A stretch of DNA of 64,000 bases from Sphingomonadales bacterium (GTDB lineage: Bacteria > Pseudomonadota > Alphaproteobacteria > Sphingomonadales > Sphingomonadaceae), in contig JAFLDB010000001.1 in NCBI GenBank assembly GCA_017302615.1, positions 124,001-188,000 on the forward strand, in the 5' to 3' direction. Shown piece after piece: positions 1-64,000 of this stretch. Made by a program: the position numbers and the translations under genes. The notes below the pieces were generated by a model, which worked only from the letters and a program-made list of their open reading frames with translations, made no database searches and was not told the origin of the DNA. Each line of letters starts with the position of its first letter. Position 1 is the stretch's first letter.

Positions 1-742
1 TGCTGGCCCAGGAATCGAGCCCGTAGAGCAGCAGCAACGGGGAGGTGATCGCGCCCCACAGCTCGTCGGTCCGGTCCTGGGGCACATCCTCGAACGGCCA
101 GTTGTTGAGATAGGGATCGAACTTCCAGCTGAAGGTTCCGTCCTCGTTGCGATTGGCGCCGTGGATGGTCAGGTGGCGGGCTTGCTCGTCGGTCAGGAAC
201 GAGTTCTCTTCCTTCATCCGGGCAAAGGCAGCTTCGATCGAGGGATAGCGGCGGGGCAACCGCCCAGCGGCCGAGCGGCGTTCCTCGATCCAGCGACGGA
301 AGCGATTTGCATAGCCTTCGGCTTCGCGTTCTGCCCGGACCTTGGGTGAAGGGCCGAGCCCTTCGATATTGACCAGCTTGCGGACCTTTTCCGGGTAGAG
401 ACCGGTAAAGCGGGTGGCGATGTTGCCGCCCAGAGAATGGGCAATGATCGTGACCTGATCATAGCCCAGGGTGTGAACCAGCTGGGCAAAATCGTAAACG
501 AAGGCCGGCATCTCGTAATTGCCGTCCGGTGCCCAGGCGCTGTCGCCATGGCCGCGCAGGTCGGGGGCGATCACGTGCCAGTCTTTCGACAGTTCCTCGG
601 CCACCCAGTCCCAGCTGCGGCAATGGTCGCGCCCGCCGTGCTGCAGGATCAGCGGCGGTGCATCGGGATTGCCCCAATCGACGTAGTGCAGCCGCAGGCG
701 CTGCGAGATGAAGCTGTTCGAGGTCGGTCCGTGACGGGTCAT
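1..742 (-). CDS. alpha/beta fold hydrolase (partial, C-terminus outside window)
   Basis: About 247 N-terminal residues are visible; the gene runs off the left edge. It shows an alpha/beta hydrolase core: an HGG oxyanion-type motif at residues 35-37, a DLRGHGDS segment near 61-68, and a nucleophile elbow AHSLGG with Ser103. The acid and His of the triad lie at or beyond the edge. The start ATG at 742 is divergent from trxB 113 bp away. The substrate cannot be told; epoxide hydrolases, esterases and C-C hydrolases share this fold, but a Ser nucleophile rather than Asp argues against epoxide hydrolase and dehalogenase. Confidence 0.85.
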   Translation of the reverse strand, partial: MTRHGPTSNSFISQRLRLHYVDWGNPDAPPLILQHGGRDHCRSWDWVAEELSKDWHVIAPDLRGHGDSAWAPDGNYEMPAFVYDFAQLVHTLGYDQVTIIAHSLGGNIATRFTGLYPEKVRKLVNIEGLGPSPKVRAEREAEGYANRFRRWIEERRSAAGRLPRRYPSIEAAFARMKEENSFLTDEQARHLTIHGANRNEDGTFSWKFDPYLNNWPFEDVPQDRTDELWGAITSPLLLLYGLDSWAS

Positions 743-855
743 GGTCGCGGGCTTTGCGCCGAAGCCGCGCCCGCGTCAATCCGGGGGAAATTCGCCGGCA
801 CACCTCTGGCCTTGGCGGGCACTGCTGCCTATCTGCACCGGCAACGGAGGAATTC

Positions 856-1809
856 ATGGCCACTCATACCACGCGCATGTTGATCATCGGCTCTGGCCCG
901 GCGGGTTTCACCGCCGCTATCTATGGCGCGCGGGCCGGGATGCAGCCGATCGTGGTTCAGGGCCTGCAGCCCGGCGGACAACTGACCATCACCACCGATG
1001 TCGAGAACTATCCCGGCTTCCGCGACGTGATCCAGGGGCCCTGGCTGATGCAGGAAATGCAGGCCCAGGCCGAACACGTCGGCACCCGCACCATCTGGGA
1101 CACGATTGTCGAGGTCGACCTGTCCGGTCACCCGTTCCGTGCGATTGGTGATAGCGGCGATGTCTATGAAGGCGATACGCTGGTCATCGCCACCGGCGCC
1201 CAGGCCAAGTGGCTGGGCGTACCGGGCGAGCAGGAGTTGGGCGGCAAGGGCGTATCGGCCTGCGCCACCTGCGACGGGTTCTTCTATCGCGGCAAGAAGG
1301 TTGTGGTGATCGGCGGTGGCAACACCGCGGTGGAGGAAGCGCTCTACCTGACCAACCATTCCCAGGACGTGACCCTGATCCATCGCCGCGATTCGCTGCG
1401 TGCGGAAAAGATCCTGCAGGATCGCCTGTTGGCCCATCCCAACATCAAGGTGCTGTGGAACAAGGCGGTCGATCACTTTGTTGGCGGCGATACCGGCCTG
1501 ACCGGCGTGGCGCTGACCGACACGGTCACCGGTGAGAGCAGTGTCGAGCCGACCGACGGGGCTTTTGTGGCGATCGGCCATGCTCCGGCAACCGAACTGT
1601 TCAAGGGCAAGCTGGAGCTCGACGGCGGCGGCTACATCGTGGTCGAACCCGGCACGCCCAAGACCGCGATCCCGGGCGTATTTGCCTGTGGCGACGTAAT
1701 GGATCACACCTATCGTCAGGCGGTGACGGCGGCCGGCACCGGCTGCATGGCCGCGCTCGATGCGGAACGTTTCCTGGCCGAACGCGAATTCGCGGCGTCT
1801 AAGGCCTAA
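856..1809 (+). CDS. trxB: thioredoxin-disulfide reductase
   Basis: Cytosolic FAD enzyme that passes electrons from NADPH to thioredoxin. The 317-residue length is usual. An N-terminal FAD-binding GSGPAG lies at residues 12-17, the redox-active pair C136-A-T-C139 sits in SACATCDG, and a second dinucleotide site GGGNTA is near 153-158. A C-terminal GD motif (ACGDV) is also present. The start at 856 has GGAGGA 6 nt upstream; an in-frame extension upstream to 754 reads into non-protein-like sequence and was rejected. Its stop overlaps the end of the convergent hydrolase gene by 4 bp, so the two transcripts meet tail to tail with no terminator between them. Confidence 0.96.
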   Translation: MATHTTRMLIIGSGPAGFTAAIYGARAGMQPIVVQGLQPGGQLTITTDVENYPGFRDVIQGPWLMQEMQAQAEHVGTRTIWDTIVEVDLSGHPFRAIGDSGDVYEGDTLVIATGAQAKWLGVPGEQELGGKGVSACATCDGFFYRGKKVVVIGGGNTAVEEALYLTNHSQDVTLIHRRDSLRAEKILQDRLLAHPNIKVLWNKAVDHFVGGDTGLTGVALTDTVTGESSVEPTDGAFVAIGHAPATELFKGKLELDGGGYIVVEPGTPKTAIPGVFACGDVMDHTYRQAVTAAGTGCMAALDAERFLAEREFAASKA

Positions 1810-2627
1810 ACCGATCGCAGGGCTGCGAGGATCTGGCCCTGCAGCCAGATCCGGGCTTGTGGCTCGACAAAGCTGTGACCGGCCCCGGGGCAGGTGCGCA
1901 GGCGCGGATCGGCCTTGTCCCACACGGCCTTGAAAGCCTGGGCAGTGCGGTCATTCTCGGCCAGCAAGATGGTCACCGGGCCGTGGAACATGGCGAGTCC
2001 GCCAGCCATGTCGCGAGCCAGCGCGCCGGGCGGATCGTCTGGTGCGGCAGCCTGGGCCAGGCTCACCGCCATGTCGGCCACTTTGACCTTGCCGGTGAAC
2101 AACCGCTTGAGCGCCGCCGGATTGAACAGGCGGCGCAGGTAATAACTGCGCAGCGCCGATGGCGGCATGGGCGTAGGTGCGGTTTCGGGCTCGGGCGGCG
2201 GACTTTCGGCTTGCGGCTCTGGATCGGGATCGAAGGTCCAGGGATTGGCCAGCACCAGGGCATCGCAGCCCGCGCCGGCGGCCAGCATCAGGGCGCTGGC
2301 TGCATCGCAATTGCCGAACGCGACGATCTTCTTCAGCCGTGGCAGATGCGCGCGGAAAGCGTGGATGGCGGCGGCGATGTCCGGCGCACTGGTGGTGAAG
2401 CCAAGGTTCTCACCCTCGCTGTCACCCACGCCGCGCCGGTCGAACCGCAACACCGGAAAGCCTGCCGTGGCGATCTTTGACGCGAGCTGCGCCTGGCTGC
2501 CCCAGGGGCCGGAACGAAGCTCGTTGCCGCCGCTGACCAGCAGCAGGCCGGTGGTCGCATCGGCAGGATCGAGCGATCCGGCCAGTTCCACGCCTTCGCA
2601 GGCGAATGTGAAGTGCCGCCGGGTCAT
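1806..2627 (-). CDS. exosortase A system-associated hydrolase 1
   Basis: Alpha/beta hydrolase of the type found in XrtA/PEP-CTERM loci (hydrolase 1 family). The N-terminal half has VSGGNELRSG near residue 32 and FDRRGVGDS near 62-70. The position of the nucleophile elbow reads FGNCDAAS (104-111), with Cys107 and Asp108 where a classical hydrolase has Ser, and a C-terminal GAGHSF supplies His. A proline/glutamate-rich loop lies near 135-160. It overlaps the upstream hydrolase 2 gene by 4 nt, indicating translational coupling in the leftward arm. The reaction is not known; a role in lipid or polymer acyl handling with the neighbouring acyl carrier protein is inference. Confidence 0.87.
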   Translation of the reverse strand: MTRRHFTFACEGVELAGSLDPADATTGLLLVSGGNELRSGPWGSQAQLASKIATAGFPVLRFDRRGVGDSEGENLGFTTSAPDIAAAIHAFRAHLPRLKKIVAFGNCDAASALMLAAGAGCDALVLANPWTFDPDPEPQAESPPPEPETAPTPMPPSALRSYYLRRLFNPAALKRLFTGKVKVADMAVSLAQAAAPDDPPGALARDMAGGLAMFHGPVTILLAENDRTAQAFKAVWDKADPRLRTCPGAGHSFVEPQARIWLQGQILAALRSV

Positions 2628-3304
2628 GCTGTCAGTGCCATCGCCAGGACTGCAGCCAGGGCATCGGCCTGGGCTGGGTCTTCATCCGGTTCGGCGCGCA
2701 GCCACAGGGCGCTGCCACCCACCGTTTCATGATCGATTGCCACAAGATTGGCGCGGCGGGGCGGGACAAGCTGATCGAGCTGGCGGAGCATTTCGGCAGA
2801 CAGCGGCCAGCCGGCCAGCTCGATCCCGCTGGTGCGGCCATGCTCCATGAGTTCGGCGGCGCTTTCTTCGCGCCCCAGTTCGCGCGCGGCGATGATCCGG
2901 GCGCGCAGCATGGTCTTGATCAGGCTGGCGCCCTTGACCGGGGCATAGTGCCAGCCGGGCAGCTTTGGCGGGACCAACAATCCGCCGCCGCGGATCGCCA
3001 GCACATGAGTGGCCTTGAAATGCCGCGCGGCCGCTTCCAGTGCCATGCGCCAGTCTTCCGGCTCGACGAGGGCGAGGTTTTGCTCGCTCTCATTGCAGCC
3101 GGGAAGATCGGGCAGGAAACTGTCGATCCCCGCGCCGTCCAGCCGCCGCATCACTTCAACCGAGAAGCGGCGCATCCGGTTGGCCTCGTCGAACAATGCC
3201 GGCGCGATCAGCACGCGCGCCGCCCGGCCATGAACGAAGGTCAGCGCCAGCTCGCTTGCTGCCGCGCCGCCGGGCAGGGGGCAGGGGTAGGTTTCGGCCT
3301 TCAC
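2624..3304 (-). CDS. exosortase A system-associated hydrolase 2-like protein
   Basis: A 226-residue alpha/beta-hydrolase-like protein, second of the hydrolase pair typical of XrtA loci. FVHGRAARVLIAP near the N-terminus and FLPDLPGCNES (about residues 63-73) match the fold. The predicted nucleophile elbow reads AIRGGG, with no Ser, Cys or Asp nucleophile, so the protein may be non-catalytic or use a different mechanism. It overlaps the acyl carrier gene by 4 nt upstream and hydrolase 1 by 4 nt downstream. The assignment rests on fold signature plus locus position; the family member is somewhat shorter than the homologues I recall. Confidence 0.75.
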   Translation of the reverse strand: MKAETYPCPLPGGAAASELALTFVHGRAARVLIAPALFDEANRMRRFSVEVMRRLDGAGIDSFLPDLPGCNESEQNLALVEPEDWRMALEAAARHFKATHVLAIRGGGLLVPPKLPGWHYAPVKGASLIKTMLRARIIAARELGREESAAELMEHGRTSGIELAGWPLSAEMLRQLDQLVPPRRANLVAIDHETVGGSALWLRAEPDEDPAQADALAAVLAMALTA

Positions 3305-3579
3305 GCGGCCTCTTGCTTGGCTTCCGCGAAATCGAGCAGGGCGCCATAGGTGGCGAAAATCTCGCCATCGATCTCGTCTTCGTCGATCACGATGTCGAAG
3401 CGATCTTCCATCTCGGTCAGCAGACCGGCCACGGCCATCGAATCCAGTTCGGGCAATTCGCCGAACAGGCCGGTATCGGCGGTAAAACCATCGGCCTGGC
3501 CGGGCTTGAGGCCCAGCACATCTTCGAGGATCTGGCGCAGTTTGCGGTCGGTAGCGGAACGCATCGTAATTCCATTCAT
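3301..3579 (-). CDS. acyl carrier protein, exosortase A system-associated
   Basis: Small acidic acyl carrier protein (92 residues) with the phosphopantetheine attachment motif ELDSMAV, Ser47, where most ACPs read DSL. The first half carries LRQILEDVLGL and the second half the acidic EDRFDIVIDEDEI typical of helix III. It should shuttle acyl or aminoacyl groups as a thioester between the ligase encoded on the divergent strand and the GNAT enzyme upstream. Start ATG 3579 was chosen; ATG 3564 (87 residues, GGA 6 nt upstream) is an alternative. The stop overlaps the hydrolase 2 start by 4 nt. Confidence 0.88.
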   Translation of the reverse strand: MNGITMRSATDRKLRQILEDVLGLKPGQADGFTADTGLFGELPELDSMAVAGLLTEMEDRFDIVIDEDEIDGEIFATYGALLDFAEAKQEAA

Positions 3580-3593
3580 GGTTTCATCGGCCT

Positions 3594-4598
3594 CTAGCCG
3601 CGCTGGAGCATTGCGCGCAAGGCCGCCTTGGCGATCAGCGGCCAGTTTCCGGGCCAGAGCGGGCGGAATGCCTCGATCCTGTAGCGCGGACGGATCTGTT
3701 CCATCCAGTCCCGCTTGTAGCCATCGTCGCCGGTTCCGAAATCCACCAGGCTCACCCGGTCGCGGTCGATCACCTGCTCGAACAGCGCGGCGGACAGGGT
3801 GGTGCCGGGTGACAGAGGTCTGCTGTCCATCGTGTGGGCCAGTTTGTGAATGAAGGCGGTTCCGCCCTCCACCGTCCAGAACTGGGCGGCAACAGCCCGG
3901 CCATCGGCACGGGCCACGGCCATCCGCAAGCGGCCGGCGGCAGCCTCCTGCTCGGCAAAGGCGCGCAGGAAAGCGGGACAGCCTTCTTCCGGTTTCCAAC
4001 TGGCGGCATAGACAGCTTCGTATTCGGCCCACAGTGCGGAATCGAACCGCGAGGTAAGCTCAACGGAAACCTTGCCGGCCTTGCGCTTCAGCGTGGTGCG
4101 CAAGGGGCCAGGTCGCGTGGCGAGGTACTCGGCATAGCTGCGCCCGCCCACCTCCAGCACGTGGTTGACATCGCAAGGGGCCATGAAGGTGATCCAGCCT
4201 GCCTTGCGCAGGGCAGTGGCCAGCCGGGTCGTCAGCCCGTCCTCGTCCGCGAGCGGTTCCAGTACCAGGTGCGGTGCTTCGCCGATCAGGCCATCGGCCA
4301 GGGCATCCAGCATGGCTTGCGGGTCTGCTCCCTTGGAGATCAACGGCACGACGCGGAACGTGTACCAGATCTTCAGGGCATGGATCCGCCGCTGCTGGCG
4401 CATCAATGGCAGGACGGCGCGGTGTTCGCCGTCGCGTGCGACAGCGATCAGCGGCAAAATACCGCAGTGATCCACCAGACCCTGCCACCATTCGAAGCGG
4501 TCGAACGGCGCGCGGGCCTGCGGGGCGCCAAGCAGCGCCATTAACGCTGCATCGCCTTGCACTTCCTTAAGATCATCGTGATAGACGACCGAAACCAA
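3594..4598 (-). CDS. GNAT-fold N-acyltransferase (CelD/BcsL-like), XrtA locus
   Basis: Acyltransferase of the GNAT/FemAB-like superfamily (CelD/BcsL group), first gene of the leftward arm. Features are a C-terminal GNAT core with TTLSAALFEQVI and VDFGTGDDGYKRDWM, as in enzymes acylating sugar or polysaccharide amino groups. The likely partner is the adjacent acyl carrier protein, 14 bp downstream (inference). The start is uncertain: TTG 4598 leaves 36 bp to the divergent ligase, whereas ATG 4676 would add 26 poorly protein-like residues and overlap the 5' end of that ligase. No promoter can fit comfortably in 36 bp, so at least one promoter must lie inside the opposite gene. Confidence 0.82.
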   Translation of the reverse strand: MVSVVYHDDLKEVQGDAALMALLGAPQARAPFDRFEWWQGLVDHCGILPLIAVARDGEHRAVLPLMRQQRRIHALKIWYTFRVVPLISKGADPQAMLDALADGLIGEAPHLVLEPLADEDGLTTRLATALRKAGWITFMAPCDVNHVLEVGGRSYAEYLATRPGPLRTTLKRKAGKVSVELTSRFDSALWAEYEAVYAASWKPEEGCPAFLRAFAEQEAAAGRLRMAVARADGRAVAAQFWTVEGGTAFIHKLAHTMDSRPLSPGTTLSAALFEQVIDRDRVSLVDFGTGDDGYKRDWMEQIRPRYRIEAFRPLWPGNWPLIAKAALRAMLQRG

Positions 4599-4634
4599 CC
4601 CGCCTGTTTCCCATCTTTGGAGCCTGAAAGCCCC

Positions 4635-6158
4635 GTGTCCCTTGTCCAGCCATCCCCGATCCGGCCGCTCGATCATCTCGCCCTGCGCGGGGCCGATGCG
4701 GCGACGGCGCTGGTGCTGCGCGAAGGCCCTCTTAGCTTCAAGGACTTAAGGGATCGTGTCGCCCGGCTGGCCGGATGGCTGAAAGCCGAAGTGGGGGAGC
4801 CGGGTGCGCGGATCGCCACCTGGGCGGCCAAGGGTGAACTGACCTGCCTGATGCCGCTGGCCGCGGCGCGGGCCGGGCTGGTCCATGTGCCGATCAATCC
4901 GCTGCTGAAGCGGGCGCAGGTCGCCCATATCCTGGCCGACAGCGGCGCGCGGCTGCTGATTGCCACGCCAGCGCGGCTGGCCGGGCTGGAACCGGGTGAT
5001 TGCCCCGATGCTTGCCGCGCATTGGGAGAGGCCGAGGCGCTGGCACTTGCGGTCAATGCCGTGGCGCTGGAGCCCAGCACTGCCAATCCCGATGATCTCG
5101 CCGCGATCCTCTATACCAGCGGCTCCACCGGCAAGCCCAAGGGCGTGATGCTGAGCCATGCCAACATGTGGCTTGGGGCGGAAAGCGTTGCCTCCTATCT
5201 CGGCCTGGCAGCGGACGATGTGACGCTGGCCGTTCTGCCGCTATCGTTCGATTACGGGCAAAACCAGCTGCTTTCGACCTGGTTTGCCGGCGGCGGCGTG
5301 GTCCCGCTTGATTACCTGACCCCGCGTGATGTGGTGAAAGCGATCGAGCGGCATGGCGTCACCACGCTGGCCGCCGTGCCGCCGCTGTGGGTGCAGCTGG
5401 CAGAGCTTGACTGGCCGGCCGAAACCGCCGGAAAGCTGCGCCGCCTGACCAATTCCGGCGGTGCCCTGACGGTCGATCTGGTCCGCCGCCTGCGCGGCCT
5501 GTTCCCGCAGGCGCGCCTGTTTGCGATGTATGGTCTGACCGAGGCGTTCCGCTCAACCTTCCTCGATCCCGCGCTGATTGACAGCCACCCAACCTCGATG
5601 GGCAAGGCCATTCCCCACGCCGAGATTCTGGTGATCGGCGATGACGGGCAGGTCACGGCCGATGGCGAGGAAGGCGAACTGGTGCATTGCGGGCCGCTGG
5701 TGGCGCAAGGGTATTGGCAGGATGCCGCGCGCACGGCCGAGCGGTTCAAACCGGCCCCGGCTGAGTCGCGATTTGGCGGCATGGCGGTGTGGTCGGGCGA
5801 TAGGGTCAAGCGCGATGCTGACGGCCTGCTCTATTTCGTCGGACGCCGTGACGCCATGATCAAGAGCGCCGGCAACCGGATCAGCCCGCAGGAAATCGAG
5901 GAAGCCGCCCTGGCCACCGGCCTGGTGGCTGAGGCTGTCGCACTCGGCATTCCGGACGAGCGGCTTGGCCATGCCGTGCACCTGGTCGTCCGCGCCGCCC
6001 CCGGGGCTTCGGAGGCCGAGGCAGAATTGCCGCGCATCCTGCTGAAGGAACTGCCCAATTTCATGCAGCCCAAGGTCATTCACTGGCGCGATGCCATGCC
6101 GATCTCGCCGAATGGCAAGATTGACCGGACCGGGCTGTATCAGGAGCTTGCCGCATGA
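4635..6158 (+). CDS. acyl-CoA ligase (AMP-forming), exosortase A system-associated
   Basis: Adenylate-forming enzyme of 507 residues, the ligase family linked to XrtA loci. The AMP-binding loop YTSGSTGKPKG is at residues 160-170, followed by MYGLTEAF, SGDRVKRD and the C-terminal hinge and lysine region SPNGKIDR. It would activate a carboxylate and load it on CoA or on the acyl carrier protein of the divergent arm. GTG 4635 is chosen as start because the 26 residues before it look unrelated to the family. ATGA overlap with the next gene couples translation. The substrate is unknown; the neighbouring PLP decarboxylase suggests an amino acid-derived substrate (inference). Confidence 0.88.
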   Translation: MSLVQPSPIRPLDHLALRGADAATALVLREGPLSFKDLRDRVARLAGWLKAEVGEPGARIATWAAKGELTCLMPLAAARAGLVHVPINPLLKRAQVAHILADSGARLLIATPARLAGLEPGDCPDACRALGEAEALALAVNAVALEPSTANPDDLAAILYTSGSTGKPKGVMLSHANMWLGAESVASYLGLAADDVTLAVLPLSFDYGQNQLLSTWFAGGGVVPLDYLTPRDVVKAIERHGVTTLAAVPPLWVQLAELDWPAETAGKLRRLTNSGGALTVDLVRRLRGLFPQARLFAMYGLTEAFRSTFLDPALIDSHPTSMGKAIPHAEILVIGDDGQVTADGEEGELVHCGPLVAQGYWQDAARTAERFKPAPAESRFGGMAVWSGDRVKRDADGLLYFVGRRDAMIKSAGNRISPQEIEEAALATGLVAEAVALGIPDERLGHAVHLVVRAAPGASEAEAELPRILLKELPNFMQPKVIHWRDAMPISPNGKIDRTGLYQELAA

Positions 6159-7381
6159 AGCCGCTTGGCCCGATCCCCGCCGGATATGACACTATCGATG
6201 GCGAACTGGCCATCGGCGGGCGCAAAGCGTCCGACCTTGTGGCGGAGGCGGGTGATACCCCGCTGTTCGTCTATTCGGCCGCGCATCTGCGCCGCCGGGT
6301 GGCCGATCTGCGCGCCGCCATGCCGCAACGTCTGGCGCTGCATTATGCGGTAAAAGCAAATCCCTATGCACCTGTCCTTCATGAGATGTCTGAACTGGTC
6401 GACGGGTTCGACATTGCCTCTGGCGGGGAACTGGCGCTGGTCCGCGCGGCGGGGGTCGATCCGCGACTGATCAGTTTTGCCGGCCCCGGCAAGCGCGATG
6501 GCGAACTGGAAGCCGCGATCGCCGCCGGGGCGACATTGAACCTTGAATCCGAAGGCGAGGCTGACCGCGCGCTGGCGATTGCCGGGCGGCTTGGCGAGAC
6601 GCCGCGCCTGGCGATCCGGGTCAACCCCGATTTCGACCTCAAGGGATCGGGTATGAAAATGGGCGGCGGGGCCAAGCAGTTCGGCATCGATGCCGAGCGC
6701 GTTCCCGCGCTGGCCCGGCGGATCCTGGCCAGCGGGGCGGAATGGCGCGGGTTCCACATCTTTGCCGGCAGTCAGGCCTTGGATGCCGCGGCAATCATCG
6801 ATACCCAGGCCCAGACCCTGAAACTGGCCGCGCGCTTGGCCGAGGAAAGCGGCGCGGCGCTGCCGCATTGCAACCTCGGTGGCGGGTTCGGCATACCCTA
6901 TTTTCCCGGCGACACCCCGGTGGACCTTGCCGCGATTGGTGAGGCGCTGGGCGAAGCCTTTGAAACTCTGCCGGCAAGCGTGGCCGAGACGCGTTTCTGC
7001 ATTGAACTAGGCCGGTTCCTGGTGGGGGAGGCCGGAGTCTATCTGACCCGGATCGTCGATCGCAAGGTCAGCCATGGCGAAGTGTTCCTGATCGTCGATG
7101 GCGGACTGCATCACCAGTTGGCCGCCTCCGGCAATTTCGGCACGGTCGTACGTCGCAATTACCCTGTTGCCATCGCCAGCCGCTATGCCGCGCCGGCGAC
7201 GGAAGAGGCGAGCGTGGTCGGCTGCCTGTGCACCCCGCTTGATCGCCTCGCCGACAAGGCCGGGTTCCCCCACGCGGATGTGGGCGACCTAGTGGCCGTG
7301 TTCTGCGCCGGAGCCTATGGTGCCAGCGCCAGCCCGGCGCAGTTCCTGGGCCATGGTCCGGCGCTGGAAATGCTGGTTTAA
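6155..7381 (+). CDS. pyridoxal-dependent decarboxylase, exosortase A system-associated
   Basis: Fold-type III PLP decarboxylase, 408 residues, related to diaminopimelate and ornithine/arginine decarboxylases. The PLP lysine is Lys67 in HYAVKANPY. GGGFGIPYF near residue 245 is the phosphate-binding glycine loop, ELGRFLVGEAG follows, and FCAGAYGAS near the C-terminus carries the Cys-x3-Tyr-like partner site of the dimer. In XrtA loci this gene always follows the ligase; it overlaps it here by 4 nt. Its product amine may be ligated into the polymer or lipid, but the substrate is not known. It is not the housekeeping lysA by context. Confidence 0.88.
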   Translation: MKPLGPIPAGYDTIDGELAIGGRKASDLVAEAGDTPLFVYSAAHLRRRVADLRAAMPQRLALHYAVKANPYAPVLHEMSELVDGFDIASGGELALVRAAGVDPRLISFAGPGKRDGELEAAIAAGATLNLESEGEADRALAIAGRLGETPRLAIRVNPDFDLKGSGMKMGGGAKQFGIDAERVPALARRILASGAEWRGFHIFAGSQALDAAAIIDTQAQTLKLAARLAEESGAALPHCNLGGGFGIPYFPGDTPVDLAAIGEALGEAFETLPASVAETRFCIELGRFLVGEAGVYLTRIVDRKVSHGEVFLIVDGGLHHQLAASGNFGTVVRRNYPVAIASRYAAPATEEASVVGCLCTPLDRLADKAGFPHADVGDLVAVFCAGAYGASASPAQFLGHGPALEMLV

Positions 7382-7398
7382 CAACCGCCTTCGCCCTT

Positions 7399-7413
7399 GT
7401 CCCGTTTCGGGAC
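7399..7413 (+). terminator. weak hairpin after decarboxylase gene
   Basis: GTCCCG-TTT-CGGGAC forms a perfect 6-bp stem with a 3-nt loop 17 bp past the decarboxylase stop. No T-run follows, so it may attenuate or stabilise the 3' end rather than terminate strongly. Confidence 0.3.
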
Positions 7414-7421
7414 CGGCGCCT

Positions 7422-7506
7422 TGTGCACACCGTTTCTGCACATAGGGCTAACGCAATATTCACCCTTTTTAACGATAGCGGACAGTGAATAGCCGGGTCG
7501 CTATTC
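7422..7506 (+). promoter_or_regulatory. candidate control region of the polysaccharide export genes
   Basis: The 175-bp gap before the export lipoprotein gene holds an inverted repeat TGTGCA-N9-TGCACA (7422-7442), an AT-rich stretch with CAATATT and CCTTTTTAAC (7454-7473), and a hairpin GAATAGC-N6-GCTATTC (7487-7506) that would lie in the 5' untranslated RNA. The arrangement fits an operator, core promoter and leader hairpin. No family of regulator can be named from the repeat; I did not find a sigma-54 (TGGC-N8-TTGC) box. Confidence 0.35.
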
Positions 7507-7556
7507 GGGCTGGACAGGCCCGGAGCGCGGCGCGGCACCTGAAAAGGGACTGTCCG

Positions 7557-8201
7557 ATGCCGATCAACCGTTTCTCGCGCCTGCTTGCCGGCAGCGCCAT
7601 GCTGAGCCTGATGCTGACCGGCTGCGCCGGCGGCGCGAACGGCCCGCAGCTGCCGCCGGCGTCGTTCGTGGCGATGCAGGAAGGGCCGGGCGAGGACTAT
7701 ATCATCGGCCCGCTCGACGAACTGACCATCTTCGTCTGGCGCAATCCCGAACTCGGCGCGAAGGTTCAGGTGCGGCCCGACGGGCGGATCACCACCCCGC
7801 TGATCACCGACATGCCGGCGGTGGGCAAGACCCCGAAAATGCTGGCCGACGACATCACCCTGCAGCTTTCGCAGTACATCCAGGACCCGCTGGTCTCGGT
7901 CATCGTCAACAAGTTTTCCGGGACCTACAGCCAGCAGGTCCGCGTGGTTGGTGCGACCGAAAAGCCGGCCTCGTTGCCCTACCGCGCCAACATGACCCTG
8001 CTCGACGCGATGATCGCGGTCGGCGGCCTGTCGGAATATGCCGCTGGCAACCGCGCCAAGCTGATCCGCTTCGACAAGGCCTCGGGCCGTCAGAAGGAAT
8101 ATTCGATCCGCCTGGGCGATCTGCTCAAGAAGGGCGATAGCCGCGCCAACGTGATGCTGATGCCGGGCGACGTCATCATCATCCCCGAAAGCTCGTTCTG
8201 A
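7557..8201 (+). CDS. polysaccharide export lipoprotein (Wza-type), XrtA system
   Basis: Outer-membrane auxiliary polysaccharide export protein, 214 residues. A lipoprotein signal peptide ends in LTGC with lipidated Cys23. Then comes the export domain starting YIIGPLDELTIFVWRNPEL with VRPDGRITTPL, and a SLBB-like segment (VRVVGATEKP) with the usual ending VMLMPGDVIIIPES. It should form the export channel with the chain-length protein and tyrosine kinase that follow. Start ATG 7557 has AAGGGA about 8 nt upstream; an in-frame ATG at 7485 would bury the signal peptide. Confidence 0.92.
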   Translation: MPINRFSRLLAGSAMLSLMLTGCAGGANGPQLPPASFVAMQEGPGEDYIIGPLDELTIFVWRNPELGAKVQVRPDGRITTPLITDMPAVGKTPKMLADDITLQLSQYIQDPLVSVIVNKFSGTYSQQVRVVGATEKPASLPYRANMTLLDAMIAVGGLSEYAAGNRAKLIRFDKASGRQKEYSIRLGDLLKKGDSRANVMLMPGDVIIIPESSF

Positions 8202-8226
8202 TGAAAGGGCGCCCCGGGGGCAGGCA

Positions 8227-9744
8227 ATGAACAACATTTACGACGAAATCCGATCCGCGATCTATTCGGTCTGGCACCGCCGCTGGCTGGCCCTTGGCGT
8301 CGCCTGGGGCGTTTGCCTGCTGGGCTGGCTGCTGGTCGGGCTGATCCCGAACAGCTATGAATCCAAAGCCAGGATCTATGTGAAGCTGGAAGATGTCCTG
8401 TCCGATGTGACCGGGGTTCCGACCAGCAACAAGCGCGATATCGAGCGGGTGCAGCAGACGCTGACCAGCGCGGTAAACTTGGAAAAGGTCATCCGCGGCA
8501 CGCCGATCGGCGCAGAGATCACCGATCCCAAGCAGATGGAAGGCGCTGTCCTTTCGCTCGGCAAGCGGATCAAGATCGAAAGCACCAAGGAAAACCTGTT
8601 CGAAATCACCGTCACTTATGGCGACGGCGGCAATTCGGACGCGGCCAATGCCAAGATCGCTCAGGCCATTGCCCAGAAACTGATCGACATCTTCCGCGAG
8701 GAAAACCTTGCCGGAAACCGCGGCGAGATGTCGACCTCGCTGGAATTCATGGATCAGCAGCTGGCCCAGCGGCAGAAGGAACTGGAAGCCGCCGAGCAGA
8801 AGCGGCTGGCCTTTGAAGCGGCCAATCCTTCGCTCGCCAAGGGCGGGACCTCGCCGATCCAGCGGATCGAATCGCTGCGCTCGGAACTGCGCGGGATCGA
8901 TGCCGATCTGGCCGCGGCGCAAAGCGCGCTGGCCGGGATCAATGGCCAGCTGGCCGGCACGCCGCGCTATCTGCCCGCGACCGGGCAGGTCGGCGGCGCA
9001 CGCGGCGCCCTGGCCGATGCTCAGGCGCATCTTTCTTCGCTGCGCGCCCGCGGGCTGACTGAAAACCATCCGGACGTGATTGCCGCGCGCAATCAGGTCA
9101 ACATGCTGAAGCAGGCCGCAGCCGGCGAAGGCGGCGGGGGCGGCATTCCGAACCCGGCCTATGCCTCGCTCGAATCGATCAAGGCTGAACGGCAGGCCAA
9201 TGTCCAGGCACTGACCGCGCGCCGTGCTTCTGTTCAGTCCGAGCTCAACCAGTTGACCGCCCAGCAGTTCACCAATCCCGAAGCCCTGGCCGAGCAGCAG
9301 CGGATCAACCGCGATTACGACGTGCTCAAGCAGCAGTACGACAAGCTGCTGCAGGACCGCGAAGAGCTGCGCCTGCGCGGCCAGGTCGAAACCGAGCACA
9401 ACTCGATCAAGTTCCAGGTGATCGATCCGCCGACCACCCCGCGCAGTCCGGTTGCGCCCAACCGTCCGATCCTGCTGCTGGGTGTGTTGATCGTCGGCTT
9501 GGGGGCAGGGGCTGCCGTGGCTTTCGCCGTCGGCCAGTTGCGCTCCACTTTCGCCACCACTGCGAAGCTGGAACGGACTCTGGGCCTGCCCGTACTCGGC
9601 GCCGTCAGCGCGACGCTGACCGATGCCGGCCGCGCGCTGCGGCGCAAGCGGCTGCGCTATTTCTATGCCGCCACGGGCGGGCTGGGCGGGGTGTTCGTCC
9701 TGCTGCTCGCGCTTGAAATCGTCCAGCGCAGCATGGTCGCCTGA
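8227..9744 (+). CDS. XrtA system polysaccharide chain-length determinant (Wzz/GumC type)
   Basis: Inner-membrane polysaccharide co-polymerase, 505 residues. A Wzz-type N-terminus has a membrane helix at about residues 20-40. A long coiled-coil periplasmic part (about 170-390, rich in AEQQRINRDYDVLKQQYDKL-like heptads) follows, then the C-terminal PPTTPRSPVAPNRP motif that precedes a second helix (about 413-437), and an additional terminal helix at about 479-498. It sets polymer length and docks the separate cytosolic kinase encoded next, 11 bp downstream. The third helix is an addition to the minimal two-helix plan but usual in this family. Confidence 0.92.
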   Translation: MNNIYDEIRSAIYSVWHRRWLALGVAWGVCLLGWLLVGLIPNSYESKARIYVKLEDVLSDVTGVPTSNKRDIERVQQTLTSAVNLEKVIRGTPIGAEITDPKQMEGAVLSLGKRIKIESTKENLFEITVTYGDGGNSDAANAKIAQAIAQKLIDIFREENLAGNRGEMSTSLEFMDQQLAQRQKELEAAEQKRLAFEAANPSLAKGGTSPIQRIESLRSELRGIDADLAAAQSALAGINGQLAGTPRYLPATGQVGGARGALADAQAHLSSLRARGLTENHPDVIAARNQVNMLKQAAAGEGGGGGIPNPAYASLESIKAERQANVQALTARRASVQSELNQLTAQQFTNPEALAEQQRINRDYDVLKQQYDKLLQDREELRLRGQVETEHNSIKFQVIDPPTTPRSPVAPNRPILLLGVLIVGLGAGAAVAFAVGQLRSTFATTAKLERTLGLPVLGAVSATLTDAGRALRRKRLRYFYAATGGLGGVFVLLLALEIVQRSMVA

Positions 9745-9755
9745 GGGGGAATGCA

Positions 9756-10853
9756 ATGACCGACCAGACCAAGATCCCCCTGCCGGAAGACGGCGAAGCC
9801 GCGAAGGGCCCCAGCCTGATCGAACGGGTCGTGCGCAATTACGACCTGGTCAAGCTGGCCCCGGCACCGATCCCGGAAGAGCTGGTGCCGCCGGTGGCCA
9901 AGCGTCGCCGTTATCGCCGTGCCAGCGAAGTGGTCGAGGATGCCGAAGTGACGCCGGTGGCGGAACCTGCCGCTGCTCCGGCCGCGCCGCAGCCCGCGCC
10001 CGAGCCGGTCGCGGCCGCCGCTCCCGCACCTGAAGTGGTTGTGCCCGAAGTGGTCGCCCCGCCGGTTGCGGCCAGCATTAACGTGCCTGCGCCGGTTGCC
10101 GTGCCGGTCCGGTTCCGGGGAGAGAAGCACCCGGTCAACCGCCAGCACCTGCGCGATCAGGGCCTGATCGTTCCCGAAGGCAGTGTCACCGCGCTGCTGG
10201 AAGAAATGCGGATCGTGAAGCGGCAGTTGCTCTACAATGCCGGGCAGCTGGCCCAGCAGGGCATGGGTCCGGCCGCCCAGCGGATCCTGATCTGCTCGCC
10301 TCATCCGGGCGAGGGCAAGAGCTACACCTCGGTCAATCTCGCGCTGGCGATCGCGGCCGAAAAGGAAAGCGAAGTGCTGCTGGTCGATGCCGACTTTGCC
10401 AAGCCTTCGGTGCTTTCCATGCTGGGCCTGCCGGGTGGGCCGGGGCTGATGGACGCTCTCTCGAAACCGGACATCGATGTGGCCGATTGCGTGATCGGTA
10501 CCGACATTTCCGGCCTGTGGGTCCTGCCTGCCGGTAATGCCACCACGTCCGATAGCGAGTATCTCTCCAGCTCGCGTACTGCCGCCGTGCTGGAACGACT
10601 GACCCAGGGTGCGCCGCACCGGATCGTGATTTTCGATTCGCCGCCGGCTCTGGCTGCCTCTCCCGCGGCAGAGCTGGCCAAGCATGTCGGGCAGGCCGTG
10701 CTGGTCGCCCGGGCCGACCGGACCGGTCAGGGCGCTCTCGAAGATGCCGTCTCGCTGCTGTCCGGCTGTCCGAACATCCAGCTGTTGCTCAACGCCGTTC
10801 ACTTCAGCCCCAGCGGTCGCCGCTTCGGCTCCTATTATGGATATGGGGGATGA
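9756..10853 (+). CDS. XrtA-associated tyrosine autokinase (BY-kinase)
   Basis: Cytosolic bacterial tyrosine kinase, 365 residues. An Ala/Pro/Val-rich linker (about residues 60-110) precedes the ATPase domain: Walker A SPHPGEGKS with Lys188, Walker A' LLVDADFAK near 208-216, and Walker B IVIFDSPPAL near 290. The C-terminus FGSYYGYGG is the short tyrosine cluster that is autophosphorylated. Cycling phosphorylation should control assembly with the chain-length protein encoded upstream. It overlaps the next gene: its TGA stop lies inside that gene's first start codons. Confidence 0.92.
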   Translation: MTDQTKIPLPEDGEAAKGPSLIERVVRNYDLVKLAPAPIPEELVPPVAKRRRYRRASEVVEDAEVTPVAEPAAAPAAPQPAPEPVAAAAPAPEVVVPEVVAPPVAASINVPAPVAVPVRFRGEKHPVNRQHLRDQGLIVPEGSVTALLEEMRIVKRQLLYNAGQLAQQGMGPAAQRILICSPHPGEGKSYTSVNLALAIAAEKESEVLLVDADFAKPSVLSMLGLPGGPGLMDALSKPDIDVADCVIGTDISGLWVLPAGNATTSDSEYLSSSRTAAVLERLTQGAPHRIVIFDSPPALAASPAAELAKHVGQAVLVARADRTGQGALEDAVSLLSGCPNIQLLLNAVHFSPSGRRFGSYYGYGG

Positions 10854-10855
10854 CC

Positions 10856-12586
10856 ATGAAGTCCCACCTTCTCAAGACCTTCGTTGCCCTTTCGGCCTGC
10901 CTTGCCGCAGCCGCACCGGCCCATGCCCAACTGCTGGGCTATGACGATGTCTCCGGTCCGGACGGAGCCGGGGACGCCTTTGACGAGGGCGATGTCGACG
11001 ATGGCGACAGCCTCGTTCCGGGCATCGGCACGCGCACCAAGAAGGTTACCGTGGTGCCCTATATCGAGGCGCAGCAGGTTGTTTCGGCCGAGCTTTCGCC
11101 GGGCGACGAGGTCCTGACCTATTCAACTGTCGCCGCCGGGCTCGACGCCAATGTCACAGGCCGCAACAGCCAGGGCGCGGTTTCGGTGCGCTACGAGCGC
11201 CGCTTCGGATATGGCAATACCCGCGTGGCCGACAGCGATGTGGTCAGCGGTGTCGCCCGCGCCAGCGTCGGCATCGTGCCGCGCAGCCTGACGCTGGAAG
11301 GCGGGGCCATGGCCGCGCGGCTCAGCGTGGAAAACAACGGTTCGACCGTTGCCGGCCGGGAAAGCAATTCGACTTCGCAGGTCTATGGGCTTTACATCGG
11401 CCCGTCGCTGCGCTCGCAGATCGGTGACCTGCATGTCACCGGGCATTACCGCTTCGGCTATAACCGGGTGGAAAGCCCGGGTGCGCTGGTCACCGCGCCG
11501 GGACAGAACCCGGCCGACATCTATGATGAAGGCACGGTCCACAACGCCATGGTCCATGCCGGGGTGAAGCCGGGCACGGTCCTGCCGATCGGGATCGGCG
11601 TTGGTGCGGGCTGGAACCGTGAAGATGTCTCCAATCTCGATCAGCGGATCGATGACAAGAGTGTGCGCGGCGATGTGGTGCTGCCAGTCGGTTCCGATCT
11701 CGCCCTGGTGGCGGGGATCGGGTACGAGGACGTCACCGTGTCCAACCGCGATGCGGTGCGCGATCCAGTCACCGGACAGCCGGTGATCGGCCCCGATGGC
11801 CGATACGTCACCGACAAGAGCCAGCCGCGCCAGATTGCTTATGAGAGCGAAGGCCTGACCTGGGATGCCGGTGTGATCTGGCGGCCCAGCAAGCGCACCG
11901 CGCTGGAGGCGCATGTCGGCCGCCGCTATGGCTCGACCAGCTATTACGGCAGCTTTGCCTATGCGCCCAATGCGCGGACCAGCGTGAACGTGTCGGTTTA
12001 TGACAGCATTTCCGGCTTTGGCGGACTGCTCAATAACCGTCTTGCTGGCCTGCCGACCCAGTTCGACGCGACCCGCAATCCGCTGACCGGCGATCTGGGC
12101 GGCTGCGTGGCCGGGACCGGATCGGTCGGCACCGGGCAGGCTTCGTGCCTCAACGGCGCGCTGGCTTCGGTCAGTTCCTCGGTGTTCCGCGGGCGCGGGG
12201 TGATGGCCAGCATCGGCGTATCCGGCCCGCGTCTGCAATACGGGATCGGTGCCGGATACGATCGCCGCAAGTTCATCGCCGCACCCGGGACGGTCCTCGC
12301 CGGCGCCAATGGCGTGATCGACGAGAACGTCTGGCTGGGCGCCTATCTCAACGGTCGGATCGACCGGCAGTCCAGCTTCGGCACCAATGTCTGGGCCAGT
12401 TGGTACCAAAGTGGAGACGGCGTTGCTGGCGATGTCACGGCGCTGGGGGCTACCGCGGCTTACTATCGCACGCTGACCGGCCGCCTTTCGGCAACGGTTG
12501 CTGTGGGTGTCCAGGGGGTTGATCGCGAACTGCTGGACGATGTCTGGACCGCCCAGGGCATGGTCGGCGTCCGGTATTCGTTCTGA
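10856..12586 (+). CDS. outer-membrane beta-barrel protein, PEP-CTERM/XrtA system-associated
   Basis: A 576-residue secreted barrel. A signal peptide (MKSHLLKTFVALSACLAAAA.., cleavage after AHA) is followed by an acidic stretch DEGDVDDGDS, alternating amphipathic strands throughout, and a C-terminal VGVRYSF ending in Phe, the sorting signal of outer-membrane barrels. It corresponds to the conserved barrel of XrtA loci whose role is presumed to be polymer export or outer-membrane anchoring. ATG 10856 is chosen, with GGGGGA 5-6 nt upstream; ATG 10850, overlapping the kinase stop, is possible and adds two residues. Confidence 0.85.
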   Translation: MKSHLLKTFVALSACLAAAAPAHAQLLGYDDVSGPDGAGDAFDEGDVDDGDSLVPGIGTRTKKVTVVPYIEAQQVVSAELSPGDEVLTYSTVAAGLDANVTGRNSQGAVSVRYERRFGYGNTRVADSDVVSGVARASVGIVPRSLTLEGGAMAARLSVENNGSTVAGRESNSTSQVYGLYIGPSLRSQIGDLHVTGHYRFGYNRVESPGALVTAPGQNPADIYDEGTVHNAMVHAGVKPGTVLPIGIGVGAGWNREDVSNLDQRIDDKSVRGDVVLPVGSDLALVAGIGYEDVTVSNRDAVRDPVTGQPVIGPDGRYVTDKSQPRQIAYESEGLTWDAGVIWRPSKRTALEAHVGRRYGSTSYYGSFAYAPNARTSVNVSVYDSISGFGGLLNNRLAGLPTQFDATRNPLTGDLGGCVAGTGSVGTGQASCLNGALASVSSSVFRGRGVMASIGVSGPRLQYGIGAGYDRRKFIAAPGTVLAGANGVIDENVWLGAYLNGRIDRQSSFGTNVWASWYQSGDGVAGDVTALGATAAYYRTLTGRLSATVAVGVQGVDRELLDDVWTAQGMVGVRYSF

Positions 12587-12608
12587 GCGGTACGGAAGGA
12601 AGAGAAGA

Positions 12609-13796
12609 ATGTTCAACGATTTCTATGGTCTGACCGGCCGTCCGTTCCAGCTGACGCCCGATCCCTCGTTTTATTTCGAGAGCCTGACGCACCGCAAGGC
12701 GCTGTCCTATCTGTCCTATGGCCTGGCCCAGGGCGAAGGTTTCGTGGTGATCACGGGCGAGGTCGGCGCGGGCAAGTCCACGCTGGTGGCCCATCTGATG
12801 GCGACGATCGATCCGGCCCGGCTGACGGCCGCGCAGATCGTCACCAGCGCGCTGGATGGCGAGGAACTGGTGCATGTCGTCGCGCAGGCTTTCGGGCTGA
12901 TCGTCGACGGGCATGACAAGGCCAGCGCCCTGGGCGCGATCGAGGCGTTTCTGCATGACGAAGCCCGCTCCGGCCGGCGCTGCCTGCTGGTGGTGGACGA
13001 GAGCCAGAACCTGGGGATCGACGCGCTGGAAGAGCTGCGGATGCTGTCCAACTTCCAGCTTGGCGCGCATCCGCTGCTGCAGACCCTGCTGCTCGGTCAG
13101 CCGGAATTTCGCGATACGATTCAGGACCATCCGCAGCTCGAGCAGCTGCGCCAGCGGGTCATCGCGGCGCACCATCTTGAGGCGATGGAGCTGGGCGAAG
13201 TGCAGCCCTATATCGAACACCGCCTGAAGTGCGTCGGCTGGACCGGCAATCCCAAGTTCGATCAGCGTGTCTTTACAGAGCTTTACGAGGCTTCGGGCGG
13301 CGTGCCGCGGCGGATCAACCAGATCTGCAACCGGCTGATGCTGCTGGGCGCGGTCGAGCAGCGCAGCCGGATCGACGGTGCGATGCTGAGCCAGGTGCTC
13401 GACGAGCTGGAGCTGGATGGCACCCTGCAACTGAAGAAGATCGCGAAGCCCGAACCGGTTCCCGCGGTGACTCAACCGGTACACCAGGTGCACGCCGATG
13501 TGACACCGCAGGTACCTGTCGATGCGGTCGCCATGGCTCAGCTGCAAGCGCTGCTGGCCGAGCGCGATGCCCAGATCGCCGAGCTGCAGCAGGCCGTGAT
13601 CGAACTGGCCAACGAGCGCGAGGCTGCCCCGGTGCAGGCCGCCGCGCCGGACCAGTCGGCAGCCTTTGCCGCGCTGGAAGGCAAGATGGCCGCGCTTGAA
13701 ACCAAGATGCTGGAGCAGGAGCGGACCATCCGCCAGACCCTGACCATGCTGATCGAGTGGATCGAGGCCGACGACGCCGGCCGCGTCGCGGCCTGA
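12609..13796 (+). CDS. XrtA/PEP-CTERM system-associated ATPase (ExeA-like)
   Basis: AAA-type ATPase of 395 residues, ExeA/GspA-like. It starts FNDFYGLTGRPFQLTPDP, as the family does, with Walker A GEVGAGKST (Lys56) and Walker B LLVVDESQN (about 124-132). GVPRRINQICNRL is the sensor-2 region. After about residue 290 a charged coiled coil runs to the C-terminus. It lacks the membrane and peptidoglycan-binding part of true ExeA. It presumably energises assembly or surface placement of the export machinery. ATG 12609 has GGAAGGAAGAGA upstream; the in-frame extension to 12498 was rejected. Confidence 0.9.
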   Translation: MFNDFYGLTGRPFQLTPDPSFYFESLTHRKALSYLSYGLAQGEGFVVITGEVGAGKSTLVAHLMATIDPARLTAAQIVTSALDGEELVHVVAQAFGLIVDGHDKASALGAIEAFLHDEARSGRRCLLVVDESQNLGIDALEELRMLSNFQLGAHPLLQTLLLGQPEFRDTIQDHPQLEQLRQRVIAAHHLEAMELGEVQPYIEHRLKCVGWTGNPKFDQRVFTELYEASGGVPRRINQICNRLMLLGAVEQRSRIDGAMLSQVLDELELDGTLQLKKIAKPEPVPAVTQPVHQVHADVTPQVPVDAVAMAQLQALLAERDAQIAELQQAVIELANEREAAPVQAAAPDQSAAFAALEGKMAALETKMLEQERTIRQTLTMLIEWIEADDAGRVAA

Positions 13797-13819
13797 GCGG
13801 GCCAGAGGAGCAGGCCGTC

Positions 13820-14692
13820 GTGGCAAGTCCCCCGGTGATCAACGGGCTTTCGGTCGATGTCGAGGACTGGTTCCAGGTCGGCGCCTTCGAAGCGGTGATC
13901 GACCGGGACAGCTGGGATTCGCTGGCCGACCGGGTCGAGCGCAATTGCGACCTGATCCTGGCGATGTTTGCCGAGGCCGACGTCAAGGCGACCTTCTTTA
14001 CCCTGGGCTGGGTGGCCGAACGCCATCCCGCGCTGATGCGGCGGATTGTCGAGCAGGGGCACGAACTGGCCAGCCACGGCTGGGATCACGAACGGGTGTT
14101 CCGGTTCGACAAGGCCAGCTTCACTGCCGATCTGGAGCGCAGCCGCAAGGTGCTGGAGGATGCCTCTGGCCAGCGCATCACCGGTTACCGCGCGCCCAGT
14201 TTCTCGATCGATCAGCGTACCCCCTGGGCCTATATGGCGCTGGCCGAGCAGGGGTTTGAATATTCATCGTCGGTCGCTCCGATCACCCATGATCACTACG
14301 GCTGGCGCGAGGCCCCGCGGTTTGCATTCAAGCCGTTGCCGTGGAGCGACCTGATCGAGATCCCGGTTACCACCGCGCATTTCGCCGGCAAGCGGCTGGC
14401 GGCGGGCGGGGGCGGGTTCTTCCGCGTGCTGCCCTATGCCTTTTCGCGCTGGGCGATCCGCCAGGTCAATCGCGTCGATGGCCGCCCGGCGGTGTTCTAT
14501 TTCCACCCGTGGGAAATCGATCCCCAACAGCCGCGCGTGCCCAACGCGCCGCTGCGCTCCAAGGTGCGTCACTATACCAACCTTGATGGCATGGCCGACA
14601 AGCTGCGCCAGCTGGTGGGCGAATTCGCCTGGGGCCGGATGGACCTTCTGGCTCACCGCGAGGCGGCGCTGGCGGTGGAACTGGCCGCGTGA
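13820..14692 (+). CDS. polysaccharide deacetylase, XrtA system (NodB fold)
   Basis: NodB-type carbohydrate esterase of 290 residues that removes N-acetyl groups from polymer sugars. The metal and catalytic motif is SVDVEDWF (Asp13, Asp16), the metal-binding pair is SHGWDH with His86 and His90, and the third motif is YRAPSFSI. FYFHPWEID near residue 232 supplies the late catalytic His. No signal peptide is visible, so it may act on cytosolic or lipid-linked precursors. GTG 13820 with GAGGAG about 10 nt upstream is preferred over an upstream ATG 13757 that overlaps the ATPase gene. Confidence 0.92.
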   Translation: MASPPVINGLSVDVEDWFQVGAFEAVIDRDSWDSLADRVERNCDLILAMFAEADVKATFFTLGWVAERHPALMRRIVEQGHELASHGWDHERVFRFDKASFTADLERSRKVLEDASGQRITGYRAPSFSIDQRTPWAYMALAEQGFEYSSSVAPITHDHYGWREAPRFAFKPLPWSDLIEIPVTTAHFAGKRLAAGGGGFFRVLPYAFSRWAIRQVNRVDGRPAVFYFHPWEIDPQQPRVPNAPLRSKVRHYTNLDGMADKLRQLVGEFAWGRMDLLAHREAALAVELAA

Positions 14693-15765
14693 ACGCGCCG
14701 TTCCGACCAGCCGCCGTGGTGCTGCGCTTGGCCGATCTGCGCGATCCCGGCGAAGTGGCAAGGCTGGAAGGCTATGTGGCCGACCATCCCGAAGGCACCG
14801 CCTTTCACCGTCCGGCCTGGCTGCTGGCCACGGCGCGCGGCACCGGCAATCGGGCGCTGGCGCTGGTCGCGGAAAGCGCCGGCAGCCTTGCCGGTTTTCT
14901 GCCGCTGACCGAAGCCCATTCCCCGCTGTTCGGGCGGGTGCTGGTCTCAACCGGTTTTGCGGTCGGCGGCGGGGTGCTGGCGCAGGATCGCCGCGCGGCC
15001 GATGCCTTGATCACCGCGGCCGAGGAACTGGCGCTGCGCCGGTCCTGCCCGGCGATCGAGCTGCGCGGCGGCGATCTGCCCGAAGCCCGCGATGGCTGGA
15101 AAGTCCGCACCGATTCGCATCTCGGCTTTGCCGCGCCGTTGGCCGGGGACGACGAAGCCCAGCTGAATTGGATCCCGCGCAAGCAGCGGGCCGAAGTGCG
15201 CAAGGGGTTGGCCACCGATCTGGAAGTGAGCGTGGGGCGCGGCGAGGCTGAGCGGCAGGCGCATTACGCGGTCTATGCCGAAAGCGTCCGCAACCTTGGC
15301 ACCCCGGTGTTCCCGCGCGCGCTGTTCGATGCCGTGCTGGACGGGTTTGGCGAGGCCGCCGACATCCTGACCGTGCGGCATCAGGGCCAGCCGGTCGCTT
15401 CGGTCCTCTCGCTGTATCACAAGGGTGCGGTGATGCCTTATTGGGGCGGCGGCACCTGGGATGCGCGGCGGCTGCGGGCCAATGACCGGATGTATTACGA
15501 ACTGATGCTCCACGCTCGTCGGCGCGGCTGCGACACGTTCGATTTCGGCCGATCGAAGACCGGCAGCGGCCCGGCCGATTTCAAGAAAAACTGGGGCTTT
15601 GAAGGCCGGCCACTGGCCTATGCCGGATGGACCGCACCCGGCGCGCCGCCACGCGATGCCGATCCGACCAGCGCCAGCAATTCGGCCAAGGTCGAGCTGT
15701 GGAAGCGCCTGCCGCTGGCCCTGGCCAACCGCATCGGCCCGCATATCGCCCGGGGGCTGGCGTGA
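14689..15765 (+). CDS. FemAB family protein, XrtA/PEP-CTERM system-associated
   Basis: A 358-residue double-GNAT FemAB-like acyltransferase. It shows WIPRKQRAEVRKG mid-protein, MPYWGGGTWDARRLRANDRMYYE, and the C-terminal FDFGRSKTGSGPADFKKNWGF typical of the family. FemAB enzymes transfer aminoacyl or acyl groups to a saccharide amine, which fits a step after the deacetylase encoded just upstream (inference). The GTG start overlaps the deacetylase stop by 4 nt, and its stop overlaps the glycosyltransferase start by 4 nt. Confidence 0.9.
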   Translation: MNAPFRPAAVVLRLADLRDPGEVARLEGYVADHPEGTAFHRPAWLLATARGTGNRALALVAESAGSLAGFLPLTEAHSPLFGRVLVSTGFAVGGGVLAQDRRAADALITAAEELALRRSCPAIELRGGDLPEARDGWKVRTDSHLGFAAPLAGDDEAQLNWIPRKQRAEVRKGLATDLEVSVGRGEAERQAHYAVYAESVRNLGTPVFPRALFDAVLDGFGEAADILTVRHQGQPVASVLSLYHKGAVMPYWGGGTWDARRLRANDRMYYELMLHARRRGCDTFDFGRSKTGSGPADFKKNWGFEGRPLAYAGWTAPGAPPRDADPTSASNSAKVELWKRLPLALANRIGPHIARGLA

Positions 15766-17000
15766 GCGATGAAGTCCTGTTCCTGGCCCACCGGATGCCG
15801 TTTCCGCCCGACCGGGGGGACAAGATCCGCTCCAGCCATATCCTGCGGCACCTGGCCAGCCTTGGCCCGGTTCATGTAGCGACCTTTGCCGAGGGCGAGG
15901 CCGATCTGGCGCAGGAGCCGGTTCTGGCCGGGCTTGCCGCCAGCCACTGCCTGGTCCGGCGCGGCAAGCCGCTGGCGCTGGCCGGGGCCGAAGCCCTGCT
16001 GCGCGGCCAGCCGGTCAGCCTGACCGCATTTCACGATCCGCGCGTTGCGGCCTATGTGGCAAAGGTGCTGGCCGAGCGGCCGATTGCCGCGATCTATGTC
16101 TTCTCCGGCCAGATGGGGCAGTATGTTCCGGCGGACTTCCCGGGGCGGGTGCTGCTCGATTTCGTCGATGTCGATTCGGCCAAGTTTGACGCCTATGCCG
16201 CCAGTGGCCATGGCCCGAGGGCCTGGATCGACGGGCGCGAAGGCCGCCTGCTGCGGGCCGAGGAACTGCGCCTGTCGCGCCGCGCCGATTGCATCCTGTT
16301 CGTCTCGGACGAGGAAGCCGCACTGTTCGCTTCGCGCCTTCCGGCAGCGGAGCGGGGGGATCATGATGTGCTGGCGCTGCGCAACGGGATCGACAGCGCC
16401 GGCTTCGATCCGGCTGCGGTAAAGCCGGAGCCGCGCCTGAACAGTCTGCCGGCACCGCGTCTGATCTTCACCGGGCAGATGGACTATGCCCCCAACATCG
16501 CTGCCGCAACGCGGGTGATCGAGAACCTGATGCCGCTGATCCGGGCGCGTTTGCCCGAGGCAAGCTTTCACGTCGTCGGGCGCAATCCGCCTGCTGCGCT
16601 GAAAGCGCTGGATGGCAGGAATGGCAGCCGTGTGTGGGGCGAAGTGCCAGACGTGCGGCCGTGGCTGGCCGGGGCCGATATCGCCCTTGTGCCGCTGGAA
16701 ATCGCGCGCGGAGTTCAGAACAAGGTGCTGGAGGCCATGGCCATGACCCTGCCGGTGGTGCTGACCGGCGGTGCGGCCACCGGGATCGGGGCCCAGCATG
16801 GTGAACACTTCCTGGTCGCCGACGAGGATCAGGGACTGGTCGACGCGATTGCCGCGCTGGCGGCCGATCCCGCCATGGCCGGGCGCCTTGGCCAGCAGGC
16901 CCGGCGCTTTGTGGTCAACCAGCTGGGCTGGGCCGCGACGCTGGCGCCGCTGGCCGGCCTGCTTGCACCGGTTGCGGGAGGACAACGCCATGCCGCCTGA
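15762..17000 (+). CDS. XrtA/PEP-CTERM system glycosyltransferase (GT4-like)
   Basis: GT-B fold glycosyltransferase of 412 residues. It begins EVLFLAHRMPFPPDRGDKIRS, the nucleotide-sugar transferase N-domain opening of this XrtA-linked family. The C-domain has FTGQMDYAPN, VVGRNPP, DVRPWLAGADIALVPL and RGVQNKVLEAMAM, including the conserved Glu of retaining GT4 enzymes. It should add a sugar to the growing repeat unit on the cytosolic face. GTG 15762 is the start; its stop overlaps the xrtA start by 11 nt. Confidence 0.9.
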   Translation: MSDEVLFLAHRMPFPPDRGDKIRSSHILRHLASLGPVHVATFAEGEADLAQEPVLAGLAASHCLVRRGKPLALAGAEALLRGQPVSLTAFHDPRVAAYVAKVLAERPIAAIYVFSGQMGQYVPADFPGRVLLDFVDVDSAKFDAYAASGHGPRAWIDGREGRLLRAEELRLSRRADCILFVSDEEAALFASRLPAAERGDHDVLALRNGIDSAGFDPAAVKPEPRLNSLPAPRLIFTGQMDYAPNIAAATRVIENLMPLIRARLPEASFHVVGRNPPAALKALDGRNGSRVWGEVPDVRPWLAGADIALVPLEIARGVQNKVLEAMAMTLPVVLTGGAATGIGAQHGEHFLVADEDQGLVDAIAALAADPAMAGRLGQQARRFVVNQLGWAATLAPLAGLLAPVAGGQRHAA

Positions 17001-18546
17001 AGTGGCCGCGCCTGCCCGCGCCGCAGCGGGCCTTGCCATCCCCGCGCCATGGCGCGCTGCCGCCCTGCGGCTCGCGCTGGTCTGGCTGGGGATCGTGATT
17101 GCCTTTTTGTGGGACTGGGCGGCGATGGCCGACCAGTGGTGGAACAGCTCTACCTACAACCATATCCTGCTGGTGCCGGTGATCATTACCTGGCTGGTAT
17201 GGCAGCGTTTGCCCGAAGTGCTGCAACTGGCCCCGCAGGCCTGCCGCTGGGCCTTGCTGCCATTCGCCCTGGCCGTGCTGGGCTGGGTGCTGGGCAGCTT
17301 TGCCGGGTTCAACCTCGTCAAGCAGGCCGCCGTGGTCGCCATGCTGCCGATCTCGGCGCTGCTGGTGCTGGGACCGCGGGCCTGCGCCGGGTTGCTGTTC
17401 CCGCTGGCCTATACCGTGTTTCTGGTGCCGTTCGGCGACGAACTGGTCCCGCCCTTGCAGATGATCACGGCCAAGCTGACGATCTGGCTGGTGGGCCTCA
17501 GCGGCATTCCCGCCGTGGTCGACGGGGTGTTCATCGATACGCCGGCCGGCCTGTTCGAAGTGGCGGAAGCCTGTTCGGGCGTGAAGTTTCTGATCGCGAT
17601 GATCGCGCTTGGCACCTTGGTGGCGAACATCGGTTTCCGCAGCCGGGGCCGCCGCGCCGCCTTCATGGCACTGTGCGTGGTGGTGCCGATCCTGGCCAAC
17701 GGGGTACGGGCCTGGGGGACGATCTTTGCTGCGCAGTATGTCGGTGCGGAAAAGGCCGCCGGGATCGATCACCTGATCTATGGCTGGATCTTCTTCGGCA
17801 TCGTGATTGCTGCCGTGCTGGGCCTGTCGTGGCGTCACTTCGACCGATCGCTGGACGAGGCGGCGATCGATCCGGCCGCGATCAATGCCGATCCGCGCCT
17901 GGCACGCTGGGAAGCGCCCGTGTCGCAGGTGCCGGGCCTGCTCGGCGTGGCAGCGGCGCTGGTGCTGGGCGGGATCGCCTGGTCGGTGGCCGGGCAAAAC
18001 CTCGCCGCGCCGATGCCCAGGCAGATATTCCTGCCCGAAGTGCCCGGCTGGCAGCGCACCGACTATGCCCCCGCCGCCCCATGGCAGCCGCGTGCCGATG
18101 GTTCGGAGCACAGCCTGCTCGGGTCCTATGTCGATGCACAGGGGCGTCGGGTTGACGTGTTTTTCGCGCTCTATGCCGCGCAGGGCGAAGGGCGCGAGCC
18201 GGGCGGGTTCGGCCAGGGGGCACTGACCCCTGGCGGCGACTGGTCCTGGGCCAGTGGCGGCCCGGCGATCGGGGCCGCGAAAAGCGAACGATTGATTCAC
18301 AACGGCACCACCGAACGCCTTGCCCTGACCTGGTACCGCAGTGGCGGGCTGCTCGGCGGCAGCAACCTGCGGCTCAAACTGGCCGGGATAGCCGATCACC
18401 TGCTGCTGCGCCCGCGCCCGGTATCGATGCTGATCCTCTCGGCCGAGCGCAGCCCCGCGGTTGACCCTGAAAGCGCGCTGCGGGACTTCCACGCGGCGCT
18501 GAGCGATCCCGGTCCGTGGATGGACCGGATCGCCGAACCCCGCTAA
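16990..18546 (+). CDS. xrtA: exosortase A fused to an EpsI domain
   Basis: Inner-membrane cysteine transpeptidase that recognises PEP-CTERM tails, 518 residues. About eight hydrophobic helices fill residues 25-285. The catalytic triad is visible: Cys195 in EACSGVKF, Arg240 in NGVRAWG and His261 in DHLIYGW. A further helix near 315-335 leads into a soluble EpsI-type domain (about 340-518; PEVPGWQRTDY, VDVFFALYAAQGEG, LTWYRSGG) presumed periplasmic. Fusion of exosortase and EpsI in one chain is a known arrangement in XrtA systems. No protein in this window ends in a PEP-CTERM tail, so substrates are encoded elsewhere. Confidence 0.93.
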   Translation: MPPEVAAPARAAAGLAIPAPWRAAALRLALVWLGIVIAFLWDWAAMADQWWNSSTYNHILLVPVIITWLVWQRLPEVLQLAPQACRWALLPFALAVLGWVLGSFAGFNLVKQAAVVAMLPISALLVLGPRACAGLLFPLAYTVFLVPFGDELVPPLQMITAKLTIWLVGLSGIPAVVDGVFIDTPAGLFEVAEACSGVKFLIAMIALGTLVANIGFRSRGRRAAFMALCVVVPILANGVRAWGTIFAAQYVGAEKAAGIDHLIYGWIFFGIVIAAVLGLSWRHFDRSLDEAAIDPAAINADPRLARWEAPVSQVPGLLGVAAALVLGGIAWSVAGQNLAAPMPRQIFLPEVPGWQRTDYAPAAPWQPRADGSEHSLLGSYVDAQGRRVDVFFALYAAQGEGREPGGFGQGALTPGGDWSWASGGPAIGAAKSERLIHNGTTERLALTWYRSGGLLGGSNLRLKLAGIADHLLLRPRPVSMLILSAERSPAVDPESALRDFHAALSDPGPWMDRIAEPR

Positions 18547-18557
18547 GCGCTTAGCCA

Positions 18558-20450
<1,893 letters not shown>

Positions 20451-20474
20451 CGGCATCCTGAGCCCAAATGAAGA

Positions 20475-20498
20475 CGGCCCCGGCTTTCGCCGGGGCCG
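20475..20498 (-). terminator. rho-independent-type hairpin, probably bidirectional
   Basis: CGGCCCCGGC-GAAA-GCCGGGGCCG on the minus strand: a perfect 10-bp stem with a GNRA tetraloop, followed by TCTTCATTT. It lies 20 bp past the 13-codon ORF and 24 bp past the amidotransferase stop, so it can end both transcripts; the loop and T-content favour minus-strand use. Confidence 0.7.
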
Positions 20499-20518
20499 CT
20501 CAAGCATCTCAGCCTCGA

Positions 20519-20560
20519 TTAACGGCGGCCGAAAATGCGCTCCAGATATTCCCAAACCAT
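20519..20560 (-). CDS. candidate 13-residue micropeptide MVWEYLERIFGRR
   Basis: ATG-GTT-TGG... reads 13 codons to TAA. The Shine-Dalgarno AGGAGA sits 6-7 nt before the ATG, better than that of most long genes here. A strong hairpin follows 20 bp after the stop, and a promoter-like sequence lies about 50 bp upstream. The peptide alternates bulky hydrophobic (V, W, Y, L, I, F) and charged (E, R) residues and could form an amphipathic helix with a basic end. It is not a leader peptide for a downstream gene, since no minus-strand gene follows. I do not recognise it; expression and conservation are untested. Confidence 0.45.
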   Translation of the reverse strand: MVWEYLERIFGRR

Positions 20561-20608
20561 GCGCGTTCTCCTGCAGGTTGAACGATTTAAAGGCCGAGTT
20601 GCTCCTTT

Positions 20609-20636
20609 AGGATAACCAATTCTTAACCAATAACAA
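20609..20636 (-). promoter_or_regulatory. candidate promoter of the micropeptide unit, with CtrA-like half-sites
   Basis: On the minus strand TTGTTA (20636-20631) and TATCCT (20614-20609) are spaced 16 nt, each matching 4 of 6 consensus bases. TTAA-N7-TTAT (20626-20612) falls in the spacer and resembles, with one mismatch, the alphaproteobacterial CtrA box TTAA-N7-TTAA. Confidence 0.3.
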
Positions 20637-20760
20637 GCAGGAAAATTTAACCATTTGCTTCGGCAGATTTGGGGAAAACCCCATTTTAATCAATGAAATG
20701 CGCCGATATCCTGACATCGCGCAGGAATCGCGTCGACCGGCCTGGAGCCAGTCCGGTCGG

Positions 20761-20782
20761 AAAAAAGGGTTGAATTTCAACC
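20761..20782 (-). terminator. rho-independent terminator of the EAL gene
   Basis: Minus strand GGTTGAA-A-TTCAACC followed directly by CTTTTTT, about 47 bp after the stop of the CHASE2/EAL gene. The hairpin plus six-T run is the clearest intrinsic terminator in the window. Confidence 0.75.
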
Positions 20783-20828
20783 GTTCAGTTGGGGAGTGAT
20801 TCGCTCGACAAAACCGGCCCCCAAGGGC

Positions 20829-23141
20829 TCAGGCGGCCAAGGTCTTGCCGCCCGATTCCATGAGCGTGGCCAGCGCATCGAGTTGCATCGGCCGGGCCAG
20901 ATAATAGCCCTGGGCCACGTCGCAACCGATCACGCGGAGCAGTTCGAGGGTTTCAGGATCCTCGATCCCCTCGGCCACGACCCGCCGGCCGAGGCCGTGG
21001 GCGAGTTCAATCGTCGATTCCACCAGCAGCAGGTCGCTGGCGCTGGTCGGCAGAGATGCGACAAAACGACGGTCGATCTTGATTTCCTGGCACGGGACCG
21101 AGCGCAGGTATTCCAGCGTGGCGTTGCCGGTGCCGTAATCGTCGATCGACAGTTCGATCCCGTTGGCGGCAATCGCGGAGAGGTTGGCGGCCACTGCGGC
21201 CTGATCGCTGAACGGCGCGGATTCGGTCACTTCCAGCGTCAGGTTGCGGGCCGGGAAGCCATTGCGGATAAGAATCTCGACGATCTGGCCCGGCAACTGC
21301 GGCGTTTCCAGCATGCTAGCGGAAAGATTCACCCCAAGCCGGAACCCCGGATCGATCGCCAGCAGAGGCCGGATGGCCTTCGTGGCCACATCCAGCACGT
21401 GCAGCGTCAGGCGCTTGATCCGGTTGTGCTCCTCGGCGGAAAGGACGAACGCTTCGGGCGAAATGGCGCCGCGCTGCGGGTGCTGCCAACGGACCAGCGC
21501 CTCAGCCCCGCAGACCTTGTCGGTCTTGAGGCTGTACTGCGGTTGATAGGCAACCCAGATATCGCCCCCGTCAATGGCAGCATCAAGCTCGCTCATCAGC
21601 GAAAGCGCCCAGGCGCTGTCGGCCTCGTTCTCGTCCTGGTTGAAGGTAACAAGCAGGTGCTTGGCGCCAGCGATGTCTGCCGCCTGGAGAGCGCGCCCGA
21701 TCCGGTTGGTGATCGGCCGTTCAAGATTGGCATCAACCCCGAACACCACCGCAATATCCAGCTTGCGCCCACGCAGTTCGAAATGACTTTCCACCAGGCG
21801 TGAAAGCCCGGTCAGATGGTCGGTCATTTCGGCCTGGTTGAGGGGCGGTACCAGCCAATAGAGCACATCTTCGGCCTGATAGAAGGTGACCCGGTCCTGA
21901 GGGAGACTGAGCCGCCGGGTCAGTTCCCCGATCAGTTCATGCTCCACCGGTGTCGGGAAGCTGGCGCAGATTGCCGCATAGTTGCGAATCCGCATCGCGA
22001 CGAGTTGAGACCCTTCGGCCTGCGGATCCTCGCGCAACGCAGCCAGGTTGGGCAGCAGCGACCCGGCATGGCGATAGCGCGCCTCGTTAAGATCTCGCCA
22101 TGAGCTGTAACGGTAGGCGACAATCCCGAACATCAGGAGGGCAGGGAAGACGTCGGCGGTGATGAACAGCCGATCCATTGCAAAGGGGAGGGCCACGCTG
22201 CCAACCAGGGCAGCTGCTATGACGATCCGGGCCTGCCTGCGGTTGCGGCTTGCCATCAGCGCCAGCGAGAGAAGCGTGGCGAGGACGATGCCGGGGACCC
22301 AGCCAACCTTGTTGGGGTTGCCCTCCTTGAGTGTCTGCGCACCTATGGCGTGAACATAGACACCCGGAAACCAGCCCTGCGGAAAGATCTGGACGTCGTC
22401 CGGGTTCTCGCGTGTGGTTACGCCTACCAGCAGATCCTTGCCCTTCAGCCGATCAGCCGGGACCCGCCCTTCCAGAATGTCGACGAGGCTGATGGTGGGG
22501 ACCGAAGCGACCTGGATCGACCAGTCGGGCCGATAACGCTGATCCGGTTCACCTTCGAAATTGGCAATGCTGGCGGAAACGGATGGAACGCGCTTTCCGT
22601 CGATTTCCGTCGCAAAGATAAGTTCGGCCGAAAGCCCCAGTGGCGTTGCCGCCCCGTTCAGCGAGCGAACATCGGTATGCGGTCGGAAATCCGGGTGCGG
22701 CAGGATTACTTCCCGCGCCTCGGAGCCGGAACGCCGCCGGAAATACATGGTTCCGGCAAAGGCCTGCCCATTGTGCCGCTGAAGCGCCTCTGCGAATTCG
22801 CGGTCGCCCTCGGGATCGATCGGCAGCGAGAAGACTTCGTCGAAGTAGACGCTCTTGGCGCCGGCTGCGAAGACCTTATCGAGCAATTGCGCGTTGTATG
22901 CGCGCGAATAGGTGCTGCTGCCGAGAGCCTCGACGGTCTTGTCGTCGATCCCGATAACCACCACCGAACCATCAGCCGGGCGGGCAACCACCTGGTTCCG
23001 CAGACCCCGGTAAAAGTCCTCCAGTGGGTAGGCCGGGCCGACAACGGCAATAATCACACAGACGATCAGGGCCTGCACCAGGATCCGTGTCCTGGTCAGC
23101 TTCTTGCGGTTTTTCCCGCGACGCTTGAACGGCCAAATCAC
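20829..23141 (-). CDS. CHASE2 - degenerate GGDEF - EAL cyclic-di-GMP phosphodiesterase
   Basis: Membrane signalling protein, 770 residues. An N-terminal helix (about 21-41) leads to a periplasmic CHASE2 sensor domain (about 45-275; VVVIGIDDKTVEALG, SVYFDEVFS). Two to three helices (about 280-345) and a GGDEF-like domain without the GGDEF signature come next, then an EAL domain with intact key residues: E547-A-L in GAEALVRW, NLSASML, LEVTES, DDYGTGNATL, IKIDRRF and EGIED. It should hydrolyse c-di-GMP. Its place beside the exopolysaccharide locus suggests control of polymer output (inference). The terminator at 20761-20782 ends the transcript. Confidence 0.9.
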   Translation of the reverse strand: MIWPFKRRGKNRKKLTRTRILVQALIVCVIIAVVGPAYPLEDFYRGLRNQVVARPADGSVVVIGIDDKTVEALGSSTYSRAYNAQLLDKVFAAGAKSVYFDEVFSLPIDPEGDREFAEALQRHNGQAFAGTMYFRRRSGSEAREVILPHPDFRPHTDVRSLNGAATPLGLSAELIFATEIDGKRVPSVSASIANFEGEPDQRYRPDWSIQVASVPTISLVDILEGRVPADRLKGKDLLVGVTTRENPDDVQIFPQGWFPGVYVHAIGAQTLKEGNPNKVGWVPGIVLATLLSLALMASRNRRQARIVIAAALVGSVALPFAMDRLFITADVFPALLMFGIVAYRYSSWRDLNEARYRHAGSLLPNLAALREDPQAEGSQLVAMRIRNYAAICASFPTPVEHELIGELTRRLSLPQDRVTFYQAEDVLYWLVPPLNQAEMTDHLTGLSRLVESHFELRGRKLDIAVVFGVDANLERPITNRIGRALQAADIAGAKHLLVTFNQDENEADSAWALSLMSELDAAIDGGDIWVAYQPQYSLKTDKVCGAEALVRWQHPQRGAISPEAFVLSAEEHNRIKRLTLHVLDVATKAIRPLLAIDPGFRLGVNLSASMLETPQLPGQIVEILIRNGFPARNLTLEVTESAPFSDQAAVAANLSAIAANGIELSIDDYGTGNATLEYLRSVPCQEIKIDRRFVASLPTSASDLLLVESTIELAHGLGRRVVAEGIEDPETLELLRVIGCDVAQGYYLARPMQLDALATLMESGGKTLAA

Positions 23142-23350
23142 GCGTGGTCTCTCACCGGGACGCTCTTGTGCGAGCCGCTCGGGCCAGCACCATGAGTGCG
23201 CCTACGGGGGATCGAATGGCCAAAGTCAGGTCGCATGTCATCCGGCCTAACCGCAATTCGGTAATTTTTCGTTATCCTTGATGCCGCCTTTCCGGAGCGC
23301 AAAGCTGGCGGCGGGTCGTTGCTGGATGGAGATGAATCGCTCTTGGGACA

Positions 23351-23374
23351 TGTAATGTGATATTGTAACCTTTC
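23351..23374 (+). promoter_or_regulatory. candidate Zur box upstream of the ZnuD-like receptor gene
   Basis: A 24-bp site (core ATGTGATATTGTAAC) 50 bp before the receptor start. Aligned by eye with the reverse complement of the E. coli znu operator as I remember it, 19 of 24 bases agree. Placement and the His-rich receptor downstream support repression by Zur when zinc is sufficient. Confidence 0.5.
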
Positions 23375-23424
23375 ATCATGCAGGCTAAGGCGCTGTCAAT
23401 CCCGTTTCCAATCAGGACCCATCG

Positions 23425-25572
23425 ATGCGCAATCCGCTGTTGAATTCTGCCTCCCTGACCTCGCTTGTCCTCGCCCTGGCCCTGCCGCTTCCGGCACTGG
23501 CCCAGACATCCGCCGACAGTGACTATCACGCAGAAGAAGACGAGGAGATCGTCGTTACCGGCGCGATCCAGATTTCGCGCAAGGACGTGCTTTCGGGCGT
23601 GGCGGTGCTGGCCGGGCAGGACCTCTCGGAATCCGTGCGACCCTCGCTGGGCGAGACCCTGGCGGGAACCCCGGGTGTGTCGGCCAGTTCCTTCGGGCCC
23701 AGTTCCTCGCGGCCGGTGCTGCGCGGCCTGCAGGGTGACCGGGTGCGGATCCTGTCCAACGGCCTGGGCGCAATTGATGCTTCCAACACCTCGGTCGATC
23801 ATGCCCCCGCGATCAACCCGCTGCTGGCCCAGCGGATCGAAGTGCTGCGGGGGCCGCAGGCGCTGCAATACGGCTCGGCCGCGATCGGCGGGGTGGTCAA
23901 CGTGATCGACCGCCGCATCCCGACCTCGGTGCCGGACGAACCGATCCATTTCAGTGCGATGGGCGGCTATGGCTCGGCCGCGGACGAACGTTCATTCGCC
24001 GCCAGTGCCGATCTGGCGCTGGGCGGTGGCTGGGCGTTCCATGTCGATGGTTCGTGGCTCAAGTCCAATGACCTGCGCATTCCGGGCTTCGCCCTGACCC
24101 CGGCGCTGCGCAACCAGGCACTGGCCACCAGTCTGTTGCCGGACGATGATCATGATGATCACGACGATCATGACGATCATGATCACGGCCATGAGGAGGT
24201 CGACTATGCGGCCAATGCCGCCGTGCGCGATCGCCTCCCCAACAGCGCGGCGCGGACCTGGACGCTTTCGGCCGGTCTGGCCTATATCGGCGATGGCGGC
24301 AGCATCGGCTTTTCCTATAGCCGGCTGGATAACCGGTACGGTGTGCCGATCCGCTTTGCCACTCTGCCCGATCAGGGTCAGCACGCGCCGATCATCCAGG
24401 TCAAGCAGGACCGCATCGATGCGCGTGCCGAACTGAACCTGGGCGATGGCTTCCTCAACAAGCTGACCTTCCGCTATGCCTACGCCGACTATCGCCACGA
24501 TGAGCTCGACGAAGGTGCAGTGGAAAGCACCTTCCTCAACGAAGGCATGGAGGGTCGGCTCGAATTTGCCCAGAACGAGCGTTCGGGCTGGTCGGGCGCC
24601 AGCGGGGTACAGTTCGTGATCCGCGATTTCGATGTGATCAGCGAAGAACCCTACCTGCCGCGCAACGCGACCGAGCAGCTGGGGGTCTTCACCGTCCAGC
24701 AGCTGCAATCCGGTCCGTGGCGGCTTGAGGCGGGCATGCGGTTTGAACGGACCCGGCAGAAGTCTTCGCCGACCGAGGGGCTGACCCAGTTCTATTCCGG
24801 CACGCGCGATTTCAATGCCTTCTCGGCTTCGCTGGGGGCGGCAGTGGATGTCGCGCCGGGCTGGAAGGTCGGGGCCAACCTGTCACAGGCCGAACGCGCC
24901 CCATCGGCCGAGGAGCTGTTTGCCAGCGGGCCGCACCACGGGACCGAAACCTATGAAATCGGCGATCCGTTCCTCAAGATCGAGCGGGCCCGCAGTGTCG
25001 AGGGCATTCTGCGCGGCAGCGGCAACGGCTTCGATATCGAATTCACTGCCTTCCACAGCTGGTTCGATAACTTCATTTATGCCTCTGCGACCGGCGATAT
25101 CGAGGATGGCCTGCCCGTCTATACCATCGCCCAGGCCGATGCCCGGCTCTATGGCTTCGAGTTCCAGGCCGAGTTCGATCTGGCCAAGGTCGGTCCGTGG
25201 ACCTTCAAGGCTGAAGGCATGGCCGACTATGTCCGGGCGACGATCGACGGAGCGGGACCCGCGCCGCGCATCCCCTCGCTGCGCCTCAAGGGCGGGCTGA
25301 AGGCCGAATCGCCGCATCTCGATCTCGGGTTCGAGGTTGAACATGTCACTGCCCAGAACCGCGTGGCCCAGTTCGAAACCGCGACGCCGGCCTATACGCT
25401 GGTCAATCTGGGCGTTGCCTGGCGGCCGTGGGGAGCATTCCGCCCGGTCAGCATCACGCTTTCGGCCAACAACCTGTTCGACGTGGAAGCGCGGCGGCAC
25501 GCCTCGTTCCTCAAGGACTATGCGCCGCTGCCCGGCCGCGACATCCGCGCCGGGGTGCGGATCGAGTTCTAG
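23425..25572 (+). CDS. znuD: TonB-dependent receptor, ZnuD-like (zinc uptake)
   Basis: Outer-membrane receptor, 715 residues. A signal peptide ends at ALA-QTS. A TonB-box-like EEIVVTGAI is followed by a plug domain (LSESVRPSLGETLAGTPGVSA.., RIEVLRGPQALQYGSAAIGG) and a 22-strand-type barrel ending in VRIEF. Residues 240-257 form an Asp/His repeat (DDDHDDHDDHDDHDHGHE) in a predicted extracellular loop, as in neisserial ZnuD, where His/Asp loops capture zinc. A Zur-like box lies upstream. Copper or nickel uptake is the main alternative. It ends 10 bp from the convergent zapE. Confidence 0.85.
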   Translation: MRNPLLNSASLTSLVLALALPLPALAQTSADSDYHAEEDEEIVVTGAIQISRKDVLSGVAVLAGQDLSESVRPSLGETLAGTPGVSASSFGPSSSRPVLRGLQGDRVRILSNGLGAIDASNTSVDHAPAINPLLAQRIEVLRGPQALQYGSAAIGGVVNVIDRRIPTSVPDEPIHFSAMGGYGSAADERSFAASADLALGGGWAFHVDGSWLKSNDLRIPGFALTPALRNQALATSLLPDDDHDDHDDHDDHDHGHEEVDYAANAAVRDRLPNSAARTWTLSAGLAYIGDGGSIGFSYSRLDNRYGVPIRFATLPDQGQHAPIIQVKQDRIDARAELNLGDGFLNKLTFRYAYADYRHDELDEGAVESTFLNEGMEGRLEFAQNERSGWSGASGVQFVIRDFDVISEEPYLPRNATEQLGVFTVQQLQSGPWRLEAGMRFERTRQKSSPTEGLTQFYSGTRDFNAFSASLGAAVDVAPGWKVGANLSQAERAPSAEELFASGPHHGTETYEIGDPFLKIERARSVEGILRGSGNGFDIEFTAFHSWFDNFIYASATGDIEDGLPVYTIAQADARLYGFEFQAEFDLAKVGPWTFKAEGMADYVRATIDGAGPAPRIPSLRLKGGLKAESPHLDLGFEVEHVTAQNRVAQFETATPAYTLVNLGVAWRPWGAFRPVSITLSANNLFDVEARRHASFLKDYAPLPGRDIRAGVRIEF

Positions 25573-25582
25573 GCGCTGAATG

Positions 25583-26695
25583 CTATTCCTCGCCGTGTCC
25601 GGCGGCGAGGTAGTCCGCGCTTTGCATTTCCATCAACCGGCTGACGGTGCGTTCAAATTCGAACGCGCCGTCTCCGGCGGTGTAGAGCCGTTCGGGATCG
25701 GCTGCGGCAGTGGCAAACAGCTTGACCTTGTTCTCATAAAGCGCGTCGATCAGGGTGACGAAGCGCGCGGCCTCGTTGCGGTTTTCCGGACCCATGCGCG
25801 GAATGCCGACCAGGATCACGGTGTGATAGGTCTGGGCCACGGCCAGGTAATCGGCCGCGCCGCGCGCCTCTTCACAGAGTCGCTTGAAGCTGAACACGGC
25901 CACGCCTTTCAGGCTTTTCGGCACGTGGAGCTTGCGTCCGCCGCCGAGGTCAAGCTCGGCACTTGGCACGTGGGCACTGTCTTCGGGCGGGTAGTCGGTC
26001 AGTCGGAAGAATGCCTCGCGTACCTGCGCCGTCGCGGCATCGCCGAGCGGGGTGTGCCAAGTGGCAATCCCGGCGAGCCGTTCCAGCCGGTAATCGTGCG
26101 GCCCGTTCAGCGCCAGAACGTCGAGTTCCCGCTCGATCAGGGCGATGAAAGGCAGGAAATGCTCGCGGTTTAGGCCGTCCTTGTACAACTGATCTGGCGC
26201 GCGATTGCTGGTGGTTACGATGACCAGCCCGTGATTGACGATCAGCGCGGTGAACAGCCGGCTCATGATCATCGCGTCGGCGCTGTTGTTCACCACCATC
26301 TCGTCGAAGGCGAGAACGCGCAGCCCTTCAGCAATCGCGGCGGCGACCGGGGGAATCGGATCGCCGGTTTCCCCTTTGCGGGCCTCGCGCAACCGGGCGT
26401 GAACTTCCAGCATGAAGGCGTGAAAGTGGACCCGCCGCTTGCCTGGAATCGCCAAGCATTCGTGGAACAGGTCCATCAGCATCGACTTGCCGCGCCCGAC
26501 CCCGCCCCAAAGGTACAGACCGCGCGGGGGCTGGGGTTTCTTGCCCATCAATCGGCCCAGCAGGCCACCAGGGAGGGGGGCTTCCAGTTCCTGCTGCAGG
26601 CGATCGAGCCGCTGTGCTGCGGTCCGCTGTTCGGAATCGGGGCGCAGTTCGCCCGCCGCAACCAGCGCATCGTAGCGGGTGATGATCCGGGTCAT
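25583..26695 (-). CDS. zapE: cell division protein ZapE (AFG1-like ATPase)
   Basis: AAA-family ATPase of 370 residues matching ZapE/AFG1. Opening [32 protein letters not shown] with Walker A at 64-71, MLMDLFHE, RRVHFHAFMLEVH, Walker B VLAFDEM, VTTSNRAPDQLYKDGLNR and the C-terminal FSFKRLCE are all present. ZapE acts at the Z-ring late in division in enterobacteria; AFG1 homologues act in membrane protein turnover. It is third of a sdhB-thioesterase-zapE unit; its ATG overlaps the thioesterase stop by 4 nt. Confidence 0.94.
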   Translation of the reverse strand: MTRIITRYDALVAAGELRPDSEQRTAAQRLDRLQQELEAPLPGGLLGRLMGKKPQPPRGLYLWGGVGRGKSMLMDLFHECLAIPGKRRVHFHAFMLEVHARLREARKGETGDPIPPVAAAIAEGLRVLAFDEMVVNNSADAMIMSRLFTALIVNHGLVIVTTSNRAPDQLYKDGLNREHFLPFIALIERELDVLALNGPHDYRLERLAGIATWHTPLGDAATAQVREAFFRLTDYPPEDSAHVPSAELDLGGGRKLHVPKSLKGVAVFSFKRLCEEARGAADYLAVAQTYHTVILVGIPRMGPENRNEAARFVTLIDALYENKVKLFATAAADPERLYTAGDGAFEFERTVSRLMEMQSADYLAAGHGEE

Positions 26696-27168
26696 TTAGG
26701 GGTGGTGGGCTTGCGGATGGTTCCGGAAAAGGCCGCGACCAGATTGCCTTCGCCCTGTTCAACCACCCCGCGCAGGAACACCAGCCGGCGCGTTTCCTTC
26801 AGCAGTTCGGTCACTGCGTCGCAAGGCACGCCGGGTTTGCCGGCACCGATGAACTGGACGGAAAGATCGAGCGTGACGGCGGTGCCGGCCTCGATGATTC
26901 CCAGCTGACGGGCACAGGCAAACAGCGCGATGTCGATCAGCGCCATGACCGTCCCGCCGTGGATATTGTTGCCCAGGTTGGTGTGGCGGTGCTCCGGGAA
27001 CATCCGCAACCGTGCCTTGCCGTCGCTATCGGCCCGGACCAGCAGCTTGGGAAACATCCAGCTGTTGAAGCGGGTGGAATCGTTCAGCTGCCAGGTGAAC
27101 CAGCCGGGATTCTCGGGATCGGGCTCGCTGCGAAAGCCCCGGTCGTCGCCGTTCGCGCTCTCGCTCAA
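26692..27168 (-). CDS. PaaI-type hotdog thioesterase
   Basis: A 158-residue hotdog-fold acyl-CoA thioesterase-like protein. The core has [23 protein letters not shown], with the HGG segment and following Asp typical of PaaI-type active sites, then [15 protein letters not shown] 27168 is the likely start: it overlaps the sdhB stop as TTGA and has GGAG about 8 nt upstream, while an ORF extension upstream merely reads sdhB in another frame. The substrate is unknown. Sandwiched between sdhB and zapE with 4-nt overlaps at both ends. Confidence 0.83.
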
Positions 27169-27947
27169 ACGTGGCGCTCCGCCTGCATCTTCTTGATCTC
27201 GGCGATTGCGCGGGCCGGGCTGAGCCCCTTGGGGCAGACGTTGGCGCAATTCATGATCGTATGGCAGCGATAGAGCCGGAAGGGATCTTCCAGTTCGTCC
27301 AGCCGCTCACCGGTCATTTCATCGCGGCTGTCAGCCAGCCAGCGATAGGCCTGCAGCAGGATCGCCGGACCAAGGAACTTGTCGCTGTTCCACCAGTAGC
27401 TGGGGCAGCTAGTCGAGCAGCAGGCGCACAGGATGCACTCATACAAGCCGTCGAGCTTCTCGCGCTCTTCCGGCGATTGCAGACGCTCCTTGCCCGAAGG
27501 CGTGGTCGACACGGTCTGCAGCCAGGGCCGGATCGAGGCATACTGGGCGTAGAAGTGGGTGAAGTCCGGCACCAGGTCCTTGATCACTTCCATTGCGGGC
27601 AGCGGAGTGATGCGGATATCGCCGTCGAGATCCTCGATCGCGGTGGTGCAGGCCAGGCCATTGCGGCCATTGATGTTCATCGCGCAGGATCCGCAGATCC
27701 CCTCACGGCACGAGCGGCGGAAGGTGAGGGTCGGATCCATTTCCGACTTCATCTTGATCAGCGCGTCGAGCACCATCGGACCACACTGGTCGAGATCGAT
27801 CTCGAACACGTCGTAGTGCGGGTTCTTTCCCGAGTCGGGATCGTAGCGATAGACCGTGAACTTCTTCGCCCGGGCCGCACCTTCAGCCTTGTGGTGCGTG
27901 CCGTCGCGGCTGATGACGCTGTTGGCGGGAAGAGAGAAGTTGGCCAT
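27165..27947 (-). CDS. sdhB: succinate dehydrogenase iron-sulfur subunit
   Basis: Electron-transfer subunit of complex II, 260 residues. The [2Fe-2S] ligands are Cys80, Cys85, Cys88 and Cys100 ([13 protein letters not shown]..), and the second cluster motif is [13 protein letters not shown] (171-181) with further Cys in [12 protein letters not shown] for the [3Fe-4S]/[4Fe-4S] sites. It carries electrons from FADH2 in SdhA to quinone at SdhCD. Those partners are not adjacent: the next gene upstream, 95 bp away, is an HTH protein. Either sdhCDA lie elsewhere or sdhB is separated from them in this genome. Confidence 0.97.
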
Positions 27948-28042
27948 GACAATCCCTGTTCGCTGGCGGGCCGTTTGTTGCCCGGTTCGCGGCCCTCTCT
28001 AGCGATTCGACAAGCGGGGGCAAGGTGCCGGGAAGGGAAATT

Positions 28043-28573
28043 TCATCCCCCGCCGCCGACCGGGCCGAGCCAGGTCGTCACGCCGAAGGCAATCAGCAGC
28101 GCGAGAATGACGATTGCTGTGACAATGGCCTGACGCAGGAGCACCCGCGGGCGCTCGTCACTCGACAGCCAGTCGGCCTCGTTCTGAAAGAAAAAGGCGG
28201 AAAGTTGCGACCCATCCCCTGGCTCTGCCCCAGTCCGGTGCGACCCGGAGGACTGCGGCAGGGAGATACTTTCCGCGCCGCCGCCTTCCTCGATTGCAAA
28301 CGTTTCGGGTAGATGAATTTTTTGCCATGTTTCCGGATTTCGGTTCGTTTCCGGAGGGTTGTCGAGATGCTCCTGGCGATAGAGCCGGGCCAGTTCTCCG
28401 CGCGGCAGGCCGCCCAGCCGCGAACGCACCATCTCGATCCGCTGGTTGACGGCACTTTCCGTGATGCCAAGCCGCGCAGCGATCTCCTTGCTGGTGCGAT
28501 TGTCCGCAACCAGCGCCAGCACCTCGTGCTGCTTGCGCGTAAGCTTGGGCAGGGTCTGGGCAGGCCGAGGCAT
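28043..28573 (-). CDS. LuxR-type HTH protein with C-terminal membrane helix (A)
   Basis: A 176-residue protein with a GerE/LuxR-type DNA-binding domain at the N-terminus (about 9-55; LTRKQHEVLALVA, TSKEIAARLGITESAVNQRIE). A polar linker without receiver or ligand domain follows, and a single hydrophobic helix at about 147-168. The DNA-binding end would face the cytosol with the tail anchored in the inner membrane. It is a paralogue of the protein encoded at 29038-29556, with a small membrane protein gene between them. I infer a membrane-tethered transcription factor; its signal and targets are unknown. Confidence 0.8.
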   Translation of the reverse strand: MPRPAQTLPKLTRKQHEVLALVADNRTSKEIAARLGITESAVNQRIEMVRSRLGGLPRGELARLYRQEHLDNPPETNRNPETWQKIHLPETFAIEEGGGAESISLPQSSGSHRTGAEPGDGSQLSAFFFQNEADWLSSDERPRVLLRQAIVTAIVILALLIAFGVTTWLGPVGGGG

Positions 28574-28603
28574 GATTTCCCTCTTGCAGTACCGAACGTT
28601 AGC

Positions 28604-29041
28604 CTAAGCCGAAGCGTTCGACAATGACCGAGCGACAGCCTGCGTTGCAATGCCGCCGCCCAGCGCGATGGCCATGACCAGCAAGGGGAGGGCGGACATC
28701 TGCAACAGCGGCAATTGCGCCCCGCCAAGGCCGCTGAACGCAAGCGCGCGGGCGACCACGCCGATCAAGGCCGCGGCGGACATGACCAGCGGGAACCAGC
28801 GGTCGCTGGCAAAAGCGGCATGCAGCAGTCCGAGCAGGCAGGCCAGTTCCATGGTAGCCCTGAGCAGCAGGGACGGCTCAAAGCCGAGGGAGGCGCTGAC
28901 GGGTTCCAGATCGTTCAGTCCCAAAGCCAGCGGCAGCAGCATGGCAGCGGCACAGATCCGCTCGGTCCAGCCAGCAATGGGGAAGAGCGACAGGAGCGCG
29001 ACCAGCAAAGCGAGCAGCAAGGTGGCGGACTGCAGCGTCAT
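28604..29041 (-). CDS. small polytopic membrane protein between two HTH genes
   Basis: A 145-residue, strongly hydrophobic protein with four to five predicted membrane helices (about 5-22, 29-44, 60-77, 84-104, 112-136). No enzyme motif is visible and I do not recognise a family. Its start overlaps the stop of HTH protein B by 4 nt, and HTH protein A follows after 30 bp, so the three are probably one transcript. It may be the membrane sensor or partner of the two tethered regulators (inference). Confidence 0.7.
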   Translation of the reverse strand: MTLQSATLLLALLVALLSLFPIAGWTERICAAAMLLPLALGLNDLEPVSASLGFEPSLLLRATMELACLLGLLHAAFASDRWFPLVMSAAALIGVVARALAFSGLGGAQLPLLQMSALPLLVMAIALGGGIATQAVARSLSNASA

Positions 29042-29556
29042 CGGCCAGCCGGTGCGAGCACCAGCCCCATCGTGTGGCTGGCGACAATCGTCAGCACGCC
29101 AATACCAAGCAGGCCCAGCGCGATGACGACGATCGCGGCGAAACGGACCAACCGGGCATCGGGACCGTGAAACGAAGGGGGAAAGGTGGAGGGTTGCAAC
29201 TCGCCGTTGGCTTCATCGTCTGATGCCGCAAAACCACCGACACCCTCCGCCGGCAAGGGTTGCTCCGTTGCTGCGATCGCCTGAAGCTGGATTGGCTTAC
29301 CTGTAAGCGAATTACTGGTTGGAATGGTGATCATCAGGGTGTTGGTCTGACGATAGATCCGGGCAATCGCCGCCCGCGAAATCCCGCCCAGGCGCTGGCG
29401 CACCACTTCGATCCGCTGGTTCACCGCGCTTTCGGTTATGCCCAGTTTTCTGCCGATTTCCTTGCTGGTCAGCCCTTCGGCAACCAGGATCACTACCTCT
29501 CGCTGCTTGGGCGTGAGGGTATCGAGCCGGGCGGCAAGCGTGAGATCGTCGGTCAT
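29038..29556 (-). CDS. LuxR-type HTH protein with C-terminal membrane helix (B)
   Basis: A 172-residue paralogue of HTH protein A: N-terminal LuxR/GerE domain (about 14-60; LTPKQREVVILVAEGLTSKEI, LGITESAVNQRIEVVRQRLGG), polar linker, and one membrane helix at about 138-160 near the C-terminus. The recognition-helix segment TESAVNQRIE is identical in both proteins, so they may bind the same DNA site. It is first gene of the trio and overlaps the membrane protein gene by 4 nt. No phosphoacceptor domain is present. Confidence 0.8.
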   Translation of the reverse strand: MTDDLTLAARLDTLTPKQREVVILVAEGLTSKEIGRKLGITESAVNQRIEVVRQRLGGISRAAIARIYRQTNTLMITIPTSNSLTGKPIQLQAIAATEQPLPAEGVGGFAASDDEANGELQPSTFPPSFHGPDARLVRFAAIVVIALGLLGIGVLTIVASHTMGLVLAPAGR

Positions 29557-29616
29557 GGCCGGACAAGGCTAGACCGATCACGGGCTGGTATCAAATGGGT
29601 TTATGAAACTGCCGGT

Positions 29617-30513
29617 TCAGGCTGCTCGCAGCGGCGTTTGCGCCACTTCGATGATCGCGGCGGCAAAGCCGGCGGGATCGTCTTCCTGGATGAAATGTCC
29701 GCCGCGCAGGGTGCGGTGCTGCATTCCCCGGGTGCCGGGTACCCGCTCCAGCCACATCGCATCGCCGCCCCGGGTGATCGGGTCGCCATCGGCGAAGCAG
29801 CACAGGAACGGCTTGGTCCAGCGTTCGAACACTTCCCAGGCCTTCAACTGGTCCGGAACCGCCGGATTGCCGGCAAACGGCACCAGGCCCGGGTAGGTTC
29901 GCGCCGCAACCTTGCTGGCGCGAGTCGGAAAGGGGGCGTCATAGGCGGCGACCTCGGCCGGGCTGAGTCCCCGCTTGCTGCCCCGCCGCACGATCCCGCC
30001 GATCGGGAACAGCGGGCTGTAGCGTGAGAACGCCCGCCAGATGGCGAAAGCGCGTGGCGGTTCCTGTCCGGCCGGAAGACCGCCGTTCGAGAGCGCCACG
30101 CCATGGAACCGCTCCGGCATTTCCGCTGCGAGCCTGAGGCCGATCAGCGAGCCCCAGTCCTGGCAGCCCAGTGTCATGCCGGTCAGGTCCAGCGCCTCGA
30201 TCCATTCGCGGATCCAGGCGACCTGCCCGGCATAGCTGTAGGCGGCGCGGTCCAGCAGCTTGTCGCTTTTCCCGAACCCGATCAGGTCCGGCACGATCAC
30301 GCGAAAGCCCGCCGCGACAATCGGCCCGATCATGTGCCGATAGAGATAGCACCAGGTCGGCTCGCCATGCAGCAGCAGCACGACCGGCGCGTCGCGCGGC
30401 CCTTCGTCCAGGTAGTGAAGCCGCAGCCCGCCGCGCAGTTCAAGGTAATGCGGGGCAAAGGGGAAGTCGGGAAGGGCGGCGAAGCGTTCCTCCGGCGTGC
30501 GATAGACCTGCAT
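29617..30513 (-). CDS. haloalkane dehalogenase (or close alpha/beta hydrolase)
   Basis: A 298-residue alpha/beta hydrolase with the haloalkane dehalogenase signature. HGEPTW (49-54) is the oxyanion/halide motif, and the nucleophile elbow GCQDWGS has Asp119 as nucleophile and Trp120 as halide ligand. VPDLIGFGKSD precedes it and the catalytic His lies in GGHFIQED near the C-terminus. It would hydrolyse carbon-halogen bonds to alcohol plus halide; physiological substrates of such enzymes are often unknown. ATG 30513 (MQVYRTPEERF) has GGAGGGA upstream. It is divergent from a methyltransferase gene. Confidence 0.88.
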   Translation of the reverse strand: MQVYRTPEERFAALPDFPFAPHYLELRGGLRLHYLDEGPRDAPVVLLLHGEPTWCYLYRHMIGPIVAAGFRVIVPDLIGFGKSDKLLDRAAYSYAGQVAWIREWIEALDLTGMTLGCQDWGSLIGLRLAAEMPERFHGVALSNGGLPAGQEPPRAFAIWRAFSRYSPLFPIGGIVRRGSKRGLSPAEVAAYDAPFPTRASKVAARTYPGLVPFAGNPAVPDQLKAWEVFERWTKPFLCCFADGDPITRGGDAMWLERVPGTRGMQHRTLRGGHFIQEDDPAGFAAAIIEVAQTPLRAA

Positions 30514-30583
30514 CTTGGCTCTTTCCCTCCCTGTCGTTTGTGCCATCATGGCCGACGAACGAAACAAGGGGAAGGGGCGGCGC

Positions 30584-31216
30584 ATGGGTCTGGGAAAATG
30601 GTACGAAGAGCATGTGGTGCCGCGCTTCATCCAGTGCGCCTGCTCCAGCCCGGTCATCATGCAGCTGCGCGAGAAGGTCGTTCCACTGGCCAGCGGCAAG
30701 GTGTTCGAGATCGGTTGCGGCGGCGGGATCAATCAGCAGTTCTATGACGCCGGCAAAGTCACCAGCTTTTCCGGCATGGACCCGTCGGCCAAAGGGCTGG
30801 AATTCACGCGCGAGGCGGTGGCCGCCAAGGGCTGGCAGGCCGATGTCCGGCAGGGCTTCGGTGAAGCGATTCCGTTTCCTGACGAGAGTTTTGACTGCGT
30901 GGTCTGCACCTTCACGCTGTGCTCGGTGGAAAGTCAGGCCCAGACCCTCAAGGAACTGCGCCGGATCCTGAAGCCGGGCGGGCGCCTGCTCTATGCCGAG
31001 CATGGCAAGGCCCCTGACGCTTCGGTGCAGAAGTGGCAGAACCGGATCGAGCCGGTGTGGAAGCGTCTGGCCGGCGGGTGTCATCTGACCCGGCCAATCG
31101 GCAGCCCGATTGCCGATGCCGGGTTCCAGCTTCATGTATTGGGCCAGCGTTATGCGCCCAAGACCCCGAAGTTCGCCGGATGGATGGAGTGGGGCGAGGC
31201 GGTGAAGGCCGGCTGA
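30584..31216 (+). CDS. class I SAM-dependent methyltransferase
   Basis: A 210-residue soluble methyltransferase. SAM-binding motif I FEIGCGGGIN (41-50), acidic loop FSGMDPSAKGLEFT, motif IV CVVCTFTLCSVE and LKPGGRLLYAEHG (motif V/VI) are in standard order. It resembles UbiE/thiol-type methyltransferases but nothing fixes a substrate. ATG 30584 follows GGGGAAGGGGCGG; an upstream in-frame ATG at 30548 gives 12 extra, highly charged residues and is less likely. Confidence 0.88.
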   Translation: MGLGKWYEEHVVPRFIQCACSSPVIMQLREKVVPLASGKVFEIGCGGGINQQFYDAGKVTSFSGMDPSAKGLEFTREAVAAKGWQADVRQGFGEAIPFPDESFDCVVCTFTLCSVESQAQTLKELRRILKPGGRLLYAEHGKAPDASVQKWQNRIEPVWKRLAGGCHLTRPIGSPIADAGFQLHVLGQRYAPKTPKFAGWMEWGEAVKAG

Positions 31217-31240
31217 AGCGGCTGCGGACCAGAACGGAAG

Positions 31241-31276
31241 AGGCCCCGCTCTGCTGGTTGCAGAGCGGGGCCTTTT
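31241..31276 (+). terminator. rho-independent terminator between methyltransferase and rne
   Basis: AGGCCCCGCTCTGC-TGGTT-GCAGAGCGGGGCCT, a perfect 14-bp stem followed by TTT, sits 25 bp past the methyltransferase stop and 22 bp past the convergent rne stop. It probably serves both strands. Confidence 0.85.
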
Positions 31277-31297
31277 CATTGGCGGTCTGGCCGAAGC

Positions 31298-34048
31298 TTA
31301 TTCGCCGAAAGTCCGCTGCCACCAGCCGCGGCGCGGGGCAGCGGGAGGCTCATCACTAGCGGCCGGCTCGGCTTCGGCTGCCGTTTCGGGGGCTGCTTCG
31401 GCCGTTACGCTTTCCTCGGTCGGAGCAGCCGCCTTCTTGCGGGTCCGTTTGGGCTTGGCCGGAGCTTCCTCAGCGGCAGGGGCTGGCTCGATGGCCGGAG
31501 CGGCTTCGGCCGGAGCCTCTTCCACCGCTTCGACCTTCTTCTTGCGGGTCCGCTTGGGCTTGGCCGGAGCTTCCTCGGCAGCGGCAGGCGCTTCCTCGAT
31601 AGCCGGGGCCGCTTCGGCCGGAGCTTCTTCGACCGCTTCGACCTTCTTCTTGCGGGTGCGCTTGGGCTTGGCGGGGGCTTCCTCGGCTACCGGTTCATCG
31701 GCAGCGGCTTCGGCAACGGGTTCCACGGTAGGTTCTGCGGCGGGTTCTTCCGCAGCGTCACCTTCACCACCAGCTTCACCAGCTTCGCCGTCTTCGCCGC
31801 GGCCTTCGCCGTCACCGCGATTGCGGCCACCGCGCCGGCGGCGACCACGGCGGCGCTTCTTGCGCTGGCCTTCGCTCTCCTCGTCGGAACGATCATCGCC
31901 CTCGGCACGATCTTCGCGGTCTTCGCGGTCTTCGCCGTCTTCGGCTTCATCGCCCTCGGCGCTGTCACGCGGACCTTCATCACCATCGCGGCCCCGGCCA
32001 CCCCGGCGGCGGCGCTTGCGGCGGCGCTTGCCCCGGCCTTCGCCGTCGTCGCGGCGATCTTCGCCCCGATCATCGCCGTCGCTGTCGAAATCATCCTCGT
32101 CCTCGATGACGTCATCGTCATCTTCCTCGATGATGATCGGTTCGAACCGGGGTGTGAACTCCGGACGCGGACCGGACGAGGTCACGCGCATCTTGGCGCC
32201 TTCATTCTCGCCTTCCGGCAGCACTTCGACGCGCACGCCATAGCGATGCTCGATCTCGGCCAGGTCGCTGCGCTTCGCGTTGAGCAGATAAACAGCGGCT
32301 TCGGTGCTGGCATAAAGCGAGATGACCGAACCCTTGCCCTTGGCGGCTTCGTCTTCGATCAGGCGGAGCGCCGACAGACCGGCGCTCGAAGCGGTGCGGA
32401 CCAGACCGGTGCCATCGCAGTGCGGGCAGCCACGGGTGGTGGCTTCCAGCACGCCGGTGCGCAGGCGCTGGCGGCTCATTTCCATCAGGCCGAAGCTGGA
32501 AATCCGACCGACCTGGATGCGGGCGCGGTCGTTCTTGAGCGCGTCCTTCATCGCCTTCTCGACCTTGCGGATGTTGGAGTTGTACTCCATGTCGATGAAG
32601 TCGATCACGACCAGCCCGGCCATGTCGCGCAGGCGCAGCTGACGGGCGATTTCACGGGCCGCTTCAAGGTTGGTGCTGACCGCCGTCGCCTCGATCCCGT
32701 GTTCCTTGGTGGAACGGCCCGAGTTGATGTCGATCGAAACCAGCGCTTCGGTCGGGTTGATGACGATGTAGCCGCCGCTCTTCAGCTGGACGACCGGATC
32801 GTACATCGCGGTCAGCTGATCTTCCGCGCCATAACGCTGGAACAGCGGCACCGGATCGGAATAGGCTTTCACCCGCTTGGCGTGGCTGGGCATCAGCAGC
32901 TTCATGAAATCGCGGGCCGCGCGGTATCCGGCTTCGCCTTCAACCACCACTTCGTCGATGTCGCGGTTGTAGATGTCGCGGATCGCGCGCTTGATCAGGT
33001 CGCTGTCGGAATGGATCAACGCCGGGGCGCTGCTCTTCAGCGTGTTCTCGCGGATCTCGTCCCACAGGCGGGCGAGGTAGTCGAAGTCACGCTTGATCTC
33101 GGTCTTGGTGCGCTGGAGCCCGGCGGTGCGGACGATGCAGCCCATCGACTTGGGCAGGTCCATCTCCGCGATAATCGACTTCAGCCGCTTGCGATCGGCG
33201 GCAGAGCTGATCTTGCGGCTGATCCCGCCACCGTGGCTGGAATTGGGCATCAGCACGCAATAGCGGCCGGCCAGGCTGAGATAGGTGGTCAGCGCCGCGC
33301 CCTTGTTGCCACGCTCTTCCTTGACGACCTGGACCAGCAGCACCTGGCGGCGCTGGATCACGTCCTGGATCTTGTAGCGGCGGCGCAGCGCCATGCGCTT
33401 GGCGCGCAGTTCGTCGGCTTCCTTGGCGTGGCCACGGTTTCCGCCCTGACGGCGGCGGCCCCGGCCGCGGCGACGGTTGTCTTCGCCTTCGCCGGTCCCG
33501 TCAGTCGCTTCTTCGCCGGCTTCCTCGCCCGATTCCTCGGCATCGTGATCGAAGCCGTTTTCGACGTGGCCGTCCTCGATCGTGGCGACTTCGTCCTTTT
33601 CGGTGGTGTCGACTTCGGTCACCCCGCCGAAATCATCGTCATGATGATGATCGTGGGTGGTGCCGGCCATGTCGTCGGCCAGGCTTTCGCCCAGCTCGTC
33701 GTCACCGACGAAATCTTCCTCGCCCTCGGCAATGGCGCGCAGCGCGGCCTCTTCCTCGGCATGGGCGGCCTCTTCAGCCAGCAGCGCCTCGCGGTCTTCC
33801 TTTGGAATCTGGTAATAGTCCGGATGGATTTCGCTGAAAGCCAGGAAGCCATGGCGATTGCCGCCGAAATCGACGAAGGCCGCCTGCAGTGACGGCTCGA
33901 CCCTGGTTACCTTGGCGAGATAGATATTGCCCTTGATCTGCTTGTGCTCAGCAGATTCAAAGTCGAATTCCTCAATCCGGTTGCCCTTGACTACCGCTAC
34001 CCGGGTTTCTTCCGGGTGGCGCGCATCGATCAGCATGCGCATGTTCAT
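31298..34048 (-). CDS. rne: ribonuclease E
   Basis: Essential endonuclease of RNA decay and rRNA/tRNA processing, 916 residues. The start MNMRMLIDARHPEETRVAVV is the family opening, with GGAGA 7 nt before the ATG at 34048. The S1 RNA-binding domain is split by an acidic, His-containing insert (about 90-225; HDHHHDDD, then Arg-rich RRRGRGRRR). The DNase I-like core follows with SIDINSGR and VIDFIDME, then the zinc-link GCPHCDGTG. The C-terminal third is disordered: Asp/Glu/Arg-rich blocks and tandem repeats around KPKRTRKK, presumed RNA and degradosome contact sites. It ends WWQRTFGE. Confidence 0.95.
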   Translation of the reverse strand: MNMRMLIDARHPEETRVAVVKGNRIEEFDFESAEHKQIKGNIYLAKVTRVEPSLQAAFVDFGGNRHGFLAFSEIHPDYYQIPKEDREALLAEEAAHAEEEAALRAIAEGEEDFVGDDELGESLADDMAGTTHDHHHDDDFGGVTEVDTTEKDEVATIEDGHVENGFDHDAEESGEEAGEEATDGTGEGEDNRRRGRGRRRQGGNRGHAKEADELRAKRMALRRRYKIQDVIQRRQVLLVQVVKEERGNKGAALTTYLSLAGRYCVLMPNSSHGGGISRKISSAADRKRLKSIIAEMDLPKSMGCIVRTAGLQRTKTEIKRDFDYLARLWDEIRENTLKSSAPALIHSDSDLIKRAIRDIYNRDIDEVVVEGEAGYRAARDFMKLLMPSHAKRVKAYSDPVPLFQRYGAEDQLTAMYDPVVQLKSGGYIVINPTEALVSIDINSGRSTKEHGIEATAVSTNLEAAREIARQLRLRDMAGLVVIDFIDMEYNSNIRKVEKAMKDALKNDRARIQVGRISSFGLMEMSRQRLRTGVLEATTRGCPHCDGTGLVRTASSAGLSALRLIEDEAAKGKGSVISLYASTEAAVYLLNAKRSDLAEIEHRYGVRVEVLPEGENEGAKMRVTSSGPRPEFTPRFEPIIIEEDDDDVIEDEDDFDSDGDDRGEDRRDDGEGRGKRRRKRRRRGGRGRDGDEGPRDSAEGDEAEDGEDREDREDRAEGDDRSDEESEGQRKKRRRGRRRRGGRNRGDGEGRGEDGEAGEAGGEGDAAEEPAAEPTVEPVAEAAADEPVAEEAPAKPKRTRKKKVEAVEEAPAEAAPAIEEAPAAAEEAPAKPKRTRKKKVEAVEEAPAEAAPAIEPAPAAEEAPAKPKRTRKKAAAPTEESVTAEAAPETAAEAEPAASDEPPAAPRRGWWQRTFGE
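31441..31690 (-). repeat. tandem repeat in the rne 3' end (about 105-108 bp, 2.4 copies)
   Basis: Units 31441-31545 and 31546-31653 plus a partial third from 31654 encode 35-36 residue repeats with KPKRTRKKKVEAVEEAPAE and an acidic Ala/Pro/Glu spacer. Length difference of one codon and scattered substitutions show they are not recent exact copies. Confidence 0.8.
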
Positions 34049-34483
34049 TATGAATTCTCCGTGCGCGCCATGCGGGGATCGGCCCGAAACGGGCGTTCCC
34101 CTGGCTGGCGCGGCTATATGCAAGATCCCCGCGCCCTGCCGGGAAAGCCCCGGTCAGCCGCGCAGGTGTATCGGTGAAGCCGTGGCCCGGATGGGCGCCG
34201 GCGGCGATGAGCGTGTCTGCTGCAATGCGAAAGTGCGGCGATCCGAGGCGCACACGACCAGCCGCCAGCACCGCCCGAGCCATCGCGGCATCGAGCTGGT
34301 TGGACGGCAAGTGGCTTCTCATTACGGCATCAACCTGTTTGATCCGGAGCGATTTTCCGGATTCTCCCTCCGAAGGCGGAGCCGGGTATGCCCGTTCCGT
34401 CCGGTGGAGGGTGCCTAGCACCGCTTGCGCCGCGCGGCAAGGCGATTGCACCGGGCGGATCGGCTGGTTAAGGCTTGGCGGGC
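34049..34483 (-). promoter_or_regulatory. rne 5' region with structured leader; no gene
   Basis: The 435 bp between divergent rne and the amidase holds no credible ORF. On the minus strand a stem GCGGGGATC/GATCCCCGC (34072-34080 with 34124-34132) encloses a smaller hairpin GCCCG-TTT-CGGGC (34082-34094) and ends 23 nt before the rne start codon, just above the Shine-Dalgarno. RNase E commonly regulates its own messenger through its 5' untranslated region, so this is a candidate autoregulatory structure. Promoter elements for either gene are not obvious. Confidence 0.4.
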
Positions 34484-35365
34484 ATGCGGCGCCTGCTGAT
34501 CCTCCTTGGCCTGTTCCTGGTGCCGGTCGCGGTGTTCGGCGCGATGGTGGCGGCCGACCGCACCTTTGGCGCGCCTGGGCGCGGTTTCGACTATGTCGTG
34601 CGGGTCGATCTGCCGCCGGTCGAGGCCTTGGCCGCCCTGCCGAAAATCGAAGGTCCGCTCGATGCCACCCGGCCGCTGGTGGTGATCGATGCCGGCCACG
34701 GCGGCAAGGATCCGGGCGCAATCTCGGACGGGGTGCAGGAAAAGGACCTGACGCTGGCCATGGCCCGGGCCCTGCGCGACGAATTGCTGCGCGGCGGCGG
34801 GGTGCGGGTGGCGCTGACCCGGAGCGAGGACCGCTACCTGTTCCTGGGCGAACGATCCGCCATTGCCCGCCAGCTTGGCGCGGACCTGTTCATTTCACTT
34901 CATGCCGACAGCACCGAAGTGGCGACTGGGGCGACCGGGGCAACTGTCTACACCCTCTCGGCCAAGGGCAGCAACGAAGTGGCCGAGCGGATGGCCGCGC
35001 GCGAAAACGCCGCGGACAGCATCAACGGGGTCAGGATCGTCGAGCAGAGCGACGATGTCAGCGCGATCCTGGTCGACCTGTCGCAGCGGGAGTCGCAGGA
35101 AAAGTCTGAACTCTTTGCCCGGCTGATCCTGCGTGAAGGGCAGGGGCTGATGCCGTTCAAGGAGGCCTTGCCGCAATCGGCCGCCTTCGCGGTGCTGAAG
35201 GCACCGGACGTGCCCTCGGTGTTGTTCGAAACGGGCTATATCAACAATCCCGCCGATCTCTCGCGGTTGCGCTCCGAAGCCGGACGCCTCGCCCTGGCGC
35301 AAACCCTGGCCCGGGCAATCCGGGTGTTCTTCGCCCGCAGTGGGCAAACCGCCATCTCTCCCTAG
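34484..35365 (+). CDS. N-acetylmuramoyl-L-alanine amidase
   Basis: Zinc amidase of the Amidase_3 family, 293 residues, cleaving the bond between MurNAc and the stem peptide in the periplasm. A signal anchor (about residues 1-22) precedes the catalytic domain: zinc His in VIDAGHGGKDPGA, Glu in QEKDLTL, His in FISLHADS and catalytic Glu in LFETGYINN. No AMIN domain is present, so it is shorter than E. coli AmiC. It lies 46 bp upstream of PBP1A, a common alphaproteobacterial pairing of wall hydrolase and synthase. ATG 34484 is preferred over TTG 34475. Confidence 0.92.
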   Translation: MRRLLILLGLFLVPVAVFGAMVAADRTFGAPGRGFDYVVRVDLPPVEALAALPKIEGPLDATRPLVVIDAGHGGKDPGAISDGVQEKDLTLAMARALRDELLRGGGVRVALTRSEDRYLFLGERSAIARQLGADLFISLHADSTEVATGATGATVYTLSAKGSNEVAERMAARENAADSINGVRIVEQSDDVSAILVDLSQRESQEKSELFARLILREGQGLMPFKEALPQSAAFAVLKAPDVPSVLFETGYINNPADLSRLRSEAGRLALAQTLARAIRVFFARSGQTAISP

Positions 35366-35411
35366 GATGCTCTGGCAATGCAGCGATTTGCCATGCTAAG
35401 GCCCGGACCCG

Positions 35412-38036
35412 ATGGCTGAAGAAGAAGATCCCCAATCGGTTCGCCTGCGTATCCGGCGCGAAGCCGGGGGCTTGCTAGGCCGCGTGAAGGTCCTGTTTGC
35501 TGCCCTGGGCGGGTGGCTGGGAACGCTGCGATCCACCCTTGGTGACAGCCGTTTCGGCCAGTGGCACGCGCGCCGCTGGGAAGAAAGCCGGCGCTTCCGC
35601 CTGGCCAATTACACGCTCGGTGCCGGAGCCTTGGTCCTGGCCGGGTTCTACATGGTGCTGACCTGGAACCTGCCTTCGGCCGACCGTTTGCTGACCTATC
35701 AGCCGCGCCTGCCGACAATCGTCCGCGGCGTTAACGGGGAAATCGTCTATGCCTATGCCCGCGAACGGCGGGTTCAGTTGCGCTTCGTCGATTTCCCCAA
35801 GCCCCTGATCAACGCCTACCTCTCGGCCGAGGACAAGACCTTCTGGTCGCACGGTGGGGTTGACTACGGCGGTCTGGCCGGCGCGGTGGTGGACTATGTG
35901 ACCAAGTTCGGTTCTGGCGAACGGGCCAAGGGCGGTTCGACCATCACCCAGCAGGTCGCCAAGAACATCCTGATCGGCAACGAATATTCGGTCACCCGCA
36001 AGCTCAAGGAAATGGTCCTGGCCCGGCGGATCGAAGGCGTGCTGACCAAGGAACAGATCCTTGAGCTCTATCTCAACGAGATTCCGCTCGGTCGTCAGAG
36101 CTTCGGAGTGGAAGCCGCCGCACAGGCCTATTTCGGCCAGAGCGTGAGCGATCTCAGCCTGTCGCAATATGCCTTCCTCGCCGCCCTGCCGCGCGGGCCG
36201 GAAATCTATGGCCGGGAGAAGTACGCGGATCGCGCGCTGGAGCGGCGTAACTGGGTGCTCGACCAGATGGTCCGGAACGGGGCGGTGAGCGCGGCCGAAG
36301 CTGCCGCCGCAAAGGCCGAGCCGCTGGGCATCATCCCCCGCCGCGCCGCTGTCTATGATCCTTCGACCGGCTATTTTGTCGAGGAAGTGCGCCGCTTCCT
36401 GATCGACAAATATGGCGAGAATTCCGAGGCTGGCCCCAACAGCGTCTATGATGGCGGCCTGTGGGTGCGCACCTCGCTTGACCCGCAGTTGCAGAAGGCG
36501 ACCCAGGACGCGTTGCGGACCGGATTGTTGCGGTTCGGAGGCGGGCGCGCATTCGACAAGCCGATCGACCATATCGATGTCGACCCCGACAAGTGGCAAA
36601 GCCAGATCGCCGCGCTGAACAAGTCGGTGAGCTATGAGGACTGGCGGGTCGGTCTGGTGATCGAGCGGAGCGGTGCCAAGGCCACGATCGGCTTTGCCGA
36701 CGGCAAGACCGGCCCGCTGGTCAATCCGCCACAGGGCCTGCGAGAAGGCGATGTTATCGCTGCGGCCCCGGCCGGCGGCACCAGCTGGGCGGTGAAGGTC
36801 ATCCCTGAAGTATCCGGCGGCATGCTGCTGCAGGAACCGTTCTCGGGCCGGGTCCTGGCCATGCAGGGCGGGTTCGATTCCGGCCTTGGCAGTTTCAATC
36901 GGGCGACCCAGGCGCTGCGCCAGCCCGGATCGACCATCAAGCCGTTCGTTTACGGTACCGGGCTCGACTTCGGGATGAGCCCGGCAACCGAGATCGTCGA
37001 TGGCAAGTTCTGCGTCTATCAGGGGGCCCGGTTGGGCGAGAAGTGCTTCCAGAACTTCGGCGGCAGCCAGGGCGGCGGCACCCATACCGTGCGCTGGGGG
37101 CTGGAGCAGTCGCGCAATCTGATGACCGTGCGGATCGCCAATGATGTCGGGATGGAAAACGTCTCGCGGACGATCGAAAAGGTCGGCATCGGCAAGTACC
37201 CACCGTTCCTGGCGTTCGCATTGGGCGCGGGGGAAACCACCGTGCTCAAGATGGTCAACGGCTTTTCGGCCCTTGCCAACAACGGGGTCCAGTACGAGCC
37301 GACATTGATCGACTATATACAGGATCGCAGCGGCAAGGTGATCTGGCGTGCCGACAACCGGCGCTGCGACAATTGCAACATGGCCGAGTGGGACGGCAAG
37401 CCGATGCCGCGCCTTGCCCCGCGCGGCAAGGAAGTGATGGATCCGCGCACCGCGTTTCAGGTGGTCCACATGCTGGAAGGCGTGGTGACCCGCGGCACCG
37501 CCATCACCCTGCGCGATCTGGGCGTGCCGCTGTTCGGCAAGACCGGGACGACCACAGGGCCGACCAACGTGTGGTTCATCGGCGGCAACCAGGAGATCGT
37601 CGGCGGCGTCTACATCGGTTACGATCAACCGCGCTCGCTGGGCGGCTATGCCCAGGGTGGCTCGGTTGCTGCGCCAATCTTCAAGCAGATGGTCCAGGCC
37701 ACCAGACCGCGCTGGAGCGAACGGCCATTCGTAGCGCCAAAAGGCATTTACATGGTCCGGGTCGACCGGATCAGCGGCCGCCGCGTGCTGGACGGGATGC
37801 CGGGCAACGATCCCAAGTCCCCGATCATCTGGGAAGCGTTCAAGGCAGAGTCCGAATCCCGCACCGGTGTGAGCAGCGAGGTCCTGTCCGCGCAGCGCGA
37901 TGCGCTGGTGGCATCGCTGCGCAAGGGTGCCGCAAAGACGGCAGCCAGCGAGGAAGGCACGGGCGAGGGCGGCGTGGATGGTGCGCCAAGGCCAGCCCCG
38001 TCGATCACGCCCGATACTTCGGTTGGGGCACAGTAG
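35412..38036 (+). CDS. mrcA: penicillin-binding protein 1A (bifunctional transglycosylase/transpeptidase)
   Basis: Class A PBP of 874 residues that polymerises and cross-links peptidoglycan. A membrane anchor lies near 67-87. The glycosyltransferase domain has SAEDKTFWSHGGVD (catalytic Glu), GGSTITQQVAKN and LYLNEIPLG. An OB-like insertion (about 410-480) follows, then the transpeptidase with QPGSTIKPF (SxxK Ser), SRN in LEQSRNLMT and KTGTTTG. A low-complexity C-terminal tail is present. Length and the OB-like domain match MrcA/PonA. Confidence 0.95.
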   Translation: MAEEEDPQSVRLRIRREAGGLLGRVKVLFAALGGWLGTLRSTLGDSRFGQWHARRWEESRRFRLANYTLGAGALVLAGFYMVLTWNLPSADRLLTYQPRLPTIVRGVNGEIVYAYARERRVQLRFVDFPKPLINAYLSAEDKTFWSHGGVDYGGLAGAVVDYVTKFGSGERAKGGSTITQQVAKNILIGNEYSVTRKLKEMVLARRIEGVLTKEQILELYLNEIPLGRQSFGVEAAAQAYFGQSVSDLSLSQYAFLAALPRGPEIYGREKYADRALERRNWVLDQMVRNGAVSAAEAAAAKAEPLGIIPRRAAVYDPSTGYFVEEVRRFLIDKYGENSEAGPNSVYDGGLWVRTSLDPQLQKATQDALRTGLLRFGGGRAFDKPIDHIDVDPDKWQSQIAALNKSVSYEDWRVGLVIERSGAKATIGFADGKTGPLVNPPQGLREGDVIAAAPAGGTSWAVKVIPEVSGGMLLQEPFSGRVLAMQGGFDSGLGSFNRATQALRQPGSTIKPFVYGTGLDFGMSPATEIVDGKFCVYQGARLGEKCFQNFGGSQGGGTHTVRWGLEQSRNLMTVRIANDVGMENVSRTIEKVGIGKYPPFLAFALGAGETTVLKMVNGFSALANNGVQYEPTLIDYIQDRSGKVIWRADNRRCDNCNMAEWDGKPMPRLAPRGKEVMDPRTAFQVVHMLEGVVTRGTAITLRDLGVPLFGKTGTTTGPTNVWFIGGNQEIVGGVYIGYDQPRSLGGYAQGGSVAAPIFKQMVQATRPRWSERPFVAPKGIYMVRVDRISGRRVLDGMPGNDPKSPIIWEAFKAESESRTGVSSEVLSAQRDALVASLRKGAAKTAASEEGTGEGGVDGAPRPAPSITPDTSVGAQ

Positions 38037-38092
38037 GGGGCGACCGATCGGACAGGTTGCGCTCCTCTGGCAAACGCGGGAAAGGGAAAGCC

Positions 38093-38638
38093 ATGAACAA
38101 GATCGCACTCGCTTTTGCCGCCGTCGCCGCCACGCTGGTCGTTCCGGCCGCCGCCCCCGCCAATCTGCCGGTCGGGGCCCGCGCGCCGCAGATCGTCACC
38201 CAGGGCGCCCTGGCGGGCAAGCCGTTTGCCTTCAACCTGGAGCAGGCGCTGACGAAGGGGCCGGTGGTCCTGTACTTCTATCCCAAGGCCTTCACTTCTG
38301 GCTGCACGCTGGAGGCCAAGGCCTTTGCCGATGCGCATGACCAGTTCAGGGCAGCAGGGGCGACCGTGATTGGCATGTCGGCTGATGATCTGCCTTCGCT
38401 TCAGCGCTTTTCGACCGAGGCCTGTGCCGGCAAGTTCGCCGTGGCGATTGCCACGCCGCAGACCATTGCCGCCTATGACGTGGTGATGAAGCGGCCCGAT
38501 GGCAGCGCCACCGGCCTTGCCACCCGCACGTCGTTCGTGATCGGCAAGGACCGCAAGATCCGCTTCGTCCATTCCAACGCCGATTACCGCGATCATGTCC
38601 GCCTGACGCTGCAGGCGGTCAAAGCGCTGCGCCGCTAA
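38093..38638 (+). CDS. secreted peroxiredoxin (BCP/AhpC-TSA type)
   Basis: A 181-residue thiol peroxidase with a signal peptide (MNKIALAFAAVAATLVVPAAAPA), so it should act in the periplasm, unlike typical cytosolic BCP. The peroxidatic Cys71 lies in FTSGCTLEA and a second Cys111 in STEACAGKF is placed as resolving Cys. The Thr two to three residues before Cys71 and a later Arg (TRTSFVIG) complete the usual site. AAAGGGAA is about 6 nt before the ATG. Its periplasmic reductant is not evident here. Confidence 0.9.
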   Translation: MNKIALAFAAVAATLVVPAAAPANLPVGARAPQIVTQGALAGKPFAFNLEQALTKGPVVLYFYPKAFTSGCTLEAKAFADAHDQFRAAGATVIGMSADDLPSLQRFSTEACAGKFAVAIATPQTIAAYDVVMKRPDGSATGLATRTSFVIGKDRKIRFVHSNADYRDHVRLTLQAVKALRR

Positions 38639-38660
38639 GCCCGCTTTACAATCGGGGGCC

Positions 38661-38675
38661 TTCCGCTAAGCGGAA
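38661..38675. repeat. 15-bp palindrome between peroxiredoxin and prfB genes
   Basis: TTCCGCT-A-AGCGGAA is a perfect dyad in the 89-bp gap. No T-run follows, so it may be an operator for prfB or the stem of a weak 3' hairpin. Confidence 0.35.
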
Positions 38676-38727
38676 CCGGTCCGCGTGCCGGTGCACGCAA
38701 GAATTGTATTGCCGGAGTAACCCTATC

Positions 38728-39855
38728 ATGCGTGCCGAAGGGCAGGCTCATATCGAACGGATCGAGGCCGCCATGGCGCTCGTCCGCAAGTTCCTGGACT
38801 GGGACCGCGCGCTGCGCCGCCTGGACGAGCTCAACGCCCGGGTGGAGGACCCCAAGCTGTGGGACAATCCCAAGGAAGCCGAAGCCGTCATGAAGGAACG
38901 CCGCCGGCTTGAGGCGGCAATCGGCACGGTCAACGACATCACTGGCCAGATGGCCGACGCGATCGAGTTCGTCGAATTGGGCGAGATGGAAGGCGACGAG
39001 GCGACCATCGACGAAGGCATTGCCGCCCTGGCTGCGCTGGCGGCCCGAGCCGATGCCGACAAGGTTCAGGCGCTGCTCGCCGGTGAGGCGGACGGCAACG
39101 ATACCTATATCGAAATCCACGCCGGGGCTGGCGGTACCGAAAGCCAGGACTGGGCGGAAATGCTGCTGCGGATGTACAGCCGCTGGGCCGAAAAGCGTGG
39201 GTTCAAGGTCGATACGATCGAGTATCAGGCCGGGGACCAGGCCGGGATCAAGTCGGCCACGATCCTGTGCAAGGGCGAGAACGCCTATGGCTGGGCCAAG
39301 ACCGAAAGCGGCGTTCACCGCCTGGTGCGCATTTCGCCCTATGACAGTTCGGCCCGCCGTCATACCAGCTTCAGCTCTGTCTGGGTCTATCCGGTGATCG
39401 ACGACAGTTTTGAAATCTCGATCAACCCGGCCGATCTCAAGATCGATACCTACCGGGCATCGGGTGCCGGCGGGCAGCACGTCAACACGACCGATTCGGC
39501 CGTCCGCATCACCCACGTGCCGAGCGGCATCGTCGTGGCCAGCCAGCAGGACCGCAGCCAGCACAAGAACCGCGACATCGCGATGGGCATGCTGAAATCG
39601 CGGCTCTATGAAGAGGAAATGCGCAAGCGCGAGGATGCCGCCAGTGCCGAACATGCCGCCAAGAGCGACATTGGCTGGGGTCACCAGATCCGGTCCTACG
39701 TTCTGCAGCCCTATCAGATGGTCAAGGACCTGCGCACCGGGGTGACCAGCCCGACTCCGTCGGACGTGCTGGACGGGGCGCTCGATCCGTTCATGGCGGC
39801 GGCCTTGGCGCAGCGGGTGACCGGAGAAAAGGTGGACGTGGAGGACGTCGATTGA
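38728..39855 (+). CDS. prfB: peptide chain release factor 2
   Basis: Class I release factor for UGA/UAA, 375 residues. The peptidyl-transferase motif GAGGQH has GGQ at 248-250, and the C-terminal RSYVLQPYQMVKD is conserved. The codon-recognition region reads ISPYDSSARRHTSF, with SPY where E. coli has SPF; this variant seems usual in alphaproteobacteria (from memory). The frame is continuous from ATG 38728, with no in-frame UGA, so there is no programmed frameshift autoregulation as in E. coli. GGAGT lies about 9 nt upstream. Confidence 0.95.
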   Translation: MRAEGQAHIERIEAAMALVRKFLDWDRALRRLDELNARVEDPKLWDNPKEAEAVMKERRRLEAAIGTVNDITGQMADAIEFVELGEMEGDEATIDEGIAALAALAARADADKVQALLAGEADGNDTYIEIHAGAGGTESQDWAEMLLRMYSRWAEKRGFKVDTIEYQAGDQAGIKSATILCKGENAYGWAKTESGVHRLVRISPYDSSARRHTSFSSVWVYPVIDDSFEISINPADLKIDTYRASGAGGQHVNTTDSAVRITHVPSGIVVASQQDRSQHKNRDIAMGMLKSRLYEEEMRKREDAASAEHAAKSDIGWGHQIRSYVLQPYQMVKDLRTGVTSPTPSDVLDGALDPFMAAALAQRVTGEKVDVEDVD

Positions 39856-40586
39856 TTGGCCGGGCGGCCACCGTGCTGCTGATGGCGGCCAGTCTGGCCG
39901 CCTGCAACCGTGAGCCGGTCGATTTGGACCGCCCGGAAGGCGCGCGCGAGTTTCCCAAGGCGTTCCGCCCGGTTTCGGCCGTCACCAGCAACGAGTTTTC
40001 GGACGAGGATCAGCGCGATAACCTGGGCGAAGCCAAGGTGGTGATGGATCTCGCGCAGATCGGCGCCGGGACCACCGTGGCCGACATTGGCGCTGGCGAG
40101 GGCTATTACACGGTGCGCCTGGCCGAGCGGGTGGGCCCCAAGGGGCGGGTGCTGGCCCAGGACATCGACAAGGGCGCGATCCAGCGCCTTGGCCAGCGGG
40201 TTGAGCGCGAGCGGCTCGACAACGTCTCGATCAAGCTTGGCGCGGCAGAGGATCCGCGCCTGCCGGCCAGCAGCTTTGACCGTGTATTCATGGTCCACAT
40301 GTACCACGAAGTGACCGAACCCTATGCGTTCCTGTGGAACCTGCGCCCGGCGCTGAAGCCGGGCGGGCAGGTGATCGTGGTGGACGTGGACCGGCCAACC
40401 GACCAGCACGGCATTCCGCCGCAATTGCTGTTCTGCGAATTCGATGCGCTGGGCTTTCGCCTGGTGGAATTTGTTCTAAAGCCGGAGCTGAACGGCTATT
40501 ATGCCGCCTTCGAGGTGCAGGGAGAGCGTCCCGCACCGCGTGATATCAAGCCGTGCGAATCGGCCAATGGGAAGTTGGGGACATAA
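39852..40586 (+). CDS. lipoprotein-like class I methyltransferase-fold protein
   Basis: A 244-residue protein with an N-terminal hydrophobic segment ending in a lipobox SLAAC (Cys18), followed by a complete class I methyltransferase domain: motif I VADIGAGEGYYT (76-87), acidic loop VLAQDIDKGAI, MVHMYHEVTEP and LKPGGQVIVVDVDRP. Export is odd because SAM is cytosolic. Either the signal is not used, or the domain has another role. The TTG start overlaps the prfB stop (TTGA) with GGAGG 7 nt upstream; its stop overlaps the next ATG by 1 nt. Confidence 0.8.
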   Translation: MIGRAATVLLMAASLAACNREPVDLDRPEGAREFPKAFRPVSAVTSNEFSDEDQRDNLGEAKVVMDLAQIGAGTTVADIGAGEGYYTVRLAERVGPKGRVLAQDIDKGAIQRLGQRVERERLDNVSIKLGAAEDPRLPASSFDRVFMVHMYHEVTEPYAFLWNLRPALKPGGQVIVVDVDRPTDQHGIPPQLLFCEFDALGFRLVEFVLKPELNGYYAAFEVQGERPAPRDIKPCESANGKLGT

Positions 40587-41992
40587 TGGGTTTCAAGGGG
40601 TTGCAGCCGATTCTTTATGGTGGCCGCGAGGTTTGGCCACTGGTTGAAGGCGGCAAGGGCGTGGCGGTTTCGAATCACGCCAGTTCCGGGGCATGGGCTG
40701 CGGCCGGCGGGATCGGCACGGTCAGCGCGGTGAATGCCGATTTCTATGACGAAAATGGCAATATCGTCGACCAGCCCTATCACGGTGCCACCCGGCGCGA
40801 CCGGCACGAGGAACTGATTGCCTACGGGATCAAGGGCGGGGTCGAACAGGTTCGCCGCGCCTATGAAATCTCGAACGGCAAGGGCGCGATCAACATCAAC
40901 GTGTTGTGGGAAATGGGCGGCGCGCAGCAGGTGCTGGAAGGTGTCCTGGAGAAAACCCGCGGCCTGGTGACCGGCGTTACCTGCGGGGCCGGGATGCCCT
41001 ACAAGCTCTCGGAAATCGCCGCGCGCTTCAACGTGAACTACCTGCCGATCATCAGTTCAGCCCGGGCCTTCCGCGCACTGTGGAAGCGGGCCTATCACAA
41101 GGTCGCCGACCTGATGGGCGCGGTGGTCTATGAAGATCCGTGGCTGGCGGGTGGGCACAACGGCCTGTCAAATGCCGAGGACCCGCGCGTACCGCAGGAT
41201 CCCTATCCCCGCGTCAAGGCGCTGCGCGACACCATGCGGGCCGAGGGCATCGCCGATTCCGTGCCGATCGTGATGGCCGGCGGTGTCTGGTACCTGCGCG
41301 ACTGGGAGGACTGGATCGACAATCCGGAACTGGGCCAGATCATCTTCCAGTACGGCACCCGCCCGTTGCTGACCCAGGAAAGTCCGATTCCGCAAGCCTG
41401 GAAGGATCACCTGCGCACGCTGGAGCCGGGCGATATCCTGCTGCACCGCTTCTCGCCGACCGGGTTCTACAGCTCGGCCGTGCGCAACCCGTTCCTGCGC
41501 AACCTGGAAGCGCGCAGCGAGCGGCAGATCCCCTATTCCAAGGTCGAAGCAGGCGAGCACACCGCCCGGCTGGACGTGGGCGTGGGCAACAAGAACTTCT
41601 GGGTTGCCCCGGCCGATCTGGAGCGCGCTCGGGGCTGGGTGGCTCAGGGCTTTACCGAGGGCCTGCGCACCCCGGACGATACCATCGTCTTCGTGACCCC
41701 CGAAGAACGCGGCGTCATCCAGCAGGATCAGAAGGAATGCATGGGTTGCCTGTCGCATTGCGGCTTCTCATCGTGGAAGGACCATGATGATTACACCACC
41801 GGCTACCTCGCTGATCCGCGCAGCTTCTGCATCCAGAAGACGCTGAAGGCGATCGTCCACGGTGAGAACATCGACAAGAACCTGATGTTCGCCGGACACG
41901 CCGCCCACAACTTCCGGACCGACCCGTTCTATTCGAACAACTTCACTCCGACGGTGAAGCAGCTGGTCGACCGGATCCTGACCGGCGACTGA
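40586..41992 (+). CDS. NAD(P)H-dependent flavin oxidoreductase / nitronate monooxygenase family with Cys-rich tail
   Basis: A 468-residue TIM-barrel flavoprotein of the nitronate monooxygenase/2-nitropropane dioxygenase family. FMN-site features include SNHASSGAWAAAGGIGT, CGAGMPYKL, PIVMAGGVW and the phosphate loop QYGTRPLLTQES. It is about 100 residues longer than typical members. The tail contains C385-x2-C388-x3-C392 and a later Cys415 (CMGCLSHCGF), a spacing that could bind an Fe-S cluster or zinc. Translationally linked to the methyltransferase-like gene (TAATG). Confidence 0.83.
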   Translation: MGFKGLQPILYGGREVWPLVEGGKGVAVSNHASSGAWAAAGGIGTVSAVNADFYDENGNIVDQPYHGATRRDRHEELIAYGIKGGVEQVRRAYEISNGKGAININVLWEMGGAQQVLEGVLEKTRGLVTGVTCGAGMPYKLSEIAARFNVNYLPIISSARAFRALWKRAYHKVADLMGAVVYEDPWLAGGHNGLSNAEDPRVPQDPYPRVKALRDTMRAEGIADSVPIVMAGGVWYLRDWEDWIDNPELGQIIFQYGTRPLLTQESPIPQAWKDHLRTLEPGDILLHRFSPTGFYSSAVRNPFLRNLEARSERQIPYSKVEAGEHTARLDVGVGNKNFWVAPADLERARGWVAQGFTEGLRTPDDTIVFVTPEERGVIQQDQKECMGCLSHCGFSSWKDHDDYTTGYLADPRSFCIQKTLKAIVHGENIDKNLMFAGHAAHNFRTDPFYSNNFTPTVKQLVDRILTGD

Positions 41993-41996
41993 GCAG

Positions 41997-42482
41997 CTAT
42001 TCCCGTCCGCGCGGATCCGGGCCGAAGCGGTTCGGCCCGGCTGTGCCCGGCATGAGAAAGGCTGCAAGGACCGCGATCAGGCATAGCAGGCTGGGCCAGT
42101 AGAAAAACCAGGTCGCCTGATCGAAGCTGATCCGCTGTTCGATCCCGCCAAAAACCGACGCGGCATCGGCCGCTGCGGAAAAGGCCGCAGGGGGGAAAGC
42201 CAGCCAGGCCCAAAGGCCGCTGCGAACCTGATCGTGCAAACGGCGGACCAGTAGCGCAGGAAAAGGCACGCTGATCAGCCACTTCAGCCCATAGGTGGCG
42301 AGGCGTTCCTGCTCGAAATCCAGGAACCAGCCGAGTGAGAAGGTGATCGCAATGCCGATCAGGAGGCTGGCAAAATAGTAGGTCAACAGCTCTGACCGGG
42401 TCGAGCGCCCGGCCAAATCAAAGCTGCGACTGGCCGTGCGCAGCGCCTCCGTCAGGTAGCCCCTGATCCCGCCTTCACCCAT
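41997..42482 (-). CDS. DUF805-like membrane protein
   Basis: A 161-residue inner-membrane protein with about four helices. The opening FDLAGRSTRSELLTYYFASLL and VRRLHDQVRSGLWAWL match the DUF805 pattern (GRxxRxEfW..; RRLHD). Function of the family is unknown. It lies 12 bp downstream of amt on the same strand and is probably co-transcribed with it. Confidence 0.75.
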   Translation of the reverse strand: MGEGGIRGYLTEALRTASRSFDLAGRSTRSELLTYYFASLLIGIAITFSLGWFLDFEQERLATYGLKWLISVPFPALLVRRLHDQVRSGLWAWLAFPPAAFSAAADAASVFGGIEQRISFDQATWFFYWPSLLCLIAVLAAFLMPGTAGPNRFGPDPRGRE

Positions 42483-42494
42483 GCCGCGCCGGCC

Positions 42495-43802
42495 TCAGTC
42501 CATCTCCCAGGCACGCTCACCATGGCTGGCAAGGTCAAGCCCTTCGCGCTCATCATCCTCGCTGACCCGCATCGGAATGGCGAGGCCGACGAGCAGCGCG
42601 ATCAGCACGCTCGCCAGCGCCGACCAGATCGCGACTGCGCCGATGCCGACGGCCTGGGCCGCAAGCTGGCTGACGAGGCCGGAGCCCTCGTCATAGCCGA
42701 CTCCGCCAATCGCGGGATTGAGGAACACCGCCAGCAGCAAGGAACCGGCCATGCCGCCAATGCCATGGACGGCAAAGACATCAAGCGAATCGTCGATGTG
42801 CAGTTTCTGCTTCACCACCTGGATCATCGGGAAGCAGGCGAGGGCGGCGACGATCCCGAACACGATCGCAGCACCGGGCGAGATGAACCCGGCGGCCGGG
42901 GTGACCGTGGCGAGGCCCGCGATCGCACCGGTGGCAAAGCCGACGCTGGTCGGCTTGCCGACCTTGATCTTTTCGATCAGCAGCCAGGTCAGCGCGGCCA
43001 TGCTGGCGCCGAGGTGAGAGTTTATGATTGCGCTGGCCGCATCGTCATTCGCTGCCAGAGCTGAACCGCCGTTGAAACCGAACCAGCCAACCCACAGCAG
43101 CGCCGCGCCGGCCATGGTCAGTGAAGGGCTGTGCGGCAGCATCAGGGTCTTGGGAAAACCTTGCCGCTTGCCCAGCAGCGCCGCAATGACAAGGGCCGAA
43201 ACCCCGGCAGTGGTGTGGACCACGATCCCGCCGGCGAAATCCTTGGTGCCCAGTGCCGAGAGCCAGCCGCCGCCCCAGACCCAATGCGCCACCGGTACGT
43301 AAACGATCAGACCCCACAGTGCGCAGAAACCGACGACCCAGCCGAACCGAGCCCGGTCGACCCATGCGCCGACCATCAGCGCGGGCGTGATCGCCGCGAA
43401 GGTCAGTTGGAACAGGGCGAAGGTGCGCTCCGAAATGTCATATTCACCGCGCAGCAGGCCGATGGTGTTGTTGAGCATCCACATGTCGCCGCCGCCCAGC
43501 CAGCCGTTGCCGACATCGCCAAAGGCAAGGCGGTAGCCGACCATGATCCAGAGGACCGAGGCGACCGCCGCAATCGCGCCGACCTGGACGAGCACCGACA
43601 GGAAATTCTTGGCCCGGACCAGGCCGCCGTAGAACAGGGTCAGCCCCGGCATCGTCATCAGCAGGACCAGCGCGGCCGAGATCAGCACCCAGGCGGTATC
43701 GCCGCTGTTCAGCACGGCCGGTTCCACCACGTCCTGCGCGGCAGCGACAGACGGGGCCAGCAACGCCAGAGCGGCCAGGCTAATTGCCGAAAAGATGCGC
43801 AT
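42495..43802 (-). CDS. amt: ammonium transporter
   Basis: Amt/MEP/Rh channel of 435 residues with a cleavable signal peptide (cleaved near AAAQD) and eleven predicted helices. Conserved features are MPGLTLFYGGLVRAKN, FAGGIVVHTTAG (pore His), LLWVGWFGFNGGSAL and VFAVHGIGGMAGSLL (second pore His). It conducts ammonium across the inner membrane. No glnK is adjacent, which is unusual since GlnK normally gates Amt and is often co-transcribed. ATG 43802 has GGGGAGC 6 nt upstream; an in-frame extension to 43889 was rejected. Confidence 0.94.
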   Translation of the reverse strand: MRIFSAISLAALALLAPSVAAAQDVVEPAVLNSGDTAWVLISAALVLLMTMPGLTLFYGGLVRAKNFLSVLVQVGAIAAVASVLWIMVGYRLAFGDVGNGWLGGGDMWMLNNTIGLLRGEYDISERTFALFQLTFAAITPALMVGAWVDRARFGWVVGFCALWGLIVYVPVAHWVWGGGWLSALGTKDFAGGIVVHTTAGVSALVIAALLGKRQGFPKTLMLPHSPSLTMAGAALLWVGWFGFNGGSALAANDDAASAIINSHLGASMAALTWLLIEKIKVGKPTSVGFATGAIAGLATVTPAAGFISPGAAIVFGIVAALACFPMIQVVKQKLHIDDSLDVFAVHGIGGMAGSLLLAVFLNPAIGGVGYDEGSGLVSQLAAQAVGIGAVAIWSALASVLIALLVGLAIPMRVSEDDEREGLDLASHGERAWEMD

Positions 43803-43917
43803 CGATTGCTCCCCACAGGCGCGGCATGACGACCCACGCGATTCCTCATGCGCGGGCTTAGAGCAACGATTGCACCTTGGGCAAGCCAAGCAATGTCAGT
43901 TCATTGCGCAGAACTGG

Positions 43918-44937
43918 CTAGATCCAGCCTTCCAGTACCTGATCGGGCGGGCGGTGGCCATCTATCCAGAAGCGGATGTTGGCAATGACCTTCTCGCCGG
44001 CATGGGCGCGGCCCTCGATCGTGGCGCTGCCGAGATGCGGCAGAGTAATGACATTGGGCAGCGCGATGAGGCGCGGATCGACCGCCGGTTCGCGCGCGAA
44101 CACGTCGAGCCCAGCACCGGCCAGATGGCCGGATTGCAGGGCCTCGATCAGGGCCTCTTCGTCGATCAGATCGCCGCGAGCGGTGTTGATCAGGTAAGCG
44201 CCGGGCTTCATTGCCGCGAGCCGCTCGGCATTGACGAGTTGCCGTGTGGCCGGGCTGGCCGGGCAGTGCAGGCTGACAATGTCGCTTTCGGCAAACAGCC
44301 GGTCGAGATCAGCCTCGTAACGCGCGCCGAACATCGTCTCGATGCTGGAGGGCAAGCGGTGGCGATTGTGATAGACCACTTCCATGCCGAAGGCGCGGGC
44401 GCGGTGGGCCACGGCCTGGCCGATCCGGCCCATGCCGACGATCCCCAGGCGCTTGCCGCCCACACAGCGGCCCAGCATGGCCGTTGGGGCCCAGCCGGTC
44501 CACTTGCCATCACGGACCAGGCGGCTGCCTTCTCCCAGCCGGCGCGGCACAGACAGAATCAGCATCAGGGTAAGATCGGCGGTATCGTCGGTGAATACCC
44601 CCGGCGTGTTGGTGACGATGATCTTGCGGGCCCGGGCGGCAGCCAGATCGATGTGCTCGATCCCCGCGCCGAAATTGGCGATCAGGCCCAGCCGGTCTCC
44701 GGCAGCGGCGATCATTTCGCCATCGATCCGGTCGGTCACGGTCGGCACCAGCACATCGCTGCCCTGCATCGCCGCGATCAGTTCGTCGCGGCTCATCGGC
44801 CGGTCCTCGACGTTCAGTTCTACGTCGAACAGTTCACCCAGCCGGGCTTCCACTTCGGGCAGCAGGTGGCGGGTCACATGCACGCGGGGCTTGCCTTCGA
44901 TCCGGCGGCCGGAGGGAGTGTCGGTCACGACTGTCAT
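43918..44937 (-). CDS. D-2-hydroxyacid dehydrogenase (glyoxylate/hydroxypyruvate reductase-like)
   Basis: NAD(P)-dependent D-isomer 2-hydroxyacid dehydrogenase, 339 residues. Nucleotide-binding GIVGMGRIGQAVA and catalytic Arg in NTARGDLIDEEAL are followed by Glu in DVFAREP and His in LPHLGSAT. NFGAGIEHID and HNRHRL precede and follow the Rossmann fold; an Arg-His after the second strand hints at NADPH preference. Glyoxylate or hydroxypyruvate reduction is the most likely reaction but substrate cannot be fixed. ATG 44937 was chosen over TTG 44943. Confidence 0.9.
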   Translation of the reverse strand: MTVVTDTPSGRRIEGKPRVHVTRHLLPEVEARLGELFDVELNVEDRPMSRDELIAAMQGSDVLVPTVTDRIDGEMIAAAGDRLGLIANFGAGIEHIDLAAARARKIIVTNTPGVFTDDTADLTLMLILSVPRRLGEGSRLVRDGKWTGWAPTAMLGRCVGGKRLGIVGMGRIGQAVAHRARAFGMEVVYHNRHRLPSSIETMFGARYEADLDRLFAESDIVSLHCPASPATRQLVNAERLAAMKPGAYLINTARGDLIDEEALIEALQSGHLAGAGLDVFAREPAVDPRLIALPNVITLPHLGSATIEGRAHAGEKVIANIRFWIDGHRPPDQVLEGWI

Positions 44938-45015
44938 GGGCAAAGCGCTAGGCCGGGGCGGGGCGCATGGTCAAGCGGCTTGAAGCGGCGGGTGATCACG
45001 GGCTAACAGGCAGGG

Positions 45016-45486
45016 ATGCAGATCCTCCGACAGATTGCCATGGTTGTCTTGCTGGTGCTGGCCGTTCCGGCCCTGGCCCAGGACTCGGCCGAGACGCCCT
45101 ATTGGGCCTCGATCCGGGTCAGCGAGGTCAACATGCGGGTCGGTCCGGGCGAGGATTACCGCATCCTGTGGGTCTACAAGCGGCCCGGCCTGCCGCTTAA
45201 AGTGCTGCGCATCAAGGAAGGCTGGCGCTTTGTCCAGGACCCGGACGGAGCCAGTGGCTGGGTGCTGGCCCGGTTCCTGACCCGGCAGCGCACCGCCTTT
45301 GTGAAGAAGGGTGAGCCGGCCGACATGCGTGAGGCGCCCGACCGGCAATCAAAACTGCGCTGGCGGCTTTTGCCGGGTGTTACCGGGCAACTGGGTGAAT
45401 GCGACAAGGGCTGGTGCGCTTTCACCGTCGGGCCGCGTCAGGGCTTTGTCCCGCAGGACCGGTTATGGGGGGCAGGGGAGCCCTGA
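45016..45486 (+). CDS. secreted SH3-domain protein
   Basis: A 156-residue protein with a signal peptide (cleavage after ALA-Q) and two bacterial SH3-like segments: VSEVNMRVGPGEDYRILWVYKR with GWRFVQDPDGASGWVLARFL, and ADMREAPDRQSKLRWRL with GWCAFTVGPRQGFVPQDRLWG. Such proteins usually bind peptidoglycan in the periplasm. It is divergent from the dehydrogenase gene (78-bp gap) and convergent with a small basic secreted protein gene. Confidence 0.85.
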   Translation: MQILRQIAMVVLLVLAVPALAQDSAETPYWASIRVSEVNMRVGPGEDYRILWVYKRPGLPLKVLRIKEGWRFVQDPDGASGWVLARFLTRQRTAFVKKGEPADMREAPDRQSKLRWRLLPGVTGQLGECDKGWCAFTVGPRQGFVPQDRLWGAGEP

Positions 45487-45520
45487 GGCGCCCCCGCCGG
45501 CCCGATCTGGTGGCCGCCGA

Positions 45521-45790
45521 TCAGCGCCCACGGTTATGCTGGCGATGGAAGCGGCGGGTGTCCTGCTTCAGTTCGTGCTTGGCCTTGCCCAGTTCGCGGC
45601 GTTCTTCCTTTGCGCCGCGCCAGTCGCGCTCGCGCAGTTCCTCCTTGAGGTCGCGCTTTTCCTCACGCACCTGCCTGACGTCATGACGCAATTCGGTGCG
45701 GGTGACATGGCCCGGCTTGGCATGGGCCTGGGCAGCGACCGGCATGGTCAGGCCGGCGATGAAGGCAAGGGCAATCTGCTTGGTCTTCAT
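45521..45790 (-). CDS. small secreted highly charged protein, unknown function
   Basis: An 89-residue product: signal peptide (MKTKQIALAFIAGLTMPVAAQA) then about 67 residues almost entirely Arg, Lys, Glu, Asp and His, with a coiled-coil-like pattern (VREEKRDLKEELRERDW, KEERRELGKAKHELKQD) and a basic tail RRFHRQHNRGR. GGGAGAA lies 7-8 nt before the ATG. I do not recognise a family; it may be a periplasmic helical protein contacting RNA-like or anionic polymers, membranes or metals, but nothing in the sequence settles this. Confidence 0.7.
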   Translation of the reverse strand: MKTKQIALAFIAGLTMPVAAQAHAKPGHVTRTELRHDVRQVREEKRDLKEELRERDWRGAKEERRELGKAKHELKQDTRRFHRQHNRGR

Positions 45791-45870
45791 GGCGCATTCT
45801 CCCTGTGATGGTGGAGTGCGGCCGGACGGGACTGCCCGACCGCGAGCCATGAAATCGTGTCTTGCGGCTG

Positions 45871-45908
45871 AACGGCAGACAAACCAGCTGTAAGATTTGT
45901 CTGCCGTT
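45871..45908 (-). terminator. 13-bp perfect inverted repeat downstream of the thiolase gene
   Basis: AACGGCAGACAAA (45871-45883) and TTTGTCTGCCGTT (45896-45908) are perfect complements with a 12-nt spacer, 24 bp past the thiolase stop. As minus-strand RNA it would be a stable hairpin; the T-run (GTTTTG) is on the plus side, so true intrinsic termination is uncertain. Confidence 0.5.
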
Positions 45909-45931
45909 TTGTCACAAAGTGTCGCGCCGGA

Positions 45932-47128
45932 TCACACCAGTTCGACCGCCACGGCCGTCGCCTCGCCGCCGCCGATGCACAGGCTGGCCACACCCTTCTT
46001 CTTGCCGTGGCGCTGCAGCGCGGCGATCAGCGTGGTGACGATCCGCGCGCCCGACGCGCCGATCGGATGGCCCAGCGCGGTCGCGCCGCCGTGGACGTTG
46101 ATCTTCTCATGCGGAATGCCAAGGTCGTGCATCGCGAACATCGCGACGCAAGCAAAGGCCTCGTTCACTTCGAACAGGTCGACATCGGCCAGCGTCCAGC
46201 CGGCCTTGTCCAGCACCTTGTTGATCGCGCCGACCGGAGCCGTGGTGAAGTCCTTCGGTTCCTGGGCATGGGCGGCCACGGCCACCACCTGCGCAACCGG
46301 GGCGAGGCCCTTGGCCTTGGCCACGCTGTCACGGGTCAGCACCAGTGCGGCAGCGCCGTCCGAGATCGAGCTGGACGTGGCGGCGGTGATGGTGCCGTCC
46401 TTGGCGAAGGCGGGCTTCAGGGTCGGGATCTTGTCGGGGCGGCCCTTGCCGGGCTGCTCGTCGGTATCGACCACCACCTCACCGGCGCGGCTGATCACGG
46501 TCACCGGAACCACTTCGGCCGCAAAGGCACCTTCGGCGATCGCTGCCTGCGCGCGGCGCAGCGACTCGATGGAATAGGCGTCCTGGGCCTCGCGGGTCAG
46601 TTGATAGGCATCGGCGGTTTCCTGCGCGAAAGTGCCCATTGCCCGGCCCGGCTCATAGGCATCTTCCAGCCCATCGAGGAACATGTGGTCATAGGCGGTG
46701 TCGTGGCCGATCCGCGCGCCCGAACGGTGCTTCTTGAGGATGTAGGGCGCATTGGTCATGCTCTCCATACCGCCTGCGACAACCAGGTCGATCGAACCCG
46801 CGGCCAGTGCCTCGGCACCCATAATCAGGGTCTGCATCCCCGATCCGCAGACCTTGTTGACCGTGGTGGCCTGGACCGACTTGGGCAGGCCGGCCTTGAT
46901 TGTGGCCTGACGGGCCGGGGCCTGGCCGAGGCCGGCGGGCAGCACGCAGCCCATATAGACGCGTTCGATCTCGTCGCCCTTTACGCCGGCCCGCTCGACC
47001 GCCGCCTTGATCGCGGTGGCGCCAAGGTCGGTCGCGCTGACATCGGACAGGGCGCCCTGCATGCCGCCCATCGGGGTGCGGGCGTAAGAGAGGATGACAA
47101 TCGGGTCCTGCGCGGAAATCTGGGCCAT
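45932..47128 (-). CDS. acetyl-CoA C-acetyltransferase (biosynthetic thiolase)
   Basis: Thiolase of 398 residues condensing two acetyl-CoA to acetoacetyl-CoA, or the reverse. Nucleophile Cys94 is in NKVCGSGM, the active-site His354 in ATALGHPIG and second Cys384 in CIGGGEAT. NEAFA near residue 325 completes the site. It may feed polyhydroxybutyrate synthesis or isoleucine/fatty acid breakdown; no phaB or phaC is adjacent, so the gene name phaA is not assigned. It is divergent from an aldehyde dehydrogenase gene. Confidence 0.94.
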   Translation of the reverse strand: MAQISAQDPIVILSYARTPMGGMQGALSDVSATDLGATAIKAAVERAGVKGDEIERVYMGCVLPAGLGQAPARQATIKAGLPKSVQATTVNKVCGSGMQTLIMGAEALAAGSIDLVVAGGMESMTNAPYILKKHRSGARIGHDTAYDHMFLDGLEDAYEPGRAMGTFAQETADAYQLTREAQDAYSIESLRRAQAAIAEGAFAAEVVPVTVISRAGEVVVDTDEQPGKGRPDKIPTLKPAFAKDGTITAATSSSISDGAAALVLTRDSVAKAKGLAPVAQVVAVAAHAQEPKDFTTAPVGAINKVLDKAGWTLADVDLFEVNEAFACVAMFAMHDLGIPHEKINVHGGATALGHPIGASGARIVTTLIAALQRHGKKKGVASLCIGGGEATAVAVELV

Positions 47129-47174
47129 GGCCTTTGCCTTTCTCGGGATGGGTACAATTTGGCGATCTGTTTAA

Positions 47175-47189
47175 TGTTGCATCGCAACA
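47175..47189. promoter_or_regulatory. palindromic operator candidate between thiolase and aldehyde dehydrogenase genes
   Basis: TGTTGC-ATC-GCAACA lies 46 bp from the thiolase start in a 152-bp divergent gap. TGC-N3-GCA dyads are bound by the polyhydroxybutyrate regulator PhaR in some alphaproteobacteria (from memory); that identification is tentative. Confidence 0.35.
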
Positions 47190-47280
47190 ATGGCAATTGC
47201 CCGTTGGTCGTATCAGCCGCTTGCCTTGGCGCGGCTCTTGCGGGAAAAGGTGGCAAACTGAAACGGGGAAGGATCACGCC

Positions 47281-48714
47281 ATGAGCACCGCCGAAATTGA
47301 CCGCATGAACGCCGTTCTGGCCAAGCAGCGCAGCGCCTTTACGGCTGCCATGCCGGAACCGCTTTCGGTCCGGGCGGACCGGATCGACCGGGCGGTGGCG
47401 CTGCTGGTCGATCACAAGGATGCCTTTGCCAAGGCGGTCAGCGCCGATTTCGGCCACCGCAGCATCGAACAGACCCTGATGACCGACATCATGCCTTCGG
47501 TCGGCGCGCTCAAGCACGCGAAGAAGCACCTGTCGGCCTGGAGCCGCGACGAAAAGCGCAAGGCGATGTTCCCGCTGGGGCTGCTCGGGGCCAAGGCCAA
47601 GGTAGTCTATCAGCCCAAGGGAGTGGTCGGGGTAATCGCGCCGTGGAACTTCCCGGTCGGCATGGTGATGGTGCCGATGGCCGGGATCCTCGCCGCGGGC
47701 AACCGCGCCATGGTCAAGCCGAGCGAATTTACCGAACGCGTATCGGACCTGTTTGCCGAAGTGGTCCCGCAGTATTTCGCCGAAGAGGAAATGGCGGTCT
47801 TCACCGGCGGGGTTGAGGTCGGCACGGCGTTCAGCCGGCTGGCGTTCGACCACCTGATCTTCACCGGGGCGACCAGCGTGGGCAAGCACATCATGCGCGC
47901 GGCGGCCGACAATCTGGTGCCGGTCACGCTGGAACTGGGCGGCAAATCGCCCACGTTCATCGGCCGGAGCGCCGACAAGCAGAAGGCCGGTGAGCGTATC
48001 GCCATGGGCAAGATGATGAACGCCGGCCAGATCTGCCTTGCTCCGGATTACCTGATGGTGGCGAAGGAGCAGGAAAGCGAGGTTATCGACAGCGTTCGCA
48101 CTGGCGTGGGCTCGATGTATTCCAGCCTGCTGGCGAACGACGATTACACTTCGGTGGTCAATGGCCGGAACTATGAACGTCTCCAGGGCTATCTGGCCGA
48201 TGCGAAGGCCAAGGGCGCGGAACTGATCGAGGTGAACCCGGCCGGCGAGGACTTTGCCGCGTCCAACGGTAACAAGATGCCGCTGACCATCCTGCGCAAT
48301 GTTAACGACGACATGAAGGTCATGCAGGAGGAAATCTTCGGCCCGATCCTGCCGGTGATGACCTATGACAGCATCGACCAGGCGATCGATTACGTGAACG
48401 CCCATGACCGGCCGCTGGGGCTGTATTATTTCGGCAATGACAAGGCCGAGGAGGAAAAGGTCCTTTCGCGTACCATTTCGGGCGGGGTCACGGTCAACGA
48501 CGTGCTGTTCCATAACGCGATGGAAGACCTCCCGTTCGGCGGGGTCGGGCCTTCGGGCATGGGCAATTACCACGGCTTTGACGGGTTCAAGACGTTCAGT
48601 CACGCCCGGGCGGTCTATCGCCAGTCGAACATGGACATCGCCAAGCTGTCGGGCTTCAAGCCGCCTTACGGCAAGCAGACGCAGGCAACCTTGGCCCGCG
48701 AACTCAAGAAGTAA
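47281..48714 (+). CDS. coniferyl-aldehyde-dehydrogenase-like aldehyde dehydrogenase
   Basis: NAD(P)-dependent aldehyde dehydrogenase, 477 residues. APWNFPVG is the Asn motif, VTLELGGKSP gives general base Glu218, and the nucleophile is Cys252 in NAGQICLAPDY. The DDYTSVVNGRNYERL segment and C-terminal length fit the coniferyl aldehyde dehydrogenase (CalB-like) class rather than succinate-semialdehyde dehydrogenase, which usually reads GQVC. It has no visible membrane tail. GGGGAAGGA lies about 9 nt before ATG 47281. Substrate may be an aromatic or medium-chain aldehyde. Confidence 0.87.
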   Translation: MSTAEIDRMNAVLAKQRSAFTAAMPEPLSVRADRIDRAVALLVDHKDAFAKAVSADFGHRSIEQTLMTDIMPSVGALKHAKKHLSAWSRDEKRKAMFPLGLLGAKAKVVYQPKGVVGVIAPWNFPVGMVMVPMAGILAAGNRAMVKPSEFTERVSDLFAEVVPQYFAEEEMAVFTGGVEVGTAFSRLAFDHLIFTGATSVGKHIMRAAADNLVPVTLELGGKSPTFIGRSADKQKAGERIAMGKMMNAGQICLAPDYLMVAKEQESEVIDSVRTGVGSMYSSLLANDDYTSVVNGRNYERLQGYLADAKAKGAELIEVNPAGEDFAASNGNKMPLTILRNVNDDMKVMQEEIFGPILPVMTYDSIDQAIDYVNAHDRPLGLYYFGNDKAEEEKVLSRTISGGVTVNDVLFHNAMEDLPFGGVGPSGMGNYHGFDGFKTFSHARAVYRQSNMDIAKLSGFKPPYGKQTQATLARELKK

Positions 48715-48754
48715 CCCGGCCGAGGGGCGATCTACAGGGCAAAAGGGGAAAAAT

Positions 48755-48795
48755 GCCCGTTTCGGCGGGCAGGCCCCCTTGCACCCCGCGCAAGG
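48755..48795 (+). promoter_or_regulatory. two hairpins in the leader region of the nuo operon
   Basis: GCCCG-N6-CGGGC (48755-48770) and CCTTGC-N7-GCAAGG (48777-48795) lie in the 126-bp gap before nuoA. They may end the aldehyde dehydrogenase transcript or structure the nuo leader; no convincing -35/-10 pair stands out. Confidence 0.3.
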
Positions 48796-48840
48796 CGGGA
48801 CTAGGGCGCGGCTATCTGTTCAGCTAGGCGAGTCAGCCCC

Positions 48841-49215
48841 TTGGTAGACCTGTCACAATACCTGCCGATCCTGATCTTCCTCGGGATCGCTCTGGCCCTT
48901 TCAACGGCCTTCGTGTTCCTGCCGATGGGAGTGGCGCGCCTGACCGGCACGCACAATCCGACCGCGGAAAAGGAAAGCGAGTACGAGTGCGGCTTCCCGG
49001 CTTTCGAAGAGCCGCGCAGCCAGTTCGACGTGCGCTTCTACCTGGTGGCGATCCTGTTCATCGTCTTCGATCTGGAAGCGGCCTTCCTGTTCCCGTGGGC
49101 GGTCAGCTTCCTTGATCTGGGCTGGGCAGCCTGGATCACGATGATGGTCTTCATTGCCGAACTCGTCGTCGGCCTTGTCTATGCCTGGAGAATGGGGGCT
49201 CTGGATTGGGAATGA
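48841..49215 (+). CDS. nuoA: NADH-quinone oxidoreductase subunit A
   Basis: Small membrane subunit of complex I, 124 residues, three helices. [42 protein letters not shown] contains the hallmark loop with the Cys and the FDLE motif on helix 2, which line the quinone-site region. TTG 48841 is the only possible early start (an in-frame stop precedes at 48802) and gives the expected [10 protein letters not shown] opening; the Shine-Dalgarno is weak. It overlaps nuoB by 4 nt. Confidence 0.95.
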
Positions 49216-49769
49216 CCGACCAACTCGACGCGATCGGCCGTCCGCTCTGGAACCGGCCCGACATCACTCCGCCCGATGCGGACTTCTTCAACAGCCTCAA
49301 CGCCGAGGTGAACGACAAGGGCTTCCTGGTCGTCGGGACCGAGGAACTGTTCCAGTGGGCCCGTACCGGCTCGCTGTGGTGGATGACCTTCGGCCTGGCC
49401 TGCTGCGCTGTGGAGATGATCCACGTCAACATGCCGCGCTATGACATGGAGCGCTTCGGTGTCGCCCCGCGCGCATCCCCGCGCCAGTCGGACGTGATGA
49501 TCGTGGCGGGCACGCTGTGCAACAAGATGGCCCCGGCGCTGCGCAAGGTCTATGATCAGATGTCGGACCCGAAGTACGTCATCTCGATGGGCAGCTGCGC
49601 CAATGGCGGCGGCTATTACCACTACAGCTATTCCGTTGTGCGCGGGTGTGACCGGATTGTTCCGGTCGATATCTACGTGCCGGGCTGCCCGCCGACGGCC
49701 GAAGCGCTGCTTTACGGTGTGATGCAGCTCCAGCGGAAAATCCGCCGGGTGGGGACGATCGAGCGATGA
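49212..49769 (+). CDS. nuoB: NADH-quinone oxidoreductase subunit B
   Basis: Peripheral-arm subunit holding the terminal [4Fe-4S] cluster N2 that reduces quinone, 185 residues. Ligands are the adjacent Cys64-Cys65 in GLACCAVEM, Cys129 in MGSCANGGG and Cys159 in [11 protein letters not shown] 49212 forms an ATGA overlap with nuoA; an upstream TTG at 49206 is unnecessary. Overlaps nuoC by 4 nt. Confidence 0.97.
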
Positions 49770-50398
49770 GCAAGGTACTGCATTCCGCCCCGCGCTTTGC
49801 CTCGAATGAAGGCGTGGTCGAGGCGCTGACCAAGGCGCTTGGCACCATGCTGGTGGCGGCCGAGGAGCAGCATGGCGAAGTCGTGCTGACCATTCAGCGC
49901 GGCGAGATCGCGAATGCGCTGCGCACCCTGCGCGATGGGCATGAATACCAGCAGCTGATGGAAATCGCCGGGGTGGATTACCCTGACCGGGCCGAGCGGT
50001 TCGAAGTGGTCTACATGCTGCTGTCGGTGACGAAGAACCACCGCCTGCTGGTGAAGGTCAACGCTGCCGAGAATACCCCGGTCCCGACCGTGACCACGCT
50101 GTGGCCCAACGCCGGCTGGCTCGAGCGCGAAGTGTTCGACCTTTATGGCGTGATCTTCGAAGGAAACCAGGACCTGCGCCGGATCCTGACCGACTACGGC
50201 TTTGAAGGCCATCCTTTCCGCAAGGACTTCCCGCTGACCGGCTATGTCGAGCTGCGCTATTCCCAGGAACAGCAGCGCGTGATCTACGAGCCGGTCAAGC
50301 TGAACCAGGACCTGCGGCAGTTCGATTTTCTCAGCCCGTGGGAAGGCGCGGACTACGTGCTGCCGGGCGACGAAAAGGCTGAGGGAGACAAGGCATGA
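49766..50398 (+). CDS. nuoC: NADH-quinone oxidoreductase subunit C
   Basis: Peripheral-arm 30-kDa-type subunit, 210 residues, structural partner of NuoD at the quinone module. The conserved block [17 protein letters not shown], with [22 protein letters not shown], is intact. It is a separate gene, not fused to nuoD as in E. coli. The tail after FDFLSPWEG is short and acidic. Overlaps nuoD by 4 nt. Confidence 0.96.
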
Positions 50399-51606
50399 GC
50401 TTTACCCTCGAGGAATCGCCGACCACCGGCGATGAAGTCATCACCAACTACACGATCAACTTCGGCCCGCAGCACCCGGCCGCGCACGGCGTGCTGCGCA
50501 TGGTGCTGGAACTGGACGGCGAGATCATCGAGCGCGTCGATCCGCACGTCGGCCTGCTGCATCGCGGCACCGAAAAGCTGATCGAGCACAAGACCTACCT
50601 GCAGGCGCTGCCCTACTTCGACCGGCTCGACTATTGCTCGCCGCTGGGGATGGAGCACAGCTACGTCCTGGCGGTCGAAAAACTGCTCAACGTCGAAGTG
50701 CCGCTGCGTGGGCAATACCTGCGCGTGCTGTTCGCCGAACTGACCCGCATCTGCAACCACATGCTCAACATGGGGTCGCACGTGATGGACGTCGGCGCGA
50801 TGACGCCGAACCTGTGGCTGTTCGAAATCCGCGAGGATTGCCTCAACTTCTTCGAGCGCGCTTCGGGCGCCCGGATGCACTCGGCCTGGTTCCGCCCCGG
50901 CGGGGTGCACCAGGACGTGCCGGAAAAGCTGCTGGTCGATATCGGTGAATGGCTGGATGACCGCCTGCCGCGCCTGTTCGAAGACGCGATGAGCCTGGTG
51001 ATCGACAACCGCATCTTCAAGCAGCGCAACGTCGATATCGCCGTGGTCAGCAAGGAAGACGCGCTGGCCTGGGGCTTCTCTGGCCCGATGATCCGTGCCG
51101 CCGGCATTCCGTGGGACCTGCGCAAGAGCCAGCCCTATGACGTCTACGACCGGATGGACTTCGAAATCCCGGTCGGCACCAATTCGGACTGCTATGACCG
51201 GTTCATGGTCCGCGTCGAGGAAGTGCGCCAGTCGGCCCGGATCATGAAGCAGTGCCTGGCGCAGATGCCGTCCGGCCCGGTAGCCAGCACCGATCCCAAG
51301 GTCTCGCCGCCCAAGCGGGCCGAGATGAAGCAGTCGATGGAAGCGCTGATCCACCACTTCAAGCTCTACACCGAAGGCTTCCACGTTCCGGCGGGCGAAG
51401 TCTATGTGGCGACCGAAAGCCCCAAGGGCGAATTCGGCGTCTATCTGGTCAGCGATGGCAGCAACAAGCCGTACCGCTGCAAGATCCGCCCGACCGCGTT
51501 CTCGCACCTTCAGGCGATGGACTTCATGTGCAAGGGTCACATGCTGCCCGACGCGACCGCCATTCTCGGCGCAATCGACGTCGTGTTCGGGGAGTGCGAC
51601 CGGTGA
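50395..51606 (+). CDS. nuoD: NADH-quinone oxidoreductase subunit D
   Basis: 49-kDa-type subunit, 403 residues, forming the quinone-binding cavity with NuoB. The N-terminal [14 protein letters not shown] carries the His of the quinone site; [33 protein letters not shown] and the C-terminal DVVFGECDR are typical. The next gene, an NTF2-like protein, starts with GTG overlapping the nuoD stop by 4 nt, so a non-nuo gene is translated directly after nuoD. Confidence 0.97.
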
Positions 51607-51935
51607 GCAGGCTGGCCATCGCCGAACAGATGATCGCGCATTACAATGCGCAGGATGCCGACGCCTATGTCGCGCTGATGACCGACGATGCCTGCGAGGC
51701 AGGCTATCGCGGGGCCGTGCTGCGCGAGGGCAAGGAGGGCACCCGCGCTGGCCTCAAGGCCATGTTCGCGGAGTTTCCGGAAAACCGCGCTGAGATTATC
51801 ACGGGCTACGAATTGGGCGAATTCGCCGTGCTGCATGAGCGGGTCTTCCGTTCGGCAGCGGCCGAACCGTTCGAAGTCATGTCCATCTACTCGTTCGAGG
51901 GCGACAAGTGCTCTCGCGTGGAGTTCGTCCGCTAA
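51603..51935 (+). CDS. NTF2/SnoaL-like small protein inside the nuo operon
   Basis: A 110-residue soluble protein with the cone-fold NTF2/SnoaL pattern: N-terminal helix [49 protein letters not shown], then strands ending [21 protein letters not shown]. Members bind small hydrophobic ligands or act as scaffolds; here no catalytic set is evident. GTG start overlaps nuoD by 4 nt and its TAA overlaps the nuoE ATG by 1 nt, so it is an integral part of the operon. Possible complex I assembly or accessory role is inference. Confidence 0.85.
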
Positions 51936-52603
51936 TGGCTGACCGTCACATCGAACCCGATACCCCCGAACTGCGCGCGCGCTGGGGAGGCTTTGCCTGG
52001 ACCAAGGAGAACGCGGCGAAGGCGAAGGAAATCGTCGCCCGCTATCCCGAGGGGCGGCAGCGCTCGGCCGTGATGCCGCTGCTCGATCTGGCCCAGCGCC
52101 AGGTCGGCGCGGAAACCAATACCCAGGGCTGGCTGCCGATCCCGGTGATGGAATATGTCGCGGCACAGCTCCACATGCCGATCATCCGCGTGGTCGAGGT
52201 CGCTACCTTCTACACCATGTACAATCTGGTCCCGGTCGGCCGGTTCCACGTGCAGGTCTGCGGCACGACTCCGTGCATGCTGCGCGGCTCGGACGCTATC
52301 ATGGCTGCCTGCAAGAAGCGCGGCATGGACAAGGGCCACACCACCGATGACGGGCTGTGGACGCTGACCGAAGTGGAATGCATGGGCAACTGTGCTTCCG
52401 CACCGATGGTCCAGATCAACGACGACAATTACGAGGACCTGACCGCAGAGCGGCTCGATGCCGTGCTTGATGCGCTGGCCGCCGGGCAGGCGCCCAAGGC
52501 CGGGACCCAGGAACCGGGCCGTCACACCGTGGAACCGCTCGGCGGGCCGACCACTCTGAAAGAGATGGTCAAGGCCAATCACGATTACCGGAAGGAGTGG
52601 TGA
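51935..52603 (+). CDS. nuoE: NADH-quinone oxidoreductase subunit E
   Basis: 24-kDa-type subunit of the NADH module, 222 residues, with the [2Fe-2S] cluster N1a bound by Cys109, Cys114, Cys149 and Cys153 (VCGTTPCML, VECMGNCASAP). ATFYTMYNLVPVGRFHVQVC is the conserved lead-in. A C-terminal tail of about 45 residues rich in Pro/Gly/Thr follows the thioredoxin-like fold. Overlaps the following small membrane protein gene by 1 nt. Confidence 0.97.
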   Translation: MADRHIEPDTPELRARWGGFAWTKENAAKAKEIVARYPEGRQRSAVMPLLDLAQRQVGAETNTQGWLPIPVMEYVAAQLHMPIIRVVEVATFYTMYNLVPVGRFHVQVCGTTPCMLRGSDAIMAACKKRGMDKGHTTDDGLWTLTEVECMGNCASAPMVQINDDNYEDLTAERLDAVLDALAAGQAPKAGTQEPGRHTVEPLGGPTTLKEMVKANHDYRKEW

Positions 52604-52767
52604 TGAGCGACAAGTTCGACAGCACTGCCTGGACCGGTGACTATCCAAGCCGCCAGAATGCGCCCTTCACGGTGGCCAATGGACAGAAAGTGGCAAAGAT
52701 CGTGATGCTCACCGTTGGCGCGGCTCTGATCGTCAGCGGCCTGCTGATTGCAGGAGGGTTGATCTGA
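52603..52767 (+). CDS. 54-residue single-helix membrane protein between nuoE and nuoF
   Basis: ATG 52603 overlaps the nuoE stop and TGA 52765-52767 overlaps the next ATG. The product begins MSDKFDSTAWTGDYPSRQ, has a polar N-terminus of about 30 residues and one helix (about 32-52; IVMLTVGAALIVSGLLIAGG) reaching the C-terminus. GAAGGAG precedes the start. I do not recognise it. Tail-anchored topology and its place among complex I genes make it a candidate accessory subunit or assembly factor (inference). Confidence 0.8.
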   Translation: MSDKFDSTAWTGDYPSRQNAPFTVANGQKVAKIVMLTVGAALIVSGLLIAGGLI

Positions 52768-52988
52768 TGGCCGGCTTTGCTTCGCTTGAAACCAATCCGC
52801 TGCGCACCGGCCTGATCTGGGGCGCGACGTTCATTCCGGTGTTCGTGCTGCTGACCCGGCTGTCACAGGACCGCTGGCTGACCACGCCGGAGTGGCTGGG
52901 GCTGGTCCCCGGCGCGCTGGGCGGCGGGGTCGTCTGGGCATTTATCTATCGCCGCCTGCTGCGGGGGGAAAAGCGTCATGCTCGCTGA
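52767..52988 (+). CDS. 73-residue two-helix membrane protein between nuoE and nuoF
   Basis: Starts [19 protein letters not shown] and has two hydrophobic helices (about 14-31 and 43-62; [22 protein letters not shown]) with a short basic C-terminus. The ATG overlaps the stop of the 54-residue gene by 1 nt, and its end overlaps nuoF by 11 nt. No family recognised. Codon use and GC are like the nuo genes, so it appears long established in the operon. Confidence 0.8.
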
Positions 52989-54261
52989 TAAGGACCGCAT
53001 CTTCACCAACCTCTATGGCTATCAGCCGTGGAACCTGAAGGCTGCGCAAGCGCGCGGTGACTGGGACGACACCAAGGCGATTCTCGCCAAGGGCAAGGAC
53101 GCGATCATTGAAGAGATCAAGGCTTCGGGTCTGCGCGGGCGCGGCGGGGCGGGCTTCCCGACCGGCCTCAAGTGGTCGTTCATGCCGAAGGAATCGAAGG
53201 ACGGCCGTCCCAGCTTCCTGGTGATCAATGCCGACGAGTCCGAACCCGGTTCGTGCAAGGACCGCGAGATCATCCGCCACGATCCGCACAAGCTGATCGA
53301 AGGCGCGCTGGTAGCCGGTTTCGCGATGGGCGCGCGGGCGGCCTACATCTACATTCGCGGTGAATACATCCGTGAGGCCGAAGTGCTGTTTGCCGCCGTG
53401 CAGGAGGCCTACGACGCCGGCCTGATCGGCAAGAACGCCTGCAAGAGCGGCTACGATTTCGACGTCTTCGTCCACCGCGGCGCGGGCGCCTACATCTGCG
53501 GCGAAGAAACCGCGATGATCGAAAGCATCGAGGGCAAGAAGGGCCAGCCACGTCTGAAGCCGCCGTTCCCGGCAGGGGCGGGCCTCTATGGCTGCCCGAC
53601 CACGGTCAACAACGTCGAATCGATCGCGGTTGCCCCCACGATCATGCGGCGCGGGGCAGGGTGGTTCTCCTCCTTTGGGCGTGAGAACAACAAGGGCACC
53701 AAGCTGTTCCAGATCAGCGGGCATGTTGAAAAGCCCTGCGTGGTCGAGGAATCGATGTCGATCCCGTTCAGCGAGCTGATCGAGAAGCACTGCGGCGGCA
53801 TCACCGGCGGGTGGGACAACCTGCTGGCGGTGATCCCGGGCGGTTCTTCGGTTCCGCTGGTTCCGGCCGCCCAGATCAAGGACGCGCCGATGGACTTTGA
53901 CGGTCTGCGCGAACTTGGCTCGGGCCTCGGCACCGCCGCCGTGATCGTGATGGACAAGTCGACCGACATTGTCCGCGCGATCTCGCGCCTCAGCTACTTC
54001 TACAAGCATGAAAGCTGCGGCCAGTGCACGCCGTGCCGCGAAGGCACCGGCTGGATGTGGCGGGTGATGGAGCGCCTGCGCACCGGCGATGCCGATGTGG
54101 AAGAAATCGACATGCTGTGGAACGTGACCAAGCAGGTCGAAGGCCACACCATCTGCGCCCTGGGCGATGCGGCCGCCTGGCCGATCCAGGGCCTGATCCG
54201 CCACTTCCGCCCCGAAATCGAGCGGCGGATTGCAGAGAATGTGCGGGAGGCGGCTGAATGA
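52978..54261 (+). CDS. nuoF: NADH-quinone oxidoreductase subunit F
   Basis: 51-kDa-type subunit, 427 residues, with the NADH site, FMN and [4Fe-4S] cluster N3. [16 protein letters not shown] is the nucleotide/FMN loop, [14 protein letters not shown] and [15 protein letters not shown] follow, and cluster ligands are Cys347, Cys350 and Cys353 in [10 protein letters not shown] plus Cys393 in [12 protein letters not shown]. It is entry point for electrons into complex I. Overlaps the following secreted-protein gene by 4 nt. Confidence 0.97.
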
Positions 54262-54950
54262 GCGCGCTTGCCATCGCCCTTTCGCTGCTGCTGGCCGCAC
54301 CGCAGGGCACACAGGACCTGACCGAAGGCGCGCGCACCGGTTCGCGGCTCGATCCCGCAACCCGCGCCACCACCAATGCCGACACCAGCCAGCGCGATGC
54401 GGCCATGCTGCGCTTTGTCGAATGCGCGGTGTCCCGCCGCGAGGGCAAGCTGCGCGACATGATCGATGCGCGGACCGAGCAGGGCTATCAGAAGGGCCTC
54501 GATGCCCTTTCGGGTGTGCAGCGCTGCTCGCTCGATGCCTACATTTCGCAGGATGCTACAGTTGTCAGCTTCGGCACCGAACGCGGCACGATGCGCGGTT
54601 TCGTGGCCGAGGCTTTCGTCAGGAAGTACAGCAAGCGGGCCGAGGCGCTGGCACCGTTGCCGCTGCAGCGCACCTATTCGCGCGACTGGTTCGAAATGAC
54701 CGGCCGCGCTCGTCCGATCGACGAAATGGCGACTTGCGTGGCCGAAACCAATCCAGCCGGGATTCTGGCCCTGCTCAAGACCGGAATCGGCTCGGCCGAG
54801 GAAAAGGCGGCGATCGGCGCTCTGAGCCCTTCGTTGGGCGCCTGCCTGGCGACCGGGTACAAGCTTAACGCCAACCGCCTGGGCCTGCGCACCGCGCTGG
54901 CCGAAGGGCTCTATCACCGCGCTTTTGATGCGCCGGAGACTGCGAAGTGA
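54258..54950 (+). CDS. secreted four-cysteine repeat protein in nuo operon (paralogue 1)
   Basis: A 230-residue protein with a signal peptide ([17 protein letters not shown]). The mature part has two related halves, each with a Cys pair: [16 protein letters not shown]...VQRCSL and [17 protein letters not shown]...[12 protein letters not shown]. The spacing suggests one disulfide per half in the periplasm. Its C-terminal half resembles that of the next gene (PxLxxCLxxGxxLxxxRxxLRxxLA). No known function. ATGA overlap with nuoF and 4-nt overlap with paralogue 2. Confidence 0.8.
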
Positions 54951-55690
54951 TCCGCGCGGCGTTCCTTGGCTTTTCAGCGCTGGCCGTGGTCGCCACGGCG
55001 GCTCCGGCTGCGTCGCCCGATCCGAAGGCAATGCGCAAGGCGTTGGCCGACTACGGCAAGTGCATCGTCAAGCGCGAACCGAACAAGACCCGCGATTTCG
55101 TGCTGGGCGGCGGGTTCATTTCCCGGCGCGATCAGGACGAGAGTATCCTGCTCAGCGCGGAATGCATGCCGGGTGAGGAAATGGTCCGGGCCGGGCTGGC
55201 GGCTCGCGGCGGCACGGTCTCGCGCGCGCGGCTGCGGCTGCCCGATGTCATGATCCGCTGGTCGATCGGCCAGGCGCTGTTCGACCGGGATCAGGCCAAG
55301 CTGACCGCCACCGATTTCGCCGGGGTTCCGGCACTTGCCTATGAACAGCCGTTCCCGGTTCGCACCACCGACCGCGATGGCAAGCCGATCCCGGCTGAGC
55401 GTGTGGCTGAACAGCAGCGCCGATTTGACGAGAAGGCTGGCGATGTCGCCCTGTCGCGGGTTGGCGAATGCGTGGTCCGCGCCGATGCGGTCAAGTCGCG
55501 CGCCGTGCTGCTGACCCCCATGGATACGCCCGAGGAGCTGGCCGCATTGCAGGCCGTTGCCCCGGCGCTTTCGAACTGCCTGCCCCAGGGGCAGACCCTT
55601 GGATTTGACCGGATGTCGCTGCGCGGCACCCTGGCCGTGGCCTATTACCGCCTCGCCAGCGCCGTGCAGCAGAACGGAGCCGCAAGCTGA
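54947..55690 (+). CDS. secreted four-cysteine repeat protein in nuo operon (paralogue 2)
   Basis: A 247-residue protein starting at GTG 54947, with a signal peptide (cleavage near AAPAASP). Two halves again carry Cys pairs: YGKCIVKREPNKTRDFVL...SAECMPG and VGECVVRADAVKSRAVLL...LSNCLPQGQTLG. The repeat core CxVxR...KxR is shared between halves and with paralogue 1, so a duplicated domain was duplicated again as a gene. Its stop overlaps the nuoG ATG by 1 nt. Unknown function. Confidence 0.8.
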   Translation: MIRAAFLGFSALAVVATAAPAASPDPKAMRKALADYGKCIVKREPNKTRDFVLGGGFISRRDQDESILLSAECMPGEEMVRAGLAARGGTVSRARLRLPDVMIRWSIGQALFDRDQAKLTATDFAGVPALAYEQPFPVRTTDRDGKPIPAERVAEQQRRFDEKAGDVALSRVGECVVRADAVKSRAVLLTPMDTPEELAALQAVAPALSNCLPQGQTLGFDRMSLRGTLAVAYYRLASAVQQNGAAS

Positions 55691-57693
55691 TGCCCAAAGT
55701 TACCGTCGACGGCGTTGAAATCGAAGTCCCGCAGGGCGCCACCGTCCTGCAGGCCTGCGAACTCGCCGGCAAGGAAATCCCGCGTTTCTGCTATCATGAG
55801 CGCCTGTCGATCGCCGGCAATTGCCGGATGTGCCTGGTGGAAGTGAAGCCCGGGCCGCCGAAGCCGCAGGCCAGCTGCGCGCTGCCGACCAGCGAAGGCC
55901 AGGAAATCCGCACCGACAGCGAAATGGTCAAGAAGGCGCGCGAAGGGGTGATGGAGTTCCTCCTGATCAACCACCCGCTCGATTGTCCGATCTGCGACCA
56001 GGGCGGCGAATGCGACCTGCAGGACCAGGCGGTGACCTATGGCCGCGGCAAGTCCCGCTATGACGAGAACAAGCGCGCCGTCACTGAAAAGTACATGGGG
56101 CCGCTGATCAAGACGGTGATGACCCGCTGCATCCATTGCACCCGCTGTGTCCGCTTCAGCGAGGAAGTGGCCGGGGTGGACGAAATCGGCGCTCTCTATC
56201 GCGGCGAGACGATGCAGATCACGACCTATCTGGAACGCGCCGCTTCCCATGAAATGAGCGCCAACGTGATCGACCTGTGCCCGGTCGGTGCGCTGACCAG
56301 CCGTCCTTACGCTTTCGAAGCGCGGCCGTGGGAGCTGAAGAAGACCCTGTCTATCGACGTCTCGGACGCCTGCGGTGCGAACATCCGGATCGACAGCCGC
56401 GGCCGCGAAGTGATGCGCGCCCTGCCGCGCGTCAACGATGACGTGAACGAGGAATGGATTTCCGACAAGGCGCGCTTCCAGGTCGATGGCCTGGCCCGCC
56501 GCCGGCTCGACAAGCCCTACCTGCGCCGCGACGGCAAGCTGGCCGCTGCGACCTGGGAAGAGGCGTTCGCTGCCATTGCCAAGATCAATCCGGGCAAGTC
56601 GGTGGCCGTGGTCGCCGGTGATCTCCTCGATTGCGAAACGATGTTCGCGGCCAAGGCGCTGGCCGGTGCGCTCGGCTCGTCGCTGCTCGAAGGCCGCCAG
56701 ACTGGCCTGTCCTACGATTGCTCGAACCTCGCCGCGGTCAATTTCAATTCCGGTCTTGCCGGGATCGAGGAAGCCGATGCGATCCTGATCGTCGGCAGCC
56801 AGGTCCGCTGGGAAGCGCCGCTGGTGCAAAGCCGCCTGCGCAAGGCCGCGCGGCGCGGGGCCAAGGTCTTCGTTGTCGGGCCGGAATGGGAAACCACCTA
56901 TCCCGCGACCTTCCTGGGCAATGACCTGGCGGTGCTGGACAAGCTGTCCAAGGATGCCGACGCCGCATTGAAGGGCGCGGCGCGTCCGGCACTGATCCTC
57001 GGCGGGGCGGGCCTCGGCAAGGGCGCGCTGCCTGCGTGCCTGGCGCTGGCCGACAAGTACAAGCTGGTTCGTGATGGCTGGAACGGCTTCAACGTCCTCC
57101 ACATGGCCGCCAGCCGCATGGGCGGGCTGATGCTGGGCTATGCGCAGGCCGGCGGGATCGCCGATCTGGTCGCCGCCAAGCCCAAGATGCTGATCTCGCT
57201 CGGCGCTGACGAAGTGGACTATACGAAGTTCGCTGACAGCCTGATCGTCTACGTTGGCCACCACGGCGATGCCGGGGCGCATGCCGCCGATGTGATCCTG
57301 CCGGCCGCCGCCTACACCGAGAAGGACGGCACCTACGTCAACACCGAAGGGCGGGTGCAGTGGGCCGACAAGGCCGTGTTTGCGCCGGGTGACGCGCGTG
57401 AGGACTGGACGATCCTGCGGGCCATGGCCGATGCGCTGGGCGTCTCGGTCGGGTTCGACAGCTTCACTGAACTGCGCGCGGCGATGGCCAAGGCGGTTCC
57501 GGCGCTGGGCCGCGAAGGGCTGGCGGATTACGGCGCCCTGCCCAAGGGCAAGGCCGGGGCCAGCGGCACGATCGAAGCCTACCCGATCAAGGACTTCTAC
57601 CTGACCAACCCGATCGCCCGCGCCAGCGAGACGATGCAGCGCTGCTCGGCGGAACTGCTGCACGGGGCAGACTTTGCGGAGGCGGCGGAATGA
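55690..57693 (+). CDS. nuoG: NADH-quinone oxidoreductase subunit G
   Basis: 75-kDa-type subunit, 667 residues. An N-terminal ferredoxin domain binds [2Fe-2S] N1b through Cys34, Cys45, Cys48 and Cys63. A His-Cys motif [14 protein letters not shown] (N5) and [13 protein letters not shown] with CPVGAL (N4) follow, then a molybdopterin-oxidoreductase-like domain without the cofactor ([24 protein letters not shown]). Length is like Paracoccus/mitochondrial forms, shorter than E. coli NuoG. Overlaps nuoH by 4 nt. Confidence 0.97.
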
Positions 57694-59153
57694 GCTGGTT
57701 CGATCTCGGCATGACCGAACGGTTCCAGACCTGGGGCATGTCCTTTGAATGGGCGTGGTTCGCGGCAACGATCGCGGGCATCCTGCTGATTGCCCTGCCG
57801 CTGATGCTGGCCGTGGCGATGATCATCTATGTCGACCGCAAGATCTGGGCCGCCATGGCGCTGCGCCGCGGTCCGAACGTGGTCGGGCCGTTGGGGCTGC
57901 TTCAGTCCTTTGCCGACGGCCTCAAGGTGTTCCTTCAGGAAACGATCATCCCTTCGGGCGCGAACAAGGGCCTGTTCCTCCTCGCACCGATCATCACCTT
58001 TACCGTCGCGCTGATGGCCTGGGCGGTGATCCCGTTCAACAGTCGCGCGATCCTCGCCGATATCAACGTCGGCCTGCTCTATGTCCTCGCGATCTCGTCG
58101 CTGGGGGTTTACGGCACGATCATGGCGGGCTGGGCTTCGAATTCGAAGTACCCGTTCTTCTCGGCCATGCGCGCTTCGGCCCAGATGATCAGCTATGAAG
58201 TCTCGATCGGCTTCATCCTGATCTGCGTTGTGATGTATGCCGGCACCTTCAGCATGAACGGTATCGTCATGGACCAGAAGGGCCACATCCTGGGCCTGTT
58301 CAACGGTTATGGCTTCAACCCGCTGCTGTTCCCGATGGCGGTAATGTTCCTGATCAGCGCCATGGCCGAAACCCAGCGCGCGCCGTTCGACCTGACCGAA
58401 GCGGAAAGCGAGCTCGTTGCCGGCTATCAGACGGAATACAGCTCGATGAGCTTTGCGCTCTACTGGCTGGGCGAATATGCCAACGTCCTGCTGATGTGCG
58501 CGCTCAACGCCACGTTGTTCTGGGGCGGGTGGCTGCCGCCGCTCGACATTCCGGTGCTCTACCTGGTGCCGGGCTGGCTGTGGCTGTTCATCAAGATCTT
58601 CGTGTTCTTCTTCATCTTCTCCTGGGTCAAGGCCACGGTCCCGCGCTATCGCTATGACCAGCTGATGCGCCTGGGCTGGAAGGTGTTCCTGCCGGTTTCG
58701 CTGCTGTTCGTTTGCCTGGTGAGCGGGTGGCTGATGTGGACAAAAGGTGGGGAGAGCGAGCAACTGAAGTCGGGTACTCCCACCATTGCTATGCTGACAG
58801 ACCTGAGCGCCACATCAGTTTGCCAACTTCGCGATGCAAAGCAGTATGGAAACCATAGCGCGCCAGCGATGAATGTTTACATTTCGCGCAATTGGCAGTC
58901 TGGCACTCCGAAGGATCTTGAAATCAAGTTTCCGAGCAATCTCGCAGGCAGACTTGAGTTCGTGCAAACCGAAAGCAACGGATTTGGTGGAAGTGGCGAG
59001 CTGAAATGGGTTGGCCAATCCAGACCTGAGAAAATGGGTATGGGGGTGACTGATGTCATCTTGAGTGATGGCCCAGCATCGATCCTCTTCTTGGAATCTC
59101 AAAATCGCACGCTGATGGGGGACTGCATCCCTAAGTCGGACTTGAAGGCCTGA
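57690..59153 (+). CDS. nuoH: NADH-quinone oxidoreductase subunit H with atypical C-terminal extension
   Basis: Membrane subunit at the junction of the two arms, 487 residues against a usual 330-355. Residues 1-350 are ordinary NuoH: eight helices with [47 protein letters not shown] and [18 protein letters not shown]. From about residue 351 an extra segment of 137 residues is hydrophilic, contains three Cys (in VCQLRD, GDCIPK and none shared with nuo families) and hits no family I know. Its DNA is about 52% GC by hand count over 410 bp, well below the flanks, with codons rare elsewhere in the operon. The reading frame is uninterrupted. Confidence 0.93.
58741..59153 (+). other. low-GC segment encoding the nuoH extension
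   Basis: About 213 of the first 410 bases are G or C, against roughly two thirds in the adjacent nuo genes. It has no repeats, target duplication or integrase remnant that I could see. An internal in-frame ATG at 58791 could in principle start a separate protein of about 120 residues. Confidence 0.75.
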
Positions 59154-59154
59154 C

Positions 59155-59640
59155 ATGACAATTTCCCAACTCATCAAGTCGTTCACCCTGTGGGAGTTCG
59201 TGAAGGCCCATGCCCTTACGCTGAAGTACTTCTTCAAGCCCAAGGCGACGATCAACTATCCGTTCGAGAAGAACCCGCTGTCGCCCCGTTTCCGCGGCGA
59301 GCACGCGCTGCGCCGCTATCCCAACGGCGAGGAACGCTGCATCGCCTGCAAACTGTGTGAAGCGGTCTGCCCGGCGCAGGCGATCACCATCGAGGCCGAA
59401 CCGCGCGAGGACGGCAGCCGCCGCACCACGCGCTATGACATCGACATGACCAAGTGCATCTTCTGCGGCTTCTGCCAGGAAGCCTGCCCGGTCGATGCGA
59501 TCGTCGAGGGGCCGAACTTCGAATATGCAACCGAAACGCGGCAGGAACTGTTTTACGACAAGGCCAAGCTGCTGGCGAACGGGGACAAGTGGGAGCGGGC
59601 GATTGCCGCGAACCTTGAAGCCGATGCGCCGTATCGGTAG
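59155..59640 (+). CDS. nuoI: NADH-quinone oxidoreductase subunit I
   Basis: Ferredoxin-like subunit, 161 residues, with two [4Fe-4S] clusters (N6a, N6b): Cys62, 65, 68, 72 in [12 protein letters not shown] and Cys101, 104, 107, 111 in [12 protein letters not shown]. An N-terminal amphipathic helix ([18 protein letters not shown]) docks it to the membrane arm. The start is 2 nt after the nuoH stop; AAGG upstream comes from the end of the extended nuoH, so translation initiation of nuoI now depends on that added sequence. Confidence 0.97.
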
Positions 59641-59652
59641 GGGGCGCGCGCA

Positions 59653-60270
59653 ATGATCCAGCTTCTGGCCTTCTACCTGTTCGCCGCCCTGACCATCGCG
59701 TCGGGCCTGTTCGTGATCACCGCGAAGAACCCGGTCCATTCGGTGCTGTGGTTGATCCTGGCCTTCTTCAACGCTGCCGGCCTTATGGTGCTGGTGGGCG
59801 CGGAATTCATCGCGATGCTGCTGGTGATCGTTTACGTCGGTGCGGTCGCGGTGCTGTTCCTGTTCGTCGTGATGATGCTCAACATCGATTTCGCCGCGCT
59901 GCGGGCCGGGTTCATCAAGAACTTCCCTCTCGGCATCCTGCTGGCGCTGGTGCTGCTGGCGGAAATCACCATCGGCCTCGGCGCATTCAGCGCGGGCGGG
60001 GTGCAGATCGGCACGGCTGACGGCTCCGCCGCCATTCCGGCCGATATGAGCAACGTCGAGGCGATCGGCCACCTGCTTTACGGAAAGTACCTGTTCCTGG
60101 TCGAAGCGGCCGGGGTGCTGCTGTTGGTCTCGCTGATCGGCGCCGTGGTGCTGACCCTGCGCAAGCGCAGCGGCGTGCGCCCGCAGGTGATCCCGCGCCA
60201 GAACGCCCGCCGTCCGCAGGACGCGACCGTCAATGTGAAGCCGGAAGTCGGCAAGGGGGTATCCCTGTGA
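59653..60270 (+). CDS. nuoJ: NADH-quinone oxidoreductase subunit J
   Basis: Membrane-arm subunit, 205 residues with five helices. [57 protein letters not shown] is the conserved core, including the pi-bulge region of helix 3. A polar C-terminal tail of about 30 residues follows. It lies 12 bp after nuoI and overlaps nuoK by 4 nt. Confidence 0.96.
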
Positions 60271-60572
60271 TTGGCATCGAACATTATGTCGTCGTCAGCT
60301 CGATCCTGTTCGTGCTGGGCGTGCTGGGGATCTTCCTCAACCGCAAGAACGTGATCGTCATCCTGATGGCGATCGAACTGATCCTGCTGGCGGTGAACAT
60401 CAACCTCGTCGCCTTTTCGGCCTTCCTGGGCGATCTGACCGGCCAGGTCTTCGCCATGTTCGTGCTGACCGTGGCGGCGGGTGAAGCCGCTGTCGGCCTG
60501 GCGATCCTGGTCATCTACTTCCGCGACCGCGGGACCATCGCGGTTGACGATGTCAGCCACATGAAGGGGTAA
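60267..60572 (+). CDS. nuoK: NADH-quinone oxidoreductase subunit K
   Basis: Membrane subunit of 101 residues with three helices, related to MrpC. The proton-path glutamates are in [18 protein letters not shown] and [17 protein letters not shown]. The GTG start overlaps the nuoJ stop by 4 nt. Confidence 0.96.
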
Positions 60573-60579
60573 GGAACCA

Positions 60580-62601
60580 GTGCAACCGATCCTCCTTATC
60601 GTCTTCCTGCCGCTGCTGGCCGCGTTGATCGCGGGGCTGGGTAACCGGACGCTGGGCAACACGTTGGCCAAGTCGGTAACGACCGGCGCGCTGTTCATTT
60701 CCTGCGCGCTGTCGTGGCCGATCTTCCTGTCGTTCGTTGGCGGAACCGCCGAGCCGCAGGTGGTGCAGGTGCTGCACTGGGTGCAGTCCGGCAGTCTGAC
60801 CTTCGACTGGGCGCTGCGGGTCGACACGCTGACCGCGATCATGCTGGTGGTGATCACCTCGGTCTCGGCGCTGGTCCACCTCTATTCGTGGGGCTACATG
60901 TCGGAAGATCCGGACCAGCCCCGGTTCTTCGCCTATCTCAGCCTGTTCACCTTCGCGATGCTGATGCTGGTGACGGCCGACAACCTGGTCCAGATGTTCT
61001 TCGGCTGGGAAGGGGTGGGCCTCGCTTCCTACCTGCTGATCGGATTCTGGTTCAAGAAGCCGAGCGCCAATGCCGCCGCGATCAAGGCCTTCGTGGTCAA
61101 CCGTGTCGGCGACCTTGGCTTCATGCTGGGGATCTTCGGCGTCTATCTGGTGTTCAACACCGTCTCGATTCCCGAGATTCTGGTGCGCGCGCCAGCCATG
61201 GCTGGATCGACCATCGGCTTCCTCGGCATGCAGTGGGATACGCTGACGATCCTGTGCATCCTGCTGTTCATCGGCGCGATGGGCAAATCGGCCCAGCTTG
61301 GTCTGCACACCTGGCTGCCTGACGCGATGGAAGGCCCGACCCCGGTTTCGGCGCTGATCCACGCGGCGACCATGGTCACCGCCGGCGTCTTCATGGTCTG
61401 CCGCCTCTCGCCGCTGTTCGAAACCAGCGAAGTGGCGATGAACATCGTCACCTACGTCGGTGCCGCGACCTGCTTCTTCGCCGCCACGGTCGGCCTGACG
61501 CAGTGGGACATCAAGCGGGTGATTGCCTATTCGACCTGCTCGCAGCTGGGCTACATGTTCTTCGCTGCCGGTATCGGGGCCTACAACGCCGCGATGTTCC
61601 ACCTGTTCACCCACGCCTTCTTCAAGGCGCTGCTGTTCCTGGGTGCCGGCTCGGTGATCCATGCCATGCATCACGAGCAGGACATGCGCTATTACGGCGG
61701 TCTGCGTAAGCACATCCCGCTGACCTTCTGGGCGATGATGGCCGGCACGCTGGCGATCACCGGGGTGGGGGTCTATTGGTTCCATGCCGGCTTCGCGGGC
61801 TTCCATTCGAAGGATGCGATCCTCGAGGCGGCCTATGCCAGCGGCAAGAGCGCGGGCATGTTCGCCTTCTGGACGGGCGTGGTCGCCGCGCTGATGACCA
61901 GCTTCTATTCCTGGCGTCTGATGTTCCTGACCTTCTACGGCAAGCCGCGCTGGGCCGGGTCGGAGCACATCCAGCACGCGGTACACGACGATCACCATGG
62001 TCATGGCGATCATGGCCACGGGCATGCCAAACAGGACGACGGCACCGCCGGTTACCATCCGCATGAAAGCCCGCTGGCCATGCTGATCCCGCTGGGCGTG
62101 CTGACCCTGGGTGCGGTCTTCGCTGGCTGGGTGTTCAGCCATGCCTATCTCGATAGCGCTGAATTCTGGGGCAGCTCGATCTTCTACAACGAGCACCTGA
62201 TGCATGCGATGCATGACGTGCCACTGTGGGTGAAGTTGAGTGCCACTGTGGTGATGCTGATCGGCCTGTCGAGTGCCTGGTATGCCTACATTGTGAACCC
62301 TGGTCTGCCCGCGAAGTTTGTCGCGCTGTTCAAGCCCGTCCACACCTTCGTTTACAACAAGTGGTTCTTCGACGAGCTCTACAACCTGATTTTCGTCCGT
62401 CCGGCCTTCTGGTTCGGCGAGAAGTTCTGGAAGCTCGGCGATATCGGCCTGATCGACCGTTTCGGCCCCAATGGCTCGGCCTGGGTGGTCCAGCAGGGCA
62501 GCCGGATCGCCTCGAAACTCCAGACGGGCTACCTCTATTCCTACGCTCTGGTGATGCTGCTTGGCCTCACCGCGGCAATCAGCTGGGTCCTGGTGAATTG
62601 A
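60580..62601 (+). CDS. nuoL: NADH-quinone oxidoreductase subunit L
   Basis: Distal antiporter-like pump subunit, 673 residues, about 16 helices plus the long lateral helix at the C-terminus. Key parts are [18 protein letters not shown] (Glu), [32 protein letters not shown] (Lys and His of the channel) and [19 protein letters not shown] cytoplasmic-type loop near residues 465-490 is a His/Asp/Gly stretch ([14 protein letters not shown]) that is longer than in E. coli. GTG start with AAGGA 5 nt upstream, 7 bp after nuoK. Confidence 0.97.
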
Positions 62602-62602
62602 T

Positions 62603-64000
62603 ATGACCGATTTTCCCATCCTTTCGCTGATGCTGCTGGTGCCGCTGGTAGCGGGCGTCATCTGCCTGCTGGTCTCGGCCCAGGCGGCGCGGACCGTGGC
62701 GCTGATCGCCACCCTGATCGTTTTCGTCCTTGGCGTGGTGCTGTGGATGAATTTCGACGTCGGCGGCGCGCAGTGGCAGTTTCAGGAGAATATTCCGCTG
62801 TTTGCCGGCTTCTCCTGGGCTTTGGGCATCGACGGGATCGCGCTGACGCTGATCATGCTGTCGGTGTTCCTGATGCCGATCTGCATCCTCGCCAGCCAGT
62901 CGATCGAGAAGCGCGTCGGCGAGTACATGGCCGCCTTCCTGTTGATGGAAGTGCTGATGATCGGCGTGTTCGCCGCGCAGGATCTGTTCCTGTTCTATAT
63001 CTTCTTCGAAGCCGGCCTGATCCCGATGTACCTGATCATCGGTATCTGGGGCGGAGCGGACCGGATCTACGCCAGCTACAAGTTCTTCCTTTACACGCTG
63101 CTTGGCTCGATCGTGATGCTGATCGCGATGATCTGGATGGCGCAGACCGCCGGTACCACCGACATCCCGACGCTGATGCAGTACGATTTCCCGCCCGAGG
63201 CGCAGACCTGGCTGTGGCTGGCCTTCTTCGCCAGCTTTGCGGTCAAGATGCCGATGTGGCCGGTTCACACCTGGCTGCCCGACGCGCACGTGCAGGCTCC
63301 CACTGCGGGTTCGGTCATCCTGGCGGGTGTACTTCTGAAAATGGGCGGTTATGGCTTCATCCGCTTCTCGCTGCCGATGTTCCCGGAAGCGAGCGCCCAG
63401 TTTGCCTGGCTGATCTATGCCCTCTCGATGATCGCGGTGGTGGTCACCTCGCTGATCGCGCTGGTGCAGAACGACATGAAGAAGCTGATCGCCTATTCCT
63501 CGGTCGCTCACATGGCGATTGTCACGCTGGGGCTGTTCGCGTTCAACGTGCAGGGCCTCGAAGGCTCGATGGTCGTCATGCTCAGCCACGGCCTCGTTTC
63601 GGGCGCGCTGTTCCTGTGTGTCGGGATCATCTACGACCGGCTCCACACCCGCGAGATCGACCGCTATGGCGGCCTTTCGATCAACATGCCCAAGTATGCG
63701 CTGTTCTTCCTGCTGTTCACCATGGCCTCGATCGGCCTGCCCGGAACCAGCGGCTTCGTCGGTGAGTTGCTGAGCCTGATGGGGATCTACCAAGTGTCCA
63801 GCTGGGTCGCGCTGGTGGCCGGCACCGGGGTGATCCTCGGCGCGGGTTACATGCTCTACCTTTACCGCCGCGTCGCCTTTGGCGATCAGAAGAACGCCGA
63901 TGCGGCGGCCATGCCCGACCTGTCGCTGCGCGAATGGGCCATGCTGGCGCCGATCACGGCGGCGGTGCTGTGGATGGGGGTCTATCCCGAAACGTTCATG
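62603..64000 (+). CDS. nuoM: NADH-quinone oxidoreductase subunit M (partial, C-terminus outside window)
   Basis: Antiporter-like pump subunit; 466 codons are visible before the right edge. FFEAGLIPMYLIIGIWGG carries the conserved Glu, KMPMWPVHTWLPDAHVQAPTAGSVILAGVLLKMGGYG the Lys/His channel residues and KKLIAYSSVAHM the second Lys. The start ATG 62603 is 1 nt after the nuoL stop. nuoN is expected to follow outside the window. Confidence 0.96.
   Translation, partial: MTDFPILSLMLLVPLVAGVICLLVSAQAARTVALIATLIVFVLGVVLWMNFDVGGAQWQFQENIPLFAGFSWALGIDGIALTLIMLSVFLMPICILASQSIEKRVGEYMAAFLLMEVLMIGVFAAQDLFLFYIFFEAGLIPMYLIIGIWGGADRIYASYKFFLYTLLGSIVMLIAMIWMAQTAGTTDIPTLMQYDFPPEAQTWLWLAFFASFAVKMPMWPVHTWLPDAHVQAPTAGSVILAGVLLKMGGYGFIRFSLPMFPEASAQFAWLIYALSMIAVVVTSLIALVQNDMKKLIAYSSVAHMAIVTLGLFAFNVQGLEGSMVVMLSHGLVSGALFLCVGIIYDRLHTREIDRYGGLSINMPKYALFFLLFTMASIGLPGTSGFVGELLSLMGIYQVSSWVALVAGTGVILGAGYMLYLYRRVAFGDQKNADAAAMPDLSLREWAMLAPITAAVLWMGVYPETFM

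Follow-up and report, generated by a model that had tools for sequence, protein, structure and literature searches.

The question raised by this locus is whether an isolated reading frame of 13 codons, MVWEYLERIFGRR, is a gene at all and, if so, on what its product acts. The frame lies on the minus strand of the window, by which we mean the whole stretch of 64,000 nucleotides that was analyzed, and it was missed by annotation.

The micro-gene in the window

The features considered below are as follows, with positions given in the window.
18558..20450, plus strand: amidotransferase of the XrtA/PEP-CTERM system (TIGR03108), the convergent neighbor, inconstant in homologous loci
20474..20499, minus strand: terminator hairpin with a GAAA loop and 11 pairs (hairpin scan)
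20519..20560, minus strand: micro-ORF MVWEYLERIFGRR, 13 codons plus TAA, a member of the W-rich micropeptide family
20567..20572, minus strand: Shine-Dalgarno (SD) sequence AGGAGA, aligning with homologues
20609..20614, minus strand: putative -10 element TATCCT; homologues have TAnnnT at the same position
20612..20626, minus strand: CtrA-box-like TTAA-N7-TTAT, 7/8 matches to TTAA-N7-TTAA
20631..20636, minus strand: -35-like TTGTTA, 16 nt before the -10; TTGCAT or TTGCAA in homologues
20647..20653, minus strand: upstream half-site TGGTTAA, recurring at a similar position in several homologues
20768..20782, minus strand: terminator-like hairpin just past the CHASE2-EAL stop, separating that gene from the micro-gene
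20829..23141, minus strand: CHASE2-EAL protein of 770 aa, the upstream putative partner gene, with intact EAL catalytic motifs and predicted to be an active c-di-GMP phosphodiesterase

The micro-ORF runs from an ATG at 20560 to a TAA at 20519 (ATG GTT TGG GAA TAT CTG GAG CGC ATT TTC GGC CGC CGT TAA), 268 nt behind the EAL stop and on the same strand, a position within that defined for the family. Most of the signals described in the first-pass annotation were found again. The AGGAGA (20572-20567) is a strong SD and well spaced, lying 6 nt ahead of the ATG, and the promoter-like pair placed about 50 nt upstream is TTGTTA-N16-TATCCT at 20636-20609, a pair absent from the sigma-70 scan list. The GAAA hairpin is likewise present at 20499-20474, although 11 pairs rather than 10 were counted, and its T-run is weak (CTTCATTT). 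If transcription starts near 20602, as predicted, the transcript would be about 133 nt long, in agreement with the earlier estimate of about 130 nt. An EcfG-type promoter (GGAGC-N16-CGTT) between the -10 and the ATG was seen in the window only, the homologues being without it, and was dropped. The neighboring plus-strand region, 15627-20450, is an ordinary XrtA/PEP-CTERM exopolysaccharide cluster with a TIGR03087 glycosyltransferase, an exosortase A-EpsI domain fusion and the TIGR03108 amidotransferase.

Conservation of the reading frame

A single SD with a W-rich micro-ORF, taken alone, could arise by chance (shuffled regions of 560 nt yield one in about 4% of cases), while its conservation at a syntenic place is not chance. 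DNA BLAST of the region against 61 relatives returned no homologue, only terminator hairpins and chance matches; homologues were located by synteny (the place behind CHASE2-EAL orthologues), by a covariance model and by a peptide profile. The near relatives examined carry MTWSIYESLRSWFGRS, MIWSWLERNFGRR, MGVWSWLEKAFGSR, MWAWLIKGFGER, MWEWLREVVTGRR and others as syntenic micro-ORFs, each with an SD, a TTGCAT-N16-TAnnnT promoter and a terminator, and the covariance model of the region gave full-length matches in other genera. Weak matches of this model that were limited to its positions ~115-182 were mostly terminators rather than homologues and were set aside. In distant clades, MYSWLWGGLGR, MNKELWGGGWWGGGL, MAKRTKQPVRGFWDWLLGGGWSN, MFKIWDYLFK and MLRFLFGY (8 aa) occupy the same place, and CHASE2-EAL orthologues with as little as about 31% identity still have an SD and a micro-ORF behind them.

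As found, the family comprises micro-ORFs of 8-41 codons belonging to one orthologous CHASE2-EAL group in at least 26 genera (by genus codes) of a single GTDB family of the Sphingomonadales. The peptides have a median length of 16 aa, a mean net charge of +1.6 and a core rich in W, F and L, most commonly GFWDWL-GGG; many have Gly-rich tails, and divergence between clades is strong. Trp makes up 12.7% of the residues after Met, a value that should be read knowing that detection by eye favored W and that the accepted list includes W-free members. On plasmid NZ_CP142674.1 of Qipengyuania sp. HL-TH1, MWRWWNELFGSR is accompanied by box and terminator, at a place where the (incomplete) gene table has no gene. 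A back-translated pattern also matched unrelated organisms in genome and viral collections, and these matches were taken as chance.

For an objective count, we used a rule that called for an ATG, an SD, 8-45 codons, at least 6% W and a distance of no more than 420 nt from the EAL stop. Micro-ORFs of this kind were found in 102 of 137 CHASE2-EAL regions; the opposite strand gave 5, and dinucleotide shuffles gave 5.7 +/- 2.5. The later statistics rest on 113 loci accepted by eye, plus MLRFLFGY. By a strict rule, terminator-like hairpins stand behind 44 of the 113 ORFs (3 after shuffling). The pN/pS ratio is 0.59 in frame (26 pairs, p = 1e-5, which is only approximate since the binomial test assumes independent substitutions) versus 1.00 and 1.20 in the other two frames. 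Pairs were picked by similarity of the EAL tail, not by peptide identity, and each sequence was used once; the pair for the window (L051/L055) gave 5.0 synonymous and 6.0 nonsynonymous. The frame of the micro-ORF is thus under purifying selection across the family.

Conservation of the frame and of the SD in relatives, the test set in advance by the first-pass annotation, was therefore found on examination, and its real stand-alone micropeptide gene is borne out by this syntenic conservation and by the in-frame selection. A chance ORF might have been suspected from the DNA BLAST result, but frame, SD and promoter are conserved at the syntenic place in relatives; that reading is refuted, and we leave it next to no probability.

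Some individual loci merit separate mention. In L181 (G339:C1:2157620-2158520), the apparent start of a transposase stands about 130 nt past the EAL stop, at the expected micropeptide site, and the close relative L184 carries MGWFWRWMGGGGSGNGGAEA; L164 is also without a micropeptide, and the absences in L181 and L164 look like recent losses. The syntenic place in L221 is taken by MLGNIGGRPKGG, which has no aromatic residues, with promoter and leader intact, and may represent a decaying or divergent member. L072-L079 and L207-L230 have a 5' leader hairpin (GCCGC...GCGGC) between promoter and SD, with a few pairs changed on both sides, followed by a near-invariant GTTCACATGGGGAA; this hairpin might act in stability or in regulation. 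About 100 nt of extra sequence lie between ORF and hairpin in L071, L072, L075, L079 and their relatives. The ORF in this clade is thus not followed at once by its terminator, and the transcript may be longer.

It could also be that the transcript works as a small RNA, alone or in a dual role, and that the ORF matters little. The predicted molecule of about 133 nt, with its terminator and small 5' hairpin, folds better than shuffles (z -2.8 for the window sequence, mainly through the terminator and long-range pairing). In-frame selection and the conserved SD, however, speak against this reading. Outside the ORF, only promoter, SD, small 5' hairpin and terminator are conserved and the remaining sequence is variable, which leaves the dual-function RNA proposed earlier unsupported. 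Nothing in Rfam exceeded its gathering score, the best hit being BjrC68 (27.1 vs 39 bits) over the terminator region. We consider an RNA function improbable.

The size, the Trp codons and a terminator immediately after the ORF would also suit a type I toxin, or else an attenuator or leader peptide. Yet no minus-strand gene follows the micro-ORF; what comes next is the amidotransferase, which is convergent and ends at 20450, and the gene at this position depends on the genus. An attenuator leader is disfavored on this ground, as had been said from the window sequence. As for a toxin, most of the peptides lack the length needed to cross a membrane, and many end in Gly-rich tails. Together, these possibilities are very improbable.

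Linkage to the CHASE2-EAL enzyme and the promoter box

The gene downstream of the micro-gene differs in other genera (RecG-like, aminotransferase-like, RecN-like or dehydrogenase-like, as judged by eye from translated ends), while the upstream gene in their matching loci is an EAL protein, as in the window. Since the convergent neighbor varies and the upstream CHASE2-EAL gene is constant, the link is to the phosphodiesterase, and the association with the exopolysaccharide locus, suggested earlier, is incidental. In an alignment of the EAL domain to MorA (4rnh), the motifs EAL, VNLSA, EVTES, DDYGTG, IKID and AEGIED are in place, and motifs outside the set used to select the rows are found in 69-70 of 70 peptide-linked enzymes. 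As the catalytic motifs are kept, the peptide-linked CHASE2-EAL protein is likely an active c-di-GMP phosphodiesterase.

When the peptide profile was run in all six frames against 197 genomes of the order, 22 matches reached E ~1e-3 or better, and all 22 lie directly behind a CHASE2-EAL gene, as do two weaker matches (L273 and L276). It should be considered that the profile was built from 35 longer members, all found beside EAL genes, and is blind to the shortest members of the family; the search itself imposed no EAL neighbor. Among 241 genomes of the class, the peptide search found nothing significant, and the candidate loci had no EAL match. In a phylogeny of 89 EAL proteins, peptide presence needs 4 changes as compared to 19.9 when shuffled, and 19 peptide-less CHASE2-EAL paralogues form one clade; two rows with very long branches (L139 and L319) are apparently mistranslated, and the argument does not rest on them. 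One genome, G193, has two CHASE2-EAL enzymes, each with its own peptide (L211 and L235).

The promoter points to CtrA. TTAA-N7-TTAA with at most one mismatch, sought in the segment 115-25 nt before the ATG, occurs in 96 of the 113 loci (8.6 in shuffles) and in 1 of 22 paralogue regions, and a gap of 7 yields 96 boxes where any other gap yields 49 at most. In the family, the box is placed between, or overlapping, the -35 and -10. The window box, TTAAgaattggTTAT, is imperfect at 7/8 and lies at the level counted for the family (at least 7/8). TTAA-N7-TTAAC is the ChIP-derived CtrA motif of Hyphomonas and agrees with that of other species (PMC7200025), the Caulobacter CtrA box is TTAA-N7-TTAA, with one-mismatch sites being functional there (PMC11264516), and CckA-ChpT-CtrA is retained in Sphingomonadales (PMC2877005). 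In Sphingomonas, CtrA is a reported regulator of motility, EPS and c-di-GMP signaling and turnover (PMC8921679). The box of the micro-gene matches the CtrA consensus, and the micropeptide is probably expressed under CtrA.

Well supported, then, is a micropeptide gene with a conserved coding ORF, SD, promoter box and, often, terminator, found exclusively with one phosphodiesterase clade; transcription, translation, CtrA control, physical interaction and an effect on activity are what we infer from it. As the peptide family tracks one phosphodiesterase across a bacterial family, it probably adjusts that enzyme, even though a conserved neighbor does not, by itself, prove function on that neighbor. 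We propose a small monocistronic gene, with its own promoter and CtrA-type box, whose product would be a micropeptide of 13 residues, Trp among them, dedicated as a partner to the CHASE2-EAL phosphodiesterase encoded just upstream. The peptide would most likely bind this membrane protein, or the adjoining face of the inner membrane, and so raise or lower c-di-GMP hydrolysis. CtrA, reflecting motility and cell-cycle state, could thereby set phosphodiesterase output with the amount of enzyme unchanged. That the CtrA-boxed micropeptide partners and tunes its neighbor in this way is, in our judgment, an evenly balanced proposition.

The same gene could be a real CtrA-controlled peptide with another target, such as the inner membrane, a component of the flagellum or pilus, or a protease, its adjacency to CHASE2-EAL reflecting shared regulation or timing. 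The W/F/L-rich, positively charged peptides agree with this, as do the gene's own promoter box and the terminator between the two genes in the window. The searches of the 197 and 241 genomes, however, revealed no copy at a significant E-value apart from a CHASE2-EAL gene, the two enzymes of G193 have a peptide each, and peptide presence tracks the EAL tree. A different target is possible but doubtful. A general amphipathic membrane helix was considered and is not supported, helical amphipathicity being above shuffles in only one of four clades (the WDYLF clade); the clade of the window is no better than shuffles, which leaves the membrane-active micropeptide of the first-pass annotation unsupported.

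The sensor domain CHASE2 presumably faces outward, and an exported or released peptide could be the ligand of the neighbor's extracytoplasmic CHASE2 sensor, an autocrine signal with clade-specific sequences. The presence of one peptide per receptor and the strong diversification between clades would suit such a signal, as would a slight partial correlation of peptide and CHASE2 distances (0.156). The correlation with EAL is, however, equally strong (0.189), no signal peptide or exporter was seen, and the CtrA-type control suggests cell-cycle use; we regard a released ligand as unlikely. Peptide distance relates about equally to CHASE2, the middle region and EAL and so does not point to a site of contact. 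Returning to the micropeptide as a partner of its enzyme, the wider claim, that one micropeptide ligand per enzyme forms a new class controlling c-di-GMP phosphodiesterases across a bacterial family, whether as cytoplasmic CtrA-timed tuners or as released CHASE2 signals, may in our estimation equally hold or fail.

It is an open question in c-di-GMP signaling how a cell controls each of its many phosphodiesterases individually. If true, control of each enzyme by a very short peptide of its own, probably programmed by CtrA, would answer this in a new way that is easy to test, and in sphingomonads it would tie c-di-GMP to the state of the cell cycle. Genes of 8-15 codons would moreover prove to be kept by selection across a family, below annotation cut-offs.

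Comparison with known systems

A Pfam and NCBIfam HMM scan of six of the longest members (29-41 aa) gave no match at E <= 10. We found no paper on such a micropeptide in the open-licence literature, and none of its kind in the CtrA papers searched. Small proteins that partner membrane enzymes are a known kind of system; the micropeptide family, its size range and its link to a c-di-GMP enzyme appear new.

In MgrB-PhoQ, CydX-cytochrome bd and AcrZ-AcrB, tiny proteins from their own or a neighboring gene tune one larger membrane protein. Such partners have about 30-50 aa and one transmembrane helix, and are usually missed by annotation. The micropeptide resembles them in being tiny, overlooked by annotation and encoded by its own gene beside a larger membrane protein with which it is presumed to interact, but differs in being 8-41 aa long, W/G-rich and usually too short for a membrane span, and in having a c-di-GMP phosphodiesterase as its neighbor. 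BluF (YcgF) of E. coli, a degenerate EAL protein tied to the small proteins YcgZ, YmgA and YmgB (~80-90 aa), offers a similar functional link between an EAL-type protein and very small proteins, although the latter are unrelated in sequence to the micropeptide and the EAL catalytic motifs are intact here. Transcription-attenuator leaders have the regulated gene directly downstream, where the micro-gene has a convergent one. The TTAA-N7-TTAA promoter box is shared with the CtrA regulon, to which the micro-gene may belong. Finally, peTrpL of Sinorhizobium meliloti is a 14-aa trans-acting leader peptide (PMC7298713, PMC10117765). Of similar length to the micropeptide, it shows that a 14-aa alphaproteobacterial peptide can act in trans; peTrpL, however, derives from a trp attenuator, whereas the micro-gene has a promoter to itself, precedes no gene on its strand and is linked differently.
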